Shown here in pieces: positions 1 through 47,233 of a DNA stretch of 47,233 bases (position 1 is the stretch's first letter; each line of letters begins with the position of its first letter). Origin of the DNA: Rudaea sp. (lineage in GTDB: Bacteria > Pseudomonadota > Gammaproteobacteria > Xanthomonadales > Rhodanobacteraceae); NCBI GenBank assembly GCA_025451955.1, contig JANWJJ010000032.1:1-47233 (forward strand), given 5' to 3'. The notes under the pieces are model-generated. The model had not been told where the DNA came from and did not search any database. It was given only the letters and a program-made list of their open reading frames with translations. A program made the translations under genes and the position numbers.

Positions 1-2
1 AC

Positions 3-398
3 GATATTCTGGTGAAGGTAGACCGTGCGAGCATGCTGAATTCTCTGGAAGTGCGCGCGCCCTTCCTCGACTGCGATTTGGTCGATTTCGTCCGGCGCTT
101 GCCCGCCGACATGAAACTGCGCGGCGGTACCAGCAAGTACATCCTGCGCCGTGCCGCAAAACTGCTGCTGCCGAAAGAGGTACTGACACGCAGCAAGCAG
201 GGGTTCGGCGTGCCGATCGGGCAGTGGTTTCGGGATGGCAGGCTGCCACAACGCAAACTGGCCAACGCAATCAATGCGCCGTTCTGGCAGCAACGTCTCG
301 CCGAGCATCACACACAACGTTCAGATCAGCGCGCCTATCTTTGGAGCGACTGGATGCTCAGCGCATCGCATCTAGGCAACGCAGCAACCGCCGCATGA
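3..398 (+). CDS. asnB: Asparagine synthase (glutamine-hydrolysing), C-terminal fragment
   Basis: The reading frame is open from the window edge and stops at 396-398, so only the last ~131 residues are present. They read DILVKVDRASM, then SLEVRAPFLD, then SKYILRRA and RSKQGFGVPIGQW, which match the C-terminal half of the AsnB synthetase domain, the part that amidates an aspartate-like carboxylate using ATP. The N-terminal glutaminase domain lies outside the window. In glycan clusters such proteins often amidate a sugar acid or an aspartyl group rather than supply free asparagine; that role is inferred from the neighbouring glycosyltransferases. The stop overlaps the next start (ATGA), which points to translational coupling. 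Confidence 0.88.
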   Translation, partial: DILVKVDRASMLNSLEVRAPFLDCDLVDFVRRLPADMKLRGGTSKYILRRAAKLLLPKEVLTRSKQGFGVPIGQWFRDGRLPQRKLANAINAPFWQQRLAEHHTQRSDQRAYLWSDWMLSASHLGNAATAA

Positions 399-1189
399 AC
401 ACGTTGCAGCGATTCGAATACGTCGCATTGCGCCTGATGCGCCGTTTTGTGTTCAGCGAGCGCAGCGCGAACCGGCTGGCGCGCTGGCTACCGTACTACG
501 CACCGAGCGTCGGCGAGAACGAACCTGCGCGCATCGTCGCCGACTACGTGCGCGACCTCGCCGCAGCCAATGTTGTCCTCGCTGGTCAACGCACACTTGA
601 GGTCGGCGCAGGCCGCAGCAATGGTGTCGGTTACGGACTGATTGCTGCCGGAGCGACCAGCGCTTGTCTACTGGAACCGTTCGTCGCGTTCGACGCGGTG
701 CGTGATGCGGCGCTGCGCGAATCCTCGCCGACATTCGCGGCCGTCGATTTGCGCAAGTTGCACCGTGTACGCGACTTTGCGGCAATCGCCGATGCAAGCA
801 TCGATCTCATCCTCAGCAATTCTGTGCTCGAGCATGTGCGCGAACCGCACGCATTCTTCGCCGGCTGCCGCCGCGTGCTCGCGCCGGGCGGCGTGATGCT
901 GCATCGGGTCGATTATCGCGACCATTTCTTCAAATATCCCTATGGCTTCCTGACCTTCAGCGATGCAACGTGGTCGCACTGGCTGGACCCCGGCGATCTG
1001 CCGCGCTGGCGATTGGGCGATCATCTGGCCGATCTGGCCGCCGCCGGTTTCGAGGCGCGCGTGTTCGATGAGCGCAGCGATCCGCAAGCGTTCGCGAAGG
1101 TGCGCGGAAATTTGCGCGGCCGATTTGCGGATGTCGTGACGGGCATCGATGCGACGAGCGCCGTATTGTTCGCACGGAACCCGGCGTGA
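395..1189 (+). CDS. Class I SAM-dependent methyltransferase
   Basis: This is a 264-aa protein. I chose the ATG at 395, not the upstream in-frame codon at 224, because 395 makes a 4-bp ATGA overlap with the asparagine synthase stop and the upstream extension is only an alternative frame of that gene. The SAM-binding motif I, LEVGAGRSNG, lies near residues 68-77. A post-motif region reads NSVLEHVREP followed by the VLAPGGVML hairpin, typical of the Methyltransf_11 type. It is cytoplasmic by composition. Its position in a glycan cluster suggests it methylates a sugar or a lipid-linked intermediate, but the substrate cannot be read from sequence. Its stop overlaps the next gene through a GTGA junction. 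Confidence 0.85.
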   Translation: MNTLQRFEYVALRLMRRFVFSERSANRLARWLPYYAPSVGENEPARIVADYVRDLAAANVVLAGQRTLEVGAGRSNGVGYGLIAAGATSACLLEPFVAFDAVRDAALRESSPTFAAVDLRKLHRVRDFAAIADASIDLILSNSVLEHVREPHAFFAGCRRVLAPGGVMLHRVDYRDHFFKYPYGFLTFSDATWSHWLDPGDLPRWRLGDHLADLAAAGFEARVFDERSDPQAFAKVRGNLRGRFADVVTGIDATSAVLFARNPA

Positions 1190-2331
1190 GATTGATTCTG
1201 GTCAACTACGAATACCCGCCGCTCGGCGGTGGCGCCGGCAACGCGACCGCCTGCATCGCGCGCGCGCTTGCGCGCCAGACACATGAAGTCAGCGTCGTCA
1301 CCGCCGCATTCGGTGATTTGCGTGGAACCGAACAGGAATGCGAAAACCTGAGCGTGATCCGTCTTCCCTGCCGGCGCGCACGTCAGGACCGTTCCAATTA
1401 CATTGAGATGCTGAGTTATGTCATCGCGGCCATGCGCGCCCTGCCGCGCATCGCGCGCGAGCGTCGCGCCGATGGTCTGATCGTGTTCTTCTCGTTGCCG
1501 TGCGGACCGCTCGGCTGGCTGGTACGAACGCGCGTCGGCGTGCCCTATGTCGTCTCCCTGCGCGGCGGCGACGTGCCGGGCGCGGAAACGCGCGTCGGCA
1601 TGATCCACCGCGTGCTCGCGCCGCTGCGCCGCGCGGTCCTGCGGCGTGCGCGCGCGGTAGTCGCAAGTTCAGCGGGACTCGCACGCTTGTCCGAGCAAGC
1701 CGATCCGATTCCGGTAAAGGTGATCCCCAATGGCGTCGACACGAAATATTTTTACCCGGTTACCGACAAACGCGTCGATACCGCGCAAGTCCGTTTTCTG
1801 TTCGCCGGTCGCTTTCAACCGCAAAAAAACCTGTTTGTGATGCTCGATCAATTCGCGCGCGCCGCCGCGCAATCCCGCAAACCATTGCACCTGACCTTGA
1901 TCGGCGACGGCCCGCAACGCGGCGATCTCCAGGCACATGTGCAAACTTTGGGCATCGCCGACCATGTAGACTGGCCCGGTTGGCTCGACAAGGCCGCGTT
2001 GCGCGGGGCTTATCAGCGCGCAGACGTGTTCCTCAACCCATCACTGTACGAAGGCATGCCCAACACCGTGCTCGAAGCCATGGCCTGCGGCTTGCCGGTG
2101 ATCGCCAGCCGGGTGATCGGCAATGACGAGCTGATTGAACACAATGCGACCGGACTGCTGTTCGATCTCGACCACCCCGGCGATCTGATGCAGGCAATGG
2201 TGGGATTGGCCGAGGCTCAGGAGCGCTGCGCCACATTGGGCGCGCACGCACGACAACGCGCGTGCGAGAGGTATTCTTGGGATTTCGCCGCGTCGCGTTA
2301 TGCTTCCTTGTTTTCAAATAGCATGAATTGA
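1186..2331 (+). CDS. Glycosyltransferase family 4 (GT-B fold)
   Basis: This is a 381-aa protein starting at GTG, inside the GTGA overlap with the preceding stop. The N-terminal domain opens with YEYPPLGGGAGN, the glycine-rich acceptor-side loop of GT4 enzymes (residues 8-19). The C-terminal domain carries FAGRFQPQKN (206-215), LIGDGPQR and the nucleotide-sugar motif YEGMPNTVLEAMACGLPVIAS (288-308), which has the E-x7-E signature. The family moves a sugar from a nucleotide donor with retention of configuration, usually onto a lipid-linked glycan at the cytoplasmic membrane face. The donor and linkage are unknown. Downstream, the next gene begins within its stop codon (TTGA). Confidence 0.92.
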   Translation: MRLILVNYEYPPLGGGAGNATACIARALARQTHEVSVVTAAFGDLRGTEQECENLSVIRLPCRRARQDRSNYIEMLSYVIAAMRALPRIARERRADGLIVFFSLPCGPLGWLVRTRVGVPYVVSLRGGDVPGAETRVGMIHRVLAPLRRAVLRRARAVVASSAGLARLSEQADPIPVKVIPNGVDTKYFYPVTDKRVDTAQVRFLFAGRFQPQKNLFVMLDQFARAAAQSRKPLHLTLIGDGPQRGDLQAHVQTLGIADHVDWPGWLDKAALRGAYQRADVFLNPSLYEGMPNTVLEAMACGLPVIASRVIGNDELIEHNATGLLFDLDHPGDLMQAMVGLAEAQERCATLGAHARQRACERYSWDFAASRYASLFSNSMN

Positions 2332-3086
2332 TTTTGGAAAATCATCCCGACAATCTAGCGATCTACGACTCAGGCTGGGAGAGCTGGATCGACATGAAAC
2401 GTTATGGGCCAGCGTCACGCTGGTTGCGTAGCCTGATCGCCGATGCCTGTCGTCACCTGGAGCCCCTCCCACGCAGTGTTCATGACGTCGGTTGTGGCGA
2501 GGGAACAAATACCTTGATGCTCGCGCAAAGATTTCCAGACGCGAAAGTGCGCGGCAGTGACTTCAGCGCATCCGGAATTGCGGTCGCACAGCGCTATCTG
2601 GCGCAACGCAATCTAACTTTCGTCCATGATCCAAGCAACTGCGCGGCAGATGAAGCTGCTGATCTGGTTTGCTGTTTTGAAGTTCTGGAGCATGTGGATG
2701 ATTGGCGTGCGTTTCTGACGCGGCTGACCGGAGCGACGAATCGCTACTTGCTGCTTTCGTTTCCGACCGGGCGGATGCGTCCATTCGAGGCCAATGTCGG
2801 GCATTTGCGCAACTTTGCCAAGGGTGAAATGGAGGCAGAGTTGGCACGCATCGGATTCCGGCCAATTCATGTGGGTTATGCCGGATTTCCGTTTTATTCG
2901 CCACTCTACCGAGAATTCTGTCAACTCACGAATGCTGGCGATGCCAAGTTCACCCGTGGCAGCTACGGCCTTGCAAAAAAGACCGTTGCGGCAGTCTTGT
3001 ATATGCTGTTCCGTTACGGGTCGACGCGCCGTCACTTCGGAGATCAGTTCGTTGGTCTATTCACTCGTGGCGACCAACATGGATGA
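2328..3086 (+). CDS. Class I SAM-dependent methyltransferase
   Basis: This is a 252-aa protein starting at TTG in a TTGA overlap with the GT4 stop. Motif I, VHDVGCGEGTNT, is at about residues 51-62, followed by VRGSDFSASGI (motif II, SAM ribose contact) and CCFEVLEHVDDW. This is a Methyltransf_11/25-type fold. The last ~60 residues are less conserved and include a hydrophobic stretch, LAKKTVAAVLYMLF. A start at a rare TTG is supported only by the overlap chain; the first in-frame ATG lies at about residue 23 (MKRYGP), which would leave a shorter N-terminus. The target is presumably a glycan component. It overlaps the next small gene by 8 bp. Confidence 0.83.
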   Translation: MILENHPDNLAIYDSGWESWIDMKRYGPASRWLRSLIADACRHLEPLPRSVHDVGCGEGTNTLMLAQRFPDAKVRGSDFSASGIAVAQRYLAQRNLTFVHDPSNCAADEAADLVCCFEVLEHVDDWRAFLTRLTGATNRYLLLSFPTGRMRPFEANVGHLRNFAKGEMEAELARIGFRPIHVGYAGFPFYSPLYREFCQLTNAGDAKFTRGSYGLAKKTVAAVLYMLFRYGSTRRHFGDQFVGLFTRGDQHG

Positions 3087-3459
3087 GTTCAAACTGCGCA
3101 TTCCCACAAACGTTTCTGAAGCTTTGGTCTCGACACAAGGGGTCTACTATGAAGAGCTGAGTGGCATTGATCGTTACAAGATCGCCAACGACGTACTCAG
3201 CCAAGACAATGTCGGCTGGGTCAAACGCCAGATCAGGTTGCTGCAACGCGAAGGCAGCGTCGAGGTGCTTGGCCTCGGCGATGACGTGTTTCTGGAACGC
3301 ATGACTTCGCTGGATTTTGCGACTTGGGCGACCTTGGGCCGGATCAAGCATGTGCTCGAACTGATCGGAAATCGCCATGTGCGACGCCTACTCGCGCGGA
3401 TCATCATTGCGTTGCGTGGCTGGACGCTGATCGTGCTCACACTGCGCAAGCGGCCATGA
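3079..3459 (+). CDS. Hypothetical protein of the glycan cluster (126 aa)
   Basis: I do not recognise this family. The start at ATG 3079 (MDEFKLRIP) overlaps the methyltransferase stop by 8 bp, and the stop overlaps the next gene through ATGA at 3456-3459, so it is a tightly coupled operon member and not a chance frame. Upstream in-frame codons belong to the shadow of the methyltransferase. The first ~100 residues are mixed polar, with a central RQIRLLQREGSVEVLGLGDD segment. The C-terminus is strongly basic and hydrophobic (RRLLARIIIALRGWTLIVLT), which looks like a membrane-associating helix. A role beside the flippase-like protein encoded next is possible, but no function can be assigned. Confidence 0.72.
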   Translation: MDEFKLRIPTNVSEALVSTQGVYYEELSGIDRYKIANDVLSQDNVGWVKRQIRLLQREGSVEVLGLGDDVFLERMTSLDFATWATLGRIKHVLELIGNRHVRRLLARIIIALRGWTLIVLTLRKRP

Positions 3460-4397
3460 TCCGCAGCGTCTGGTTCAAGGCAGTCGTTTCGTTGGCGTTG
3501 CTCGCGTGGCTGCTCGCGCGCACGCCACTCGCCGCCTTGATCCATGAATTCTCTCGACTCGACGCGGGCACGCTGATCCTCGGCGGCGCGCTCGCACTGC
3601 TCGCCTGGTGGTTGTCCGCCGTGCGGTGGTGGTGCATCGCGCCGGAGTTTCGGTTGGCGGAAGTCGTTCGCATGACCTTTATCGCGCTGTTCTACGGCAC
3701 GGTCTTGCCAGGCCAGGTCGCTGGCGATGTGGTCAAGGCTTACCGCCTCAGTGCGTCGCAACAGCACGGCGGACATGCCGCGGCGGCAACCTTGATTGAT
3801 CGCGGGGTTGCCATGCTGGCACTGTTCCTGATCGGCGGCATCGCCACCACGCAACTTTCCGAGGCACCGGACGGATTGCGTATTGCACTGTGGATCTGCT
3901 GCGCCGGACTCGTATGCGGCGGCGGCTTGCTAGCGGTTCCGAGCGTACGCGATCGCCTGGTCGCATCGACGCAAATGAGCGGATCGGGACGCTTGGCGCG
4001 CGCACTGGAATTCCTGCAGCGTCTGGCCCATGCGCTGCACGATGCGTTGCGTCGCCCGAAACGCATCCTCGCCTGCTTTGTACTGGCGCTCGTTTTTCAT
4101 GCGATATGCGTCGTCATTCACATGCTTCTAGGTCATGCGCTGGGGATCGCCATAGGGATAAATGCGTGGTGCCTGGTTTACGCTGGTGTCTCGGTACTCA
4201 TGCTGCTGCCGGTCAGCGTGGCCGGCATCGGCCTGCGCGAAGGCAGCTATGTCGGTTTGCTGGCATTGTTCGGCGTGAATCGCGAAACTGCGCTGGCGAT
4301 ATCAATTACTTTTTTCGCCTACACCCTCTTCGGCGCGCTGCTGGGGCTGATGGCGGAGATCGTCGCGCCCCGAAGTGGGCAAGAAAAAACACCTTGA
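3456..4397 (+). CDS. Flippase-like integral membrane protein (LPG synthase TM-domain family)
   Basis: This is a 313-aa protein starting at the ATG within the ATGA overlap. It is almost entirely hydrophobic, with about eight membrane segments. It carries the hallmarks of the lysylphosphatidylglycerol synthase TM region / YbhN family: LLAWWLSAVRWW near residue 47, then FYGTVLPGQVAGDVVKAYRLS, and near the end LPVSVAGIGLREGSYVGLL. Members of this family occur beside glycosyltransferases in surface-glycan clusters and are thought to move lipids or lipid-linked sugars across the inner membrane. That is family knowledge, not shown here. It has no aminoacyl-transferase domain, so it is not an MprF enzyme. 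Confidence 0.88.
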   Translation: MIRSVWFKAVVSLALLAWLLARTPLAALIHEFSRLDAGTLILGGALALLAWWLSAVRWWCIAPEFRLAEVVRMTFIALFYGTVLPGQVAGDVVKAYRLSASQQHGGHAAAATLIDRGVAMLALFLIGGIATTQLSEAPDGLRIALWICCAGLVCGGGLLAVPSVRDRLVASTQMSGSGRLARALEFLQRLAHALHDALRRPKRILACFVLALVFHAICVVIHMLLGHALGIAIGINAWCLVYAGVSVLMLLPVSVAGIGLREGSYVGLLALFGVNRETALAISITFFAYTLFGALLGLMAEIVAPRSGQEKTP

Positions 4398-4414
4398 GCT
4401 TCAGAGCGAATCCG

Positions 4415-6775
4415 ATGGATGCAACCCCGGTGGCAGAACCACGACGTGAAACGTTTTGGCGCCGTAACAAAAGCGGAATCCTTCTTTACCTCGCGATCGC
4501 CATTGCAATGGCGCTGTTGCTATCGGTGGATTACATCGTCAAGCATCATGCCTTCGCTTTTGTCGACATAGGTTCGGATACATTTCTCCAGTTCCTGCCA
4601 TTCCAGATCGCGGAAGCACGCCAATTGCGTGATTTGCATACGCTTACGTGGTCGTTCGATCTGGGGCTGGGTGCCTACATCGGCTTGGTGTTCTATCCGA
4701 TTGAGTTGTTGGGGGCCTTCTTCCCGGATTCCTGGCAACTCGGACTGCGGTTGCCGATCTATTTATCGCAATTGGTGCTCGGCGGCGCGTTTTTCTTCGC
4801 CTATTTGCGCAAGCTCGATTTCGAGCCGCGCTTGTGCGTATTCGGCGCCCTGGCCTATGCGTTTTCTTCCTACTCCATGATCAATGGTCAGTGGGATCCT
4901 TACCCCATACAAATCGTGCAGTTTGCGGCGTATTTGTATTTCATCGAAGCGTTTCTTCGCGGCGGCAACCGCTGGCATGCAGTGGGGGCCGGTTTGACGG
5001 TGGGCTTGGGACACGTTTTCGACATTTATACATTTTCCTTGCTGACGCTGATTTACGTAACGGCGCGGCCACTCTTCGCCAACAAAGAACGCAATCGCAC
5101 TTATCCGCTGACGTTTCTGCGTTATGCCGGCTGGGCCGCGCTGGGGTTTCTGCTGACTGCGCCGATCCAGTTCCCTGCTCTGCACTATTTTTTCGATAAT
5201 CCCCGAGTCAGCGGCACCCGTTCGGCCGTACCGCAATTATTGGGCATGATCTGGCAGTTAAATGATCGCGGCACGATAGGCAGCGAGATCGCCGGATTCT
5301 TCGGCAAGGATCTGCTCGGCACCGGCAACGCTTACAAAGGTTGGGGAAACTACTTCGAGGCGCCGGGTTTCTACGTCGGTCTGTTGTTGCTGCTGTGCAT
5401 TCCGCAACTGCTCGGGCCGAACACGACACGACGCGAAAAATGGCTGTGCGCTGCCGGTATCGTGTTGACCGCGGCTTACGTGATTTGGCCCGCGCTGCGC
5501 TTTGCCGTCAATGGATTCGGCCACACTGCTTTTCGCGTATCAACACTTTGGGTGTCGTGCGGGTTGCTGATTCTCGGACTGGCCGGATTGCGGCGCATGC
5601 TCGCTTCGGGACTGTGGCGCGCCGGCCTGTTGATCGGCGCTGCCGGGCTTCTCATTATCTTGTTCGCGATTGTCGGCTTGCTTCCGCAGATCGTGAATGT
5701 CATGGATGTCGTCAGGATTGCCGCCTTCGTGCTGGTCTATAGCGCCATGCTCTGGTTTCTTGACGATACCAGTTTGCGCGCATGGGCGGTGCCGATGCTG
5801 TTGCCGGTATTCGCCTGCGAGTTACTGCTATTCGCCGCACCGGCGATGATCGACCGCACGCCGGTAAACAGCGACGACAGCAGTCAGGCCGGCAGTTACC
5901 TCGATGGCACACAACAAGCGCTGGCTTTCATCCGCCAGCGCGAAGGCGACGGCGCACCTTTCTATCGTGTGGAAAAAACCTACAACTCGGTCTTCCTGTG
6001 CGATGCGTTGTTCCAGAACTATCACGGCATCAAATCGTATTTCTTCCACGGCAGTTCGATCACCCGCTTTATCGATTCCATGCACCTGCAACGACCGGTG
6101 GCCGGCAATGCCAGCTACATCGGCTCGGCCGTGGAGCGCCCAAAGATTCTCGACCTGTTGGGAGTGAAATATCTTCTTGCACGCGACCGCAGCCTGGATG
6201 GCGGCCCCGGGTATACTTTTGTCGGCAGCGCTGATGGCGTGAACATCTATCGAAACGACGACGCGCGGGGATTTGCGCAACTCTTCGATTCACTGACCAG
6301 CGAATCCGATACCGATCACATGACCGACGCGCAGCGCGACACAACCTTGCTGGATTCGGTGGTGCTGCAAGATCCCGCTCCGATCCGGGGAGCATTGCAG
6401 CGGTCAAACGCAGCCACATCCCGCGGTGCTTCTTCATTGCCGCCATTTGCGTCTGTGAAACTCGAAAATGACACCACCATTGTCGGGACGGCGCATGCGT
6501 CCACCGCATCCGTTCTGCTGCTTTCAATGCCGTATGACCCCGGCTGGAGCGCGACGCTCGACGGCGTTGCCGTGACGACGGCGCGTGTCGATTATGGCCT
6601 GACCGGCATGGTTGTGCCGCCCGGCCTGCACGAACTGGCCTTGCACTATGTGCCGCCCGGACGGCGCCCGGGTGAATGGGCTGCTCTTGCCGCACTCGGT
6701 CTGCTGATGGCAATTTCGGCAACGCGGCGGAACAGGCGCGATGCCAAGCCGATGCGTCGAATGCTGCAACGATAG
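4415..6775 (+). CDS. YfhO-family membrane protein (GT-C-like)
   Basis: This is a 786-aa protein with a first membrane helix at about 20-42, the acidic loop VDIGSDTFLQFLPF (50-63), then roughly a dozen hydrophobic segments up to about residue 480. A large extracytoplasmic C-terminal part ends in YDPGWSATLDGVAV and a final helix. This matches the YfhO family, GT-C-like proteins that in Bacillus help glycosylate cell-surface polymers from lipid-linked sugars. The start is uncertain: an in-frame TTG at 4394 overlaps the previous stop (TTGA), as in other genes here, and would add seven residues. It probably acts on the periplasmic face, using a carrier delivered by the upstream flippase-like protein (inference). 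Confidence 0.88.
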   Translation: MDATPVAEPRRETFWRRNKSGILLYLAIAIAMALLLSVDYIVKHHAFAFVDIGSDTFLQFLPFQIAEARQLRDLHTLTWSFDLGLGAYIGLVFYPIELLGAFFPDSWQLGLRLPIYLSQLVLGGAFFFAYLRKLDFEPRLCVFGALAYAFSSYSMINGQWDPYPIQIVQFAAYLYFIEAFLRGGNRWHAVGAGLTVGLGHVFDIYTFSLLTLIYVTARPLFANKERNRTYPLTFLRYAGWAALGFLLTAPIQFPALHYFFDNPRVSGTRSAVPQLLGMIWQLNDRGTIGSEIAGFFGKDLLGTGNAYKGWGNYFEAPGFYVGLLLLLCIPQLLGPNTTRREKWLCAAGIVLTAAYVIWPALRFAVNGFGHTAFRVSTLWVSCGLLILGLAGLRRMLASGLWRAGLLIGAAGLLIILFAIVGLLPQIVNVMDVVRIAAFVLVYSAMLWFLDDTSLRAWAVPMLLPVFACELLLFAAPAMIDRTPVNSDDSSQAGSYLDGTQQALAFIRQREGDGAPFYRVEKTYNSVFLCDALFQNYHGIKSYFFHGSSITRFIDSMHLQRPVAGNASYIGSAVERPKILDLLGVKYLLARDRSLDGGPGYTFVGSADGVNIYRNDDARGFAQLFDSLTSESDTDHMTDAQRDTTLLDSVVLQDPAPIRGALQRSNAATSRGASSLPPFASVKLENDTTIVGTAHASTASVLLLSMPYDPGWSATLDGVAVTTARVDYGLTGMVVPPGLHELALHYVPPGRRPGEWAALAALGLLMAISATRRNRRDAKPMRRMLQR

Positions 6776-6880
6776 GCCAGCGCGCAGCGCAGGTACAAAG
6801 CACGACTGAAAGCGACACGCTGGTATCCCGGATAATTCCAGTATCATTGCCAGCTATCGTCGAATTTCGGGATCGGCCGC

Positions 6881-9800
6881 ATGGCCAGCGACCAGCACAA
6901 CAGCAATTTAAATACTGGCATCGAATCCAGTGCACCCGCGCGCGCGCGCACGGGTGGTGCCGGGGCAATTCTGGTGTTGGGCATGCACCGCTCGGGCACG
7001 TCGGCGGTGGCACGGGTGATCAACCTCATGGGTGCCTACATCGGCGAGCCGGACGAACTGCTACCGGCGCATCCGCAGGACAATCCATCGGGTTATTACG
7101 AACGTACCGAGTTGGTGATTGAGCACGATCGTTTTCTTGCCGCCACTGGATATGCATGGGACCGGATTGCCGACTACGATTCGAGCAATCTCGATGCGGC
7201 CGCGCGTCGAAATCTGGAATTGAAGTTGCGCCCAATCATCGACAAGCTGAACGCTAGCATCGAGCCTTGGCTGGTGAAGGATCCGCGTCTTTGCCTGCTG
7301 CTGCCTCAATGGCTGCCTCTGATCGGCGATGCAGCATTCATAGTCGTCGTCCGCGACCCGCGCGCGATTTGCGCATCCCTGTTGACCAGCCATCGTGGGG
7401 CGTACACCTCTTCATTCATCCTCGCCCTCTGGGGAAAATACCTGCGCACCCTGCTGACGGATCTTGCCGGCCGGCCCGCCTTGTTCGTGTCCTACGCGGC
7501 GTTGCTGGCGAATCCGCAAGCGCAGGGCGCACGTTTGCTGAATGGCTTGCGCACACTCGGTGTCACCGGCCTGCACGCGGCGCCGAAGCATGAGCTGGAT
7601 TCGTTTCTCGATGTACGCTTGCAACGCAGCACGGCACAATCACATGTATTGCTTACGCCGGCGCAGGAAGCGCTGCACGCCTGGCTGGATCGCCAGTGCG
7701 AGGCAAACGCACCGGTAACAGTCAGCGATTTTCCCGAAGCACCGGCGCCCGATGCCGTGCTCCAGGAATTCGAAAGTGCTTTCGACTATCAAGTCAAACT
7801 GGGACGCCAACGCGCGCTCGGCGAAACTGACGCGCGGATCGATCAAATCCAGGCTTCGCTCAATGAGCAAGTCAGCGAGCGTACGCGCTGGTTCGATGAA
7901 CTTGCAGCCCAGCGCCAACAGAACGAGCAGACTCAACTCGAATTCACAGCCCAGCGCCAGCAGAACGAACAGGCTCAGCACGAACTCATTGCGCAACGAG
8001 CCGAAACGGCCCGAGCGCAAGGTGACGCAGAAGCTCTTCGATCCGCCCTTTCCGCCACCACGCAGAAGCAACACTTGCTGCAAGAGCAGACTGATGCCCT
8101 CACTACAGAAGGCCAGCAACTACGCTTGCAGATTACCCATCTTGGAAACCATGCCGCTGCGCTGGAACTGGGCATGCATGATATGCGGCATTCCCTCTCA
8201 TGGAAGATAAGCGCGCCACTACGTGCCATTGCAAACGTGTTGACCCCGCGCGTTTCCTGGAGCCTGGAGCAGGGACTCTATCGAGCCTATTATGCTTTTC
8301 CTGGAGTAAGCGTCCAGAGTAAACGCGCGCTCATTCTCTGGCTGCATCGTCACGCATCCTGGTTTACTCGGCATACGCTGTCCTACCAGATGCGCGAACG
8401 CAGTCGAGAGTTCGCTGTGCTGCGAGAAGTCTCTCCCGATTCGTCGCATCAAACGCGGATGGATAACGAACGCGCCAAAGCCTTGATTGCCACTTGGCGC
8501 CATCCTCCGCTGATTTCGATCGTCATGCCGGTGTACAACGTCGATCCGCGCTGGCTGCTTCTGGCTATCGACTCCGTGCGCAGACAATTCTACCCGCATT
8601 GGGAGCTATGCATTGCCGACGACGCATCGACCCGGGAAGACACACGGCAAGCACTCGATGGCCTGACTCGCGAGAGCGATCCAAAAATCAAAATCGTACG
8701 GCTGAAGAATAACCAAGGCATTGCGCTGGCGTCGAATGCCGCGTTCAAACTGGTGAAGGGAAAATACGTCGGCCTGCTCGATCACGACGACGAACTGACC
8801 CGCGATGCGTTACTGGAAATGGTCCGGGTGATTGTCGAACGCAATCCCGATATGGTCTATTCCGACGAAGACAAAACCGACGAGGCCAACGACCGCAGAG
8901 ACCCATTCTTCAAGCCGGACTACAGCCCGGAGTATTTTCTTTCGAACAATTACATATGCCATTTCACGGTACTGCGAACCGCATTGTTGAAGCGTATCGG
9001 GGGTTTTCGTTCGGGTGTCGACGGTGCGCAGGATTTCGATCTTTTTTTACGTTTTACCGAACACGCCAAACGGATCGAGCACATCCCGTTGGTGCTGTAT
9101 CACTGGCGCATGATTTCCGGCTCAACCGCGGCGACTGCTTCTGCGAAACCCTATACCTGGGAAGCGGGACGGTTGGCACTTGAACATTCTTTGCATAATC
9201 GAGGACTCGACGCACAGGCAGAGGTGGGGCCGTTCCCAAACACGTATCGCATTCGACACAGGATCCACGGCGAGCCCCTGGTCAGCATTCTGATTCCGTT
9301 TCGCGACAAGCCAAAGTTGCTGGAAGTATGTGTCCGCTCAATTCTGGAAAAGACGGATTATCAACATTACGAAATCCTTGGCATCGACAATGCCAGTGCG
9401 GAGCCGGCCACGCAAGAATTAATGCGTAAGTTGGAAAAACTCGACTGCCGAATTCGCTTTGTTCGTTATGACCAGCCTTTCAATTATTCCGCCATCAACA
9501 ATTTCGGGGCACGGCAGGCCAAAGGCGAACATTTTCTGTTGCTGAACAATGATACTGAAGTTCTCGCACCCGAATGGCTGCGAGCGATGCTCGAACACTC
9601 CCAGCGAGAGGATGTCGGCGTCGTCGGCGCCAAGCTGCTGTACCCGGACAATACCGTCCAGCATGCGGGCGTGATCCTGGATCGCAACGTGGTGGCGATG
9701 CATCCGCACCAGTTCTTACCGGTGGAACATCCCGGTTACGCGGCGCGCCCGCATCTGCTGCAAAACCTGAGCGCAGTGACATTTGCGTGTGCCATGACGC

Positions 9801-10132
9801 GTCGTGATGTCTTCGAGCGCCTTGGTGGGCTCAACGAAAAGGATCTGCCGATCTGCTTCAACGATGTCGATTACTGCCTGCGCGCGCGCGAGGCAGGCTT
9901 TCTCGTCGTGTACACACCGTATGCCGTGCTGCGGCACTTCGAGTCCAAATCCCGCGGCACAGATGAGGATGCCGACAAGCAAATCCGTTTCCGTACCGAG
10001 TTCGCCTACATGCAAAAACGCCATGCTGCGATCCTGGCGCGCGGAGACCCTTACTACAATCCCAATCTATCGCTAGGTATACAAGGTGGCTTTCACGCAG
10101 ACCCCTACTATGCGGCCGGCTTGCCGCGATGA
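6881..10132 (+). CDS. Multidomain sulfotransferase-like / coiled-coil / double GT2 glycosyltransferase
   Basis: This is a 1083-aa protein. Residues ~28-230 form a sulfotransferase-like domain with a P-loop-type phosphosulfate site GMHRSGTS (34-41) and a later VVRDPRAI motif. Residues ~300-430 are rich in Gln, Glu and Ala and should be coiled coil, with a 14-residue tandem repeat. Two GT2 (GT-A) domains follow: the first near 542-790 with ISIVMPVYNVD, DDASTRED and the DHDDEL metal motif, the second near 800-1060 with VSILIPFRDK, GIDNASAE and LLLNNDTEV. Such proteins build surface polysaccharides by adding sugars at alternate sites. Whether the sulfotransferase part is active is unknown. A 105-bp gap precedes the gene, so it may have its own promoter. 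Confidence 0.9.
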   Translation: MASDQHNSNLNTGIESSAPARARTGGAGAILVLGMHRSGTSAVARVINLMGAYIGEPDELLPAHPQDNPSGYYERTELVIEHDRFLAATGYAWDRIADYDSSNLDAAARRNLELKLRPIIDKLNASIEPWLVKDPRLCLLLPQWLPLIGDAAFIVVVRDPRAICASLLTSHRGAYTSSFILALWGKYLRTLLTDLAGRPALFVSYAALLANPQAQGARLLNGLRTLGVTGLHAAPKHELDSFLDVRLQRSTAQSHVLLTPAQEALHAWLDRQCEANAPVTVSDFPEAPAPDAVLQEFESAFDYQVKLGRQRALGETDARIDQIQASLNEQVSERTRWFDELAAQRQQNEQTQLEFTAQRQQNEQAQHELIAQRAETARAQGDAEALRSALSATTQKQHLLQEQTDALTTEGQQLRLQITHLGNHAAALELGMHDMRHSLSWKISAPLRAIANVLTPRVSWSLEQGLYRAYYAFPGVSVQSKRALILWLHRHASWFTRHTLSYQMRERSREFAVLREVSPDSSHQTRMDNERAKALIATWRHPPLISIVMPVYNVDPRWLLLAIDSVRRQFYPHWELCIADDASTREDTRQALDGLTRESDPKIKIVRLKNNQGIALASNAAFKLVKGKYVGLLDHDDELTRDALLEMVRVIVERNPDMVYSDEDKTDEANDRRDPFFKPDYSPEYFLSNNYICHFTVLRTALLKRIGGFRSGVDGAQDFDLFLRFTEHAKRIEHIPLVLYHWRMISGSTAATASAKPYTWEAGRLALEHSLHNRGLDAQAEVGPFPNTYRIRHRIHGEPLVSILIPFRDKPKLLEVCVRSILEKTDYQHYEILGIDNASAEPATQELMRKLEKLDCRIRFVRYDQPFNYSAINNFGARQAKGEHFLLLNNDTEVLAPEWLRAMLEHSQREDVGVVGAKLLYPDNTVQHAGVILDRNVVAMHPHQFLPVEHPGYAARPHLLQNLSAVTFACAMTRRDVFERLGGLNEKDLPICFNDVDYCLRAREAGFLVVYTPYAVLRHFESKSRGTDEDADKQIRFRTEFAYMQKRHAAILARGDPYYNPNLSLGIQGGFHADPYYAAGLPR
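7907..7990 (+). repeat. Two-copy 42-bp in-frame tandem repeat
   Basis: The two copies at 7907-7948 and 7949-7990 encode AQRQQNEQTQLEFT and AQRQQNEQAQHELI, and a degenerate third copy (AQRAETARAQ) follows. The repeat lies in the coiled-coil linker between the sulfotransferase-like and glycosyltransferase domains, so copy-number change would alter linker length without shifting the frame. Confidence 0.85.
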
Positions 10133-10193
10133 ATCAACACGAGCAAAATTGAGCCAGGTTGCACACGGAGTCGCTTTTGGGTGAACGATACCA

Positions 10194-11237
10194 ATGCAGG
10201 GAACAGATGATATGTCCAGCGATTTGCCTCTTGACCTCGACCTCGAGTTTTATCGCCGTACTTATTCCGATTTGCGCAGGCTGAATTCGCATGAACTGAG
10301 TGACCACTACCGCAATTTCGGAATAAAGGAAGGGCGCACTGGATCGCCTGCGGCAACCCGACCCGGGTTTCTCAGACAGCTACCGAGTTTTGGCCAAATC
10401 TTGGAAATTGGCCCATTCGCTGACCCGGTCGCCATTGGAAAGAATGTCAAATATTTCGACATCCTTTCAACTGAGGCACTAAAACAGAGAGCTGCCAAAC
10501 ATGGCAAAGATCCACACAAGTGTCCGAATATCGACTACGTGTCCGAAAATGGCGACCTTTCAGTAGTCAACTCTCAATTCGATGCCGTCGTCAGTAGCCA
10601 TGCCATCGAGCATCAGCCAGACCTTATCCGGCACTTGCTGGGCGTCGCAAGCGTTCTGCAAACGGGCGGACGCTATTTTGTGCTGGTTCCTGACAAACGC
10701 TATTGCTTCGATCATTTTATTGCGGAAAGCACGATTGCCGGCGTGCTCGACGCAAACGTACGCGGCATCAGATTTCACGATGCCGCACATATCGTCGAAC
10801 ATCGCGCCTTCACTACGCACAACGACCCGATGAAACACTGGCTTGGCGATCACGGCGCACCGGCATACAAAATATCGAGTTACGCGATTCGCGGCGGACT
10901 CGATCTTTTTTTGAACAACAAAGACGTCTATCTGGATGCGCACGCATGGCAATTCACTCCTGCATCCTTCCGCGAAATAATCCAGCTCCTGTTTGATCTC
11001 GGCATTACACAATTTCGACCGCTGCGCGTTTACGAGACGATATTCGGATCGAATGAGTTCTACGCGGTGCTAGAAAAGTCTGCCGAGAGCGTTGACTGCT
11101 CTTATCGGGAACTTCCTGCCGGATTTGATGAACGTCTTTATCTGCTTGCCAACCCCGATGTGGCTGAAGCAGGAGAGAGTGGAAAGTCGCACTATTTAAT
11201 GTATGGCCGTCGTGAAGGTCGCAAATTGCGCCCGTAA
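10194..11237 (+). CDS. SAM-dependent methyltransferase bracketed by Y-x(3)-(N/Y)-x-D repeats
   Basis: This is a 347-aa protein with the methyltransferase motif QILEIGPFADP at about 68-78, then VVSSHAIEHQPD and a VLQTGGRYFVLVPDKRY segment, so the central domain is class I SAM-dependent. Unusually, residues ~14-48 (LDLEFYRRTYSDL ... HYRNFGIKEGR) and the last ~39 residues (FDERLYLLANPDV ... HYLMYGRREGR) are two copies of one ~35-residue repeat with the pattern Y-x(3)-(N/Y)-x-D-(V/L), then HY, then G-x-x-EGR. I know similar repeats from glycan-cluster proteins, but no function. An alternative ATG at 10212 has a GGGA ribosome site nine bases upstream and would remove six residues. Confidence 0.85.
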   Translation: MQGTDDMSSDLPLDLDLEFYRRTYSDLRRLNSHELSDHYRNFGIKEGRTGSPAATRPGFLRQLPSFGQILEIGPFADPVAIGKNVKYFDILSTEALKQRAAKHGKDPHKCPNIDYVSENGDLSVVNSQFDAVVSSHAIEHQPDLIRHLLGVASVLQTGGRYFVLVPDKRYCFDHFIAESTIAGVLDANVRGIRFHDAAHIVEHRAFTTHNDPMKHWLGDHGAPAYKISSYAIRGGLDLFLNNKDVYLDAHAWQFTPASFREIIQLLFDLGITQFRPLRVYETIFGSNEFYAVLEKSAESVDCSYRELPAGFDERLYLLANPDVAEAGESGKSHYLMYGRREGRKLRP

Positions 11238-11257
11238 GATATCGCATTACGCATACC

Positions 11258-12270
11258 ATGCTCGCCATACTAATGGTCAACCATCGCACCGTCGAAGTAG
11301 TCTTGGCCTGCGTACATTCGTTCTTGGTGGAATTGACTCAACCTATCGTGCTGCATCTGCTTGACAATGGGTCTGGCGATGACGACGTGCAGCGTCTCTC
11401 TGCACTGGCAGCGCAATTTCCAAATTCCATACGCTTTCATGAGAGCGGAAATAATCTTGGCTTCGCTGGCGGCATGAATCTGCTGCTGGCCGAAACGCTG
11501 GCAAATCCGACAGTTGATCGAATCCTGCTTCTCAACAGCGATACCCTGCCAACGCCCGGATTTATCGCGGCAATGGAAGCCAGGCTCGATCCGGTGACGC
11601 GCACCGATATGGTTGCGGCAAAGTTGCTTAATCCACAAAGCAAGAGTGTGGATAGTTTGGGAATTACCCTGTATCGCTCCACGCTGGCATCGAACCGCAA
11701 ACGCGAGGATGAAATCCTTCTCGGCCCGAGCGGCGGCTGCGCACTCCTAACTCGGCGCTTGCTGGAAGATTTGCATGCCAGCCACGGTGAATGGTTCGAC
11801 GAACGTTTTTTCTGTTACGCAGAGGATACCGATCTGGTACTGCGCGCGCGCTGGCTCGGCTACCGGCCGGCATTCGCTGCGGATGCCGTCGTCTATCACG
11901 AAGGCTCACTGTCCTCGGGCGGACCAAATAACGATTTCGTGCTCTATCACGGCATCCGCAATTCGTTGTGGTGGCTGGTCAAGGATGCGCCATCGGCTGG
12001 CTACTACGTTCGCTGCCGTGGTTTATTTTGCTGCATTGTGGAATCGTGTTGCGTCACCTACGCCGCGATCGGGCGCGCGTGCTATGGCGGCTTTACCGCG
12101 ACGCGATCAAGGGTCTGCCGGCGATGTGGAAAAAGCGCGCGACCATTCGCAAGACGCGACGGGTACCCGCACGCGAATTCCGGACTTGGGTGGAGCCGCA
12201 TTTCTACGAGCGCGGCTACGTGCGGCGTGCGTGGCGCGAGCTGTGGGTTCCGGCGAAAAAGACGCCCTAA
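11258..12270 (+). CDS. Glycosyltransferase family 2, frameshifted
   Basis: The N-terminal ~245 codons encode a GT2 enzyme: LAILMVNHRTVE, LLDNGSGDD, GNNLGFAGGMN, LLLNSDTLP (DxD-type) and FFCYAEDTDLVLRAR. After LWWLVKDAP at about 11992 the frame loses its sense and runs on to 12355 with Cys/Arg-rich nonsense. The -1 frame continues the expected protein instead: GWLLRSLPWFILLH, then WRLYRDAIKGLPAMWKKR and FYERGYVRRAW, ending at 12270 two bases from the convergent gene. One base is missing at about 11990-11998. Restoring it gives a protein of about 337 aa. I see no slippery heptamer. It is either a sequencing error or a real recent mutation that loses the membrane-proximal tail. Confidence 0.82.
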
Positions 12271-12272
12271 GC

Positions 12273-13433
12273 TCAGCGCAGTGCCGCATCGAGCTCCGCA
12301 CGCAGATCCGTCACGTCCTCGACACCAACCGACAACCGGATCAGGCCATCGCTGATACCGAGCCGCTTGCGATTCGCCGGCGGTACCGAGGCATGGGTCA
12401 TGATCGCCGGATGTTCGATCAGGCTCTCTACACCTCCAAGCGATTCGGCCAGCGCAAACAGATGGCAGCGCTCAAGGGTCTTGCGCGCCTTGCGCAGACC
12501 GCCCTTGACCTCGATCGTGATGATGCCGCCGGGGCCGTCCATCTGGCGTTTCGCCAGCGCATGCTGCGGGTGCGATTTCAAACCGGGATAAATCACGCGC
12601 TGAATCGCCGGATGTTTCTCAAGCCATTGCGCAAGCTCGGAAGCGCCGGCGCAATGCGCTCGCATCCGCAAATGCAAGGTTTTGAGTCCGCGCATGGCGA
12701 GGAAAGCATCGAAGGGCCCGGCAACCGCGCCGACGGAGTTTTGCAAAAAACCCATCTTCTCGACCAGTTCGGCATTGTCGCCGGCGACAACGATGCCGCC
12801 GACCATATCGGAATGTCCATTAATATACTTTGTCGCAGAATGCAGTACCAGATGAGCATCGTGTTCGAGCGGACGTTGCAACATCGGCGAACAGAACGTG
12901 TTGTCGACGACCAGGATCAAGCCATGCTTGCGCGCGAACGCGCCGACTTTGGCCAGATCGACGAGTTTCAGCATCGGATTCGTCGGCGTCTCCGCCCAGA
13001 TCATGCGTGTGTTCGGTTTCAACGCCGCTTTCAGCGCCGCGGCGTCGTTCAAATCGATGAAGGAAAAATCCAGTCCCGCGCTGCGCCGGCGCACGCGCTC
13101 GAACAGGCGATACGTGCCGCCGTACAGATCGTCCATCGCGATGACATGACTGCCGGAGTCGAGCAGATCGAGCACGGTTGCCGCTGCGGCAAGACCCGAA
13201 GCAAACGCAAATCCCGCGCGCCCGCCTTCCAGATCGGCCACGCAGCGTTCGTAGGCCATGCGCGTAGGATTCTGTGTGCGCGAATACTCGTAACCTTTGT
13301 GCACGCCGGGGCTCTGCTGCACATACGTCGACGTCGCGTAGATCGGCGTCATGATCGCGCCGGTCGAAGGATCGGGACTCTGGCCTGCGTGAATGGCACG
13401 GGTGCCGAGGCTGTGTTTGGCGGTATTCTTCAT
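12273..13433 (-). CDS. Cystathionine gamma-lyase / gamma-synthase family PLP enzyme
   Basis: This is a 386-aa protein of the Cys/Met metabolism PLP family. The Schiff-base lysine is K202 in HSATKYINGHSD, and FASGLAAAATVLDLL (77-91) and VDNTFCSPMLQRP (176-188) are family motifs. It has Glu49 in GYEYSRTQNPTR, where E. coli MetB (gamma-synthase) has Asp in HDYSR; Glu there is the gamma-lyase pattern. Together with the cystathionine beta-synthase gene in the same operon, this argues for reverse transsulfuration: cystathionine split to cysteine, 2-oxobutyrate and ammonia. A gamma-synthase role is not excluded. Its ATG overlaps the hicA stop by 4 bp (ATGA), so its translation is probably coupled to the toxin gene. 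Confidence 0.9.
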   Translation of the reverse strand: MKNTAKHSLGTRAIHAGQSPDPSTGAIMTPIYATSTYVQQSPGVHKGYEYSRTQNPTRMAYERCVADLEGGRAGFAFASGLAAAATVLDLLDSGSHVIAMDDLYGGTYRLFERVRRRSAGLDFSFIDLNDAAALKAALKPNTRMIWAETPTNPMLKLVDLAKVGAFARKHGLILVVDNTFCSPMLQRPLEHDAHLVLHSATKYINGHSDMVGGIVVAGDNAELVEKMGFLQNSVGAVAGPFDAFLAMRGLKTLHLRMRAHCAGASELAQWLEKHPAIQRVIYPGLKSHPQHALAKRQMDGPGGIITIEVKGGLRKARKTLERCHLFALAESLGGVESLIEHPAIMTHASVPPANRKRLGISDGLIRLSVGVEDVTDLRAELDAALR

Positions 13434-13609
13434 TTCAGTCCTAGGAATTTCAGAATGTGCTTGGCGAGCGTCTCGTCAATCTCGCGATGACGCGGTAACG
13501 GCTGCTTTTGGTTTGTGCGCGGATTGAAATAGATGTCGTGCCGGCCGCCGTGTCGTAACAGAACGCATCCCGCCGCGAGTAATTGGCGCACCAATTCATC
13601 CCGCTTCAC
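13430..13609 (-). CDS. hicA: HicA-family mRNA interferase toxin
   Basis: This 59-aa gene starts at GTG, whose last two bases overlap the hicB stop (GTGA), and ends in the ATG of the next gene. The protein begins KRDELVRQLLAAGC, contains LLRHGGRHDIYFNPR and PLPRHREIDETLAKHIL, and ends KFLGLK. The GG-x-H segment holds the catalytic histidine position of HicA (residue 24), in the dsRBD-like fold that cuts mRNA independently of the ribosome. The PRHREI motif is typical of one large HicA subgroup. The gene is short and has a non-ATG start, so it is easily missed. HicB is encoded just upstream. Activity is untested. Confidence 0.88.
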   Translation of the reverse strand: MKRDELVRQLLAAGCVLLRHGGRHDIYFNPRTNQKQPLPRHREIDETLAKHILKFLGLK

Positions 13610-13797
13610 AAAGCAATGTCCTTCAACTGGTAAACAGGAGGGACATCCTCCAGCAAGAGTTCGCGATAAGCATCGCGCAGATTCTCTTCGAGCTCCTCGA
13701 GAGATTCGCCCTGCGACATGATTTCCGGGTGGTCAATGAATTTGCCGACCCAGAAATGTTCGCCCTTCCAGAACACAATTTTCAATTGCGGGATCAT
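13606..13797 (-). CDS. hicB: HicB-family antitoxin (short form)
   Basis: This is a 63-aa protein, starting MIPQLKIVFWKGEHFWVGKF, then DHPEIMSQGESLEELEENLRDAYREL. The G-x-S-x-E-E-L-E-x-N-L segment is the signature of the HicB partial RNase H fold, which covers the HicA active site. At 63 residues there is no room for the C-terminal ribbon-helix-helix or HTH domain found in longer HicB proteins, so DNA binding and self-repression are unlikely. A GGAG sits upstream of the ATG. It starts 23 bp after the cystathionine beta-synthase stop and overlaps hicA by 4 bp, so the pair most likely shares the metabolic operon's transcript. Confidence 0.87.
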   Translation of the reverse strand: MIPQLKIVFWKGEHFWVGKFIDHPEIMSQGESLEELEENLRDAYRELLLEDVPPVYQLKDIAL

Positions 13798-13820
13798 GAT
13801 CGCTTTCTCCGCGTTTGCAG

Positions 13821-15191
13821 CTACTGCACGCGCCGGCGCAAATAATTGAGCAGGTCGATACGCGTGATCAGGCCAAGGAACCTGTCGCCGTCCATGACGA
13901 TGGCGACGCGGCCGGATTCGAAGACTTTCAGCAAGGCGGCAATCGGCGATTTGACGTCGAGCTGATGCAGTTGGCTGACCATCGCGGTGGATACCGGTTC
14001 GCGGAATTTCGACTCGTCGCCATAGACGTGCAGCAGCACGTCGGATTCGTCGACGATGCCGACGATCTTGTCGCCGTCCATCACCGGCAATTGCGAAACA
14101 TCGTAGAGTTTCATGCGCTGATAGGCGGTGGTCAGCGGCTCCGCCGGGCCAACCACGACGGTGTCGCGCTGCGCATACGGGCGCAGGATCAGGTCGCGCA
14201 GATCGCCATAGCTGTCGCGTTCAAGGAAGCCGTTGTCCAGCATCCAGTAATCGTTGTACATCTTCGACAAATACTTGTTGCCGGTATCGCAGACGAACAC
14301 CAGCACACGCTTCGGTGTAGTTTGCTCGCGGCAATATTTCAATGCGGCCGCAAGCAAGGTGCCGGTGGACGAGCCGCCGAGGATGCCCTCTTTCGCCAGC
14401 AAATCACGGCCGGCGAGGAAACTTTCCTTGTCGCTGACCGCGTAGGCTTTTTTCACCCGGGTGAAATCGGAAATGCTCGGCAGGAAATCCTCGCCGATGC
14501 CTTCGACCATCCACGAGGCGGACTTCGTCGATAGCGTGCCTTCGTTGATGTACTGCGCGAGGATGCTGCCGACGGGATCGGCCAGCACCAGTTCCACATT
14601 CGGCGCAGCCTTGGAGAAATAACGCGACAATCCGGTCATCGTGCCCGACGAGCCGCAGCCGAACACGATCGCATCGAGCTTGCCGTCCATCTGCGCCAGA
14701 ATTTCCGGTCCGGTGCCTTGCTCATGCGCGCGTGGATTGTCGGGGTTGCCGAACTGATTGATGAAATACGCGCCCGGTGTGTCGCGCGCGATCTGCGCGG
14801 CCAGATCCTGGTAATACTGCGGATGACCCTTGGCGACATCCGAGCGCGTGAGTACGACTTCCGCGCCCATCGCCTTGAGATTGAAGATTTTCTCGCGGCT
14901 CATCTTGTCGGGCACGACCAGAATGAGGCGATAACCTTTCTGCTGCGCGACCAGGGCCAAGCCGATGCCGGTATTCCCGGCGGTGCCCTCGACCAAGGTG
15001 TCGCCAGGCTTGATCTTGCCGGCGCGCTCGGCGCCTTCGATCATCGACAGACCGATGCGATCCTTGATCGATCCACCGGGATTGGCATTCTCGAGCTTGA
15101 AAAACAGTTCGCATTTTCCGCAATCCAGCCGCTGCGCCTGGACGATCGGGGTATTGCCGATCAGTTCGAGTACGCTGTGCTGGATGGCCAT
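13821..15191 (-). CDS. cbs: Cystathionine beta-synthase (PLP domain plus CBS pair)
   Basis: This is a 456-aa protein. I chose the ATG at 15191 (MAIQHSVLELIGNTP) because alignment to this family begins there; the frame is open for 27 more codons to 15272 with no family similarity. The PLP lysine is K43 in GGSIKDRIG, the substrate loop is EGTAGNTGIG, and the phosphate loop is GCGSSGTMTG. From about residue 335 two CBS domains follow (YDVSQLPVMDGDKIVGIVDE and VAIVMDGDRFLGLITRIDLL), which bind adenosyl compounds in many relatives. It condenses serine and homocysteine to cystathionine. Cysteine synthase activity is an alternative for this family. The downstream gamma-lyase-like gene supports transsulfuration. 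Confidence 0.9.
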   Translation of the reverse strand: MAIQHSVLELIGNTPIVQAQRLDCGKCELFFKLENANPGGSIKDRIGLSMIEGAERAGKIKPGDTLVEGTAGNTGIGLALVAQQKGYRLILVVPDKMSREKIFNLKAMGAEVVLTRSDVAKGHPQYYQDLAAQIARDTPGAYFINQFGNPDNPRAHEQGTGPEILAQMDGKLDAIVFGCGSSGTMTGLSRYFSKAAPNVELVLADPVGSILAQYINEGTLSTKSASWMVEGIGEDFLPSISDFTRVKKAYAVSDKESFLAGRDLLAKEGILGGSSTGTLLAAALKYCREQTTPKRVLVFVCDTGNKYLSKMYNDYWMLDNGFLERDSYGDLRDLILRPYAQRDTVVVGPAEPLTTAYQRMKLYDVSQLPVMDGDKIVGIVDESDVLLHVYGDESKFREPVSTAMVSQLHQLDVKSPIAALLKVFESGRVAIVMDGDRFLGLITRIDLLNYLRRRVQ

Positions 15192-15346
15192 GCGGTTTTT
15201 TCCGGCTTGCGGGCGATGCCCGGCGGCGATTTCTGGAATCGTGTCGGCCCGCGGCGCGGACGCGCCGGGCACGTAACGGGGACGTCAATGATACATCAAG
15301 CGGCTGCCGGCGCGGCGTTCGACGACGCACCGGCAGCGCAGAATCA

Positions 15347-15568
15347 TCAGGTCGTACTGCGGTAGCGCTCCCACAGGTGCAGGAGCTTGTCTTTGGCGTG
15401 CAGTTTTTCTTTCTTCATGTTGTGCAGGGTCGTGTCGTCCATCGGCAACACACCCAGTTCCGCATCGCGGACCTTGCTGTCGAGCTCCTGATGCCTGCGA
15501 TAAAGACTGCGGAATTCCGAATCGCTCTTTATCAGAACATCGACGTCTTGCTGCTGGTTCTCGAACAT
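15347..15568 (-). CDS. YdcH-family (DUF465) small protein
   Basis: This is a 73-aa protein starting MFENQQQDVDVL. The ATG at 15568 has a strong GGAGGT seven bases upstream, so I prefer it to the longer frame starting at 15601. It contains SEFRSLYRRHQELDSKVRDAE and HNMKKEKLHAKDKL, the two-helix pattern of YdcH/DUF465 proteins, which form short helical hairpins of unknown function. Charged residues dominate and there is no membrane segment. It stands alone between cystathionine beta-synthase and an OmpA gene, with a GC-rich hairpin (15594-15611) in its leader. Confidence 0.85.
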   Translation of the reverse strand: MFENQQQDVDVLIKSDSEFRSLYRRHQELDSKVRDAELGVLPMDDTTLHNMKKEKLHAKDKLLHLWERYRSTT

Positions 15569-15959
15569 CAGCCGACCTCCTTCATTGAAAAGTGCGGGCA
15601 AGGATGCCCGCTTTTTGACCTGGGCCCATCAAGGATGATGGAAAAGTAACGGACTGGGGCGAACGCAACCGACCGGCCACGATTGCGACGCGACCGAGTG
15701 CAATTTCGCGATACTTGCGGATTATCGACGAGCCGTGCCGGACATCCACCCGCGCGGCCCACCGGGAAGGTGGGACAGGCGTCAGGTCGTTCGCAGCGGT
15801 TGCAATCATGGGCTCGACATCTGTCGCGGCGATGACCGGTAGCGGTTTCCGCGACAACCCGACCCTACTCCTTTGATCCGTGCTGCGCAACCGGATTTTC
15901 CAGCGCGCACAAGTGCTTGTAAAAGCTGGAAAAACCCGTTGCAGAATGGCAACACCAAC
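15569..15959. other. 391-bp intergenic stretch, no gene seen
   Basis: The frames here give only low-complexity Arg/Pro-rich translations, and I see no family. It holds the ribosome site of the YdcH gene (acctcc on the + strand, 15575-15580), a GC-rich hairpin followed by T5 on the + strand (15594-15616), and near 15902-15942 an inverted repeat with arms TTTTCCAGC and GCTGGAAAA. A smaller GTTGC/GCAAC stem followed by GGGTTTTT lies on the - strand just downstream of the OmpA-family stop and may be that operon's terminator. A small RNA cannot be excluded. Confidence 0.5.
15594..15616 (+). terminator. Terminator-like hairpin
   Basis: A six-pair stem GCGGGC / GCCCGC with a six-base loop is followed by TTTTT on the + strand. 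On the - strand the stem is followed by ACTTTTC, so it could also act weakly in that direction. No + strand gene ends nearby. It lies about 14 bases upstream of the YdcH ribosome site and could end an unannotated + transcript or act in the YdcH leader. Confidence 0.5.
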
Positions 15960-16931
15960 CTACTGCGGATGGTCTTCGAGAATCACGTCGACACGACGGT
16001 TTTTTGCACGGCCCTCGGGCGTATCGTCGGATGCCACCGGCTCGGATTCACCGAGTCCAACGCTGGTGATCCGGCTGGCCGCGACACCCGCGGCGATCAG
16101 CGCGGCGCGCACTGAATCGGCGCGTTTTTGCGACAACACTTGATTCGAATTGGGCTTGCCTCGGCTGTCGGCATGGCCCTCGATGCGGATCGGTTTGGAC
16201 GGATCGTGGTTCACGAACTCGACGAGTTTGCCCAGACTGGATTTGGCTTGCGGACGCAAACCGGCCTGACCGGGAGAAAAGGCGATATCGTCCAAGGTCA
16301 TTTGCATGCCTTTCGCGCCGCGCGTGGCATGCAGGTTCTGCAAGCGTGCGCGCAGATCCGCGTTGGCGGCCTCGGCCAGTTGCGCTTCCTTGCGTGCGAG
16401 TTCGGCTTCCTTGGCCTGGGCATCGGCTAGGGCTTGCGTTTGCGCTGCTTGCGCAAGCGCCGCTTGAGCTTCCTGTGCGCTTTGCTCGCCTTGCGCGCGC
16501 AGACGATCGGATTCCTCAGTCTGCACCATGCGCTGGATGCGCTGCTTCTCTGCGTCCATGCGCGCCTGTTCGGCTTCGCGCCGGCTGGCTTCGAGCAGGA
16601 TGCGATCGTGCTCGCGATCCAGTTGCTGGAGTTTGTTTTCCTGATTGGCGGCTTGAGCCGCCGCATAGGCGATATCGACCCGGCGTTCGGCGATGTAAAC
16701 CCGATACACGCGGGCAGCCTTGCCGCCGGACGTGTCGGCGATCAGGGCCTGCACCGCCTGCTCGGCCAGCGCACGCTCGGCCGGCGCCAAGGTACCGAGT
16801 ACCGGATCGGCAGTCAGCTCGTTGAGGCTGGCGTGCAGACGTTCGTAATCCAGGTCGCGCTTGGCAGCCAGCGAACAGACCGCCGTCGTCGCCAGCAGCA
16901 GGCACAATCCTCCACGCAGAAGCCGGTTCAT
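15960..16931 (-). CDS. OmpA-domain outer-membrane/peptidoglycan-associated protein
   Basis: This is a 323-aa protein with a signal peptide at about 1-22 ending in SLAA. Residues ~25-100 are a helical region similar to DUF4398 proteins. A long Ala/Gln/Glu-rich coiled coil follows at ~100-215, then a C-terminal OmpA domain with DDIAFSPGQAGLRP, RIEGHADSRG, LSQKRADSVRAALIAAGV and a final GRAKNRRVDVIL. That domain binds diaminopimelate-containing peptidoglycan. There is no N-terminal beta-barrel. It probably links an outer-membrane or periplasmic structure to the wall. Its ATG overlaps the stop of the upstream DUF4398 lipoprotein by 4 bp, so the two are likely partners. Confidence 0.9.
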   Translation of the reverse strand: MNRLLRGGLCLLLATTAVCSLAAKRDLDYERLHASLNELTADPVLGTLAPAERALAEQAVQALIADTSGGKAARVYRVYIAERRVDIAYAAAQAANQENKLQQLDREHDRILLEASRREAEQARMDAEKQRIQRMVQTEESDRLRAQGEQSAQEAQAALAQAAQTQALADAQAKEAELARKEAQLAEAANADLRARLQNLHATRGAKGMQMTLDDIAFSPGQAGLRPQAKSSLGKLVEFVNHDPSKPIRIEGHADSRGKPNSNQVLSQKRADSVRAALIAAGVAASRITSVGLGESEPVASDDTPEGRAKNRRVDVILEDHPQ

Positions 16932-17335
16932 GGCTGGCTCTCCGCCGCCGGCGTCGCAGCAGCGCCGTTGTCCATATCCTGACGCAGTTTGGCGTTATCA
17001 CGAGTCCTTGCATCGACCTTTTCGCGCGCCTTGCCCAGCCGCGCCTTGATGGCCGCCAGCTCGCTGTCGACCTGCGATTCCTGCGCCAGACGCTCGGCCG
17101 GTTCGTAATCGCGCTTGTCCATTTGCGCTCGCGCCTGGCTCAAGTGATCCTCGGCAGTGCGCAGTTCGAGCGGTGCGTAGGTGGATGCGCCGGCATTGCG
17201 TGCCGCATCCAGCGCCCGGGCGGCATTGTCCAGGCCGGTGGTAGGCGGCTTGGTCGGGGTGCATCCGGCCAGGACAATGAACACAATGGGGGCGATGACG
17301 AACGCACCATGGATTTTTCGCCGATTTGGTGTCAT
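16928..17335 (-). CDS. DUF4398 lipoprotein
   Basis: This is a 135-aa protein. The signal sequence ends in a lipobox, FIVLAGC, with Cys25 as the lipidation site. The mature part contains ALDAARNAGASTYAPLELRTA followed by DHLSQARAQMDKRDY, the DUF4398 repeat-like helices, and a charged tail. The second residue after Cys is not Asp, so outer-membrane sorting is expected (rule from E. coli, inferred here). It overlaps the OmpA-domain gene by 4 bp. DUF4398/OmpA pairs are common in Xanthomonadales; the function is unknown. Confidence 0.87.
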   Translation of the reverse strand: MTPNRRKIHGAFVIAPIVFIVLAGCTPTKPPTTGLDNAARALDAARNAGASTYAPLELRTAEDHLSQARAQMDKRDYEPAERLAQESQVDSELAAIKARLGKAREKVDARTRDNAKLRQDMDNGAAATPAAESQP

Positions 17336-17500
17336 AACATCCGGGTCGCAAACAGGGTTGGGATGGCAGCTACACTATTGCGGGAACGCCGGTAGTGCAA
17401 GGCGAAGCCGACAGGCCGCAGCGTAACCGAATTTTGCATTCCAGATTCATGGGGCCGCGTCGCCATCCGCGACGGCACAAGACAAGCAGCAGAGGCACGT

Positions 17501-18604
17501 ATGGATATCGGCTATTTTCTCAAACTGATGACCGAAAAAGGCGCGTCGGACATGTTCCTGACCACGGGCGCCCCCGTCAACATCAAGGTCGAAGGCAAAC
17601 TCTACCCGCTGGGCAACACCGGCCTGCCGGGCGGCATGGTCAAGAAGATCGCCTATTCGCTGATGGACGAAGGCCAGGTGCCGGCGTTCGAGCGCGATCT
17701 GGAATTGAACCTGGCCATCGCGGTCAAGGACGCCGGCCGCTTCCGCATCAACGTGTTCAAGCAGCGCGGCGAAGTCGGCATGGTGATCCGCGCGATCAAG
17801 AGCGATATTCCGTCGGTCGAGCAACTGCGCCTGCCGGTGCTGTTCAAGGAACTGATCATGGAGCAGCGCGGGCTGATCCTGTTGGTCGGCGCCACCGGCT
17901 CGGGCAAGTCGACCACGCTGGCGTCGATGATCGATCACCGCAACTCCAATGTTTCCGGTCACATTCTCACCGTCGAAGACCCGATCGAATACCTGCACCG
18001 ACACAAGAAATCGGTGGTCAACCAGCGCGAAGTCGGTCTGGATACACACAGCTATCAGGAAGCGCTGAAGAACGCGATGCGCGAGGCGCCGGACGTCATT
18101 ATGATCGGCGAAATCCGTGACGAAGCGACGATGGAAGCGGCGATCGCGTTTTCCGAAACCGGTCATCTGTGTCTGGCGACTCTGCACTCGAACAACGCCG
18201 ACCAGACGCTGGAACGCATCCTCAACTTTTTCCAGGAATCGGCGCACCGCAACGTGCTGATGAATCTGGCGTTGAACCTGCGCGCGGTGATTTCGCAACG
18301 CCTCGTCATCGGCAAGGACGGCCGCCGCCTGCCCGCGGTGGAAGTGTTGCTGAACACGCCCTTGATCCGCGACATGATCCGCCGCGGCCAGATTCACGAA
18401 ATCAAGGAAGCCATGGATCGCAGCCTGCAGGAAGGCATGCAGACCTTCGATCAGGCGCTGATGGCGCTGTACAAGTCGGGTACGATCGAACTCGAAGAAG
18501 CTCTGGCCAAGGCCGATTCGCGCGATGGTCTGGCGTTGAAGATCCGCCTGAGCGAAGGCGGCGACTCACCGGTGCACGATCCTTTCGACGCGGCCACGTT
18601 CTAG
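17501..18604 (+). CDS. pilU: Type IV pilus retraction ATPase, PilU-type
   Basis: This is a 367-aa protein. The N-terminal PAS-like domain begins FLKLMTEKGASDMFLTTGAP, which resembles PilU more than PilT. Walker A is GATGSGKST (130-138), the Asp box includes TVEDPIEY (157-164), Walker B is VIMIGEIRDEAT (199-210), and the His box is GHLCLATLHSNN. The tail is long and acidic, ending DPFDAATF, as in PilU. PilU is an accessory hexameric ATPase that works with PilT to retract type IV pili for twitching. No other pilus gene lies in the window, so it is detached here from pilT. It is divergent from the lipoprotein operon across 165 bp. Confidence 0.93.
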   Translation: MDIGYFLKLMTEKGASDMFLTTGAPVNIKVEGKLYPLGNTGLPGGMVKKIAYSLMDEGQVPAFERDLELNLAIAVKDAGRFRINVFKQRGEVGMVIRAIKSDIPSVEQLRLPVLFKELIMEQRGLILLVGATGSGKSTTLASMIDHRNSNVSGHILTVEDPIEYLHRHKKSVVNQREVGLDTHSYQEALKNAMREAPDVIMIGEIRDEATMEAAIAFSETGHLCLATLHSNNADQTLERILNFFQESAHRNVLMNLALNLRAVISQRLVIGKDGRRLPAVEVLLNTPLIRDMIRRGQIHEIKEAMDRSLQEGMQTFDQALMALYKSGTIELEEALAKADSRDGLALKIRLSEGGDSPVHDPFDAATF

Positions 18605-18643
18605 CCGGAGAACCTGCCCGACCCGCCGCCCGGCAACGGGGTC

Positions 18644-19312
18644 TCAGGCCTTTGGCGCATCCGGCTGGTTTTCCGGGCGCGCACGTACGAACGCTTCCAG
18701 TTTCAGGCACTCGGCGTTGATGCGCTGGATCGACGGAAAGCGCTTGAGGTCGATCGACCAGCGCTGCGCATTGTATACTTGTGGAACCAGGCAGATATCG
18801 GCGAGCGTCGGTTCGTCGCCTTCGCAGAACAGGCCGGTTGAGGGATTGTCCGCAAGCAGGCTTTCGAACGCGATAAAGCCTTCGGTGATCCAGTGTTGCG
18901 CCCAGCGCTCGCGTTCGACCTGCGGCGTATTGAATTCGCGCTCGAGATATTGCAGGACGCGCAGATTTCCGAGCGGATGGATGTCGCAGGCAACGATCTG
19001 TGCCAGCGCGCGCGCGCGCGCGCGTTCGCGCACCGTGGTCGGCAACAGCTTGCGCTCGCCTTCGTAGGCCTCTTCCAGATATTCGATGATCGCCAGCGAC
19101 TGGCGCACGATGCGCTCGCCGTCAACCAGCACCGGTAGCAGTTCCTGCGGATTGAGCGAGTGGAACGTGTCGTGATGCTGCTCGCCACCGTCGCTGGTCA
19201 GATGCACCGGCACCAGGTCGTAGTTCAGACCCTTGAGGTTGAGCGCGATGCGCACGCGATAGGCGGCGCTGGAGCGCCAGTAACTGTAGAGCTTGATCCG
19301 TTCGGCGATCAC
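18644..19312 (-). CDS. maiA: Maleylacetoacetate isomerase (zeta-class GST)
   Basis: This is a 222-aa protein. The N-terminal thioredoxin-like domain has the zeta-GST glutathione motif RSSAAYRVRIALNLKG (13-28), then NPQELLPVLVDG and QSLAIIEYLEE. The C-terminal helical domain includes DIHPLGNLRVLQYL and PTLADICLVPQVYNA. It isomerises maleylacetoacetate to fumarylacetoacetate with glutathione in tyrosine and phenylalanine breakdown. It is the last gene of the kynA-hpd-hmgA-fahA-maiA run, 83 bp after fahA. A 19-bp alternating GC tract lies within it and encodes ERARARALA. It converges on pilU. Confidence 0.94.
   Translation of the reverse strand: MIAERIKLYSYWRSSAAYRVRIALNLKGLNYDLVPVHLTSDGGEQHHDTFHSLNPQELLPVLVDGERIVRQSLAIIEYLEEAYEGERKLLPTTVRERARARALAQIVACDIHPLGNLRVLQYLEREFNTPQVERERWAQHWITEGFIAFESLLADNPSTGLFCEGDEPTLADICLVPQVYNAQRWSIDLKRFPSIQRINAECLKLEAFVRARPENQPDAPKA
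19006..19024. repeat. Alternating (GC)9 tract inside maiA
   Basis: A 19-base uninterrupted alternation of G and C lies in the maiA coding region. It encodes alternating Arg and Ala residues in the helical domain. Such tracts can form Z-DNA and slip by two bases, which would shift the maiA frame. Confidence 0.8.
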
Positions 19313-19395
19313 GTTCGTTCTCCCCTGCCCACCTGCCGGTATGCGCAGCCTAGCGTCTGCCCGGCGAAAATCAAAGCCCGGTATTCATGCAGCCG

Positions 19396-20403
19396 CTATT
19401 CGGTGGCGGCCAGGCGCCGCACGGTCTGCTCGATGGCACCGAAAATACTGTGTCCGGCGCGATCCAGCATCTCGATCCGCAGGCTATCGCCAAACTTGAG
19501 AAACGGCGTCGACGGCTTGCCGTTGGCGATGGTTTCCAGTGTGCGCCGTTCGGCCAGACACGAGGCGCCGCGGCTTTCGTCCTGGTTGGCGATCGTACCC
19601 GAGCCGACGAGGGTGCCTGCGGACAGCGGCCGCGTTTTCGCCGCGTGCGCGACCAGATCGGCGAAACTGAACTGCATGTCTTCGCCAGCTTCCGGCGCAC
19701 CGAAAGCCGCGCCGTTGATCTGCGTGCGCAAGGGCAAGTGTACTTTTGCATCTTTCCACGCCGGCCCGAGTTCGTCCACCGTGACAAACACCGGCGACAG
19801 CGCCGAACGCGGCTTGGATTGCAGAAAGCCGAAACCCTTGGCCAGTTCGCCCGGAATCAGGTTGCGCAGGCTCACGTCGTTGATCAGGCCGATCAACTGG
19901 ATATGCGCCGCCGCTTGCTGCGATGTGACGGCCATCGGCACGTCATCGGTGATCACCACGACTTCGGCTTCCAGATCGATACCGTAATCCTCACTGGAAA
20001 CCAGCACCGGATCGCGCGGGCCGTAGAAACCGGCGCTGACGGCCTGATACATCAGCGGATCGGTGTAGAAGCTCTGCGGCACTTCGGCGCCGCGCGCGCG
20101 GCGCACGCGCTCGACATGCGGCAGATAGGCGCTGCCATCGACGAACTCGTACGCGCGCGGCAACGGCGCGGCGAGCGCCACCGGATCGAGTGCGAAGACT
20201 TCCTCGCCATTGATCGTCTGCGCGTGGCTGTCGTTGAGCAACTCGTAGACGCGATTCAGCCGCGGCGCGGCGTTGCCCCAGTCTTCCAGCGCCGCCTGCA
20301 AGGTGTGCGCGGTATCGCTCGCGCGCACCGCACGGGTCAGATCGCGACTGGCGACGATGAGGGTTCCGTCGCGGCCGCCTTGCTTCAATGAGCCGAGTTT
20401 CAT
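19396..20403 (-). CDS. fahA: Fumarylacetoacetate hydrolase
   Basis: This is a 335-aa protein of the FAH family. It begins MKLGSLKQGGRDGTLIVAS, and the catalytic core contains SFYTDPLMYQAVSAGF, then EDYGIDLEAEVVVITDDVPM with the metal-binding acidic residues, then IGLINDVSLRNLIP and GSGTIANQDES. It cleaves fumarylacetoacetate to fumarate and acetoacetate, the final step of tyrosine degradation. At 335 aa it is the compact bacterial form rather than the ~420-aa mammalian type. The gene starts 16 bp after hmgA. Confidence 0.95.
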   Translation of the reverse strand: MKLGSLKQGGRDGTLIVASRDLTRAVRASDTAHTLQAALEDWGNAAPRLNRVYELLNDSHAQTINGEEVFALDPVALAAPLPRAYEFVDGSAYLPHVERVRRARGAEVPQSFYTDPLMYQAVSAGFYGPRDPVLVSSEDYGIDLEAEVVVITDDVPMAVTSQQAAAHIQLIGLINDVSLRNLIPGELAKGFGFLQSKPRSALSPVFVTVDELGPAWKDAKVHLPLRTQINGAAFGAPEAGEDMQFSFADLVAHAAKTRPLSAGTLVGSGTIANQDESRGASCLAERRTLETIANGKPSTPFLKFGDSLRIEMLDRAGHSIFGAIEQTVRRLAATE

Positions 20404-20419
20404 TTTTATACTTTCCCGA

Positions 20420-21718
20420 TCAAATGTTGCGCGCGTTGAAGTTCTTCTTCAATCCCTGCCAGCATTCGTGGTAATCGCGCTGCAACTGCGGCGATTCCAA
20501 CGCCTGCTTGGTCGGGTGGATCACGGCGCGTGTCTCGAACATGAAGGCCATGGTGTCGACGATGTGATCGGGCCTGGTCGTATCCGCGTTGCTCGCCTTG
20601 TCGAAACTGGCCGCATCCGGCCCGTGTCCGCTCATGCAATTGTGCAGGCTGGCGCCGCCGGGCACGAAACCGCCGGCCTTGGCATCGTAGGCGCCGTGGA
20701 CCAGACCCATGAACTCGCTGGCGATATTGCGATGGAACCACGGCGGTCGGAACGTGTTTTCGGCGACCAGCCAGCGCGGCGGAAAAATCGCGAAATCCAT
20801 ATTCGCTACGCCCGGCGTATCCGACGCCGAGGTCAGCACGGTGAATATCGAGGGATCCGGGTGGTCGTAACTGATTGAGCCGATCGCATTGAAGCGACGC
20901 AGATCGTATTTGTACGGCGCGTAGTTGCCGTGCCAGCCGACCACATCCAGCGGCGAATGATCGATGCGCGCCGACCACAGCCGGCCCTGGAATTTGGCGA
21001 CGAGCTCGAAGTCACCTTCGACGTCTTCATATGCAGCGACCGGGGTCAGAAAATCACGTGAATTCGCCAGTCCGTTCGAGCCGATCGGCCCGAGTTCCGG
21101 CAGGCGCAGCAACGCACCAAAATTCTCGGCGACATAGCCGCGCGCCTGCGCCTCAAGTAGTTCAACGCGAAAGCGCACACCGCGCGGAATCACGGCGATT
21201 TCCTGCGGCTCGACCTCGATGGCGCCAAGCTCGCTCACGATCCTCAGCCGTCCAAGCTGCGGCACGATCAGCAATTCACCATCGGCGTCGTAGAAATAGC
21301 GGCCACTCATCGAGCGATTTGCCGCGTAAACGTGAATGCCGCAGCCGCTCTGCGCCGCCGCGCTGCCGTTGCCTGCCATCGCCACCAGGCCATCGACGAA
21401 ATCTGTCGGCACCTGTGGCAGCGGTAACGGATCCCAGCGTAACTGGTTCGGCGACGCCGGCACCACATCGAAATCATTGTGGAATTTTCCACTTTGCAGC
21501 ATCTTGAAGGGCTGATGCAGCGCCGCCGGGCGGATGCGATACAGCCAACTGCGGCGATTGGCATGCCGCGGCGCGGTGAACGCCGTGCCGGAAAGCTGCT
21601 CGGCGTACAGGCCATGTGCAACCCGTTGCGGCGAGTTACGCCCGACCGGCAGCGTGCCGGCGACGGCTTCGGTGGCGAATTCGTTGCCGAAGCCGGAAAG
21701 GTAGACGAGTTCTTTCAC
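20420..21718 (-). CDS. hmgA: Homogentisate 1,2-dioxygenase
   Basis: This is a 432-aa protein, full length for the family. It opens with [21 protein letters not shown], the conserved N-terminus. The cupin iron site lies in the C-terminal part: [18 protein letters not shown] carries the His and Glu ligands, and [16 protein letters not shown] follows. It opens the homogentisate ring to maleylacetoacetate using O2 and Fe(II). The ATG overlaps the hpd stop by 4 bp (ATGA), so the two are co-translated. It is placed between hpd and fahA in pathway order. Confidence 0.96.
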
Positions 21719-22803
21719 AATACCCCGCGCCGCATCTGCTCACGCTCGATCGACTCGAACAGCGCCTGGAAGTTGCCTTCGCCGAAACCGAGGTTGCCCT
21801 TGCGCTGGATGATCTCGAAGAAGATCGGCCCGACCGCGTTCTGGGTAAAGATCTGCAGCAGCAGTTTTTTCTTGGTTTCCGCGTCGGCGTCGATCAATAT
21901 CTTGTTCGCGCGCATGCGCGCCACATCTTCACCATGGTTCGGAATGCGCGCATCGATCACATCGTAATAGGCGCTCGGCGTATCGAGAAATTCGACACCG
22001 GATTTGCGCATAGCTTCGATCGTCGCGTAGATATTGTCGGTGAAACAGGCGATGTGCTGGATGCCTTCGCCATGGTATTCATCCAGATATTCGTTGATCT
22101 GGCTCTTCGGATCGGACGACTCGTTCAGCGGAATACGCACCATGCCATCCGGTGCGGTCATCGCCTTGGAAACCAGGCCGGTCTTGGCGCCTTTGATGTC
22201 GAAATAGCGGATCTCGCGGAAATTGAACAGGCGTTCGTAGTAATCGGACCACTTGGCCATATTGCCAAAGTATAAATTGTGCGTCAGGTGATCGATAAAG
22301 GTCAGCCCGAAACCTTTGGGATTGCGCTCGACACCCGGCAACCATGCATAGTCGGCATCGTAGACACTGCCCTTGTCGCCATAACGATCGACCAGATACA
22401 GCATGCAGTCGCCGATGCCCTTGATCACGGGTGCGGCGACCGCCTTGCTCGCTTCCTTGTCGGTGATCGCTTCGCCGCCGTTTTTCAGCGCCTGTTCACG
22501 CGCCCATTCGGCAGGCTTGCTGACGCGGATCGCAAAACCGCAGGCCGAAGGTCCGTGCTTGGCGGCGAAATCTGCGGCAAAGGAATCCGGTTCTTCGTTG
22601 ACGAGGAAATCGCATTCGCCCTGACGATAGACGGTGATCGCCCGCGTCTTGTGCCGCGCCACGGCGGTGAAGCCGAGCCTGGCGAACAGTGCGTGCAGCA
22701 GCGCCGGCTGCGGCGCGGCGAATTCAACGAACTGGAATCCATCGACGCCCATGGGATTGTCGAATTGCACCGGCTGCATGCCGATATTGGGTTGCGCGCT
22801 CAT
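21715..22803 (-). CDS. hpd: 4-hydroxyphenylpyruvate dioxygenase
   Basis: This is a 362-aa protein. I start at the ATG at 22803 (MSAQPNIGM), which has GGAGG five bases upstream; the frame is open for five more codons to 22818. Two VOC-type halves are present. The Fe(II) ligands lie in [26 protein letters not shown] and [19 protein letters not shown] (His, His, Glu). The final [10 protein letters not shown] is the usual bacterial tail. It converts 4-hydroxyphenylpyruvate to homogentisate. This enzyme is also the source of pyomelanin when downstream steps are blocked. Confidence 0.95.
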
Positions 22804-22869
22804 GGGCACCTCCGTCATCAGGGCACGGCGCCATCTGCGCCGCGAACGCCTATTGTAAGACGAAAGCCG

Positions 22870-23742
22870 TCACGGAGCCGACTCGGCCATGCCGATCACG
22901 GTGCGCACTTCAAGCAACTCCGGGAAAAACGTCAGTTCCAGTGCCTTCTTCAGGAAACCCACACCGGAAGAACCGCCGGTGCCGCGTTTGTGGCCGATGA
23001 TGCGCTCGACGGTTTTCATGTGGCGGAAACGCCAGAGCTGGAAACTTTCCTCGACGTCGACGAATTGTTCGCACAGATGATAGTCGGCCCAGAACTGGTC
23101 GGGATGTTCGTAGATATTGCGCAGCATCGGGATTAATTCAGGCGTGTTTTGATGCGGCACGGACCAATCGCGTTCAACGCAGGCCGCAGGAATTGCATGG
23201 CCTTTGCGCCCTAGGTGGCGCAGGAACTCGTCGTACAGGCTCGGCGCGTTCAAGGTCTCGCGCAGCAACTGTTGCTGCGCCGGATCGTGGGCGAACACGG
23301 CAACCATGTTGGCGTTCTTGTTGCCGAGCAGGAATTCCACCAGACGGTATTGCAGCGACTGGAATCCCGACGCCGGCCCAAGCACGTGGCGAAACTCCAT
23401 GTATTCGCTCGGCGTGAGCGTTTCCAGCACCGCCCATTGCTCGAACAGCAGGCGCTGGATCTGTTTCACCCGCGCCAGAATCTTCAGACAGGGATTGAGC
23501 TCGTCGCGTTGCAGATTCAGGATCGCCGCACGCAATTCGTGCACGATGAGCTTGAGCCACAATTCCGAAGTCTGGTGCTGGATGATGAACAGCATCTCGT
23601 CGTGATGCGGCGGCTGCGACAACGGCTTTTGCGCCGACAGCAATTGATCCAGTTGCAGATAGCCGCCGTAGCTCAGACGATTGCGCAGATCGGTTTCGAT
23701 GCCCGCTTCAAGTTCGCGCTGGTTGGTCGTGGTCATCGGCAT
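22870..23742 (-). CDS. kynA: Tryptophan 2,3-dioxygenase
   Basis: This is a 290-aa protein from the first ATG at 23742. A GTG at 23754 and another ATG at 23736 are alternatives; none has a clear ribosome site. It has [20 protein letters not shown], then [20 protein letters not shown] and [12 protein letters not shown], the heme and substrate region including the axial histidine of HKRGTGG. It opens the tryptophan indole ring to N-formylkynurenine. No kynurenine formamidase or kynureninase lies here; instead it leads the tyrosine-degradation genes, 66 bp before hpd. It is divergent from the 2-oxoacid dehydrogenase genes. Confidence 0.94.
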
Positions 23743-23915
23743 TGGGAACTGCACAGCGGCGGGATGGTCAATGGTACGTGCTCACGCGCGCTACCGCCAT
23801 TGATCCAGGTCAAACGCCGGTTTGAACCGTGCCGACAGCATTCGCTCTATTGCGCCCCGCCTTGCCAATATCGCCTTGGCGCGGTTAACTACGCTTTCTG
23901 TTTCTGGAGTTCGCC

Positions 23916-24995
23916 GTGCCCGTCGCCGCCACATTCGAAATCGAATATCTGCAATACATGGATGCCGAGGGCAAACTCGTGCGCGCGGATTTGCCCGAGT
24001 TCGCCCGCGACACGAAACAACTGGTCGAGCTGTACAAACTGATGAGTTTCGTGCGCGTGTTCGACGGCAAGGCTGTGGCCCTGCAACGCACCGGCAAGCT
24101 CGGCACCTACGCCTCGTGTCTGGGCATGGAGGCCGCGCATATCGCGATCGGTTCGGCCATGCAGGAAGACGATGTATTCGCACCGATGTACCGCGAATAC
24201 GGCGCGCAGTTCTATCGCGGCGTGAAACCGCGCGAAGTGTTGATGTACTGGGGCGGCGATGAACGCGGCAACGATTTCTCCGGTCCCGTGCACGATTTCG
24301 CCTGGGCCGTGCCGATCGCCACGCAATGTCTGCATGCCGCCGGCGCGGCGCTGGCGTTCAAGATCCGCAAGGAGCCGCGCGTAGCCGTGACCGTGGTCGG
24401 GGACGGCGGCTCGTCGAAAGGCGATTTCTACGGCGCGATCAACGTCGCCGGCGCGATGACCCTGCCGCTGGTCGCGGTCATCGTCAATAATCAATGGGCG
24501 ATTTCGGTGCCGCGATCGGCGCAGACCGGCGCCAAGACGCTGGCGCAAAAAGGCATCGCCGCAGGACTGGAAAGTATACAAGTGGATGGCAACGACATCA
24601 TCGCCATGCGCGCGGCGATGGATCACGCAATCAAGCGCGCGCGCCACGGTCATGGCGGCATGGTCATCGAAGCGGTGACGTATCGATTGTCCGATCACAC
24701 CACCGCCGACGACGCGCGCCGTTATCGCCCCGACGCCGAAGTGAAAGAGGCGTGGACGCGCGAACCGCTCAAACGCCTGAAGGCCTACCTGATCGCGCAG
24801 AAAGCCTGGAGCGAAAAGGACGAAGTCGCCTGGAAGGAAGATTGCGGCGCGCGCGTCGACATCGAAGTCAACGCATATCTGGAAACCAAATCGCAGCCAA
24901 CGACCGCGATGTTCGACTTCGTCTACGCCGAATTGCCGACGGATCTGGCGCAGCAGCGCGCCTTCGCGCTCGCACTCGACGCGGCCAAGGAATAG
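23916..24995 (+). CDS. 2-oxoacid dehydrogenase E1 alpha subunit (probably branched-chain)
   Basis: This is a 359-aa protein starting at GTG, with GGAG eight bases upstream. The thiamine diphosphate motif GDGGSSKGD...VNNQ spans 162-193, and PMYREYGAQFYRG and TYRLSDHTTADDARRY are family regions. The E1 alpha/E1 beta/E2 organisation and the amino-acid-degradation neighbours suggest the branched-chain 2-oxoacid complex, which decarboxylates the keto acids of Val, Leu and Ile. An alpha2-beta2 pyruvate dehydrogenase is the alternative and cannot be excluded by sequence alone. The stop lies two bases before E1 beta. Confidence 0.9.
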   Translation: MPVAATFEIEYLQYMDAEGKLVRADLPEFARDTKQLVELYKLMSFVRVFDGKAVALQRTGKLGTYASCLGMEAAHIAIGSAMQEDDVFAPMYREYGAQFYRGVKPREVLMYWGGDERGNDFSGPVHDFAWAVPIATQCLHAAGAALAFKIRKEPRVAVTVVGDGGSSKGDFYGAINVAGAMTLPLVAVIVNNQWAISVPRSAQTGAKTLAQKGIAAGLESIQVDGNDIIAMRAAMDHAIKRARHGHGGMVIEAVTYRLSDHTTADDARRYRPDAEVKEAWTREPLKRLKAYLIAQKAWSEKDEVAWKEDCGARVDIEVNAYLETKSQPTTAMFDFVYAELPTDLAQQRAFALALDAAKE

Positions 24996-24997
24996 TC

Positions 24998-25978
24998 ATG
25001 GCGCAAATTACTTTGATCGAAGGCGTCACCCAGGCACTGGCCTGGGAGATGAAGCACGATCCGTCCGTGGTCATTCTCGGCGAAGATGTCGGCATCAATG
25101 GCGGCGTGTTCCGCGCCACCGCGGGCCTGCAGGAAAAATTCGGCGCCCAGCGCGTGATCGATACGCCGCTGGACGAGCTGACCATCGCCGGCCTGACCGT
25201 GGGCCTCGCCGCGCAAGGCATGAAGCCCGTGGCCGAAGCGCAGTTCGAGGGCTTTATCTATCCGATGATGGAACATATCGCGTGTCATGCCGCACGCATG
25301 CGCACGCGCACGCGTGGCCGCCTGACTTGCCCGGCGGTGTTCCGCGCGCCGTGGGGCGGAGGCATCCGCGCACCGGAGCATCATTCCGAGGCGAATGAGC
25401 ATTTGTTCACAAATATACCCGGCCTGCGCGTCGTGCTGCCGTCGTCGCCGGGTCGCGCGTATGGTTTGTTGCTCGCGGCGATCCGCGATCCCGATCCGGT
25501 GATCTTCTACGAACCCAAGCGCATCTATCGCCAGTACAAGGAAGAAGTGCCCGACGACGGCGAAGCGCTGCCGCTGGACGTGTGCTTCGTGCTGCGCGAT
25601 GGCGGCGACGTGACCTTGGTGACCTGGGGCGCGCAGGTCAAGGAAACACTGGAAGCCGCGGATGTGTTGGCGCAGGACGGCATCAGCGCCGAGGTGATCG
25701 ACGTCGCCACGCTCAAGCCGCTGGATTTCGACACCATCCACGAATCCGTGCGCAAGACCGGCCGTTGCGTCATCGTCCACGAAGCGCCGCGTACGGCCGG
25801 CTTCGGCGGCGAGATCGCCGCGCGTCTGGCCGAACACGCGATGTACGATCTGCTCGCGCCGGTCGAACGCGTCACCGGCTACGACACCCACATCCCGCTG
25901 TTCCGCCTGGAAATGAAATATCTGCCAAGCGTGGAACGCATTGTCGCGGCAGCGAAACGCACGCTGGCCGTCAGCTAG
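24998..25978 (+). CDS. 2-oxoacid dehydrogenase E1 beta subunit (probably branched-chain)
   Basis: This is a 326-aa protein starting at the ATG at 24998; a longer in-frame extension belongs to the alternative frame of E1 alpha. It has ILGEDVGINGGVFRAT, IDTPLDELTIAGLTVGLA, FRAPWGGGIRAPEHHSE, then VIFYEPKRIYR and HEAPRTAGFGGEI. The tail RVTGYDTHIP resembles RVCGYDTPFPH of human BCKDHB, and EPKRIYR resembles FEPKILYR, which is why I favour the branched-chain complex. It forms the alpha2-beta2 E1 with the upstream product. E2 follows 18 bp later. Confidence 0.92.
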   Translation: MAQITLIEGVTQALAWEMKHDPSVVILGEDVGINGGVFRATAGLQEKFGAQRVIDTPLDELTIAGLTVGLAAQGMKPVAEAQFEGFIYPMMEHIACHAARMRTRTRGRLTCPAVFRAPWGGGIRAPEHHSEANEHLFTNIPGLRVVLPSSPGRAYGLLLAAIRDPDPVIFYEPKRIYRQYKEEVPDDGEALPLDVCFVLRDGGDVTLVTWGAQVKETLEAADVLAQDGISAEVIDVATLKPLDFDTIHESVRKTGRCVIVHEAPRTAGFGGEIAARLAEHAMYDLLAPVERVTGYDTHIPLFRLEMKYLPSVERIVAAAKRTLAVS

Positions 25979-25996
25979 AAATCATCGGAAACACTC

Positions 25997-27352
25997 ATGC
26001 CTGATACCAAAACTTTTTATCTCCCCGACCTCGGCGAAGGTTTGCCCGACGCCACCATCGTCGAATGGCTGGTCAAGGAAGGCGACATCGTGAAACTCGA
26101 TGCCCCGCTGGTTTCGATGGAAACCGCGAAAGCCGTGGTCGAAGTGCCGGCGCCGTATTCGGGCAAGGTGACGAAACTGCACGGCAAGAACGGCGACGTG
26201 ATCGATACCGGCGCGGCCCTGGTCGATGTCGAGATCGATCCCAAGTTGCCGCAGCGCGCGGAAGCGGAAAGTACCGGACATCATCATGCGCCGCCGCCCA
26301 AGGTCGCTGCGCCAGCACCGGCCGCGCCTGCCGCAGCGCCGACAACGCGCGTGGAAACGCTGCGCGAAGATTCCGGCACCGTGGTCGGCGCAATGGAAGC
26401 CAGTGACCGCGTGGTCAGTGAACAAGCCGTCTCCGTCGGCGGCGTCAAGGCGGTGCCCGCGGTGCGCGCGCTGGCGAAAAAGCTTAATGTGGATTTATCC
26501 AAAGTTATACCCAGCGGCGCCGGCAGCGTAGTCACCTTGGCCGACGTGAAGAATGCCGCGGCGGCGGGAACGGCGAAAGTCGGCGCCACACCCGCGCCGG
26601 TTCGTGCGCAACCGGCAACCTTCGCAGCGACACCGCAAGCGGTTGCCACGCGCACACCGTTGTCCGCTGCCGGCCAACCGATGCGCACCGCGCCACCGTC
26701 GGCACAGCAGGTCTACGGTCAACCCGACCAGCTCAAGGGCGTGCGCCGCAATATGGCGCGGGTGATGGCCGACGCACACGCGCAAGTGGTACCGACCACC
26801 CTGGTCGACGACGCCGATCTGCATGCCTGGATCGGCAAGCAGGACATCACCGCGCGCCTGATCCGCGCCATCGTCGCCGCGTGCAAGGCAGTGCCGGCAC
26901 TCAATGCCTGGTTCGACAGCAAGAATCTGACCCGCACCCTGCATCCGCATGTGGATATCGGCATCGCCGTGGATACCGACGACGGTCTGTTTGTGCCGGC
27001 GCTGCGCAACGCCGACGTGCTTGATGCCACCGGCATCCGCGCCGCGATCAAGCGTTTGCGCACGCAGACCGAAGACCGGTCGATCCCCGCATCGGAACTG
27101 TCCGGCTATACCATCAGCCTGTCCAACTTCGGCATGTTCGCCGGCCGCTACGCGACGCCTGTCGTTGTGCCGCCGTGCGTCGCCATTATCGGCGCCGGCA
27201 AGTTGTCGCACGATGTCGTCGCTGTGATGGGCGGCATTGAAGTGCATCGACGCATGCCGATCAGCCTCACCTTCGATCACCGCGCCGCCACCGGCGGCGA
27301 AGCCGCGCGTTTCCTGAAAGCGCTGCTCGACGATCTGGCCCTGCCGAACTGA
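25997..27352 (+). CDS. Dihydrolipoamide acyltransferase (E2) of a 2-oxoacid dehydrogenase
   Basis: This is a 451-aa protein. One lipoyl domain at ~5-80 has the lipoylated K45 in METAKAVVEV. A His/Pro/Ala linker follows, then the E3-binding domain near 150-190 (AVPAVRALAKKLNVDLSKVIP). A second Pro/Ala linker leads to the acyltransferase domain at ~245-451, with GVRRNMARVM and the terminal SLTFDHRAATGGEAARF. The catalytic H-x(3)-D-G motif reads H428-RAA-T432-G, so the usual Asp is Thr. It passes the acyl group from E1 to CoA. The E3 gene is not in the window. Confidence 0.92.
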   Translation: MPDTKTFYLPDLGEGLPDATIVEWLVKEGDIVKLDAPLVSMETAKAVVEVPAPYSGKVTKLHGKNGDVIDTGAALVDVEIDPKLPQRAEAESTGHHHAPPPKVAAPAPAAPAAAPTTRVETLREDSGTVVGAMEASDRVVSEQAVSVGGVKAVPAVRALAKKLNVDLSKVIPSGAGSVVTLADVKNAAAAGTAKVGATPAPVRAQPATFAATPQAVATRTPLSAAGQPMRTAPPSAQQVYGQPDQLKGVRRNMARVMADAHAQVVPTTLVDDADLHAWIGKQDITARLIRAIVAACKAVPALNAWFDSKNLTRTLHPHVDIGIAVDTDDGLFVPALRNADVLDATGIRAAIKRLRTQTEDRSIPASELSGYTISLSNFGMFAGRYATPVVVPPCVAIIGAGKLSHDVVAVMGGIEVHRRMPISLTFDHRAATGGEAARFLKALLDDLALPN

Positions 27353-27353
27353 A

Positions 27354-27734
27354 ATGCACCGCAGCCGGATCAGCGCCTTCGTGCTTGACTGTAAGGTCGA
27401 TGATCTGGCGACCGCGACCGAATTCTGGAGCAAGGCGCTCGGTCGTCCTGTCGCCAATCCCGATCAGGACGGCGACGGCAAATATGCGGAATTGAAAACC
27501 GATGCCGACGAACCCTTCCTGCTGCTGCAGAAAGTCGAACACGAACCGCGTATACATTTAGACATCGAAACCGATGATCTCGACGCCGAAGTCGCGCGGC
27601 TCGAATCACTCGGCGCGACGCGCATCGCCTTCGTCAAACGCTGGTGGGTGATGCAGGCGCCGAGCGGGCATCGGTTTTGCGTGGTGCGAAAGCAGCGCGC
27701 GGAGTTCGGTGCGCACACGAACGTGTGGGACTAA
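27354..27734 (+). CDS. VOC-family (glyoxalase-like) protein
   Basis: This is a 126-aa protein with the ATG one base after the E2 stop, so it is probably the last gene of that operon. It contains FVLDCKVDDLATATEFWSKA, LGRPV, LLLQKVEHEPRIHLDIETDD, then VARLESLGAT and VMQAPSGHRFCVV, the paired beta-alpha-beta modules of a single VOC domain (Glyoxalase_6 type). The metal ligands typical of lactoylglutathione lyase are not complete, so the activity is open. The reaction is not identifiable from context. Confidence 0.85.
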   Translation: MHRSRISAFVLDCKVDDLATATEFWSKALGRPVANPDQDGDGKYAELKTDADEPFLLLQKVEHEPRIHLDIETDDLDAEVARLESLGATRIAFVKRWWVMQAPSGHRFCVVRKQRAEFGAHTNVWD

Positions 27735-27736
27735 CC

Positions 27737-27860
27737 GTCATTCCGGCAGGGTCGAAGCCCGCGACAGCGGGCTGAGGAGGATCCAGAACGCAAGGATGTG
27801 AATGTCTGGAATGTCTGCCATCCATGGCAACTGGATTCCGGCACTCCCTGCCGGAATGAC
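27737..27860. repeat. 124-bp palindromic element with 15-bp terminal inverted repeats
   Basis: The ends are perfect inverted repeats: GTCATTCCGGCAGGG at 27737-27751 and its reverse complement at 27846-27860. Inside are AGCCCGC/GCGGGCT arms and an imperfect GGATCCAG/CTGGATTCC pair, so the transcript would fold into a long hairpin. This resembles REP/MITE-type dispersed elements carrying GTCATTCC ends in many Proteobacteria. It fills the gap between two convergent genes and may act as a two-way terminator. I noticed no other copy in the window. Confidence 0.8.
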
Positions 27861-27863
27861 AAA

Positions 27864-29075
27864 TCAACTCATTTGCAAACGCTCCATCGCCTCCCGCGCC
27901 GCCGCCATTGCCGATTTGGGATCAGCGAATCCGCCACGTTCGACGAGCACGGTTTTCTTCGCATCGAGCACCTTGAACGCGAAGGCATCGGCTTCACGGA
28001 ACACGACCGGCTGCAACGCCGGCTTTTCGATGCGTGCGGTCTTTGCAACCGAAACGACACTCGTGGTTTCGCGCAGCGAACGCAATCCGACTGCTTCGCG
28101 CAGACGCACGAGCAGTGGCTGAGCCAGCGCACGCGCTTTCTTGGCCCCGGCTCGCAGCGCCTCCTCAATCTCGCCCGGCTTGGCAATCAGCGTCTCGTAA
28201 CGCTCGCGCATCGGCGCAAGTTCCACATTTATACGTTTATGCAATTTTTGCTTGGCATCGCCCCAGCCGATGCCGGCAGCGAACGCTTGACGCATTGCCG
28301 CGGTTTCCTCGGCGTTCGCGAAAGCCTGATAGATCGCGAAGATATTGGAATCGTCCGGATTCTTCGCCTCACCCGGCGCCTGCGAATTGGTGACGATGCC
28401 GAGAATCGCCTTGCGCAATTCCCTTTCCGGCAGCCAGAGTGGAATTGTATTGTTGTAACTTTTTGACATCTTGCGCCCGTCGAGACCGGGCAACGTCGCG
28501 ACGTTTTCTTCAATCGCCGCTTCCGGCAGCGCGAAATATTCGCCGCCGTAGATGTGATTGAAACGTTGGCCGATATCGCGCGCCATCTCGATGTGCTGCA
28601 CCTGGTCGCGGCCAACCGGCACCTTGTTCGTGTTGAACGCAAGAATGTCCGCCGCCATCAGCACCGGATACATGTACAAGCCGGCGTTGATGCCGGCGTC
28701 AGGATCTTCGCCGGTGGCGCGATTGGCGTCCGTCGCCGCCTTGTAGGCGTGCGCACGGTTGAGCAAGCCCTTGGCGGTGACGCAGGTCAACAACCAGGTC
28801 AGTTCCGGAATTTCCGGAATGTCGGATTGGCGGTAAAAAACCACTTTTTCCGGATCCAAACCTACGGCCAGCCAGCTTGCGGCAATCTCCAGTGTCGATT
28901 GTTGGATGCGCGCCGGGTCGTCGCATTTGATCAGCGCATGGTAATCGGCAAGAAAGAAAAACGACTCGGCATCGGGATTGTGGCTCGCCGCGATCGCCGG
29001 GCGGATTGCGCCGACGTAATTGCCAAGATGCGGCGTGCCGGTGGTGGTGATGCCGGTGAGGATTCGGGTTTTCAT
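27864..29075 (-). CDS. trpS: Tryptophanyl-tRNA synthetase
   Basis: This is a 403-aa class Ic synthetase. I start at ATG 29075 ([23 protein letters not shown]), because the family begins there; the frame is open to 29189 but overlaps ccdB. The HIGH-type motif is TPHLGN at ~14-19, and [17 protein letters not shown] is the KMSKS loop. A C-terminal extension of ~60 residues after the anticodon-binding part ([18 protein letters not shown]) looks like a small added domain; I recall similar tails in Xanthomonadales TrpS. It charges tRNA-Trp. The gene starts 10 bp after the ccdB stop, so ccdAB and trpS are probably one transcript. Confidence 0.95.
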
Positions 29076-29085
29076 TGTCACTGGG

Positions 29086-29409
29086 TCAGATTCCGCTGAA
29101 AAGAAAATCGAGCGCGCGCAGGATCGCTTCGCGCTGCGATTCAAAATTGGTTTCGTACTTGCGCAAGGCATCCAGCGGCACGGCCGCAAGCTGCTGGGTC
29201 AACATCACCAACCGGGCACCACCAATTTCGAGTTCGGGATTGAGCATCGTGACCGACGGACCCTTGATGGCATTTGCGCGCGCCAGCGGCGCAACGACGC
29301 GGGTTGGCAGTTCGTGCAGCAAGTCGGACTGAAGCACCAGGAGAAACGGAATGTGTTTTGCCGCTACCGCACTCGGATTGCGGAAAACATCGAATCGGCG
29401 CGTCACCAT
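29086..29409 (-). CDS. ccdB: CcdB-family toxin (gyrase poison type)
   Basis: This is a 107-aa protein, [16 protein letters not shown], then [31 protein letters not shown] and ALDFLFSGI at the end. The match to CcdB is clear: VQSDL, R-x-V-x-PL and the terminal GI. F-plasmid CcdB ends in Trp-Gly-Ile and uses that Trp to poison gyrase; here it is Ser-Gly-Ile. Chromosomal CcdB of Vibrio fischeri also lacks the Trp, so toxicity cannot be judged from this alone. The gene overlaps ccdA by 7 bp and precedes trpS by 10 bp. Confidence 0.9.
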
Positions 29410-29645
29410 GTCCGGAACTCATCGCTCCATATGCCGTGTTCTTCGAAGAAGCGGTTGTACGCCGCAATCGCCTCGCGATTGTCCTTGAGCCATTGCTCGG
29501 CGCGATGCTTGCGTACCACCTCGCCCAGATGCTGCTCGAATTCCTGCGACAAGTTGATCTTGAGCGCGCGCGCTGCGTCGAGCAGATCGCTGCGGATGGT
29601 TACATTGGTCGGCTTCTTCAGGGCATTGCTCGCAGTTCGGGCCAT
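29403..29645 (-). CDS. ccdA: CcdA-family antitoxin
   Basis: This is an 80-aa protein. The N-terminus (ALKKPTNVTIRSDLLDAARAL) is a ribbon-helix-helix DNA-binding region, and the tail [20 protein letters not shown] matches the CcdB-binding end of F-plasmid CcdA (ARFIEMNGSFADENRDW). The protein should bind its own promoter and neutralise CcdB. It overlaps ccdB by 7 bp. The 135-bp gap to the divergent secreted-protein gene is where an autoregulated promoter should lie, and that promoter would also drive trpS (inference). Confidence 0.91.
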   Translation of the reverse strand: MARTASNALKKPTNVTIRSDLLDAARALKINLSQEFEQHLGEVVRKHRAEQWLKDNREAIAAYNRFFEEHGIWSDEFRTW

Positions 29646-29780
29646 TGCACACCATTAATGCGCATAGAGTATGCGTGCATCGTACGCCTGCTGATGTGCG
29701 CTCACAAGCGGCGGGCGGCGTTAACCCCGATGCCAGCCTGCCGCCGTTGCATCGTTCACCTTGCCAACGAAGGAGTGCCC

Positions 29781-30605
29781 ATGAAATCCCTGCTTGCCGC
29801 CGCTGTCGTCCTTGCTTTGTCCGTTTCCGCCGCCGCACGCGCCGGAAACCTGATCGACGTCGGCGTGATCGACCGCGATACCGGCGCCACCCTGCCGACG
29901 CATATGCACGACGGCAAACTCTACATCGCCGGTGCGCCCGGCCACCGCTATGCGGTGCGCATCGTCAATCGTACCGGCATGCGCGTGCTGACCGTGCTGT
30001 CGGTCGACGGCGTCAATGCCGTTACCGGCGAAACCGCGAATGCGCGGCAATCCGGTTATGTACTCGGCGCGTACCAAAGCACCGAAGTCGATGGCTGGCG
30101 CAAGAGCCTGTCCGAAATCGCGCAGTTCAATTTCACGAATCTGGGCAACAGCTACGCCGCACGCACCGGGCGCCCGGACAATGTCGGCGTGATCGGTGTT
30201 GCCGCGTTCCGCGAAAAGCCGCCGGTCTGGCGTGAGCTCGACGAGAAAATCGCCGCACGTGCAGCGGAATCGGCATCAGCGCCGCTGCCGGCCACCGCCC
30301 CGTCCGCCGCAAAAGTCGAATCCAACGCGGCCGCTTCAGCTCGACAAGGCTATGCCGACGCAACCCGCCCAATCCCCGCGCCGAAGCCCGAAGAATCGCT
30401 GGGCACCGGTCACGGCGCACGCGAAGCGTCCTACGCGAGCTACACGACATTCGAACGCGCCAGTTCGCAACCCGATGAAATCGACTCGGTCTGGTACGAC
30501 AGCTACCGCAACCTGGTCGCACGCGGCGTGATTCCGGTAACGCGCCCGATCGCGGTCGAACCACAGGCATTTCCGAACCATTTCGTGCCGGATCCGGCGG
30601 GGTGA
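29781..30605 (+). CDS. Exported hypothetical protein (274 aa)
   Basis: This protein starts at ATG 29781, with AAGGAG six bases upstream. It has a signal peptide (~1-22, ending ARAG). Residues 23-145 are a beta-rich domain: LIDVGVIDRDTGATLP, GAPGHRYAVRIVNRTGMRVL, VLSVDGVNAVTG and YVLGAYQSTEVDGWR. The rest is Ala/Pro-rich and charged, with no membrane anchor. I know similar unnamed exported proteins in other Gammaproteobacteria but no function. An in-frame extension back to 29274 overlaps ccdAB on the other strand and is not the gene. Confidence 0.8.
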   Translation: MKSLLAAAVVLALSVSAAARAGNLIDVGVIDRDTGATLPTHMHDGKLYIAGAPGHRYAVRIVNRTGMRVLTVLSVDGVNAVTGETANARQSGYVLGAYQSTEVDGWRKSLSEIAQFNFTNLGNSYAARTGRPDNVGVIGVAAFREKPPVWRELDEKIAARAAESASAPLPATAPSAAKVESNAAASARQGYADATRPIPAPKPEESLGTGHGAREASYASYTTFERASSQPDEIDSVWYDSYRNLVARGVIPVTRPIAVEPQAFPNHFVPDPAG

Positions 30606-30689
30606 TCGGACAAAGTGCCAAACCCTTCACATGCACTTATCGAGCGAGCAGACTAGACTGGCGGCGCCAATCGGCCGGGGACTGCCGTC

Positions 30690-31760
30690 ATGCACCGCCC
30701 ATCTATTATCGGTTTGCTCTTGCTGTGTTTGTGCACCGCCGCGCCGCGTGTTCACGCCTACGGCGAGGCTATTAATGGTTTCCCAAACTGGAGCGAACGC
30801 GTGCTGCTCGAATGGGTCAACCGTGCACGCTCGGCCCCGCAGACCGACTTGGCCGGATGTCCCAGCGGGAATTGTGCGGAGGTGGCTTGCTATACCACGG
30901 TGAGTCCACCGAGGTATCTCGACCAGAACCTCGAGCATTCCTCGCGTTTTCATTCCAGTCACATGCTCATCAACAACTATTTCAGCCACCCTTCTCAATG
31001 CACGCTGTTCACGAACATCAGTACGCCGTATCCAACCATGTGCGGCGGAGCGGCTTCGTGCTCATGCACCCAAGGTCAACTGACAACGAACCAATCGACA
31101 TGGACTGATCCTTTCATACGAATGGGATATTTTGGTGCGAACACAAGCAGCGCCAGTGAAATCATCGCTGCTGGTTACAGCGGCCCGGATGCCACGTTTT
31201 ACGGATGGGAATACGAGCCGACCAGTAACAACGCATGCGGCCTGCACACCAACGATGACAACGGGCATCGTTTCATCATCTTGTACAACGGCTACGGGCA
31301 ACTTGCCGGCGGCGGATATATGCCCAATACCGGACAAGCCGGCATGTATTCCAGCTACGCCACCATGGATTTTGCTGGAACTGCGGCCGCACAGCCGAAG
31401 ATTCCCTCCGGCAGCCATTACCCGCAGCAAGCCGCCAGCGTGGACGCCTGGGCGAACTGGTACGACAGCGCCGGCCCGAGCCTAAAGAAGATCGATGTGG
31501 ATGGAATTTGCACCGACATGGCACTGACACGTGGCACCCAAGCCAATGGTGCCTGGCATCTGACGGTCAACAACGTCGGCAGCGGCTGCCACCATTACGT
31601 CTTCGCGTTCAAGGATAACGGCGGCAACGAGGTGATTTATCCAACCACCGGCGCCCTGACCATCGGCAATGGCAGCGCACAATGTCCGGATTTCAGTGCG
31701 TCACCGCCACCGGGCTGCGCCGGTTTCGACCGCATCTTCGCCAACGGTTTCGAGCCCTAG
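30690..31760 (+). CDS. Secreted CAP-domain protein with GFE-type C-terminal tail
   Basis: This is a 356-aa protein with a signal peptide of ~23 residues (VHA cut). The CAP/SCP domain follows: NWSERVLLEWVNRARSAPQ, then EHSSRFHSSHMLINNYFSHP with the conserved His/Ser cluster, and DDNGHRFIILYNGYGQLAGGGY. Ten or more Cys suggest disulfides. The last residues are CAGFDRIFANGFEP, a short Cys-Gly linker and an Asp-Arg-x-Phe-x-x-Gly-Phe-Glu tail. I recall that tail from several secreted proteins of Rhodanobacteraceae and suspect a sorting or surface-retention signal. CAP proteins are secreted and vary in role. Confidence 0.87.
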   Translation: MHRPSIIGLLLLCLCTAAPRVHAYGEAINGFPNWSERVLLEWVNRARSAPQTDLAGCPSGNCAEVACYTTVSPPRYLDQNLEHSSRFHSSHMLINNYFSHPSQCTLFTNISTPYPTMCGGAASCSCTQGQLTTNQSTWTDPFIRMGYFGANTSSASEIIAAGYSGPDATFYGWEYEPTSNNACGLHTNDDNGHRFIILYNGYGQLAGGGYMPNTGQAGMYSSYATMDFAGTAAAQPKIPSGSHYPQQAASVDAWANWYDSAGPSLKKIDVDGICTDMALTRGTQANGAWHLTVNNVGSGCHHYVFAFKDNGGNEVIYPTTGALTIGNGSAQCPDFSASPPPGCAGFDRIFANGFEP

Positions 31761-32681
31761 TTACTCCCGCATCAGCGTCGATTTGCCGAACAGGCTTTCG
31801 ATCAGATCCACCGCCAACTTGGCGGTCTGGTTGCGGTTGTCGAGTGCGGGATTGAGTTCGACGATGTCGAGCGAAGCCATGCGACCGCTGTCGGCGATCA
31901 TTTCCATCACCAGTTGCGCCTCGCGGTAATTCGGCCCGCCGGGAATCGTGGTGCCGACGCCGGGAGCGATGTCGGGATCGAGAAAATCCACGTCGAAGCT
32001 GACGTGGATGTGGGTGTCGGCATCGACGCCTTCGAGCGCTTCTTCCATCACGCGGCGCATGCCGATCTCGTCGATATAACGCATGTCGTAGATATCCAGC
32101 CCGACATCGCGCACCAGGCGTTTCTCACCGGCATCGACCGAGCGGATGCCGATTTGACGGATGCAATCGGCCGCGATTGCCGGCGCACTTCCGCCCAGTT
32201 CGATCAACTCGCGCGGCCCGTAGCCACACAGGCAGGCGACCGGCATGCCGTGGATATTGCCCGAAGGCGTGAGTTCGGACGTGTTGAAATCGGCGTGCGC
32301 ATCAAGCCAGAGCACACGCAACTTCTTGCCCTGCGCGCGACAATGATTGGCCACGGCGCTGATCGAGCCGATCGCCAGACAATGATCGCCACCGAGCAGA
32401 ATCGGCAGGCGTTTGGCCGCGAGTTCGGCGCTCACCGCGCGCATGACTTCGCGATTCCACTCCACCACCTGCGACAGGTGGCGATAGCCCCCACGCGGCG
32501 GCAGCCACGGATTCAGCGGCCCGAACAGATTGCCGCGATCGACGACATCCAGCCCGCGCGCATGCAGGGCTTCGGCAATGCCGGCCACGCGCAAGGCTTC
32601 CGGCCCCATCGAGGCGCCGCGATCGCCGGCGCCGATATCGCTTGGCGCACCGATCAGGGATATGGGAAGAAAGTGTTTCAT
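31761..32681 (-). CDS. rocF: Arginase
   Basis: This is a 306-aa protein from ATG 32681 (MKHFLPISLIGAPSD); the frame extends to 32804 without family similarity. The Mn(II) site is GGDH (H100), DAHADFN (D127, H129, D131) and the later SFDVDFLDP; HGMPVA holds the active-site His (144). Length and motifs match true arginase rather than agmatinase (no agmatinase-type loop seen). It hydrolyses arginine to ornithine and urea. It abuts the CAP gene with no intergenic bases, and no urease or other arginine gene is next to it. Confidence 0.94.
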   Translation of the reverse strand: MKHFLPISLIGAPSDIGAGDRGASMGPEALRVAGIAEALHARGLDVVDRGNLFGPLNPWLPPRGGYRHLSQVVEWNREVMRAVSAELAAKRLPILLGGDHCLAIGSISAVANHCRAQGKKLRVLWLDAHADFNTSELTPSGNIHGMPVACLCGYGPRELIELGGSAPAIAADCIRQIGIRSVDAGEKRLVRDVGLDIYDMRYIDEIGMRRVMEEALEGVDADTHIHVSFDVDFLDPDIAPGVGTTIPGGPNYREAQLVMEMIADSGRMASLDIVELNPALDNRNQTAKLAVDLIESLFGKSTLMRE

Positions 32682-32865
32682 CGTGTCTTGGTGTCCACTA
32701 CTTGGGAAAAGCGCGCGGCGTCCAGGCAAACAGCATAGCGGCTGCGGCGCAATGCGGCCAGCCCGTGCCCTCTGCATCGACTCGATCCAGAGGTTACAAT
32801 CCAAGGCCCGTTCGATCAGTTTCGCCGCACGGGAATTCCGTCTTCACTTCAATCAGGAGAACTCC

Positions 32866-33453
32866 ATGAGCGGATTAGTCGACAACGTCATGTCACATCT
32901 GGGCGACGACCAGGTCGCTGCGATCGCCGCAAAACTGGGCACCGATCCGGCGCAGGCGCGCAACGCCATCGAACACGCATTGCCGTTGATCGTCGGCGGC
33001 ATGGCGCAAAATGCGAGTACGCCGCAGGGCGCGAGCGCGCTCAACGATGCGCTGGGCGCGCACGGTGGCGATCTGTCCGGCGTACTGAATAGTGCGCTGA
33101 GCGGCGGCGCGGCTTCCGGCATCGGCGGCTCGATCCTCGGACATATCTTCGGCGGCAATGCCGCGGCGGCGAATCAGGGTCTGGGCCAAACCACCGGCTT
33201 GGGCACGCAGAATGCCGGACAACTGATGTCCATGCTTGCGCCAATGGTGATGGGCGCACTCGCCAATCATGCGCAGGGTCAGGGCCTGAACGCCGGAGGC
33301 CTCGGCGGCATGCTCGCCCAGGAGGGCCAGCAGATCCTGCAGCAAGGCGGCTCGGCCGGCGGTCTGCTCAACTCCGTACTCGGCAGCAGCGGCGGTTTGT
33401 CCGGTCTGTTGCAGGGTGCGGGCGGTTTACTCGGCGCATTCACCAAGCGCTGA
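32866..33453 (+). CDS. DUF937-family protein
   Basis: This is a 195-aa protein starting at ATG 32866, with CAGGAGA six bases upstream. It starts MSGLVDNVMSHLGDDQVAAIA, then LPLIVGGMAQNAS, and is extremely Gly/Ala/Gln-rich, with repeated GGLLNSVLGSSGGLSGLL segments. These features define DUF937 (YidB-like) proteins, which are helical, of unknown role, and found in many Proteobacteria. No signal peptide is seen. It is divergent from arginase across 184 bp and followed by an exported cupredoxin. Confidence 0.85.
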   Translation: MSGLVDNVMSHLGDDQVAAIAAKLGTDPAQARNAIEHALPLIVGGMAQNASTPQGASALNDALGAHGGDLSGVLNSALSGGAASGIGGSILGHIFGGNAAAANQGLGQTTGLGTQNAGQLMSMLAPMVMGALANHAQGQGLNAGGLGGMLAQEGQQILQQGGSAGGLLNSVLGSSGGLSGLLQGAGGLLGAFTKR

Positions 33454-33505
33454 AATCTTGATGGCGGTCACGCATCGGCGTGGCCGCCGCGGCGATGATG
33501 CCACC

Positions 33506-33997
33506 ATGCGGGGAATCCTTTATCCAGTGGTGTGGCTGCTCGCCGGCATGGCGTTCTGCCATGCCGCGCACGCGAACACGTTCGTCGTGAATGTGGGCGG
33601 CACAGCGGGACTCGCTTTCCTGCCGCAAACGCTCACCATCATGCCGGGCGACACCGTGGTTTTCGTCAACAAGGGCGGCTTTCACAACGTCACCGCCGAC
33701 GACAGTTCGTTCACCTGCGCCGTCGGCTGCAAAGGCGACAGCAAGGGCGATAACGGCGCGCCGAGCAACGCCAACTGGACGTTCAATCTAACGTTTCCGA
33801 ATCCGGGAACGATAGGCTACTACTGTGTGATCCACGGCGCGCCCGGCAAGGGCATGTACGGCACGATCATTGTGCAGGCGCCTGCGCCGCCGCCAGCTTC
33901 CACTTCCGCAATTCCCGGCCTGGACGCGGAATTCGCCGCGTTGCTCGCGTGCATTCTCGCCGGCTTCGCGGCGCAGCGCATGCGCCGCCGCGGCTGA
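33506..33997 (+). CDS. Exported plastocyanin/azurin-type copper protein
   Basis: This is a 163-aa protein from ATG 33506, which gives a good signal peptide (MRGILYPVVWLLAGMAF ... AHA). The cupredoxin core has TLTIMPGDTVVFVNKGGFHNV (His60) and GYYCVIHGAPGKGMYG, where Cys107, His110 and Met117 complete a type-1 copper site. An Ala/Pro linker and a hydrophobic ALLACILAGFA then QRMRRR tail at the C-terminus resemble a membrane or sorting anchor. It should carry electrons in the periplasm; the partner is unknown. It converges on the DUF1501 gene with a 3-bp gap. Confidence 0.88.
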   Translation: MRGILYPVVWLLAGMAFCHAAHANTFVVNVGGTAGLAFLPQTLTIMPGDTVVFVNKGGFHNVTADDSSFTCAVGCKGDSKGDNGAPSNANWTFNLTFPNPGTIGYYCVIHGAPGKGMYGTIIVQAPAPPPASTSAIPGLDAEFAALLACILAGFAAQRMRRRG

Positions 33998-34000
33998 ACC

Positions 34001-35593
34001 TCAGCCCATGAAACCCAGATAATTGGCCGGGTTCGAGAAATTCGACAGATTCGGAAAGATCAAGCCGATGTCGCTCGCGCTCAATCCGAACCACTGCGCC
34101 AGGGTCGCCGCGTACTGATCCACCGACGTCGTCGGAATGATGCGGCCGATGCCGTCGCCGGAATCGTTGAGATTGGGCGACGCGTTGTAGACATTGGGTA
34201 GTTGGGTTGGATTGGTCAGGCTTGGCATAACAACGCCGTAATTCGTGTCTGCGGTGAAGCTGCAACCGTTGCCGTAGAACTTCTTGCCTTGCACTGCGCC
34301 GCCAACGACGAACTGGTGCGATCCCCAACCATGATCGGTACCGCCGTTGTTGCTGGTCATGGTGCGACCGAAATCCGAACAGGTGAACGCAGTCGCCTTG
34401 CTCGCCAGCCCCACGCTGTTCAAGGCGTTGTAGAAACCGGCCAGGGAACGCGAGAGCAGCGACAGGACGCCCGGATTGCCCGGCGCGCCGTGCGTGGCCA
34501 GCTCATCGCCGTGCGTGTCGTAGCCGCCGGTAGTGACGAAGAATATCTGCCGCGTGATACCGGTATTGCCCTGATTGGCGGCCCAGATCAATTGCGCGAC
34601 GGTTTGCAACTGGACATCGAGGTCGTAACCGGTCGACAAGGCGGCGGGAAACTGGTTGGCCGCGGTGAATGCCGGTGCGCCATTGATCGCCGTGTTGATG
34701 AGATTTGCCGTGGCGATCGAGTGATTCATGGTTCCGGCAAAGGTGCGTTCCAGCACGTTGGCCTGGGTTCCGGAGGACATGAGATTGCAGAACGCCTCGG
34801 CCGCGCCGGAATCATAGGCATTGGCCGCAGCAGCGCAAGTCAGCGGACCGCTGTTGCCTTGCAGAAGATTGATCGTCGACGCGCTATTGGCGTTCATGAT
34901 GTAGCCATTGACAACCTGCCCGCGCATGAAGGCATCCTGGCCGTTCAGCCCGGTGATCACCGGCGCATTGGAATTGTTCGCGCCCGCGACGAGGTCGGCA
35001 ATACGCCCGCCCCAGCCCGTCACTGGCTGGTTGGTCGGCGGTGAGGCTTGCCAATATGCTTCCTGGTCAGCGTGCGAATACAACTGCGGCGGTAACGCCG
35101 GATTGCCATTCTGGTATTCGGATTGTGTCACTGGCGCGACCAGCGTACCGACATTGGCGACGATTGCCGCGTTTCCGGCGTTGAACGTGGTCGTGAAATC
35201 CGCGCTGACGTTGGTCGTACCGGTAATCGGCTGCGGCGCCATCGCCGGGTTGAGCGCGTAAGTGTTGCCGTCGCCGGGACTGCCCGTGCCGCTGGCCGGT
35301 GCGTTGAGCACCGTGTTATTCATCTGGCTTTGCGTCAGCGCCAACGCGGGGCGTACGCCGTTGGTACCGTAAAAACTGTTGAACGCCGTCGTGTTGTACG
35401 GCACGACCGTATTGAAACTGTCGTTGCCACCGTAAAGGAAAACACAGATCAGTGCCTTGTAATCGGGAAAGCTGTAATTCGCACGCACGGCGGCCTGCAG
35501 CAATTGCAGGTTGCCCAGCGCGGAATACAGGCCTGCACCACCGAGTGCGGCGCAGATCGTGTCGTGGATGAACTTGCGGCGATCGGGACGCAT
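34001..35593 (-). CDS. DUF1501-domain exported protein
   Basis: This is a 530-aa protein beginning MRPDRRKFIHDTICAALGG, which looks like a twin-arginine signal (RRKFIHD). The DUF1501 body opens with ALICVFLYGGNDSFNTVVPY and includes FFVTTGGYDTHGDE and SDFGRTMTSNNGGTDHGWG, the sulfatase/phosphatase-like Asp/His pattern of the family. It is paired with DUF1800, starting 10 bp after it. The pair occurs in many bacteria and is presumed to act on an extracellular or envelope polymer, but the substrate is unknown. Confidence 0.92.
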   Translation of the reverse strand: MRPDRRKFIHDTICAALGGAGLYSALGNLQLLQAAVRANYSFPDYKALICVFLYGGNDSFNTVVPYNTTAFNSFYGTNGVRPALALTQSQMNNTVLNAPASGTGSPGDGNTYALNPAMAPQPITGTTNVSADFTTTFNAGNAAIVANVGTLVAPVTQSEYQNGNPALPPQLYSHADQEAYWQASPPTNQPVTGWGGRIADLVAGANNSNAPVITGLNGQDAFMRGQVVNGYIMNANSASTINLLQGNSGPLTCAAAANAYDSGAAEAFCNLMSSGTQANVLERTFAGTMNHSIATANLINTAINGAPAFTAANQFPAALSTGYDLDVQLQTVAQLIWAANQGNTGITRQIFFVTTGGYDTHGDELATHGAPGNPGVLSLLSRSLAGFYNALNSVGLASKATAFTCSDFGRTMTSNNGGTDHGWGSHQFVVGGAVQGKKFYGNGCSFTADTNYGVVMPSLTNPTQLPNVYNASPNLNDSGDGIGRIIPTTSVDQYAATLAQWFGLSASDIGLIFPNLSNFSNPANYLGFMG

Positions 35594-35603
35594 GAGCTTT
35601 CCC

Positions 35604-37688
35604 CTACTTCTGAATCTGATATTCGGGCGCGGACAAAATCAGGTATAGCGCGCGATAGATGCGCTGCAGACGCCAATCCTGGCTGCCGTTGGCCCAGCTT
35701 GAGTCGATGGTGTCGAGATAGGACTTCAACTGTGCGTACATGTACGGCGACATCTGACCCGACATGAAACGGGCGTTGTAGGCGGCGATCAGCCGGTCCG
35801 ACGGATCGGATAGTCCGCCCTTGCCGCTGCCGGCCAATGCCAGATCTTGCGCATGATTGATCTTGACGTCGCCGAACGGATCGAAACCCCGATCCGTTGG
35901 GATTTCATCGCAGGTGTCGGACGTGTCGAAGTTGTAGGCGTAACTCGCGTAAGTATTGTCGGAACTGGCGATGACGCTGTCGGTCTGGATCTGGAATTCC
36001 GGGCCGAGCAATCTGTCGGTCGTCATCTCACCCGGCGGCATGAAACTGGGCTTGAAGAAATTGAATACGGTCAGCGCATCCTGCGCGGCCTGTGTCACGC
36101 CGACGCTATACGTCGTTGTCTGCCCGGTCGACCACGCCGTGCTGTAGCCCGCATAGCGGTAGGGCTGGTTGGCATAGCTGGTCGGCGGCGAATAGTTGTT
36201 CGAACCTGGGGTACCGGCAGCGGCGATATTCGCACCGCAGGAATGCACGGCGTGCATCGCGCGCCAGAAGTGCGTCACCGTCAGCAGCGGCTCGCGCAGC
36301 TTTCCGAAGGTGCTCGAGTTCTGCCACTGACCGTAGCGCGCTTCTGGATCGAGCAGGATCGCCTGCACTACGGCTTGCAGTTGCGTAGCACTCGAACGAT
36401 TGGCGTTGAACACCGTGGCCACGCGCGCGACGTAGGCCGGGCTGGGATTGCTCGTCACCAGGCGCATGATCAACTGCTTGGCAATGAACGGCCCGACATT
36501 CGGATGGTTGTAGATGTTGTCCAGCGCGAACTTCAGATCGCTCGCCGCCGTGCCTCCCGGCCCGAGCAAACCACCGCTCGCCGCACTGGGGTAGCTCAAT
36601 AACTGCTTGTTCTGGATGTCGTCGGGCAGGTTCGTGCCGTTGTCGTGATAACTGGGCACCGTGCACGGCTGAGGTTGTCCGTTGCATTGAGCAATCATGA
36701 CCGCGTTGGTTTGATCGTACGCCACCATCGGCGTGAGGAAATTGACACCGTATGGCGGATTGCCGGTACCGCCCTGATCCGGCCCGCAACCCTGGAAATT
36801 GTCGTTGCCGTTCGCATCGCAATCCGACCAGTTCCAGCCGGTGAAGACATGGGCGAAATTCGTGATCGTGCTTTGCGTATAAGTCGGAATCGGATTGCCG
36901 CCGGACAGTTGCGGCGTGCCGTCGAGGTTCAGCATCACCAGACCGATGCTGAAAAGCTGGTTGATCTCGCGCGCGTAGTTTTCATCCGGATGGATATTCA
37001 TCGCGGAATTCACGCGCTGATTGCCCATCATGTTCAGATACACACCCATCGCCGGGCTGAGGGTGACATCGTCAAGCAGGGTGCGGTAGTTGCCGAACGC
37101 ATCCTTGACCAGCAGGTCGTACATCCACGCCATGCCCTGCGGATAGCCGCTGAGTGTCGCGTTCTGATCGGAGATGACGAGAATCTCGCTCAACGCAAAG
37201 GCCACGCGCTGGCGCAACTGATCGGTGTGGTTGTACGAGTTCTGCGTTGGATGCTGCGGATCCGGGCCGCCGAGCGCGCCGAGAAACCAGGCTTCCTGCC
37301 GGTTGTTCTGGCCAAGTTGTTCCTTGAGCACGTTCGCAACCCAATTCAGGTAAGCCGAATTGGTCTTGCCCGGCAGATCCGTCGTTTCGTAAGTCGGCGT
37401 TGCCGCGAACTGCTGATTGAGCCAAGCCTGATAGCCGAGCGTGCGCAGAGTGGAAATATCAGCATCAGTCGGCCCAAACGTGGTCTGCGCCAGAAACCGC
37501 GCGGCATCCGTGGCGCTGATATTCGCCGTGCCAACAGCGTTCAATCCATTGAAACCGTCGTGGAAGACCGGGTCGGGAAAGTGACTCAACGATTGCGCCG
37601 AGGCGCTCGCAGCGAACACGGCACCGGCAGACCACAGCACCGTCAACGACAACGATCGCCGCATCGACACACGCAAGAAATTTCGCAT
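35604..37688 (-). CDS. DUF1800-domain exported protein
   Basis: This is a 694-aa protein starting at ATG 37688 (MRNFLRVSMRRSLSLTVLW), preceded by GGTGGG; a longer frame runs to 37709. The signal peptide ends at about residue 31 (ASASA). DUF1800 motifs include ARFLAQTTFGPTDADI, RQEAWFLGA, MAWMYDLLVKDAFGNYR, ENYAREINQLFSIG and FIAKQLIMRLVTSNPS. The mature N-terminus contains DPVFHDGFNG, similar to the GFE-type tail of the CAP protein. It heads the two-gene DUF1800-DUF1501 operon. Confidence 0.92.
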   Translation of the reverse strand: MRNFLRVSMRRSLSLTVLWSAGAVFAASASAQSLSHFPDPVFHDGFNGLNAVGTANISATDAARFLAQTTFGPTDADISTLRTLGYQAWLNQQFAATPTYETTDLPGKTNSAYLNWVANVLKEQLGQNNRQEAWFLGALGGPDPQHPTQNSYNHTDQLRQRVAFALSEILVISDQNATLSGYPQGMAWMYDLLVKDAFGNYRTLLDDVTLSPAMGVYLNMMGNQRVNSAMNIHPDENYAREINQLFSIGLVMLNLDGTPQLSGGNPIPTYTQSTITNFAHVFTGWNWSDCDANGNDNFQGCGPDQGGTGNPPYGVNFLTPMVAYDQTNAVMIAQCNGQPQPCTVPSYHDNGTNLPDDIQNKQLLSYPSAASGGLLGPGGTAASDLKFALDNIYNHPNVGPFIAKQLIMRLVTSNPSPAYVARVATVFNANRSSATQLQAVVQAILLDPEARYGQWQNSSTFGKLREPLLTVTHFWRAMHAVHSCGANIAAAGTPGSNNYSPPTSYANQPYRYAGYSTAWSTGQTTTYSVGVTQAAQDALTVFNFFKPSFMPPGEMTTDRLLGPEFQIQTDSVIASSDNTYASYAYNFDTSDTCDEIPTDRGFDPFGDVKINHAQDLALAGSGKGGLSDPSDRLIAAYNARFMSGQMSPYMYAQLKSYLDTIDSSWANGSQDWRLQRIYRALYLILSAPEYQIQK

Positions 37689-37908
37689 GATCCCACCCCG
37701 CAGCAACAAAGGTCACGCTAACACGACGGGTTTAGGCGAATGATGACGGCGCGCACAATCGATCCGTGTCGGCAGTCGCAGTTGCGGATTATCGGCAATC
37801 CGTCACATTTCTCCGCACCGATCTCGTGGACACTGCGCCCGATGCAAATAGCGTCAGACCGGCCGGGGCCCGGTGACAAGCACGCATCCCATTTGCCTGG
37901 AGATCGAC

Positions 37909-38154
37909 ATGAAATTCACTCGAGCCAATGCCGCAACCGCCGTCGCCCTGCTCACCCGTACCGACGAGCAACACGAATCGCTGCCGGCAATGAGTGAAGA
38001 CACTTCTTCAACCGACCTGGTACGCCGCGCACGCATCATTCGCCGTCTGATAAAAATGCGTGCGATGGTTCAGGAAACTCGCAATAAATCGGCAGAGCTA
38101 CACGACGCTATCGAGCGATTCAAGGACAGAAAAGCAAAGATCGCCAACGGTTGA
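37909..38154 (+). CDS. Small charged hypothetical protein (81 aa)
   Basis: This starts at ATG 37909 (MKFTRANAATAVALL), with GGAG eight bases upstream. The frame is open to 37873, but the ribosome site favours 37909. The second half is a basic, helical region (VRRARIIRRLIKMRAMVQETRNKSAELHDAIERFKD, shown in part), likely coiled coil. There is no signal peptide or known domain. It is divergent from the DUF1800 operon across 220 bp and stops eight bases before the convergent GH20 gene. I do not recognise a family. Confidence 0.6.
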   Translation: MKFTRANAATAVALLTRTDEQHESLPAMSEDTSSTDLVRRARIIRRLIKMRAMVQETRNKSAELHDAIERFKDRKAKIANG

Positions 38155-38162
38155 ATCTACTG

Positions 38163-40517
38163 TCAGCGGCGCGCAGCCGGCAGCAACTGCACCGTGTCGA
38201 TTGCCCACATCGGACTGCGCGATGGCCGGGTGAAGTAGAAACACAGATCGTGCCTGCCGTGTTGCGGCGGTAAGGTTGCCCGCAGCGGTGCCGTGGCGTT
38301 CGATTCGGCACTACCGGCCAACGCGGCCAACGGGATCGCTGCCAGTTTTTCTCCATTGCAGGTATCCAGGCGAACGTCGAGTTCGCCACCGGCAGTCGCC
38401 GGTTTGCGGATCACAACCTTGTCGGCATCGTGCCAGAGTTGAAAGTTGTAAGGCAGCCCGGCAGCAGAAACCGCGATCCCGCCGATATCGTCGAGCTCAG
38501 CCTGCGGGTAGATCCAGCAGGGATCAAAAATGTCGACGCGATAAACGCCGTCGCTCCCACCCGCGGACGGGCCGGGCAAGCGCAAGGGCAGGCCTTGTCC
38601 GGGTTTGCAGGCCTGCAGTTCGTCGCTGTTTTTGCGCAGCAACGAATCGTCGTCGATGAGCTGCGCGCGCGTTGCGGTTAGCGCGCGATCTCCGGCAAAC
38701 GTGCGCACGCGCAAGCGCGTCGGCAAGGTCAACCGCAACGGATTTCGATAAACCGGTGACTGCGGCGTCGGATCGCTGCCATCGAGGGTGTAGTGCAATT
38801 GACCGTAGTGTGCTTGATCGGACAACGTCACCTCGATGCGCCCGTCTTCGCGCGCAACCGCGACATCTGGCGCAAACGCGCTATCGGCAAAGTCGATGCC
38901 GAGCGCGCGGTAACGATCCAGCTGTGCCGGCAGGCGCGCGAGAAAGCCATGCCAATTGCGACTTTGTTGCGGCGACCACAGCACTTCGGCGAGCGCGGCC
39001 GCGCGTGGAAATGCGGCATGCTCGATGCGCTGCGGCGTGTCCATGTATTCCGTCCACAGGTTCGCCTGCGCGCCGAGAATATGCCGCGCTTGTGCCACAT
39101 CGAGCTCGCCCGGCACCGGCTCGTAGGCGTAGACATCACCCAGCGAAACCACGTCCGGCCGACCGGGCGGTTCGTCGTGCCGCGCGCTTTGCACATGATC
39201 GAAATACATCAGTGGCGACGGCGCCATGACCACATCGTGGCCCTGGTGTGCGGCCTCGATGCCGCCCTTGGTGCCCTGCCACGACATCACCGTCGCGCGC
39301 GGCGGCAGGCCACCTTGCAGGATTTCGTCCCAACCGATCAGGCGGCGCCCATGCGCATCCAGGAACTTCTCGATGCGCGCGACAAACCAGCTTTGCAGCG
39401 CGTCTTCATTCTTGATTCCCAATTCACGCATGCGTTGCTGCACGCGTGGCGACGCTTGCCATTGATCTTTTGCCGCCTCATCGCCACCGATGTGGATGTA
39501 CTGACCGGGAAACAGATCCATGACTTCGGTCAGCACGTTTTCCAGAAAGGTAAAAGTGGAATCGTCCACATTGTATAAATAGGTATGCACGCCCCAGTCG
39601 TGCGAAACCGGCGGACGTTTGCCGGTGACGCCGAATTGCGGATACGCCGCGATCGCCGCCTGCGCATGTCCGGGCATTTCGATTTCCGGCACGACCGTGA
39701 TGTAGCGCTGCGCGGCATAGCGCACGATGTCGCGAATCTGATCCTGCGTATAGAAACCGCCGTAACGCGGCGGCGTGCCGTGCACTGACGCGGGAATTCG
39801 CCAGGCGCCGATGTTCGTCAGTTCAGGATACTGCTTGATTTCTATCCGCCAACCCTGATCGTCGGTCAGATGCCAATGCAAGACATCGAGTTTGTGCAAC
39901 GCCATCGCATCGAGCAACTGCTTGATGAATTCCGGCGATTGAAAATGACGCGCGGAATCCAGCATCAATCCGCGCCAGGCGAAACGCGGATGATCTTCGA
40001 TATGCACGCAAGGCACGTCGAATGTGGTCTTGCGCGCCACGTCCCGGGTCAGCAATTGCCACAAGGTGATGCTGCCGTTGAACAGACCGTGCGGTGTGCG
40101 CGCAGCAAGCACGATCCGCCGCGATGAAACCGTCAATTCGTAACCTTCATCGCCAGTGTCGCCGCGAACCAGCAGGCGCGGATCGAGAGCGAAGACGATG
40201 CCGTCGGCGCCGTCGCCAGCGCCGAACGGATGCAGGTCCAGATGCAGGCCGCGCGTGCGCGCAAGCAGATCGGCAAAATAGCGCGCGACGCCAACGGCGG
40301 CGACGTTGCCCGATCGTACGTTCAATGCCGCACCCTGACGCAGGGTGAAATGACCCGGCGACGATTCGATGCTGGCAGGAAGCGGAATCAGCGATGCTGC
40401 GGAATGGGTGTGCTGCGGCGGCAGTGTTTGGCAGGCCGTCAACGCAAGCACGAGTGCCATCGTTGCCAGTCGCGCGGTGACGCCATGCCAATTGTATAAA
40501 AAGCCAGAAATGGACAT
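38163..40517 (-). CDS. GH20 beta-N-acetylhexosaminidase lipoprotein
   Basis: This is a 784-aa protein. The signal sequence ends in ALVLALTAC, with Cys29 as a lipobox cysteine, so it is probably anchored in the outer membrane or periplasm. The GH20b domain (to ~170) precedes the catalytic barrel with DVLHWHLTDDQGWRIEIKQY (211-230), PEIEMPGHAQA and the catalytic pair D346-E347 in HIGGDEAAKDQW. The C-terminal part has a chitobiase-like domain and extra beta modules. It removes terminal GlcNAc or GalNAc from oligosaccharides by substrate-assisted catalysis. It lies 105 bp downstream of the TonB-dependent receptor gene, past a terminator. The start codon is uncertain. Confidence 0.94.
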   Translation of the reverse strand: MSISGFLYNWHGVTARLATMALVLALTACQTLPPQHTHSAASLIPLPASIESSPGHFTLRQGAALNVRSGNVAAVGVARYFADLLARTRGLHLDLHPFGAGDGADGIVFALDPRLLVRGDTGDEGYELTVSSRRIVLAARTPHGLFNGSITLWQLLTRDVARKTTFDVPCVHIEDHPRFAWRGLMLDSARHFQSPEFIKQLLDAMALHKLDVLHWHLTDDQGWRIEIKQYPELTNIGAWRIPASVHGTPPRYGGFYTQDQIRDIVRYAAQRYITVVPEIEMPGHAQAAIAAYPQFGVTGKRPPVSHDWGVHTYLYNVDDSTFTFLENVLTEVMDLFPGQYIHIGGDEAAKDQWQASPRVQQRMRELGIKNEDALQSWFVARIEKFLDAHGRRLIGWDEILQGGLPPRATVMSWQGTKGGIEAAHQGHDVVMAPSPLMYFDHVQSARHDEPPGRPDVVSLGDVYAYEPVPGELDVAQARHILGAQANLWTEYMDTPQRIEHAAFPRAAALAEVLWSPQQSRNWHGFLARLPAQLDRYRALGIDFADSAFAPDVAVAREDGRIEVTLSDQAHYGQLHYTLDGSDPTPQSPVYRNPLRLTLPTRLRVRTFAGDRALTATRAQLIDDDSLLRKNSDELQACKPGQGLPLRLPGPSAGGSDGVYRVDIFDPCWIYPQAELDDIGGIAVSAAGLPYNFQLWHDADKVVIRKPATAGGELDVRLDTCNGEKLAAIPLAALAGSAESNATAPLRATLPPQHGRHDLCFYFTRPSRSPMWAIDTVQLLPAARR

Positions 40518-40562
40518 CGCGGTTCGTCGATCTTGCGCGGCAGGCGGGATAGCAAGTGTCTC

Positions 40563-40592
40563 AAAAAAAGCGGGCCGGGATCGCCGGCCCGC
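40563..40592 (-). terminator. Rho-independent terminator of the TonB-dependent receptor gene
   Basis: On the - strand, a nine-pair stem GCGGGCCGG / CCGGCCCGC with a five-base loop is followed by seven T. It lies just after the receptor stop at 40623, which separates the receptor transcript from the GH20 gene. Confidence 0.92.
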
Positions 40593-40622
40593 AAGCGGTT
40601 GGAGAACCGTGAGACTCGAACC

Positions 40623-43421
40623 TCAGAACTTGAAGTGCAATGTTGCCATGTACTCGCGTCCTGATTTGTAGCGGGCGATCGGCTCGAACTTGCTGCCGAG
40701 GTAACCCAGATAGGTGGAATCGAGCAGATTCAGCGCATCGAAGCTCGCCGACAGATGATCGGTGAAACGCCAGGCAACATTGGCGTCGAGTTCCTTGTAA
40801 CCACCCACCGTTTCCGCCGGCGCGCCAGCCACGTAACCGCCCGCCAGATAACTGCTGCGATAACCGTACGAGATGCTGCTCGACCAGGCGCCCTTGTCGT
40901 AGTACGGCGTCAGGTTGTAGCTGTTCTTCGAGTTGTACGGCAACGCGCCGCCGCTCTTGGTAGTAGCGTCGGAATACGTGTAGTTGGCGCGGATGCCGAA
41001 ACCGGTGTCGCCGATCGGCTGCTGATAGTTGATCGTGAGACCTTTCGCCGTCGCCTTGCCGCCGTTTTCCGGACGCGTAATGCTGTAGTCGCAGAAGCCC
41101 TTGTTGTCGCAATTGCCGCCGGTCAAGCCCGCATACACCGTCGGATTGAGCACGATCAGCGAGTTGTACAAGCGTTCCGTACCCACGCCCTGGACGATGT
41201 AGTTGAGCACATCCTTGTAGAACACCGAACCGGCCAGCACCGATTCCGGCGCGAAGTACCATTCCAGCGACGCGTTGAAGTTGTTGGACTTGTACGGCGA
41301 TAGGTTGGGATTGCCGCCGCCGCCAGTCAGCACCGAATCGTTGGTGAAGACGTACGGTGTTTCCTGGTTGTACGGCGCCCAGGCGATGACCTGGGAAGCC
41401 GCGCCGCGCAAGACGACATCCGGAGCAAGGTTATAGGCGATGTTGAACGACGGCAGCACGTTGTTGTGCGAATTCGTATTCGTCCCATACACGCTCTGGG
41501 TGATATTGGTGTTATTGATGGTGTACGCCGATTCGTCGGTCGAGGTATGCACGAAACGCAGACCGAAGTTGCCACGCAGATCTTCGTTGCCGAAATTCAC
41601 CTGCGCGTACGCCGCATCGCTGTGCTGCGAGACTTCGAATTCGTTCTGGTACAGATACGGCAGATACAGGTATTTCTGATCGAACAGATTCGGACTGGCC
41701 AGCACCCAGTTGATGACGGTCTGTCCGTTCATTGGCTGCACATGGGCCGTCGCGCCCGGCCAGAAGCCCATACTCGACAAACCGGACAAGTCGGTCAGAC
41801 CGCCCGCACCAACATTGGCGAGACTGCCACCCTGCACGCCGCCGCTCCAGACGTCGTAGGCATTCTGGCTTTCGGTGTGCTTGGTGAAGCGCACGCCGAG
41901 CAGCAACTGGTTGAAGAATCCGCCGAGATCCTTGCTGAAATCGAACTGGGTGTAGTTGTCCTTGGCCGCATAGGGAATGTTGGCGTAATTGCCGTTGAAG
42001 TAATAACCCGACCAGTTCGCCGGATTCTGCGCGGCGGCGGGATTGTCGAAATTCATCCCGTGATTGATGTCCCAGGTATAACCGCCGAAATACACCGGCT
42101 CGATGAAGGCCTGGGTCAGATCATCGTGCGAGGTGCTCACGCCGGTCTGCGCGCTCAGCTTCCAGCCTTCGCCCTTGTACACGCCCTTCCAGTCGGCGCC
42201 CTTGGTCTTGATCAGCGCGGTGCGCGCGTTGTTGTCGAAGACCACCGCGCCAATACCTGGACAGCTGGGCGTAGTGGAGGGATCGCAATTATGCCCGCCA
42301 CTGATCACGCCACCGGGACCCGGAGTGAAGCTGGTGACGCCGGCCAAGGTGCCGGCAGTGCCACCGATCCAGTGCCAGAACGGATACATCGACTGGTTGT
42401 AGTTGTCGAGGTTGTCGCGCATGTAGAGCAGGCTGAGCGACGTCTCGAAATTGTCGGTCGGCTTCCACTGGATATTGCTCAATACGCTGTCGCGTTTTTC
42501 GGTCTGCTGGAAATTGGCGATATTGATTTCGTCCGGCACCTGATCGCTGGCTTTGAGCGCGCCAGACGCCACCTGCGCGGCGATCGTCGGATTGACCGCG
42601 GCGTAATCGGAAACCGGGTGATAACCGAAGATTTCCTCGCCCTGACGATCGGTGACCTGCTCGTAATGCTGCGCGGAGACATCGATGCCAAAGGTGTGAT
42701 CGTCGCTCTTCCAGCTATAGAAAACCGAGGCGTTGGGTTTGCCCTTGGACACCATGTTGTTGTAGTTGTAACCGACCGAACCACTGACGACGCCGCTGGG
42801 GACATCCAATGGCTGCACCGTGTGCATCAGGATCGTGCCGCCGAGGCTGCCTTCGGGCAGACGCGCTTCCGGCGTCTTGTAGATTTCCAGCGAGCCGAGC
42901 ACTTCCGGCGCCAGCAGGGAGAAATTGAAGCCGCGGTTCGGCGAATCGCCGTATTGCCAGATCGCCTGCGCCACCGGATGGCCGTCGAGGTAACTCAGGT
43001 TCAGGCTAGGATCGGTGCCGTCGATGCTTACGCGCTGGGTCGCGCCGAGCGCACGGTCGATGGTGACGCCGGGAATCTGCGCCAGTGCTTCGGCGACGTT
43101 GGTCGCCGGAAACTTGCCGATGTCCTCGGCCGTGATCGCATCGATGATGGCATCGGCATCGCGTTTTTTCTCCAGCGATTTCTTCAGGCTCTCGCGGATG
43201 CCGGTGACCACGATCTCGCTGAGTTGCTGGGTGTTGTCGGCCGTGCCAGCGCTCTGGCTCTGGCTATCGTTTTGCGCCAGTGCCAACTGCGTGGCCGGCA
43301 GTGACCCGGCATCGGATGGCTGAGACGCCGCCGGTGCCGCACTGTCCTGGGCATTTGCGGTGAATGCGACGCACAGGCAGGCAAGGATACTCGCGGTCAG
43401 GATTTTCTTGCGGTAGTTCAT
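40623..43421 (-). CDS. TonB-dependent receptor (carbohydrate type)
   Basis: This is a 932-aa protein with a signal peptide of ~24 residues (FTANAQ). The TonB box lies in LSEIVVTG at about 68-75, then the plug domain with IGKFPATNVAEALAQIPGVTIDR and the RVSIDGTDPS region. The rest is a 22-strand barrel ending YMATLHFKF, with a terminal Phe for BAM assembly. The plug resembles the carbohydrate-uptake TonB receptors of Xanthomonadales and Caulobacter (IDAITAEDIGKFP). A GGAGGGGAG ribosome site is present. It lies between glk and GH20. The substrate is likely an oligosaccharide taken across the outer membrane (inferred from the neighbours). Confidence 0.94.
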   Translation of the reverse strand: MNYRKKILTASILACLCVAFTANAQDSAAPAASQPSDAGSLPATQLALAQNDSQSQSAGTADNTQQLSEIVVTGIRESLKKSLEKKRDADAIIDAITAEDIGKFPATNVAEALAQIPGVTIDRALGATQRVSIDGTDPSLNLSYLDGHPVAQAIWQYGDSPNRGFNFSLLAPEVLGSLEIYKTPEARLPEGSLGGTILMHTVQPLDVPSGVVSGSVGYNYNNMVSKGKPNASVFYSWKSDDHTFGIDVSAQHYEQVTDRQGEEIFGYHPVSDYAAVNPTIAAQVASGALKASDQVPDEINIANFQQTEKRDSVLSNIQWKPTDNFETSLSLLYMRDNLDNYNQSMYPFWHWIGGTAGTLAGVTSFTPGPGGVISGGHNCDPSTTPSCPGIGAVVFDNNARTALIKTKGADWKGVYKGEGWKLSAQTGVSTSHDDLTQAFIEPVYFGGYTWDINHGMNFDNPAAAQNPANWSGYYFNGNYANIPYAAKDNYTQFDFSKDLGGFFNQLLLGVRFTKHTESQNAYDVWSGGVQGGSLANVGAGGLTDLSGLSSMGFWPGATAHVQPMNGQTVINWVLASPNLFDQKYLYLPYLYQNEFEVSQHSDAAYAQVNFGNEDLRGNFGLRFVHTSTDESAYTINNTNITQSVYGTNTNSHNNVLPSFNIAYNLAPDVVLRGAASQVIAWAPYNQETPYVFTNDSVLTGGGGNPNLSPYKSNNFNASLEWYFAPESVLAGSVFYKDVLNYIVQGVGTERLYNSLIVLNPTVYAGLTGGNCDNKGFCDYSITRPENGGKATAKGLTINYQQPIGDTGFGIRANYTYSDATTKSGGALPYNSKNSYNLTPYYDKGAWSSSISYGYRSSYLAGGYVAGAPAETVGGYKELDANVAWRFTDHLSASFDALNLLDSTYLGYLGSKFEPIARYKSGREYMATLHFKF

Positions 43422-43583
43422 GGCTCTCCCCTCCGGGACTTGGGTGTGTGGTGGCTACGGAAACGTCTGTCGTTGTTGCCGCCGCCGGATTTTTGGATTG
43501 CTGCGTTCGCCTAAATCATCTTTTTCCACTTATTTATTTTTGTACTTTCTCATTGTCCTTAATTCTTCAATTCTGCTGGCGTA

Positions 43584-44600
43584 TCACGGCGTTCGCCGCC
43601 GATGCAGATAACATCCCGCCGCACCGAGCACGCCGAGCTGGCCATGCTCGATCAGATTTACCGGCACACGTTCCAGCAATGCACGCATCGGGCCCTTGTC
43701 GCGGAAGCGCTCGACAAAATCGCTGCGCAACAGGAAATCCGAGATCTGCGGGAGTATCCCGCCGGCGAGATAAACGCCGCCCTGGGCGCCGTAAAGCAAA
43801 ACCAGATTGCCGACCACGCTGCCGAGCCAGCCACAGAACACCTGCAACGCTTCCAGCGCTACCGCGTCCTTGGCTATCAGCGCAGCGTCGGTAACTTCGT
43901 GGGGCGTCAAGCGTTTCGATGCGACGCCACGCATTTCGCCGATCACGGCATAAAGGTTGGCGAGTCCGGGACCCGACAGCACCTGCTCGACCGGCACATG
44001 TGTCGAATCGCGCAACAGCAGCCGCAGAATTTCCATCTCGATTGCAGTCGAAGGCGTCAACGCCGACTGGCCGGCCTCGGTCGAGAGAATCATCGGCGAT
44101 ACCGCGCCGGGAATCCGCACCGCGGCGCCAAGCCCGGTGCCGGGCCCGACCACCAGTACCGGCCCCTGCATCGGCTCCGCTGCGGCGGCGATCTGCACAA
44201 CGTCGCGTTGCGCCACATACTCGGTCGCGTAGGCGATCGCGGCGAAGTCGTTGACCAGAAGCAGATCATCCAGGCCGAGCGTGCGGCGGATTTCGGCCAG
44301 CGATACTTGCCACGGCAGGTTGGCGTTGATGACGAGGTCGTCGAGCGCATAACCGGCACAGGCGATCGCGGCGCGGTCGACCCGGGCCGGCGCACCGGTT
44401 CCGAGAAAATCCGCAAGTATCGTGGTCAGGCTCGGGTAATCGGCACAGGCATATTTTCTATAGCCCGACACCGACGGCGCTTTGCCGCCGATTTCCACCA
44501 GCCCGACCCGCGCGTAGGTACCGCCCACGTCGGCGGCGAGCAGCAGGCCGCTCGCAGTACGTGGTGCTTCGGCGATTTGTCGGCTGGCCACCGGTGTCAC
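43584..44600 (-). CDS. glk: Glucokinase (Glk family)
   Basis: This is a 338-aa protein from GTG 44600, chosen because AAGGA lies six bases upstream and the predicted promoter places transcription start near 44650. ATGs at 44618 and 44636 are also possible. The ATP motif is LLLAADVGGTYARVGLVE, then LLLVNDFAAIAYA, VLVVGPGTGLGAAV and VYLAGGILPQI, the Glk (PF02685) pattern rather than ROK. It phosphorylates glucose, or possibly an amino-sugar, after MFS uptake. The operator site overlaps its -35 box. Glk-type kinases that act on N-acetylglucosamine occur in some Xanthomonadales loci (family knowledge). Confidence 0.9.
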   Translation of the reverse strand: MTPVASRQIAEAPRTASGLLLAADVGGTYARVGLVEIGGKAPSVSGYRKYACADYPSLTTILADFLGTGAPARVDRAAIACAGYALDDLVINANLPWQVSLAEIRRTLGLDDLLLVNDFAAIAYATEYVAQRDVVQIAAAAEPMQGPVLVVGPGTGLGAAVRIPGAVSPMILSTEAGQSALTPSTAIEMEILRLLLRDSTHVPVEQVLSGPGLANLYAVIGEMRGVASKRLTPHEVTDAALIAKDAVALEALQVFCGWLGSVVGNLVLLYGAQGGVYLAGGILPQISDFLLRSDFVERFRDKGPMRALLERVPVNLIEHGQLGVLGAAGCYLHRRRTP

Positions 44601-44656
44601 GCTTTGTCCTTTTTCCATCGCAGCGAAAACGCCCATCCGCTCGGTTTGGCGGCGCG

Positions 44657-44685
44657 AATATGAAATCAAATGACAACGTTGTCAA
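44657..44685 (-). promoter_or_regulatory. Predicted sigma70 promoter of glk
   Basis: On the - strand, a consensus -35 TTGACA (44685-44680), a 17-bp spacer and -10 CATATT (44662-44657) are present. The start of transcription would be near 44650. The -35 box lies inside the palindrome TGACAACGTTGTCA plus one base, so a bound repressor would block polymerase directly. Confidence 0.7.
44671..44684. promoter_or_regulatory. Predicted LacI-family operator (perfect 14-bp palindrome)
   Basis: TGACAACGTTGTCA is a perfect even-length palindrome with a central CG, the pattern bound by LacI-family dimers. It overlaps the -35 of glk. The LacI-type gene two genes away is the natural candidate regulator. 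Confidence 0.75.
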
Positions 44686-44886
44686 GCATGGATCCAGAAA
44701 CATTTCCCATTGCCGCAGTGCCGCACGAACAGAAAATTCCACGCGCGCCATCCCGCAGGCAATTCCCAATTATTGCTTGCTATTTCTGCATCGAAATTGT
44801 TGCGAAGCAACATCGAATGACAGCACGGATCACCATCACAGCGGCTAAAAACGCGCGTGCATCATCGGCAAATTGTGGGCACACTA

Positions 44887-44900
44887 TGACAACGTTGATA
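44887..44900. promoter_or_regulatory. Second, degenerate operator copy
   Basis: TGACAACGTTGATA repeats the left arm and core of the first site, with two mismatches at the right end. It lies 118 bp before the transporter ATG and could allow looping or separate control of the divergent gene. Confidence 0.6.
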
Positions 44901-44970
44901 GTTATTTGACTCATCGGTCATGCAGCGACCGGAACAGCAGCGCACAGCATCAATATGCAAACGTATACCT

Positions 44971-44984
44971 GTGGATTAATCCAC
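44971..44984. promoter_or_regulatory. Perfect palindrome GTGGATTAATCCAC upstream of the MFS gene
   Basis: It is a 14-bp perfect inverted repeat with an AT-rich centre, 34 bp before the start codon. It does not match the CG-centred LacI pattern. It may be an operator for another regulator or a short hairpin in the leader. Confidence 0.5.
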
Positions 44985-45018
44985 GTGACGATCCGTTTCC
45001 GCCAGCAGGATTCAGCAC

Positions 45019-46320
45019 ATGAGCAATGCACACGCCACGACAGCCCCGGCGACAGGCAACCTCGCTTCCATCGTCACGGTCGGAATAATGTTTTTTGTAT
45101 TCGGGTTCTTTACCTGGATCAACGGTTCGCTGATCACCTTCGTCAAACTTGCGTTCGATCTCAACGATGTGGATGCGTTTCTGGTGCCGATGGCGTTTTA
45201 TCTTTCGTATTTCTTCCTCGCGCTGCCCTCATCATGGATTCTGCGCACGACCGGCATGAAGCAGGGCATGGTGCTCGGGTTGCTGGTCATGGCGCTCGGT
45301 GCCTTCGTGTTCGGCGAATTCACGACCCTGCGCATCTACGCCGGTGCGTTGACCGGCTTGTTCGTGATCGGCGCGGGACTGGCGTTGTTGCAGACCGCGG
45401 TCAATCCCTACATCAGCATTCTTGGTCCGATCGAAAGCGCCGCACAGCGCATCGCGCTCATGGGTATCTGCAACAAGACCGCCGGCATCCTGGCGCCGCT
45501 GCTGCTCGGTAGTCTGGTGCTGCGCGGCCTGGACGACCTCGCCGGAAAAGTTGCCGGTGCGGACGCCGCCGCCAAACAGACCTTGCTCAATGACTTCGCG
45601 GCGCAAATCCATTTGCCTTACATGATCATGGCAGGCTTGCTCGTCGTGCTCGCGGTCTGGGTGTGGCGCTCAACCTTGCCCGAGATCAAGGCGGCCGAAG
45701 CGAATGCGGCGGCTGGCACAAGTGGAGAAAGCAGTATTTTCCACTTTCCCCACTTGTGGCTGGGCGTACTTTGCCTGTTCTTGTATGTCGGCGCCGAAGT
45801 CATGGCGGGCGACGCCATTGGCACTTACGGCCAGGGTTTCCACTTGCCATTGGACGAAACCAAATTCTTCACCGCGTTCACCCTGGCGGCAATGCTGCTG
45901 GGCTATGTCGTCGGCTTGATCGCGATTCCGCGGTTCATTTCGCAGGAAGGTTATCTGGGCGTTTCGGCCGTGCTCGGCGTTGTTTTCAGTCTGGCCGCCT
46001 TCGTTTCCCACGGCTATGTCTCAGTCGGCTTCGTCGCCGCCCTGGGCTTCGCCAACGCGATGATGTGGCCGGCAATCTTCCCGCTGGCGATCCGCGGTCT
46101 CGGCCGCTATACCGAACTCGGCTCGGCGCTGCTGATCATGGGCATCGCCGGCGGTGCGATCATTCCACAGATTTTCGCGCACCTGAAAAACCCCGGCAAT
46201 TTCCAGCTCGTGTTCTGCACGATCATGCTGCCCTGCTACCTGTATATCTTCTACTACGGTCTGCATGGCCATCGCGTCGGCGTGGAGCAGCGGCGCGGTG
46301 CGATCGCCGCCGCTACGTAA
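45019..46320 (+). CDS. Sugar MFS transporter (FucP / glucose-galactose / NagP type)
   Basis: This is a 433-aa protein with 12 predicted membrane helices. Family features include FFVFGFFTWINGSLITFVK near residue 25, AFYLSYFFLALPSSW, QTAVNPYISILGP, IALMGICNKTAGILAPLLLG and, in the second half, FANAMMWPAIFPLAIRGLGRYTELGSAL (only parts are diagnostic). These match the glucose/galactose and fucose permease group, proton-sugar symporters; NagP of Shewanella and Xanthomonas belongs to it. It imports a monosaccharide released in the periplasm, probably glucose or N-acetylglucosamine. It is divergent from glk and followed 83 bp later by the LacI-family gene. Confidence 0.92.
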   Translation: MSNAHATTAPATGNLASIVTVGIMFFVFGFFTWINGSLITFVKLAFDLNDVDAFLVPMAFYLSYFFLALPSSWILRTTGMKQGMVLGLLVMALGAFVFGEFTTLRIYAGALTGLFVIGAGLALLQTAVNPYISILGPIESAAQRIALMGICNKTAGILAPLLLGSLVLRGLDDLAGKVAGADAAAKQTLLNDFAAQIHLPYMIMAGLLVVLAVWVWRSTLPEIKAAEANAAAGTSGESSIFHFPHLWLGVLCLFLYVGAEVMAGDAIGTYGQGFHLPLDETKFFTAFTLAAMLLGYVVGLIAIPRFISQEGYLGVSAVLGVVFSLAAFVSHGYVSVGFVAALGFANAMMWPAIFPLAIRGLGRYTELGSALLIMGIAGGAIIPQIFAHLKNPGNFQLVFCTIMLPCYLYIFYYGLHGHRVGVEQRRGAIAAAT

Positions 46321-46403
46321 ATTCGGCTGACCCGGCGGGCTGGCACAAGCGGGCGATAACACGCAGAATCGGTGTCTGCCGACCACAGCGGGGACGATCA
46401 AGG

Positions 46404-47233
46404 ATGCGCAAACCCACGATCAAAGACGTCGCCAGGCGATCCAAGGTATCGCTGAAGACAGTGTCGCGCGTGATCAACAACGAAGCGTCCGTACTCGAAC
46501 GCACGCGCAACAAGGTGCTGCGCGCCGTGGCGGAATTGAATTATCAGCCCGATGTCTCCGCACGCAGTCTGCGCAGTGCGAAGTCGTATGCGCTGGGTCT
46601 GGTTTACGACAATCCGAACCCGTATTACGTCATCAGCCTGCAAAACGGCGTGCTTTCCGTTTGCCGCGAAACCGGTTTCGGCTTGCAGATTCACCCATGC
46701 AATTCCTCGTCACCGCGCCTGGCCGACGAACTCTGCGCACTGGTGCGGCATGCACGTCTGGCCGGATTGGTGCTGGCTCCGCCGATGTCCGAACGCCGCG
46801 AGCTGATCGAACATCTTGCCGCCAACAATGTCCACTTTGTGCGCATCATCTCGGCTGCGGCCGATCCGCAGGACGGCTACGCTTGCGTCTTCGTCGATGA
46901 CCGCGACGCCGCCTACGACATCACCGAGCATCTGATCCAGCTCGGGCACAATCGCATCGGCTTTCTGTGGGGCGGCGAATTGCACCGTTCCAGTCCCGAG
47001 CGTTTCAAGGGTTACGAGAGTGCACTCAAGGATTACGGCATCGCGCTGGACAAGAAACTGATTGTTCCCGGCGATTATTCCTTCGACGACGGTTTTCGTG
47101 GCGCACGCAAATTATTTGCACTCAAGGATCGCCCCACCGCCATCTTCGGATCCAACGACGAGATCGCCGCTGGCGTGCTCGCGGCCGCGAAAGCGAGTGG
47201 CATGGACATACCCTACGACCTGTCGATCGCCGG
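46404..47233 (+). CDS. LacI-family transcriptional regulator, 3' end outside the window
   Basis: About 276 residues are present, starting at ATG 46404 (MRKPTIKDVARRSKVSLKTV); the stop lies beyond the window. The helix-turn-helix TIKDVARRSKVSLKTVSRVI and hinge PDVSARSLRSAKS are canonical. The sugar-binding core begins YALGLVYDNPNPYYVISLQNG, then LQIHPCNSSSP and FIGSNDEIA-type loop (here IFGSNDEIAAG). It is expected to bind the TGACAACGTTGTCA sites and be released by the transported sugar or its phosphate. The effector is unknown. It follows the MFS gene on the same strand. Confidence 0.93.
   Translation, partial: MRKPTIKDVARRSKVSLKTVSRVINNEASVLERTRNKVLRAVAELNYQPDVSARSLRSAKSYALGLVYDNPNPYYVISLQNGVLSVCRETGFGLQIHPCNSSSPRLADELCALVRHARLAGLVLAPPMSERRELIEHLAANNVHFVRIISAAADPQDGYACVFVDDRDAAYDITEHLIQLGHNRIGFLWGGELHRSSPERFKGYESALKDYGIALDKKLIVPGDYSFDDGFRGARKLFALKDRPTAIFGSNDEIAAGVLAAAKASGMDIPYDLSIA

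Follow-up and report, generated by a model that had tools for sequence, protein, structure and literature searches.

The intergenic region between a gene labelled as a glucokinase (glk) and a divergently transcribed sugar transporter gene in Rudaea sp., a member of the Lysobacterales (Xanthomonadales), carries two copies of a LacI-type palindrome, raising the question of which repressor acts there, which sugar it senses and why the two copies differ. The window analysed is the whole stretch of 47,233 bp in which these genes lie. It very probably contains, judging from comparative sequence evidence, the control region of an uptake locus for N-acetylglucosamine (GlcNAc) and chitin oligomers under asymmetric two-operator control by a NagR/NagI-type LacI-family repressor. 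The observations behind this reading are the sites, their positions and orientation, their conservation, their co-occurrence with the repressor and the gene neighbourhood.

Organisation of the locus

The genes and control elements of the region are as follows.

38163-40517, minus strand: GH20 beta-hexosaminidase, third gene of the putative kinase operon
40623-43421, minus strand: TonB-dependent receptor (TIGR01782), second gene of the putative kinase operon
43584-44636, minus strand: glucokinase-family kinase (PF02685, 'glk'), by profile match, with a predicted start
44657-44662, minus strand: -10 box CATATT of the kinase operon, 17-bp spacer from TTGACA, from the promoter scan
44671-44684: operator 1 (strong), perfect 14-bp palindrome TGACAACGTTGTCA, read from sequence and conservation
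44680-44685, minus strand: kinase-operon -35 box TTGACA, covered by operator 1, from the promoter scan
44887-44900, plus strand: operator 2 (half-degenerate), TGACAACGTTGATA, which is TGACAACGTT followed by GATA, from sequence and conservation
45019-46320, plus strand: MFS sugar transporter, above the gluP TIGR01272 cut-off
46404-47233, plus strand: NagR/NagI-type LacI-family repressor, gene truncated at the window end

A preliminary description of this DNA had placed a palindrome over the kinase -35 box, a second and degenerate copy 216 bp away on the transporter side, and a LacI-family gene two genes from the kinase. All of these are present as described: the TTGACA-17-CATATT promoter lies on the minus strand, the operators are 216 bp apart from start to start, and the LacI-family gene follows the transporter gene. 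The kinase promoter is the one sigma-70-like match found in 44500-45100, where 50 shuffles gave a mean of 0.4. The kinase probably starts at ATG 44636 or 44618; a TTG at 44669 is upstream of the expected start point of the promoter. Operator 2 has its complete half on the side of the kinase gene, where it covers what is probably the -35 region of the transporter promoter; the scan of 44500-45100 found no good -10 box for this promoter. A terminator-like hairpin lies between the operators at 44755-44780, a count at shuffle level (1 found, mean 0.6).

The repressor gene continues on contig C115, whose end (L197) overlaps the window end (47107-47233) by exactly 127 bases, and once read on it encodes 347 aa. 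This protein has the one LacI-type HTH found in its own genome, an assembly that is 81% complete. Its SLKTVSR segment and Leu56, which are presumably the recognition helix and the hinge, are invariant in 12 aligned repressors from plus-strand loci, out of 31 available. The repressor gene is linked to a nagP-type transporter gene, although the transporter scores below the NCBIfam NagP cut-off (NF046060, 350 bits against 625). Beyond the repressor, C115 carries edd, pgl and zwf (all over their NCBIfam cut-offs), a GntR/UTRA regulator gene in the place of nagQ, nagB-II and nagA. The nagB-II product has SIS domains and NagB-II NF046059 as its best family, at 336 bits against a cut-off of 430, and the nagA product is over the TIGR00221 cut-off. 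Elsewhere in the window (34001-37709), DUF1501 and DUF1800 genes are adjacent; the two often occur as a pair, with no known function.

The palindrome at up to three mismatches has five matches in the window against 1.62 expected, a number reached by 1 of 100 shuffles. The perfect 14-mer is unique in the 2.55 Mb assembly of the genome. At up to two mismatches, the genome holds seven places for the operator and seven for the reversed control pattern, so that operator 2 stands out from chance only through conservation and not by its letters alone. As the total equals the control count, the five other places are not claimed as operators; those on C16, C39, C85 and C141 are inside mechanical ORFs, and no ORF ends are listed within 1.5 kb of the one on C46. 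A place with three mismatches on C115 is inside an ORF away from nagQ-nagB-nagA and was likewise not counted. A genome-wide search for the motif, which had been suggested as a check, thus bore out the perfect site at this locus, while no convincing operator was found at any other gene in the 81%-complete assembly, nagQ-nagB-nagA included.

Conservation of the two operators

Sixty genomes were searched for the repressor, and 31, the Rudaea genome included, have an ortholog at 69% identity or more. The operator within one mismatch occurs in 31/31 genomes with the LacI ortholog vs. 11/29 others (Fisher p ~4e-8, relatedness ignored). Site counts follow the same division: the 31 ortholog genomes hold 85 sites where the reversed control has 6, and the others hold 28 where it has 15. 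Five of the 11 site-bearing genomes lacking the ortholog have a LacI relative of ~40% identity. In another family of the order, TGACAGCGTTGTCA is found at G049:C1 367956-367969, 83 bp upstream of a LacI-relative match of 41% identity; its presence near a distant relative suggests that the motif is older.

Orthologous regions were aligned by gene order, giving 29 (28 relatives plus the window) out of 30 relative loci. L078, with no kinase gene in the stretch covered, and L093, whose kinase gene is not divergent from the adjoining transporter gene, were left out. Site 1 is perfect in 25 of these regions and has one mismatch in four; at site 2, TGACAACGTT is exact in 27 and has one mismatch in two. 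With one mismatch allowed, both operators are present in 29/29. Exact TGACAACGTT lies to the right of site 1 in 27/29 regions vs. 0/29 in each of 500 single-base shuffles, the rows being related, and in the opposite orientation it occurs in 0/29.

A second scan covered named genomes, namely the best 80 of 578 confirmed relatives, several of them shared with the 29-region set. These include Rhodanobacter, Luteibacter, Lysobacter, Luteimonas, Pseudoxanthomonas, Stenotrophomonas, Tahibacter and Oleiagrimonas. Seventy-four named Lysobacterales loci have a kinase gene in the stretch covered, five of which (L117, L138, L147, L148, L150) were scored over hand-set ranges; L152, L159, L161, L163, L180 and L189 have no kinase gene in that stretch and are outside this number. 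Within these best 80 of 578, site 1 is present at up to one mismatch in 74/74 loci, and the site 2 10-mer is exact in 62 and has one mismatch in 11, L184 being the only case where site 2 is absent. In the Lysobacter-type loci L152, L161, L163 and L180 the repressor occurs with no kinase, transporter or site at up to two mismatches nearby. Relatives of nagA, nagB-II or nagQ are found nearby in 70 of 110 loci across both sets, which include the best 80 of 578. On conservation, both sites are identified as operators.

Operator spacing and looping

The divergent region holds two conserved sites at a distance of 216 bp, which invites the interpretation, made in the preliminary description, that the repressor bridges both operators in a DNA loop and shuts both promoters together. 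There is precedent in E. coli NagC at nagE-nagB, which requires two sites and looping according to the available part of that work (PMC5401889). However, the spacing varies between 96 and 321 bp and shows no helical phase. It is 213-248 bp in 24 transporter-type regions, 96-108 bp in five regions where the repressor gene itself is divergent, and 108 to 321 bp in 68 named loci among the best 80 of 578. No helical phase was detected in the 24 regions (Rayleigh p at least 0.28, periods 10.0-11.0 bp) or on the distinct spacings of the 68 named loci from the best 80 of 578 (p 0.08-0.50, periods 10.0-11.3 bp). LacI tetramerises through its extreme C-terminus, and the window's repressor has no such tail: it ends eight residues past the conserved RDST, and its local match to E. 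coli LacI chains stops at residue 299 of 360. The 12 aligned repressors also end shortly past the last conserved core segment. The variable, unphased spacing and the missing tetramer tail leave looping unsupported, and a joint shut-down by a loop is unlikely. GalR loops as dimers, and a GalR-like loop by dimers with helper proteins is possible.

A perfect and a half-degenerate operator

The difference between the two sites was measured under a single scoring rule in 68 named loci, all among the best 80 of 578. Site 2 there differs from the palindrome by two mismatches in 25 loci, three in 26, four in 14 and five in 3, and never by fewer than two. The final T, C and A of the palindrome are matched at site 2 in 19, 4 and 6 of the 68. 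Position 14 is C in 56/68 of these loci from the best 80 of 578, indicating that the last quarter of site 2 is not simply free. In five of eight Luteimonas loci (L145, L165, L181, L186, L191), the degenerate half reads AGTC(A/G), a form close to an odd-length 15-bp palindrome, TGACAACGTTAGTCA.

At site 1, all 91 distinct contexts contain TTGACA, and in 49/91 it has a 17- or 18-bp spacing to CAGAC(T). An alternative is that site 2 is not an operator and solely a -35 element conserved in the transporter promoter. In its favour, site 2 overlies TTGACA in 43/88 distinct contexts, and AATAAA or GATAAA follows 18 bp further downstream in 26/88. However, the first T varies (ATGACA in 29 and GTGACA in 13, together 42/88), so the 10-mer is not explained by a -35 box alone. 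The ACGTT that follows TGACA is kept in 28 or 29 of the 29 regions and in 63 to 68 of the 68 named loci (among the best 80 of 578), for which a -35 box is insufficient. In S. maltophilia the nagP promoter is derepressed in a nagI mutant, as given in the available text of PMC13055268. A purely promoter-based role of site 2 is quite improbable.

As an operator, site 2 appears to be the weaker of the two and to be held weak. Its predicted consequence is leaky expression of the transporter and repressor against tightly shut expression of the kinase and receptor.

Putative targets of the operator in relatives

Ten extra perfect or near-perfect operator places were fetched from relatives. They lie upstream of GH20 genes (two), a GH18 chitinase gene (one), the gene for a CBM5/12 protein (one, a pair), TonB receptor genes (three) and kinase paralogs (two); beside the last place, in L104, no known family was found. 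One-mismatch sites also occur as pairs 190-302 bp apart at L103 6038-6326 (G017:C4), G025:C2, G026:C1 and G035:C1. The mismatch in these pairs is the outermost base, and the G017 pair is beside a CBM5/12 protein.

Four same-genus relatives carry a one-mismatch site in the nagQ-nagB-II gap (L074 1645, L075 18926, L076 3707, L079 1300), and none of these loci has nagP beside the repressor. The gap site suggests a possible takeover of nagB by the LacI repressor in these genomes. Taken over the window and its relatives, the predicted targets (kinase, TonB receptor, hexosaminidase, chitinase and nagB genes) all belong to GlcNAc or chitin use, with this locus the sole contribution of the Rudaea genome itself. 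By its predicted targets, the operator set is a chitin/GlcNAc regulon, and the gene layout, the nag neighbours and the chitin-type targets in relatives identify it with the known GlcNAc regulon NagR/NagI.

Identity of the kinase

A tree of 31 kinase rows was built from the window kinase and 30 of 34 PF02685 matches from 14 chosen genomes (of 60). It carries a long-branch warning, its deep forks among nag-type copies are tentative, and X. campestris NagK-IIA/IIB are outside it. Ten presumed housekeeping glucokinases split from the other 21 rows at 100/100 support. They are 31-37% identical to the window kinase and all read EGGH at the sugar-binding motif. At two of their loci, L204 and L205, a one-mismatch site occurs at a distance of more than 1.4 kb from the gene; the other eight loci have none. 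A nearby site at up to one mismatch accompanies 14 of the remaining 20 copies from relatives, while two of these copies have a two-mismatch site and four have none. Twelve of the 14 site-linked copies read EAGQ, as does the window kinase, and two EGGH. Across 108 kinase hits from overlapping sets, the position is Gln in 78, His in 20, Glu in 3 and Leu in 2, with five pattern misses; Gln is thus common in these kinases and not universal. In E. coli glucokinase this His contacts glucose. The Gln at this position in the window kinase hints at GlcNAc use, although it is suggestive only.

Tree and neighbourhood together separate the window kinase from the housekeeping glucokinase clade and link it to the nag locus. 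The glk label of the preliminary description therefore changes: the kinase falls outside that presumed clade and, within the glucokinase family, is probably a GlcNAc kinase of NagK-II type. The likely signal is in turn GlcNAc or GlcNAc-6-phosphate rather than glucose. A glucose/beta-glucoside system, in which the regulator senses glucose, glk is a true glucokinase and the transporter is GluP, would agree with the NCBIfam names (glucokinase; glucose/galactose transporter) and with the kinase being the one PF02685 protein found in the 81%-complete assembly, but is very improbable given the neighbouring GH20 hexosaminidase, the nag genes on the overlapping contig C115, the chitin-type targets in relatives and the relatives' separate glucokinase clade with no adjacent site.

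The available part of a study of S. maltophilia reports that a strain without NagK retains about half of its kinase activity, from which another kinase was inferred (PMC13055268). The divergent strong-site kinase would be a natural candidate for this second GlcNAc kinase.

Comparison with known systems

In S. maltophilia, NagI is a LacI-family repressor of nagP that is itself encoded in the nagPIBAF operon and responds to GlcNAc-6-phosphate, as described in the accessible portion of PMC13055268. There, as in the window, the repressor gene comes after that of the transporter. The likeness rests on DNA of the related S. geniculata (L192), where the repressor shares 72% identity with the 276 aa encoded in the window, the kinase gene is divergent, nagB-II and nagA lie behind the repressor and both sites are present, the first with one mismatch. 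Unlike in nagPIBAF, nagB-II and nagA in the window's genome are beyond edd, pgl and zwf, beside the GntR-type gene and outside the transporter operon.

For two Xanthomonas species, the available text of PMC5343134 predicts NagR control of a GlcNAc kinase and TonB receptors and NagQ control of nagAB and nagP, whereas the window's transporter has a LacI-type site. Binding by Shewanella oneidensis NagR was demonstrated by gel shift, and its binding at nagK was relieved by GlcNAc, per the accessible part of PMC3223726. Both regulons involve a LacI-family GlcNAc repressor as here, a likeness drawn from the published descriptions. By analogy with NagI and Shewanella NagR, repression at the window locus is likely relieved by GlcNAc or GlcNAc-6-phosphate.

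E. coli NagC at nagE-nagB also acts on divergent GlcNAc genes through two repressor sites (PMC5401889, available part). NagC, however, is a ROK family protein that acts by looping, whereas the window has a LacI-family repressor and its operators are variably spaced; furthermore, one site is degenerate in the 68 named loci (among the best 80 of 578), unlike at nagE-nagB as described in that part. A central CG is a feature of LacI-family operators according to the text available of PMC4052901, and the window operator is an even palindrome with a central CG, placed in regulated promoters in the sequence and across the 29 regions. Strong support for the earlier proposal of one LacI-family repressor acting at two sites in a divergent promoter region comes from the footprinting and from these orthologous or analogous systems, as far as their published descriptions were available.

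Proposed mechanism and significance

Binding, effector, dimer state, operon extent and the difference in affinity are all predicted in the following model. Without inducer, one repressor dimer would occupy the perfect operator, covering the -35 box of the operon for kinase, TonB receptor and hexosaminidase, and a second dimer would occupy the half-degenerate operator at the -35 region of the operon for transporter and repressor. The repressor would be released by GlcNAc-6-phosphate (or GlcNAc). Most probably, the constant difference between the two sites keeps the kinase side under tight control and leaves the transporter/repressor side leaky and autoregulated.

The regulon is of a known type; what appears new is the conserved strong/half asymmetry and the relabelling of the kinase. 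No report of the strong-site/half-site pair was found in the searched literature, and none of the kinase relabelling, although work on X. campestris NagR/NagQ may contain either. The exact operator string was not found in print, a search by which a logo or a differently broken string would be missed.

A broader reading is a Lysobacterales GlcNAc switch with a fixed asymmetric pair, in which site 2 has been selected to be weak and the strong-site kinase is the second GlcNAc kinase. This is put forward tentatively, as plausible and somewhat short of probable. It would place a perfect operator on the kinase/receptor operon and a consistently oriented 10-bp half-plus operator on the transporter-repressor promoter, where the weak site 2 would keep the transporter and repressor leaky and autoregulated.

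For this locus, a guessed operator becomes a well-conserved one with a likely repressor, sugar and set of targets, and a glucokinase label is corrected to a probable GlcNAc kinase. A candidate is also offered for the second GlcNAc kinase left open in S. maltophilia in the available part of PMC13055268. The asymmetric pair itself would be a simple and testable design, providing enough transporter to sense the sugar while the costly uptake machinery stays off.
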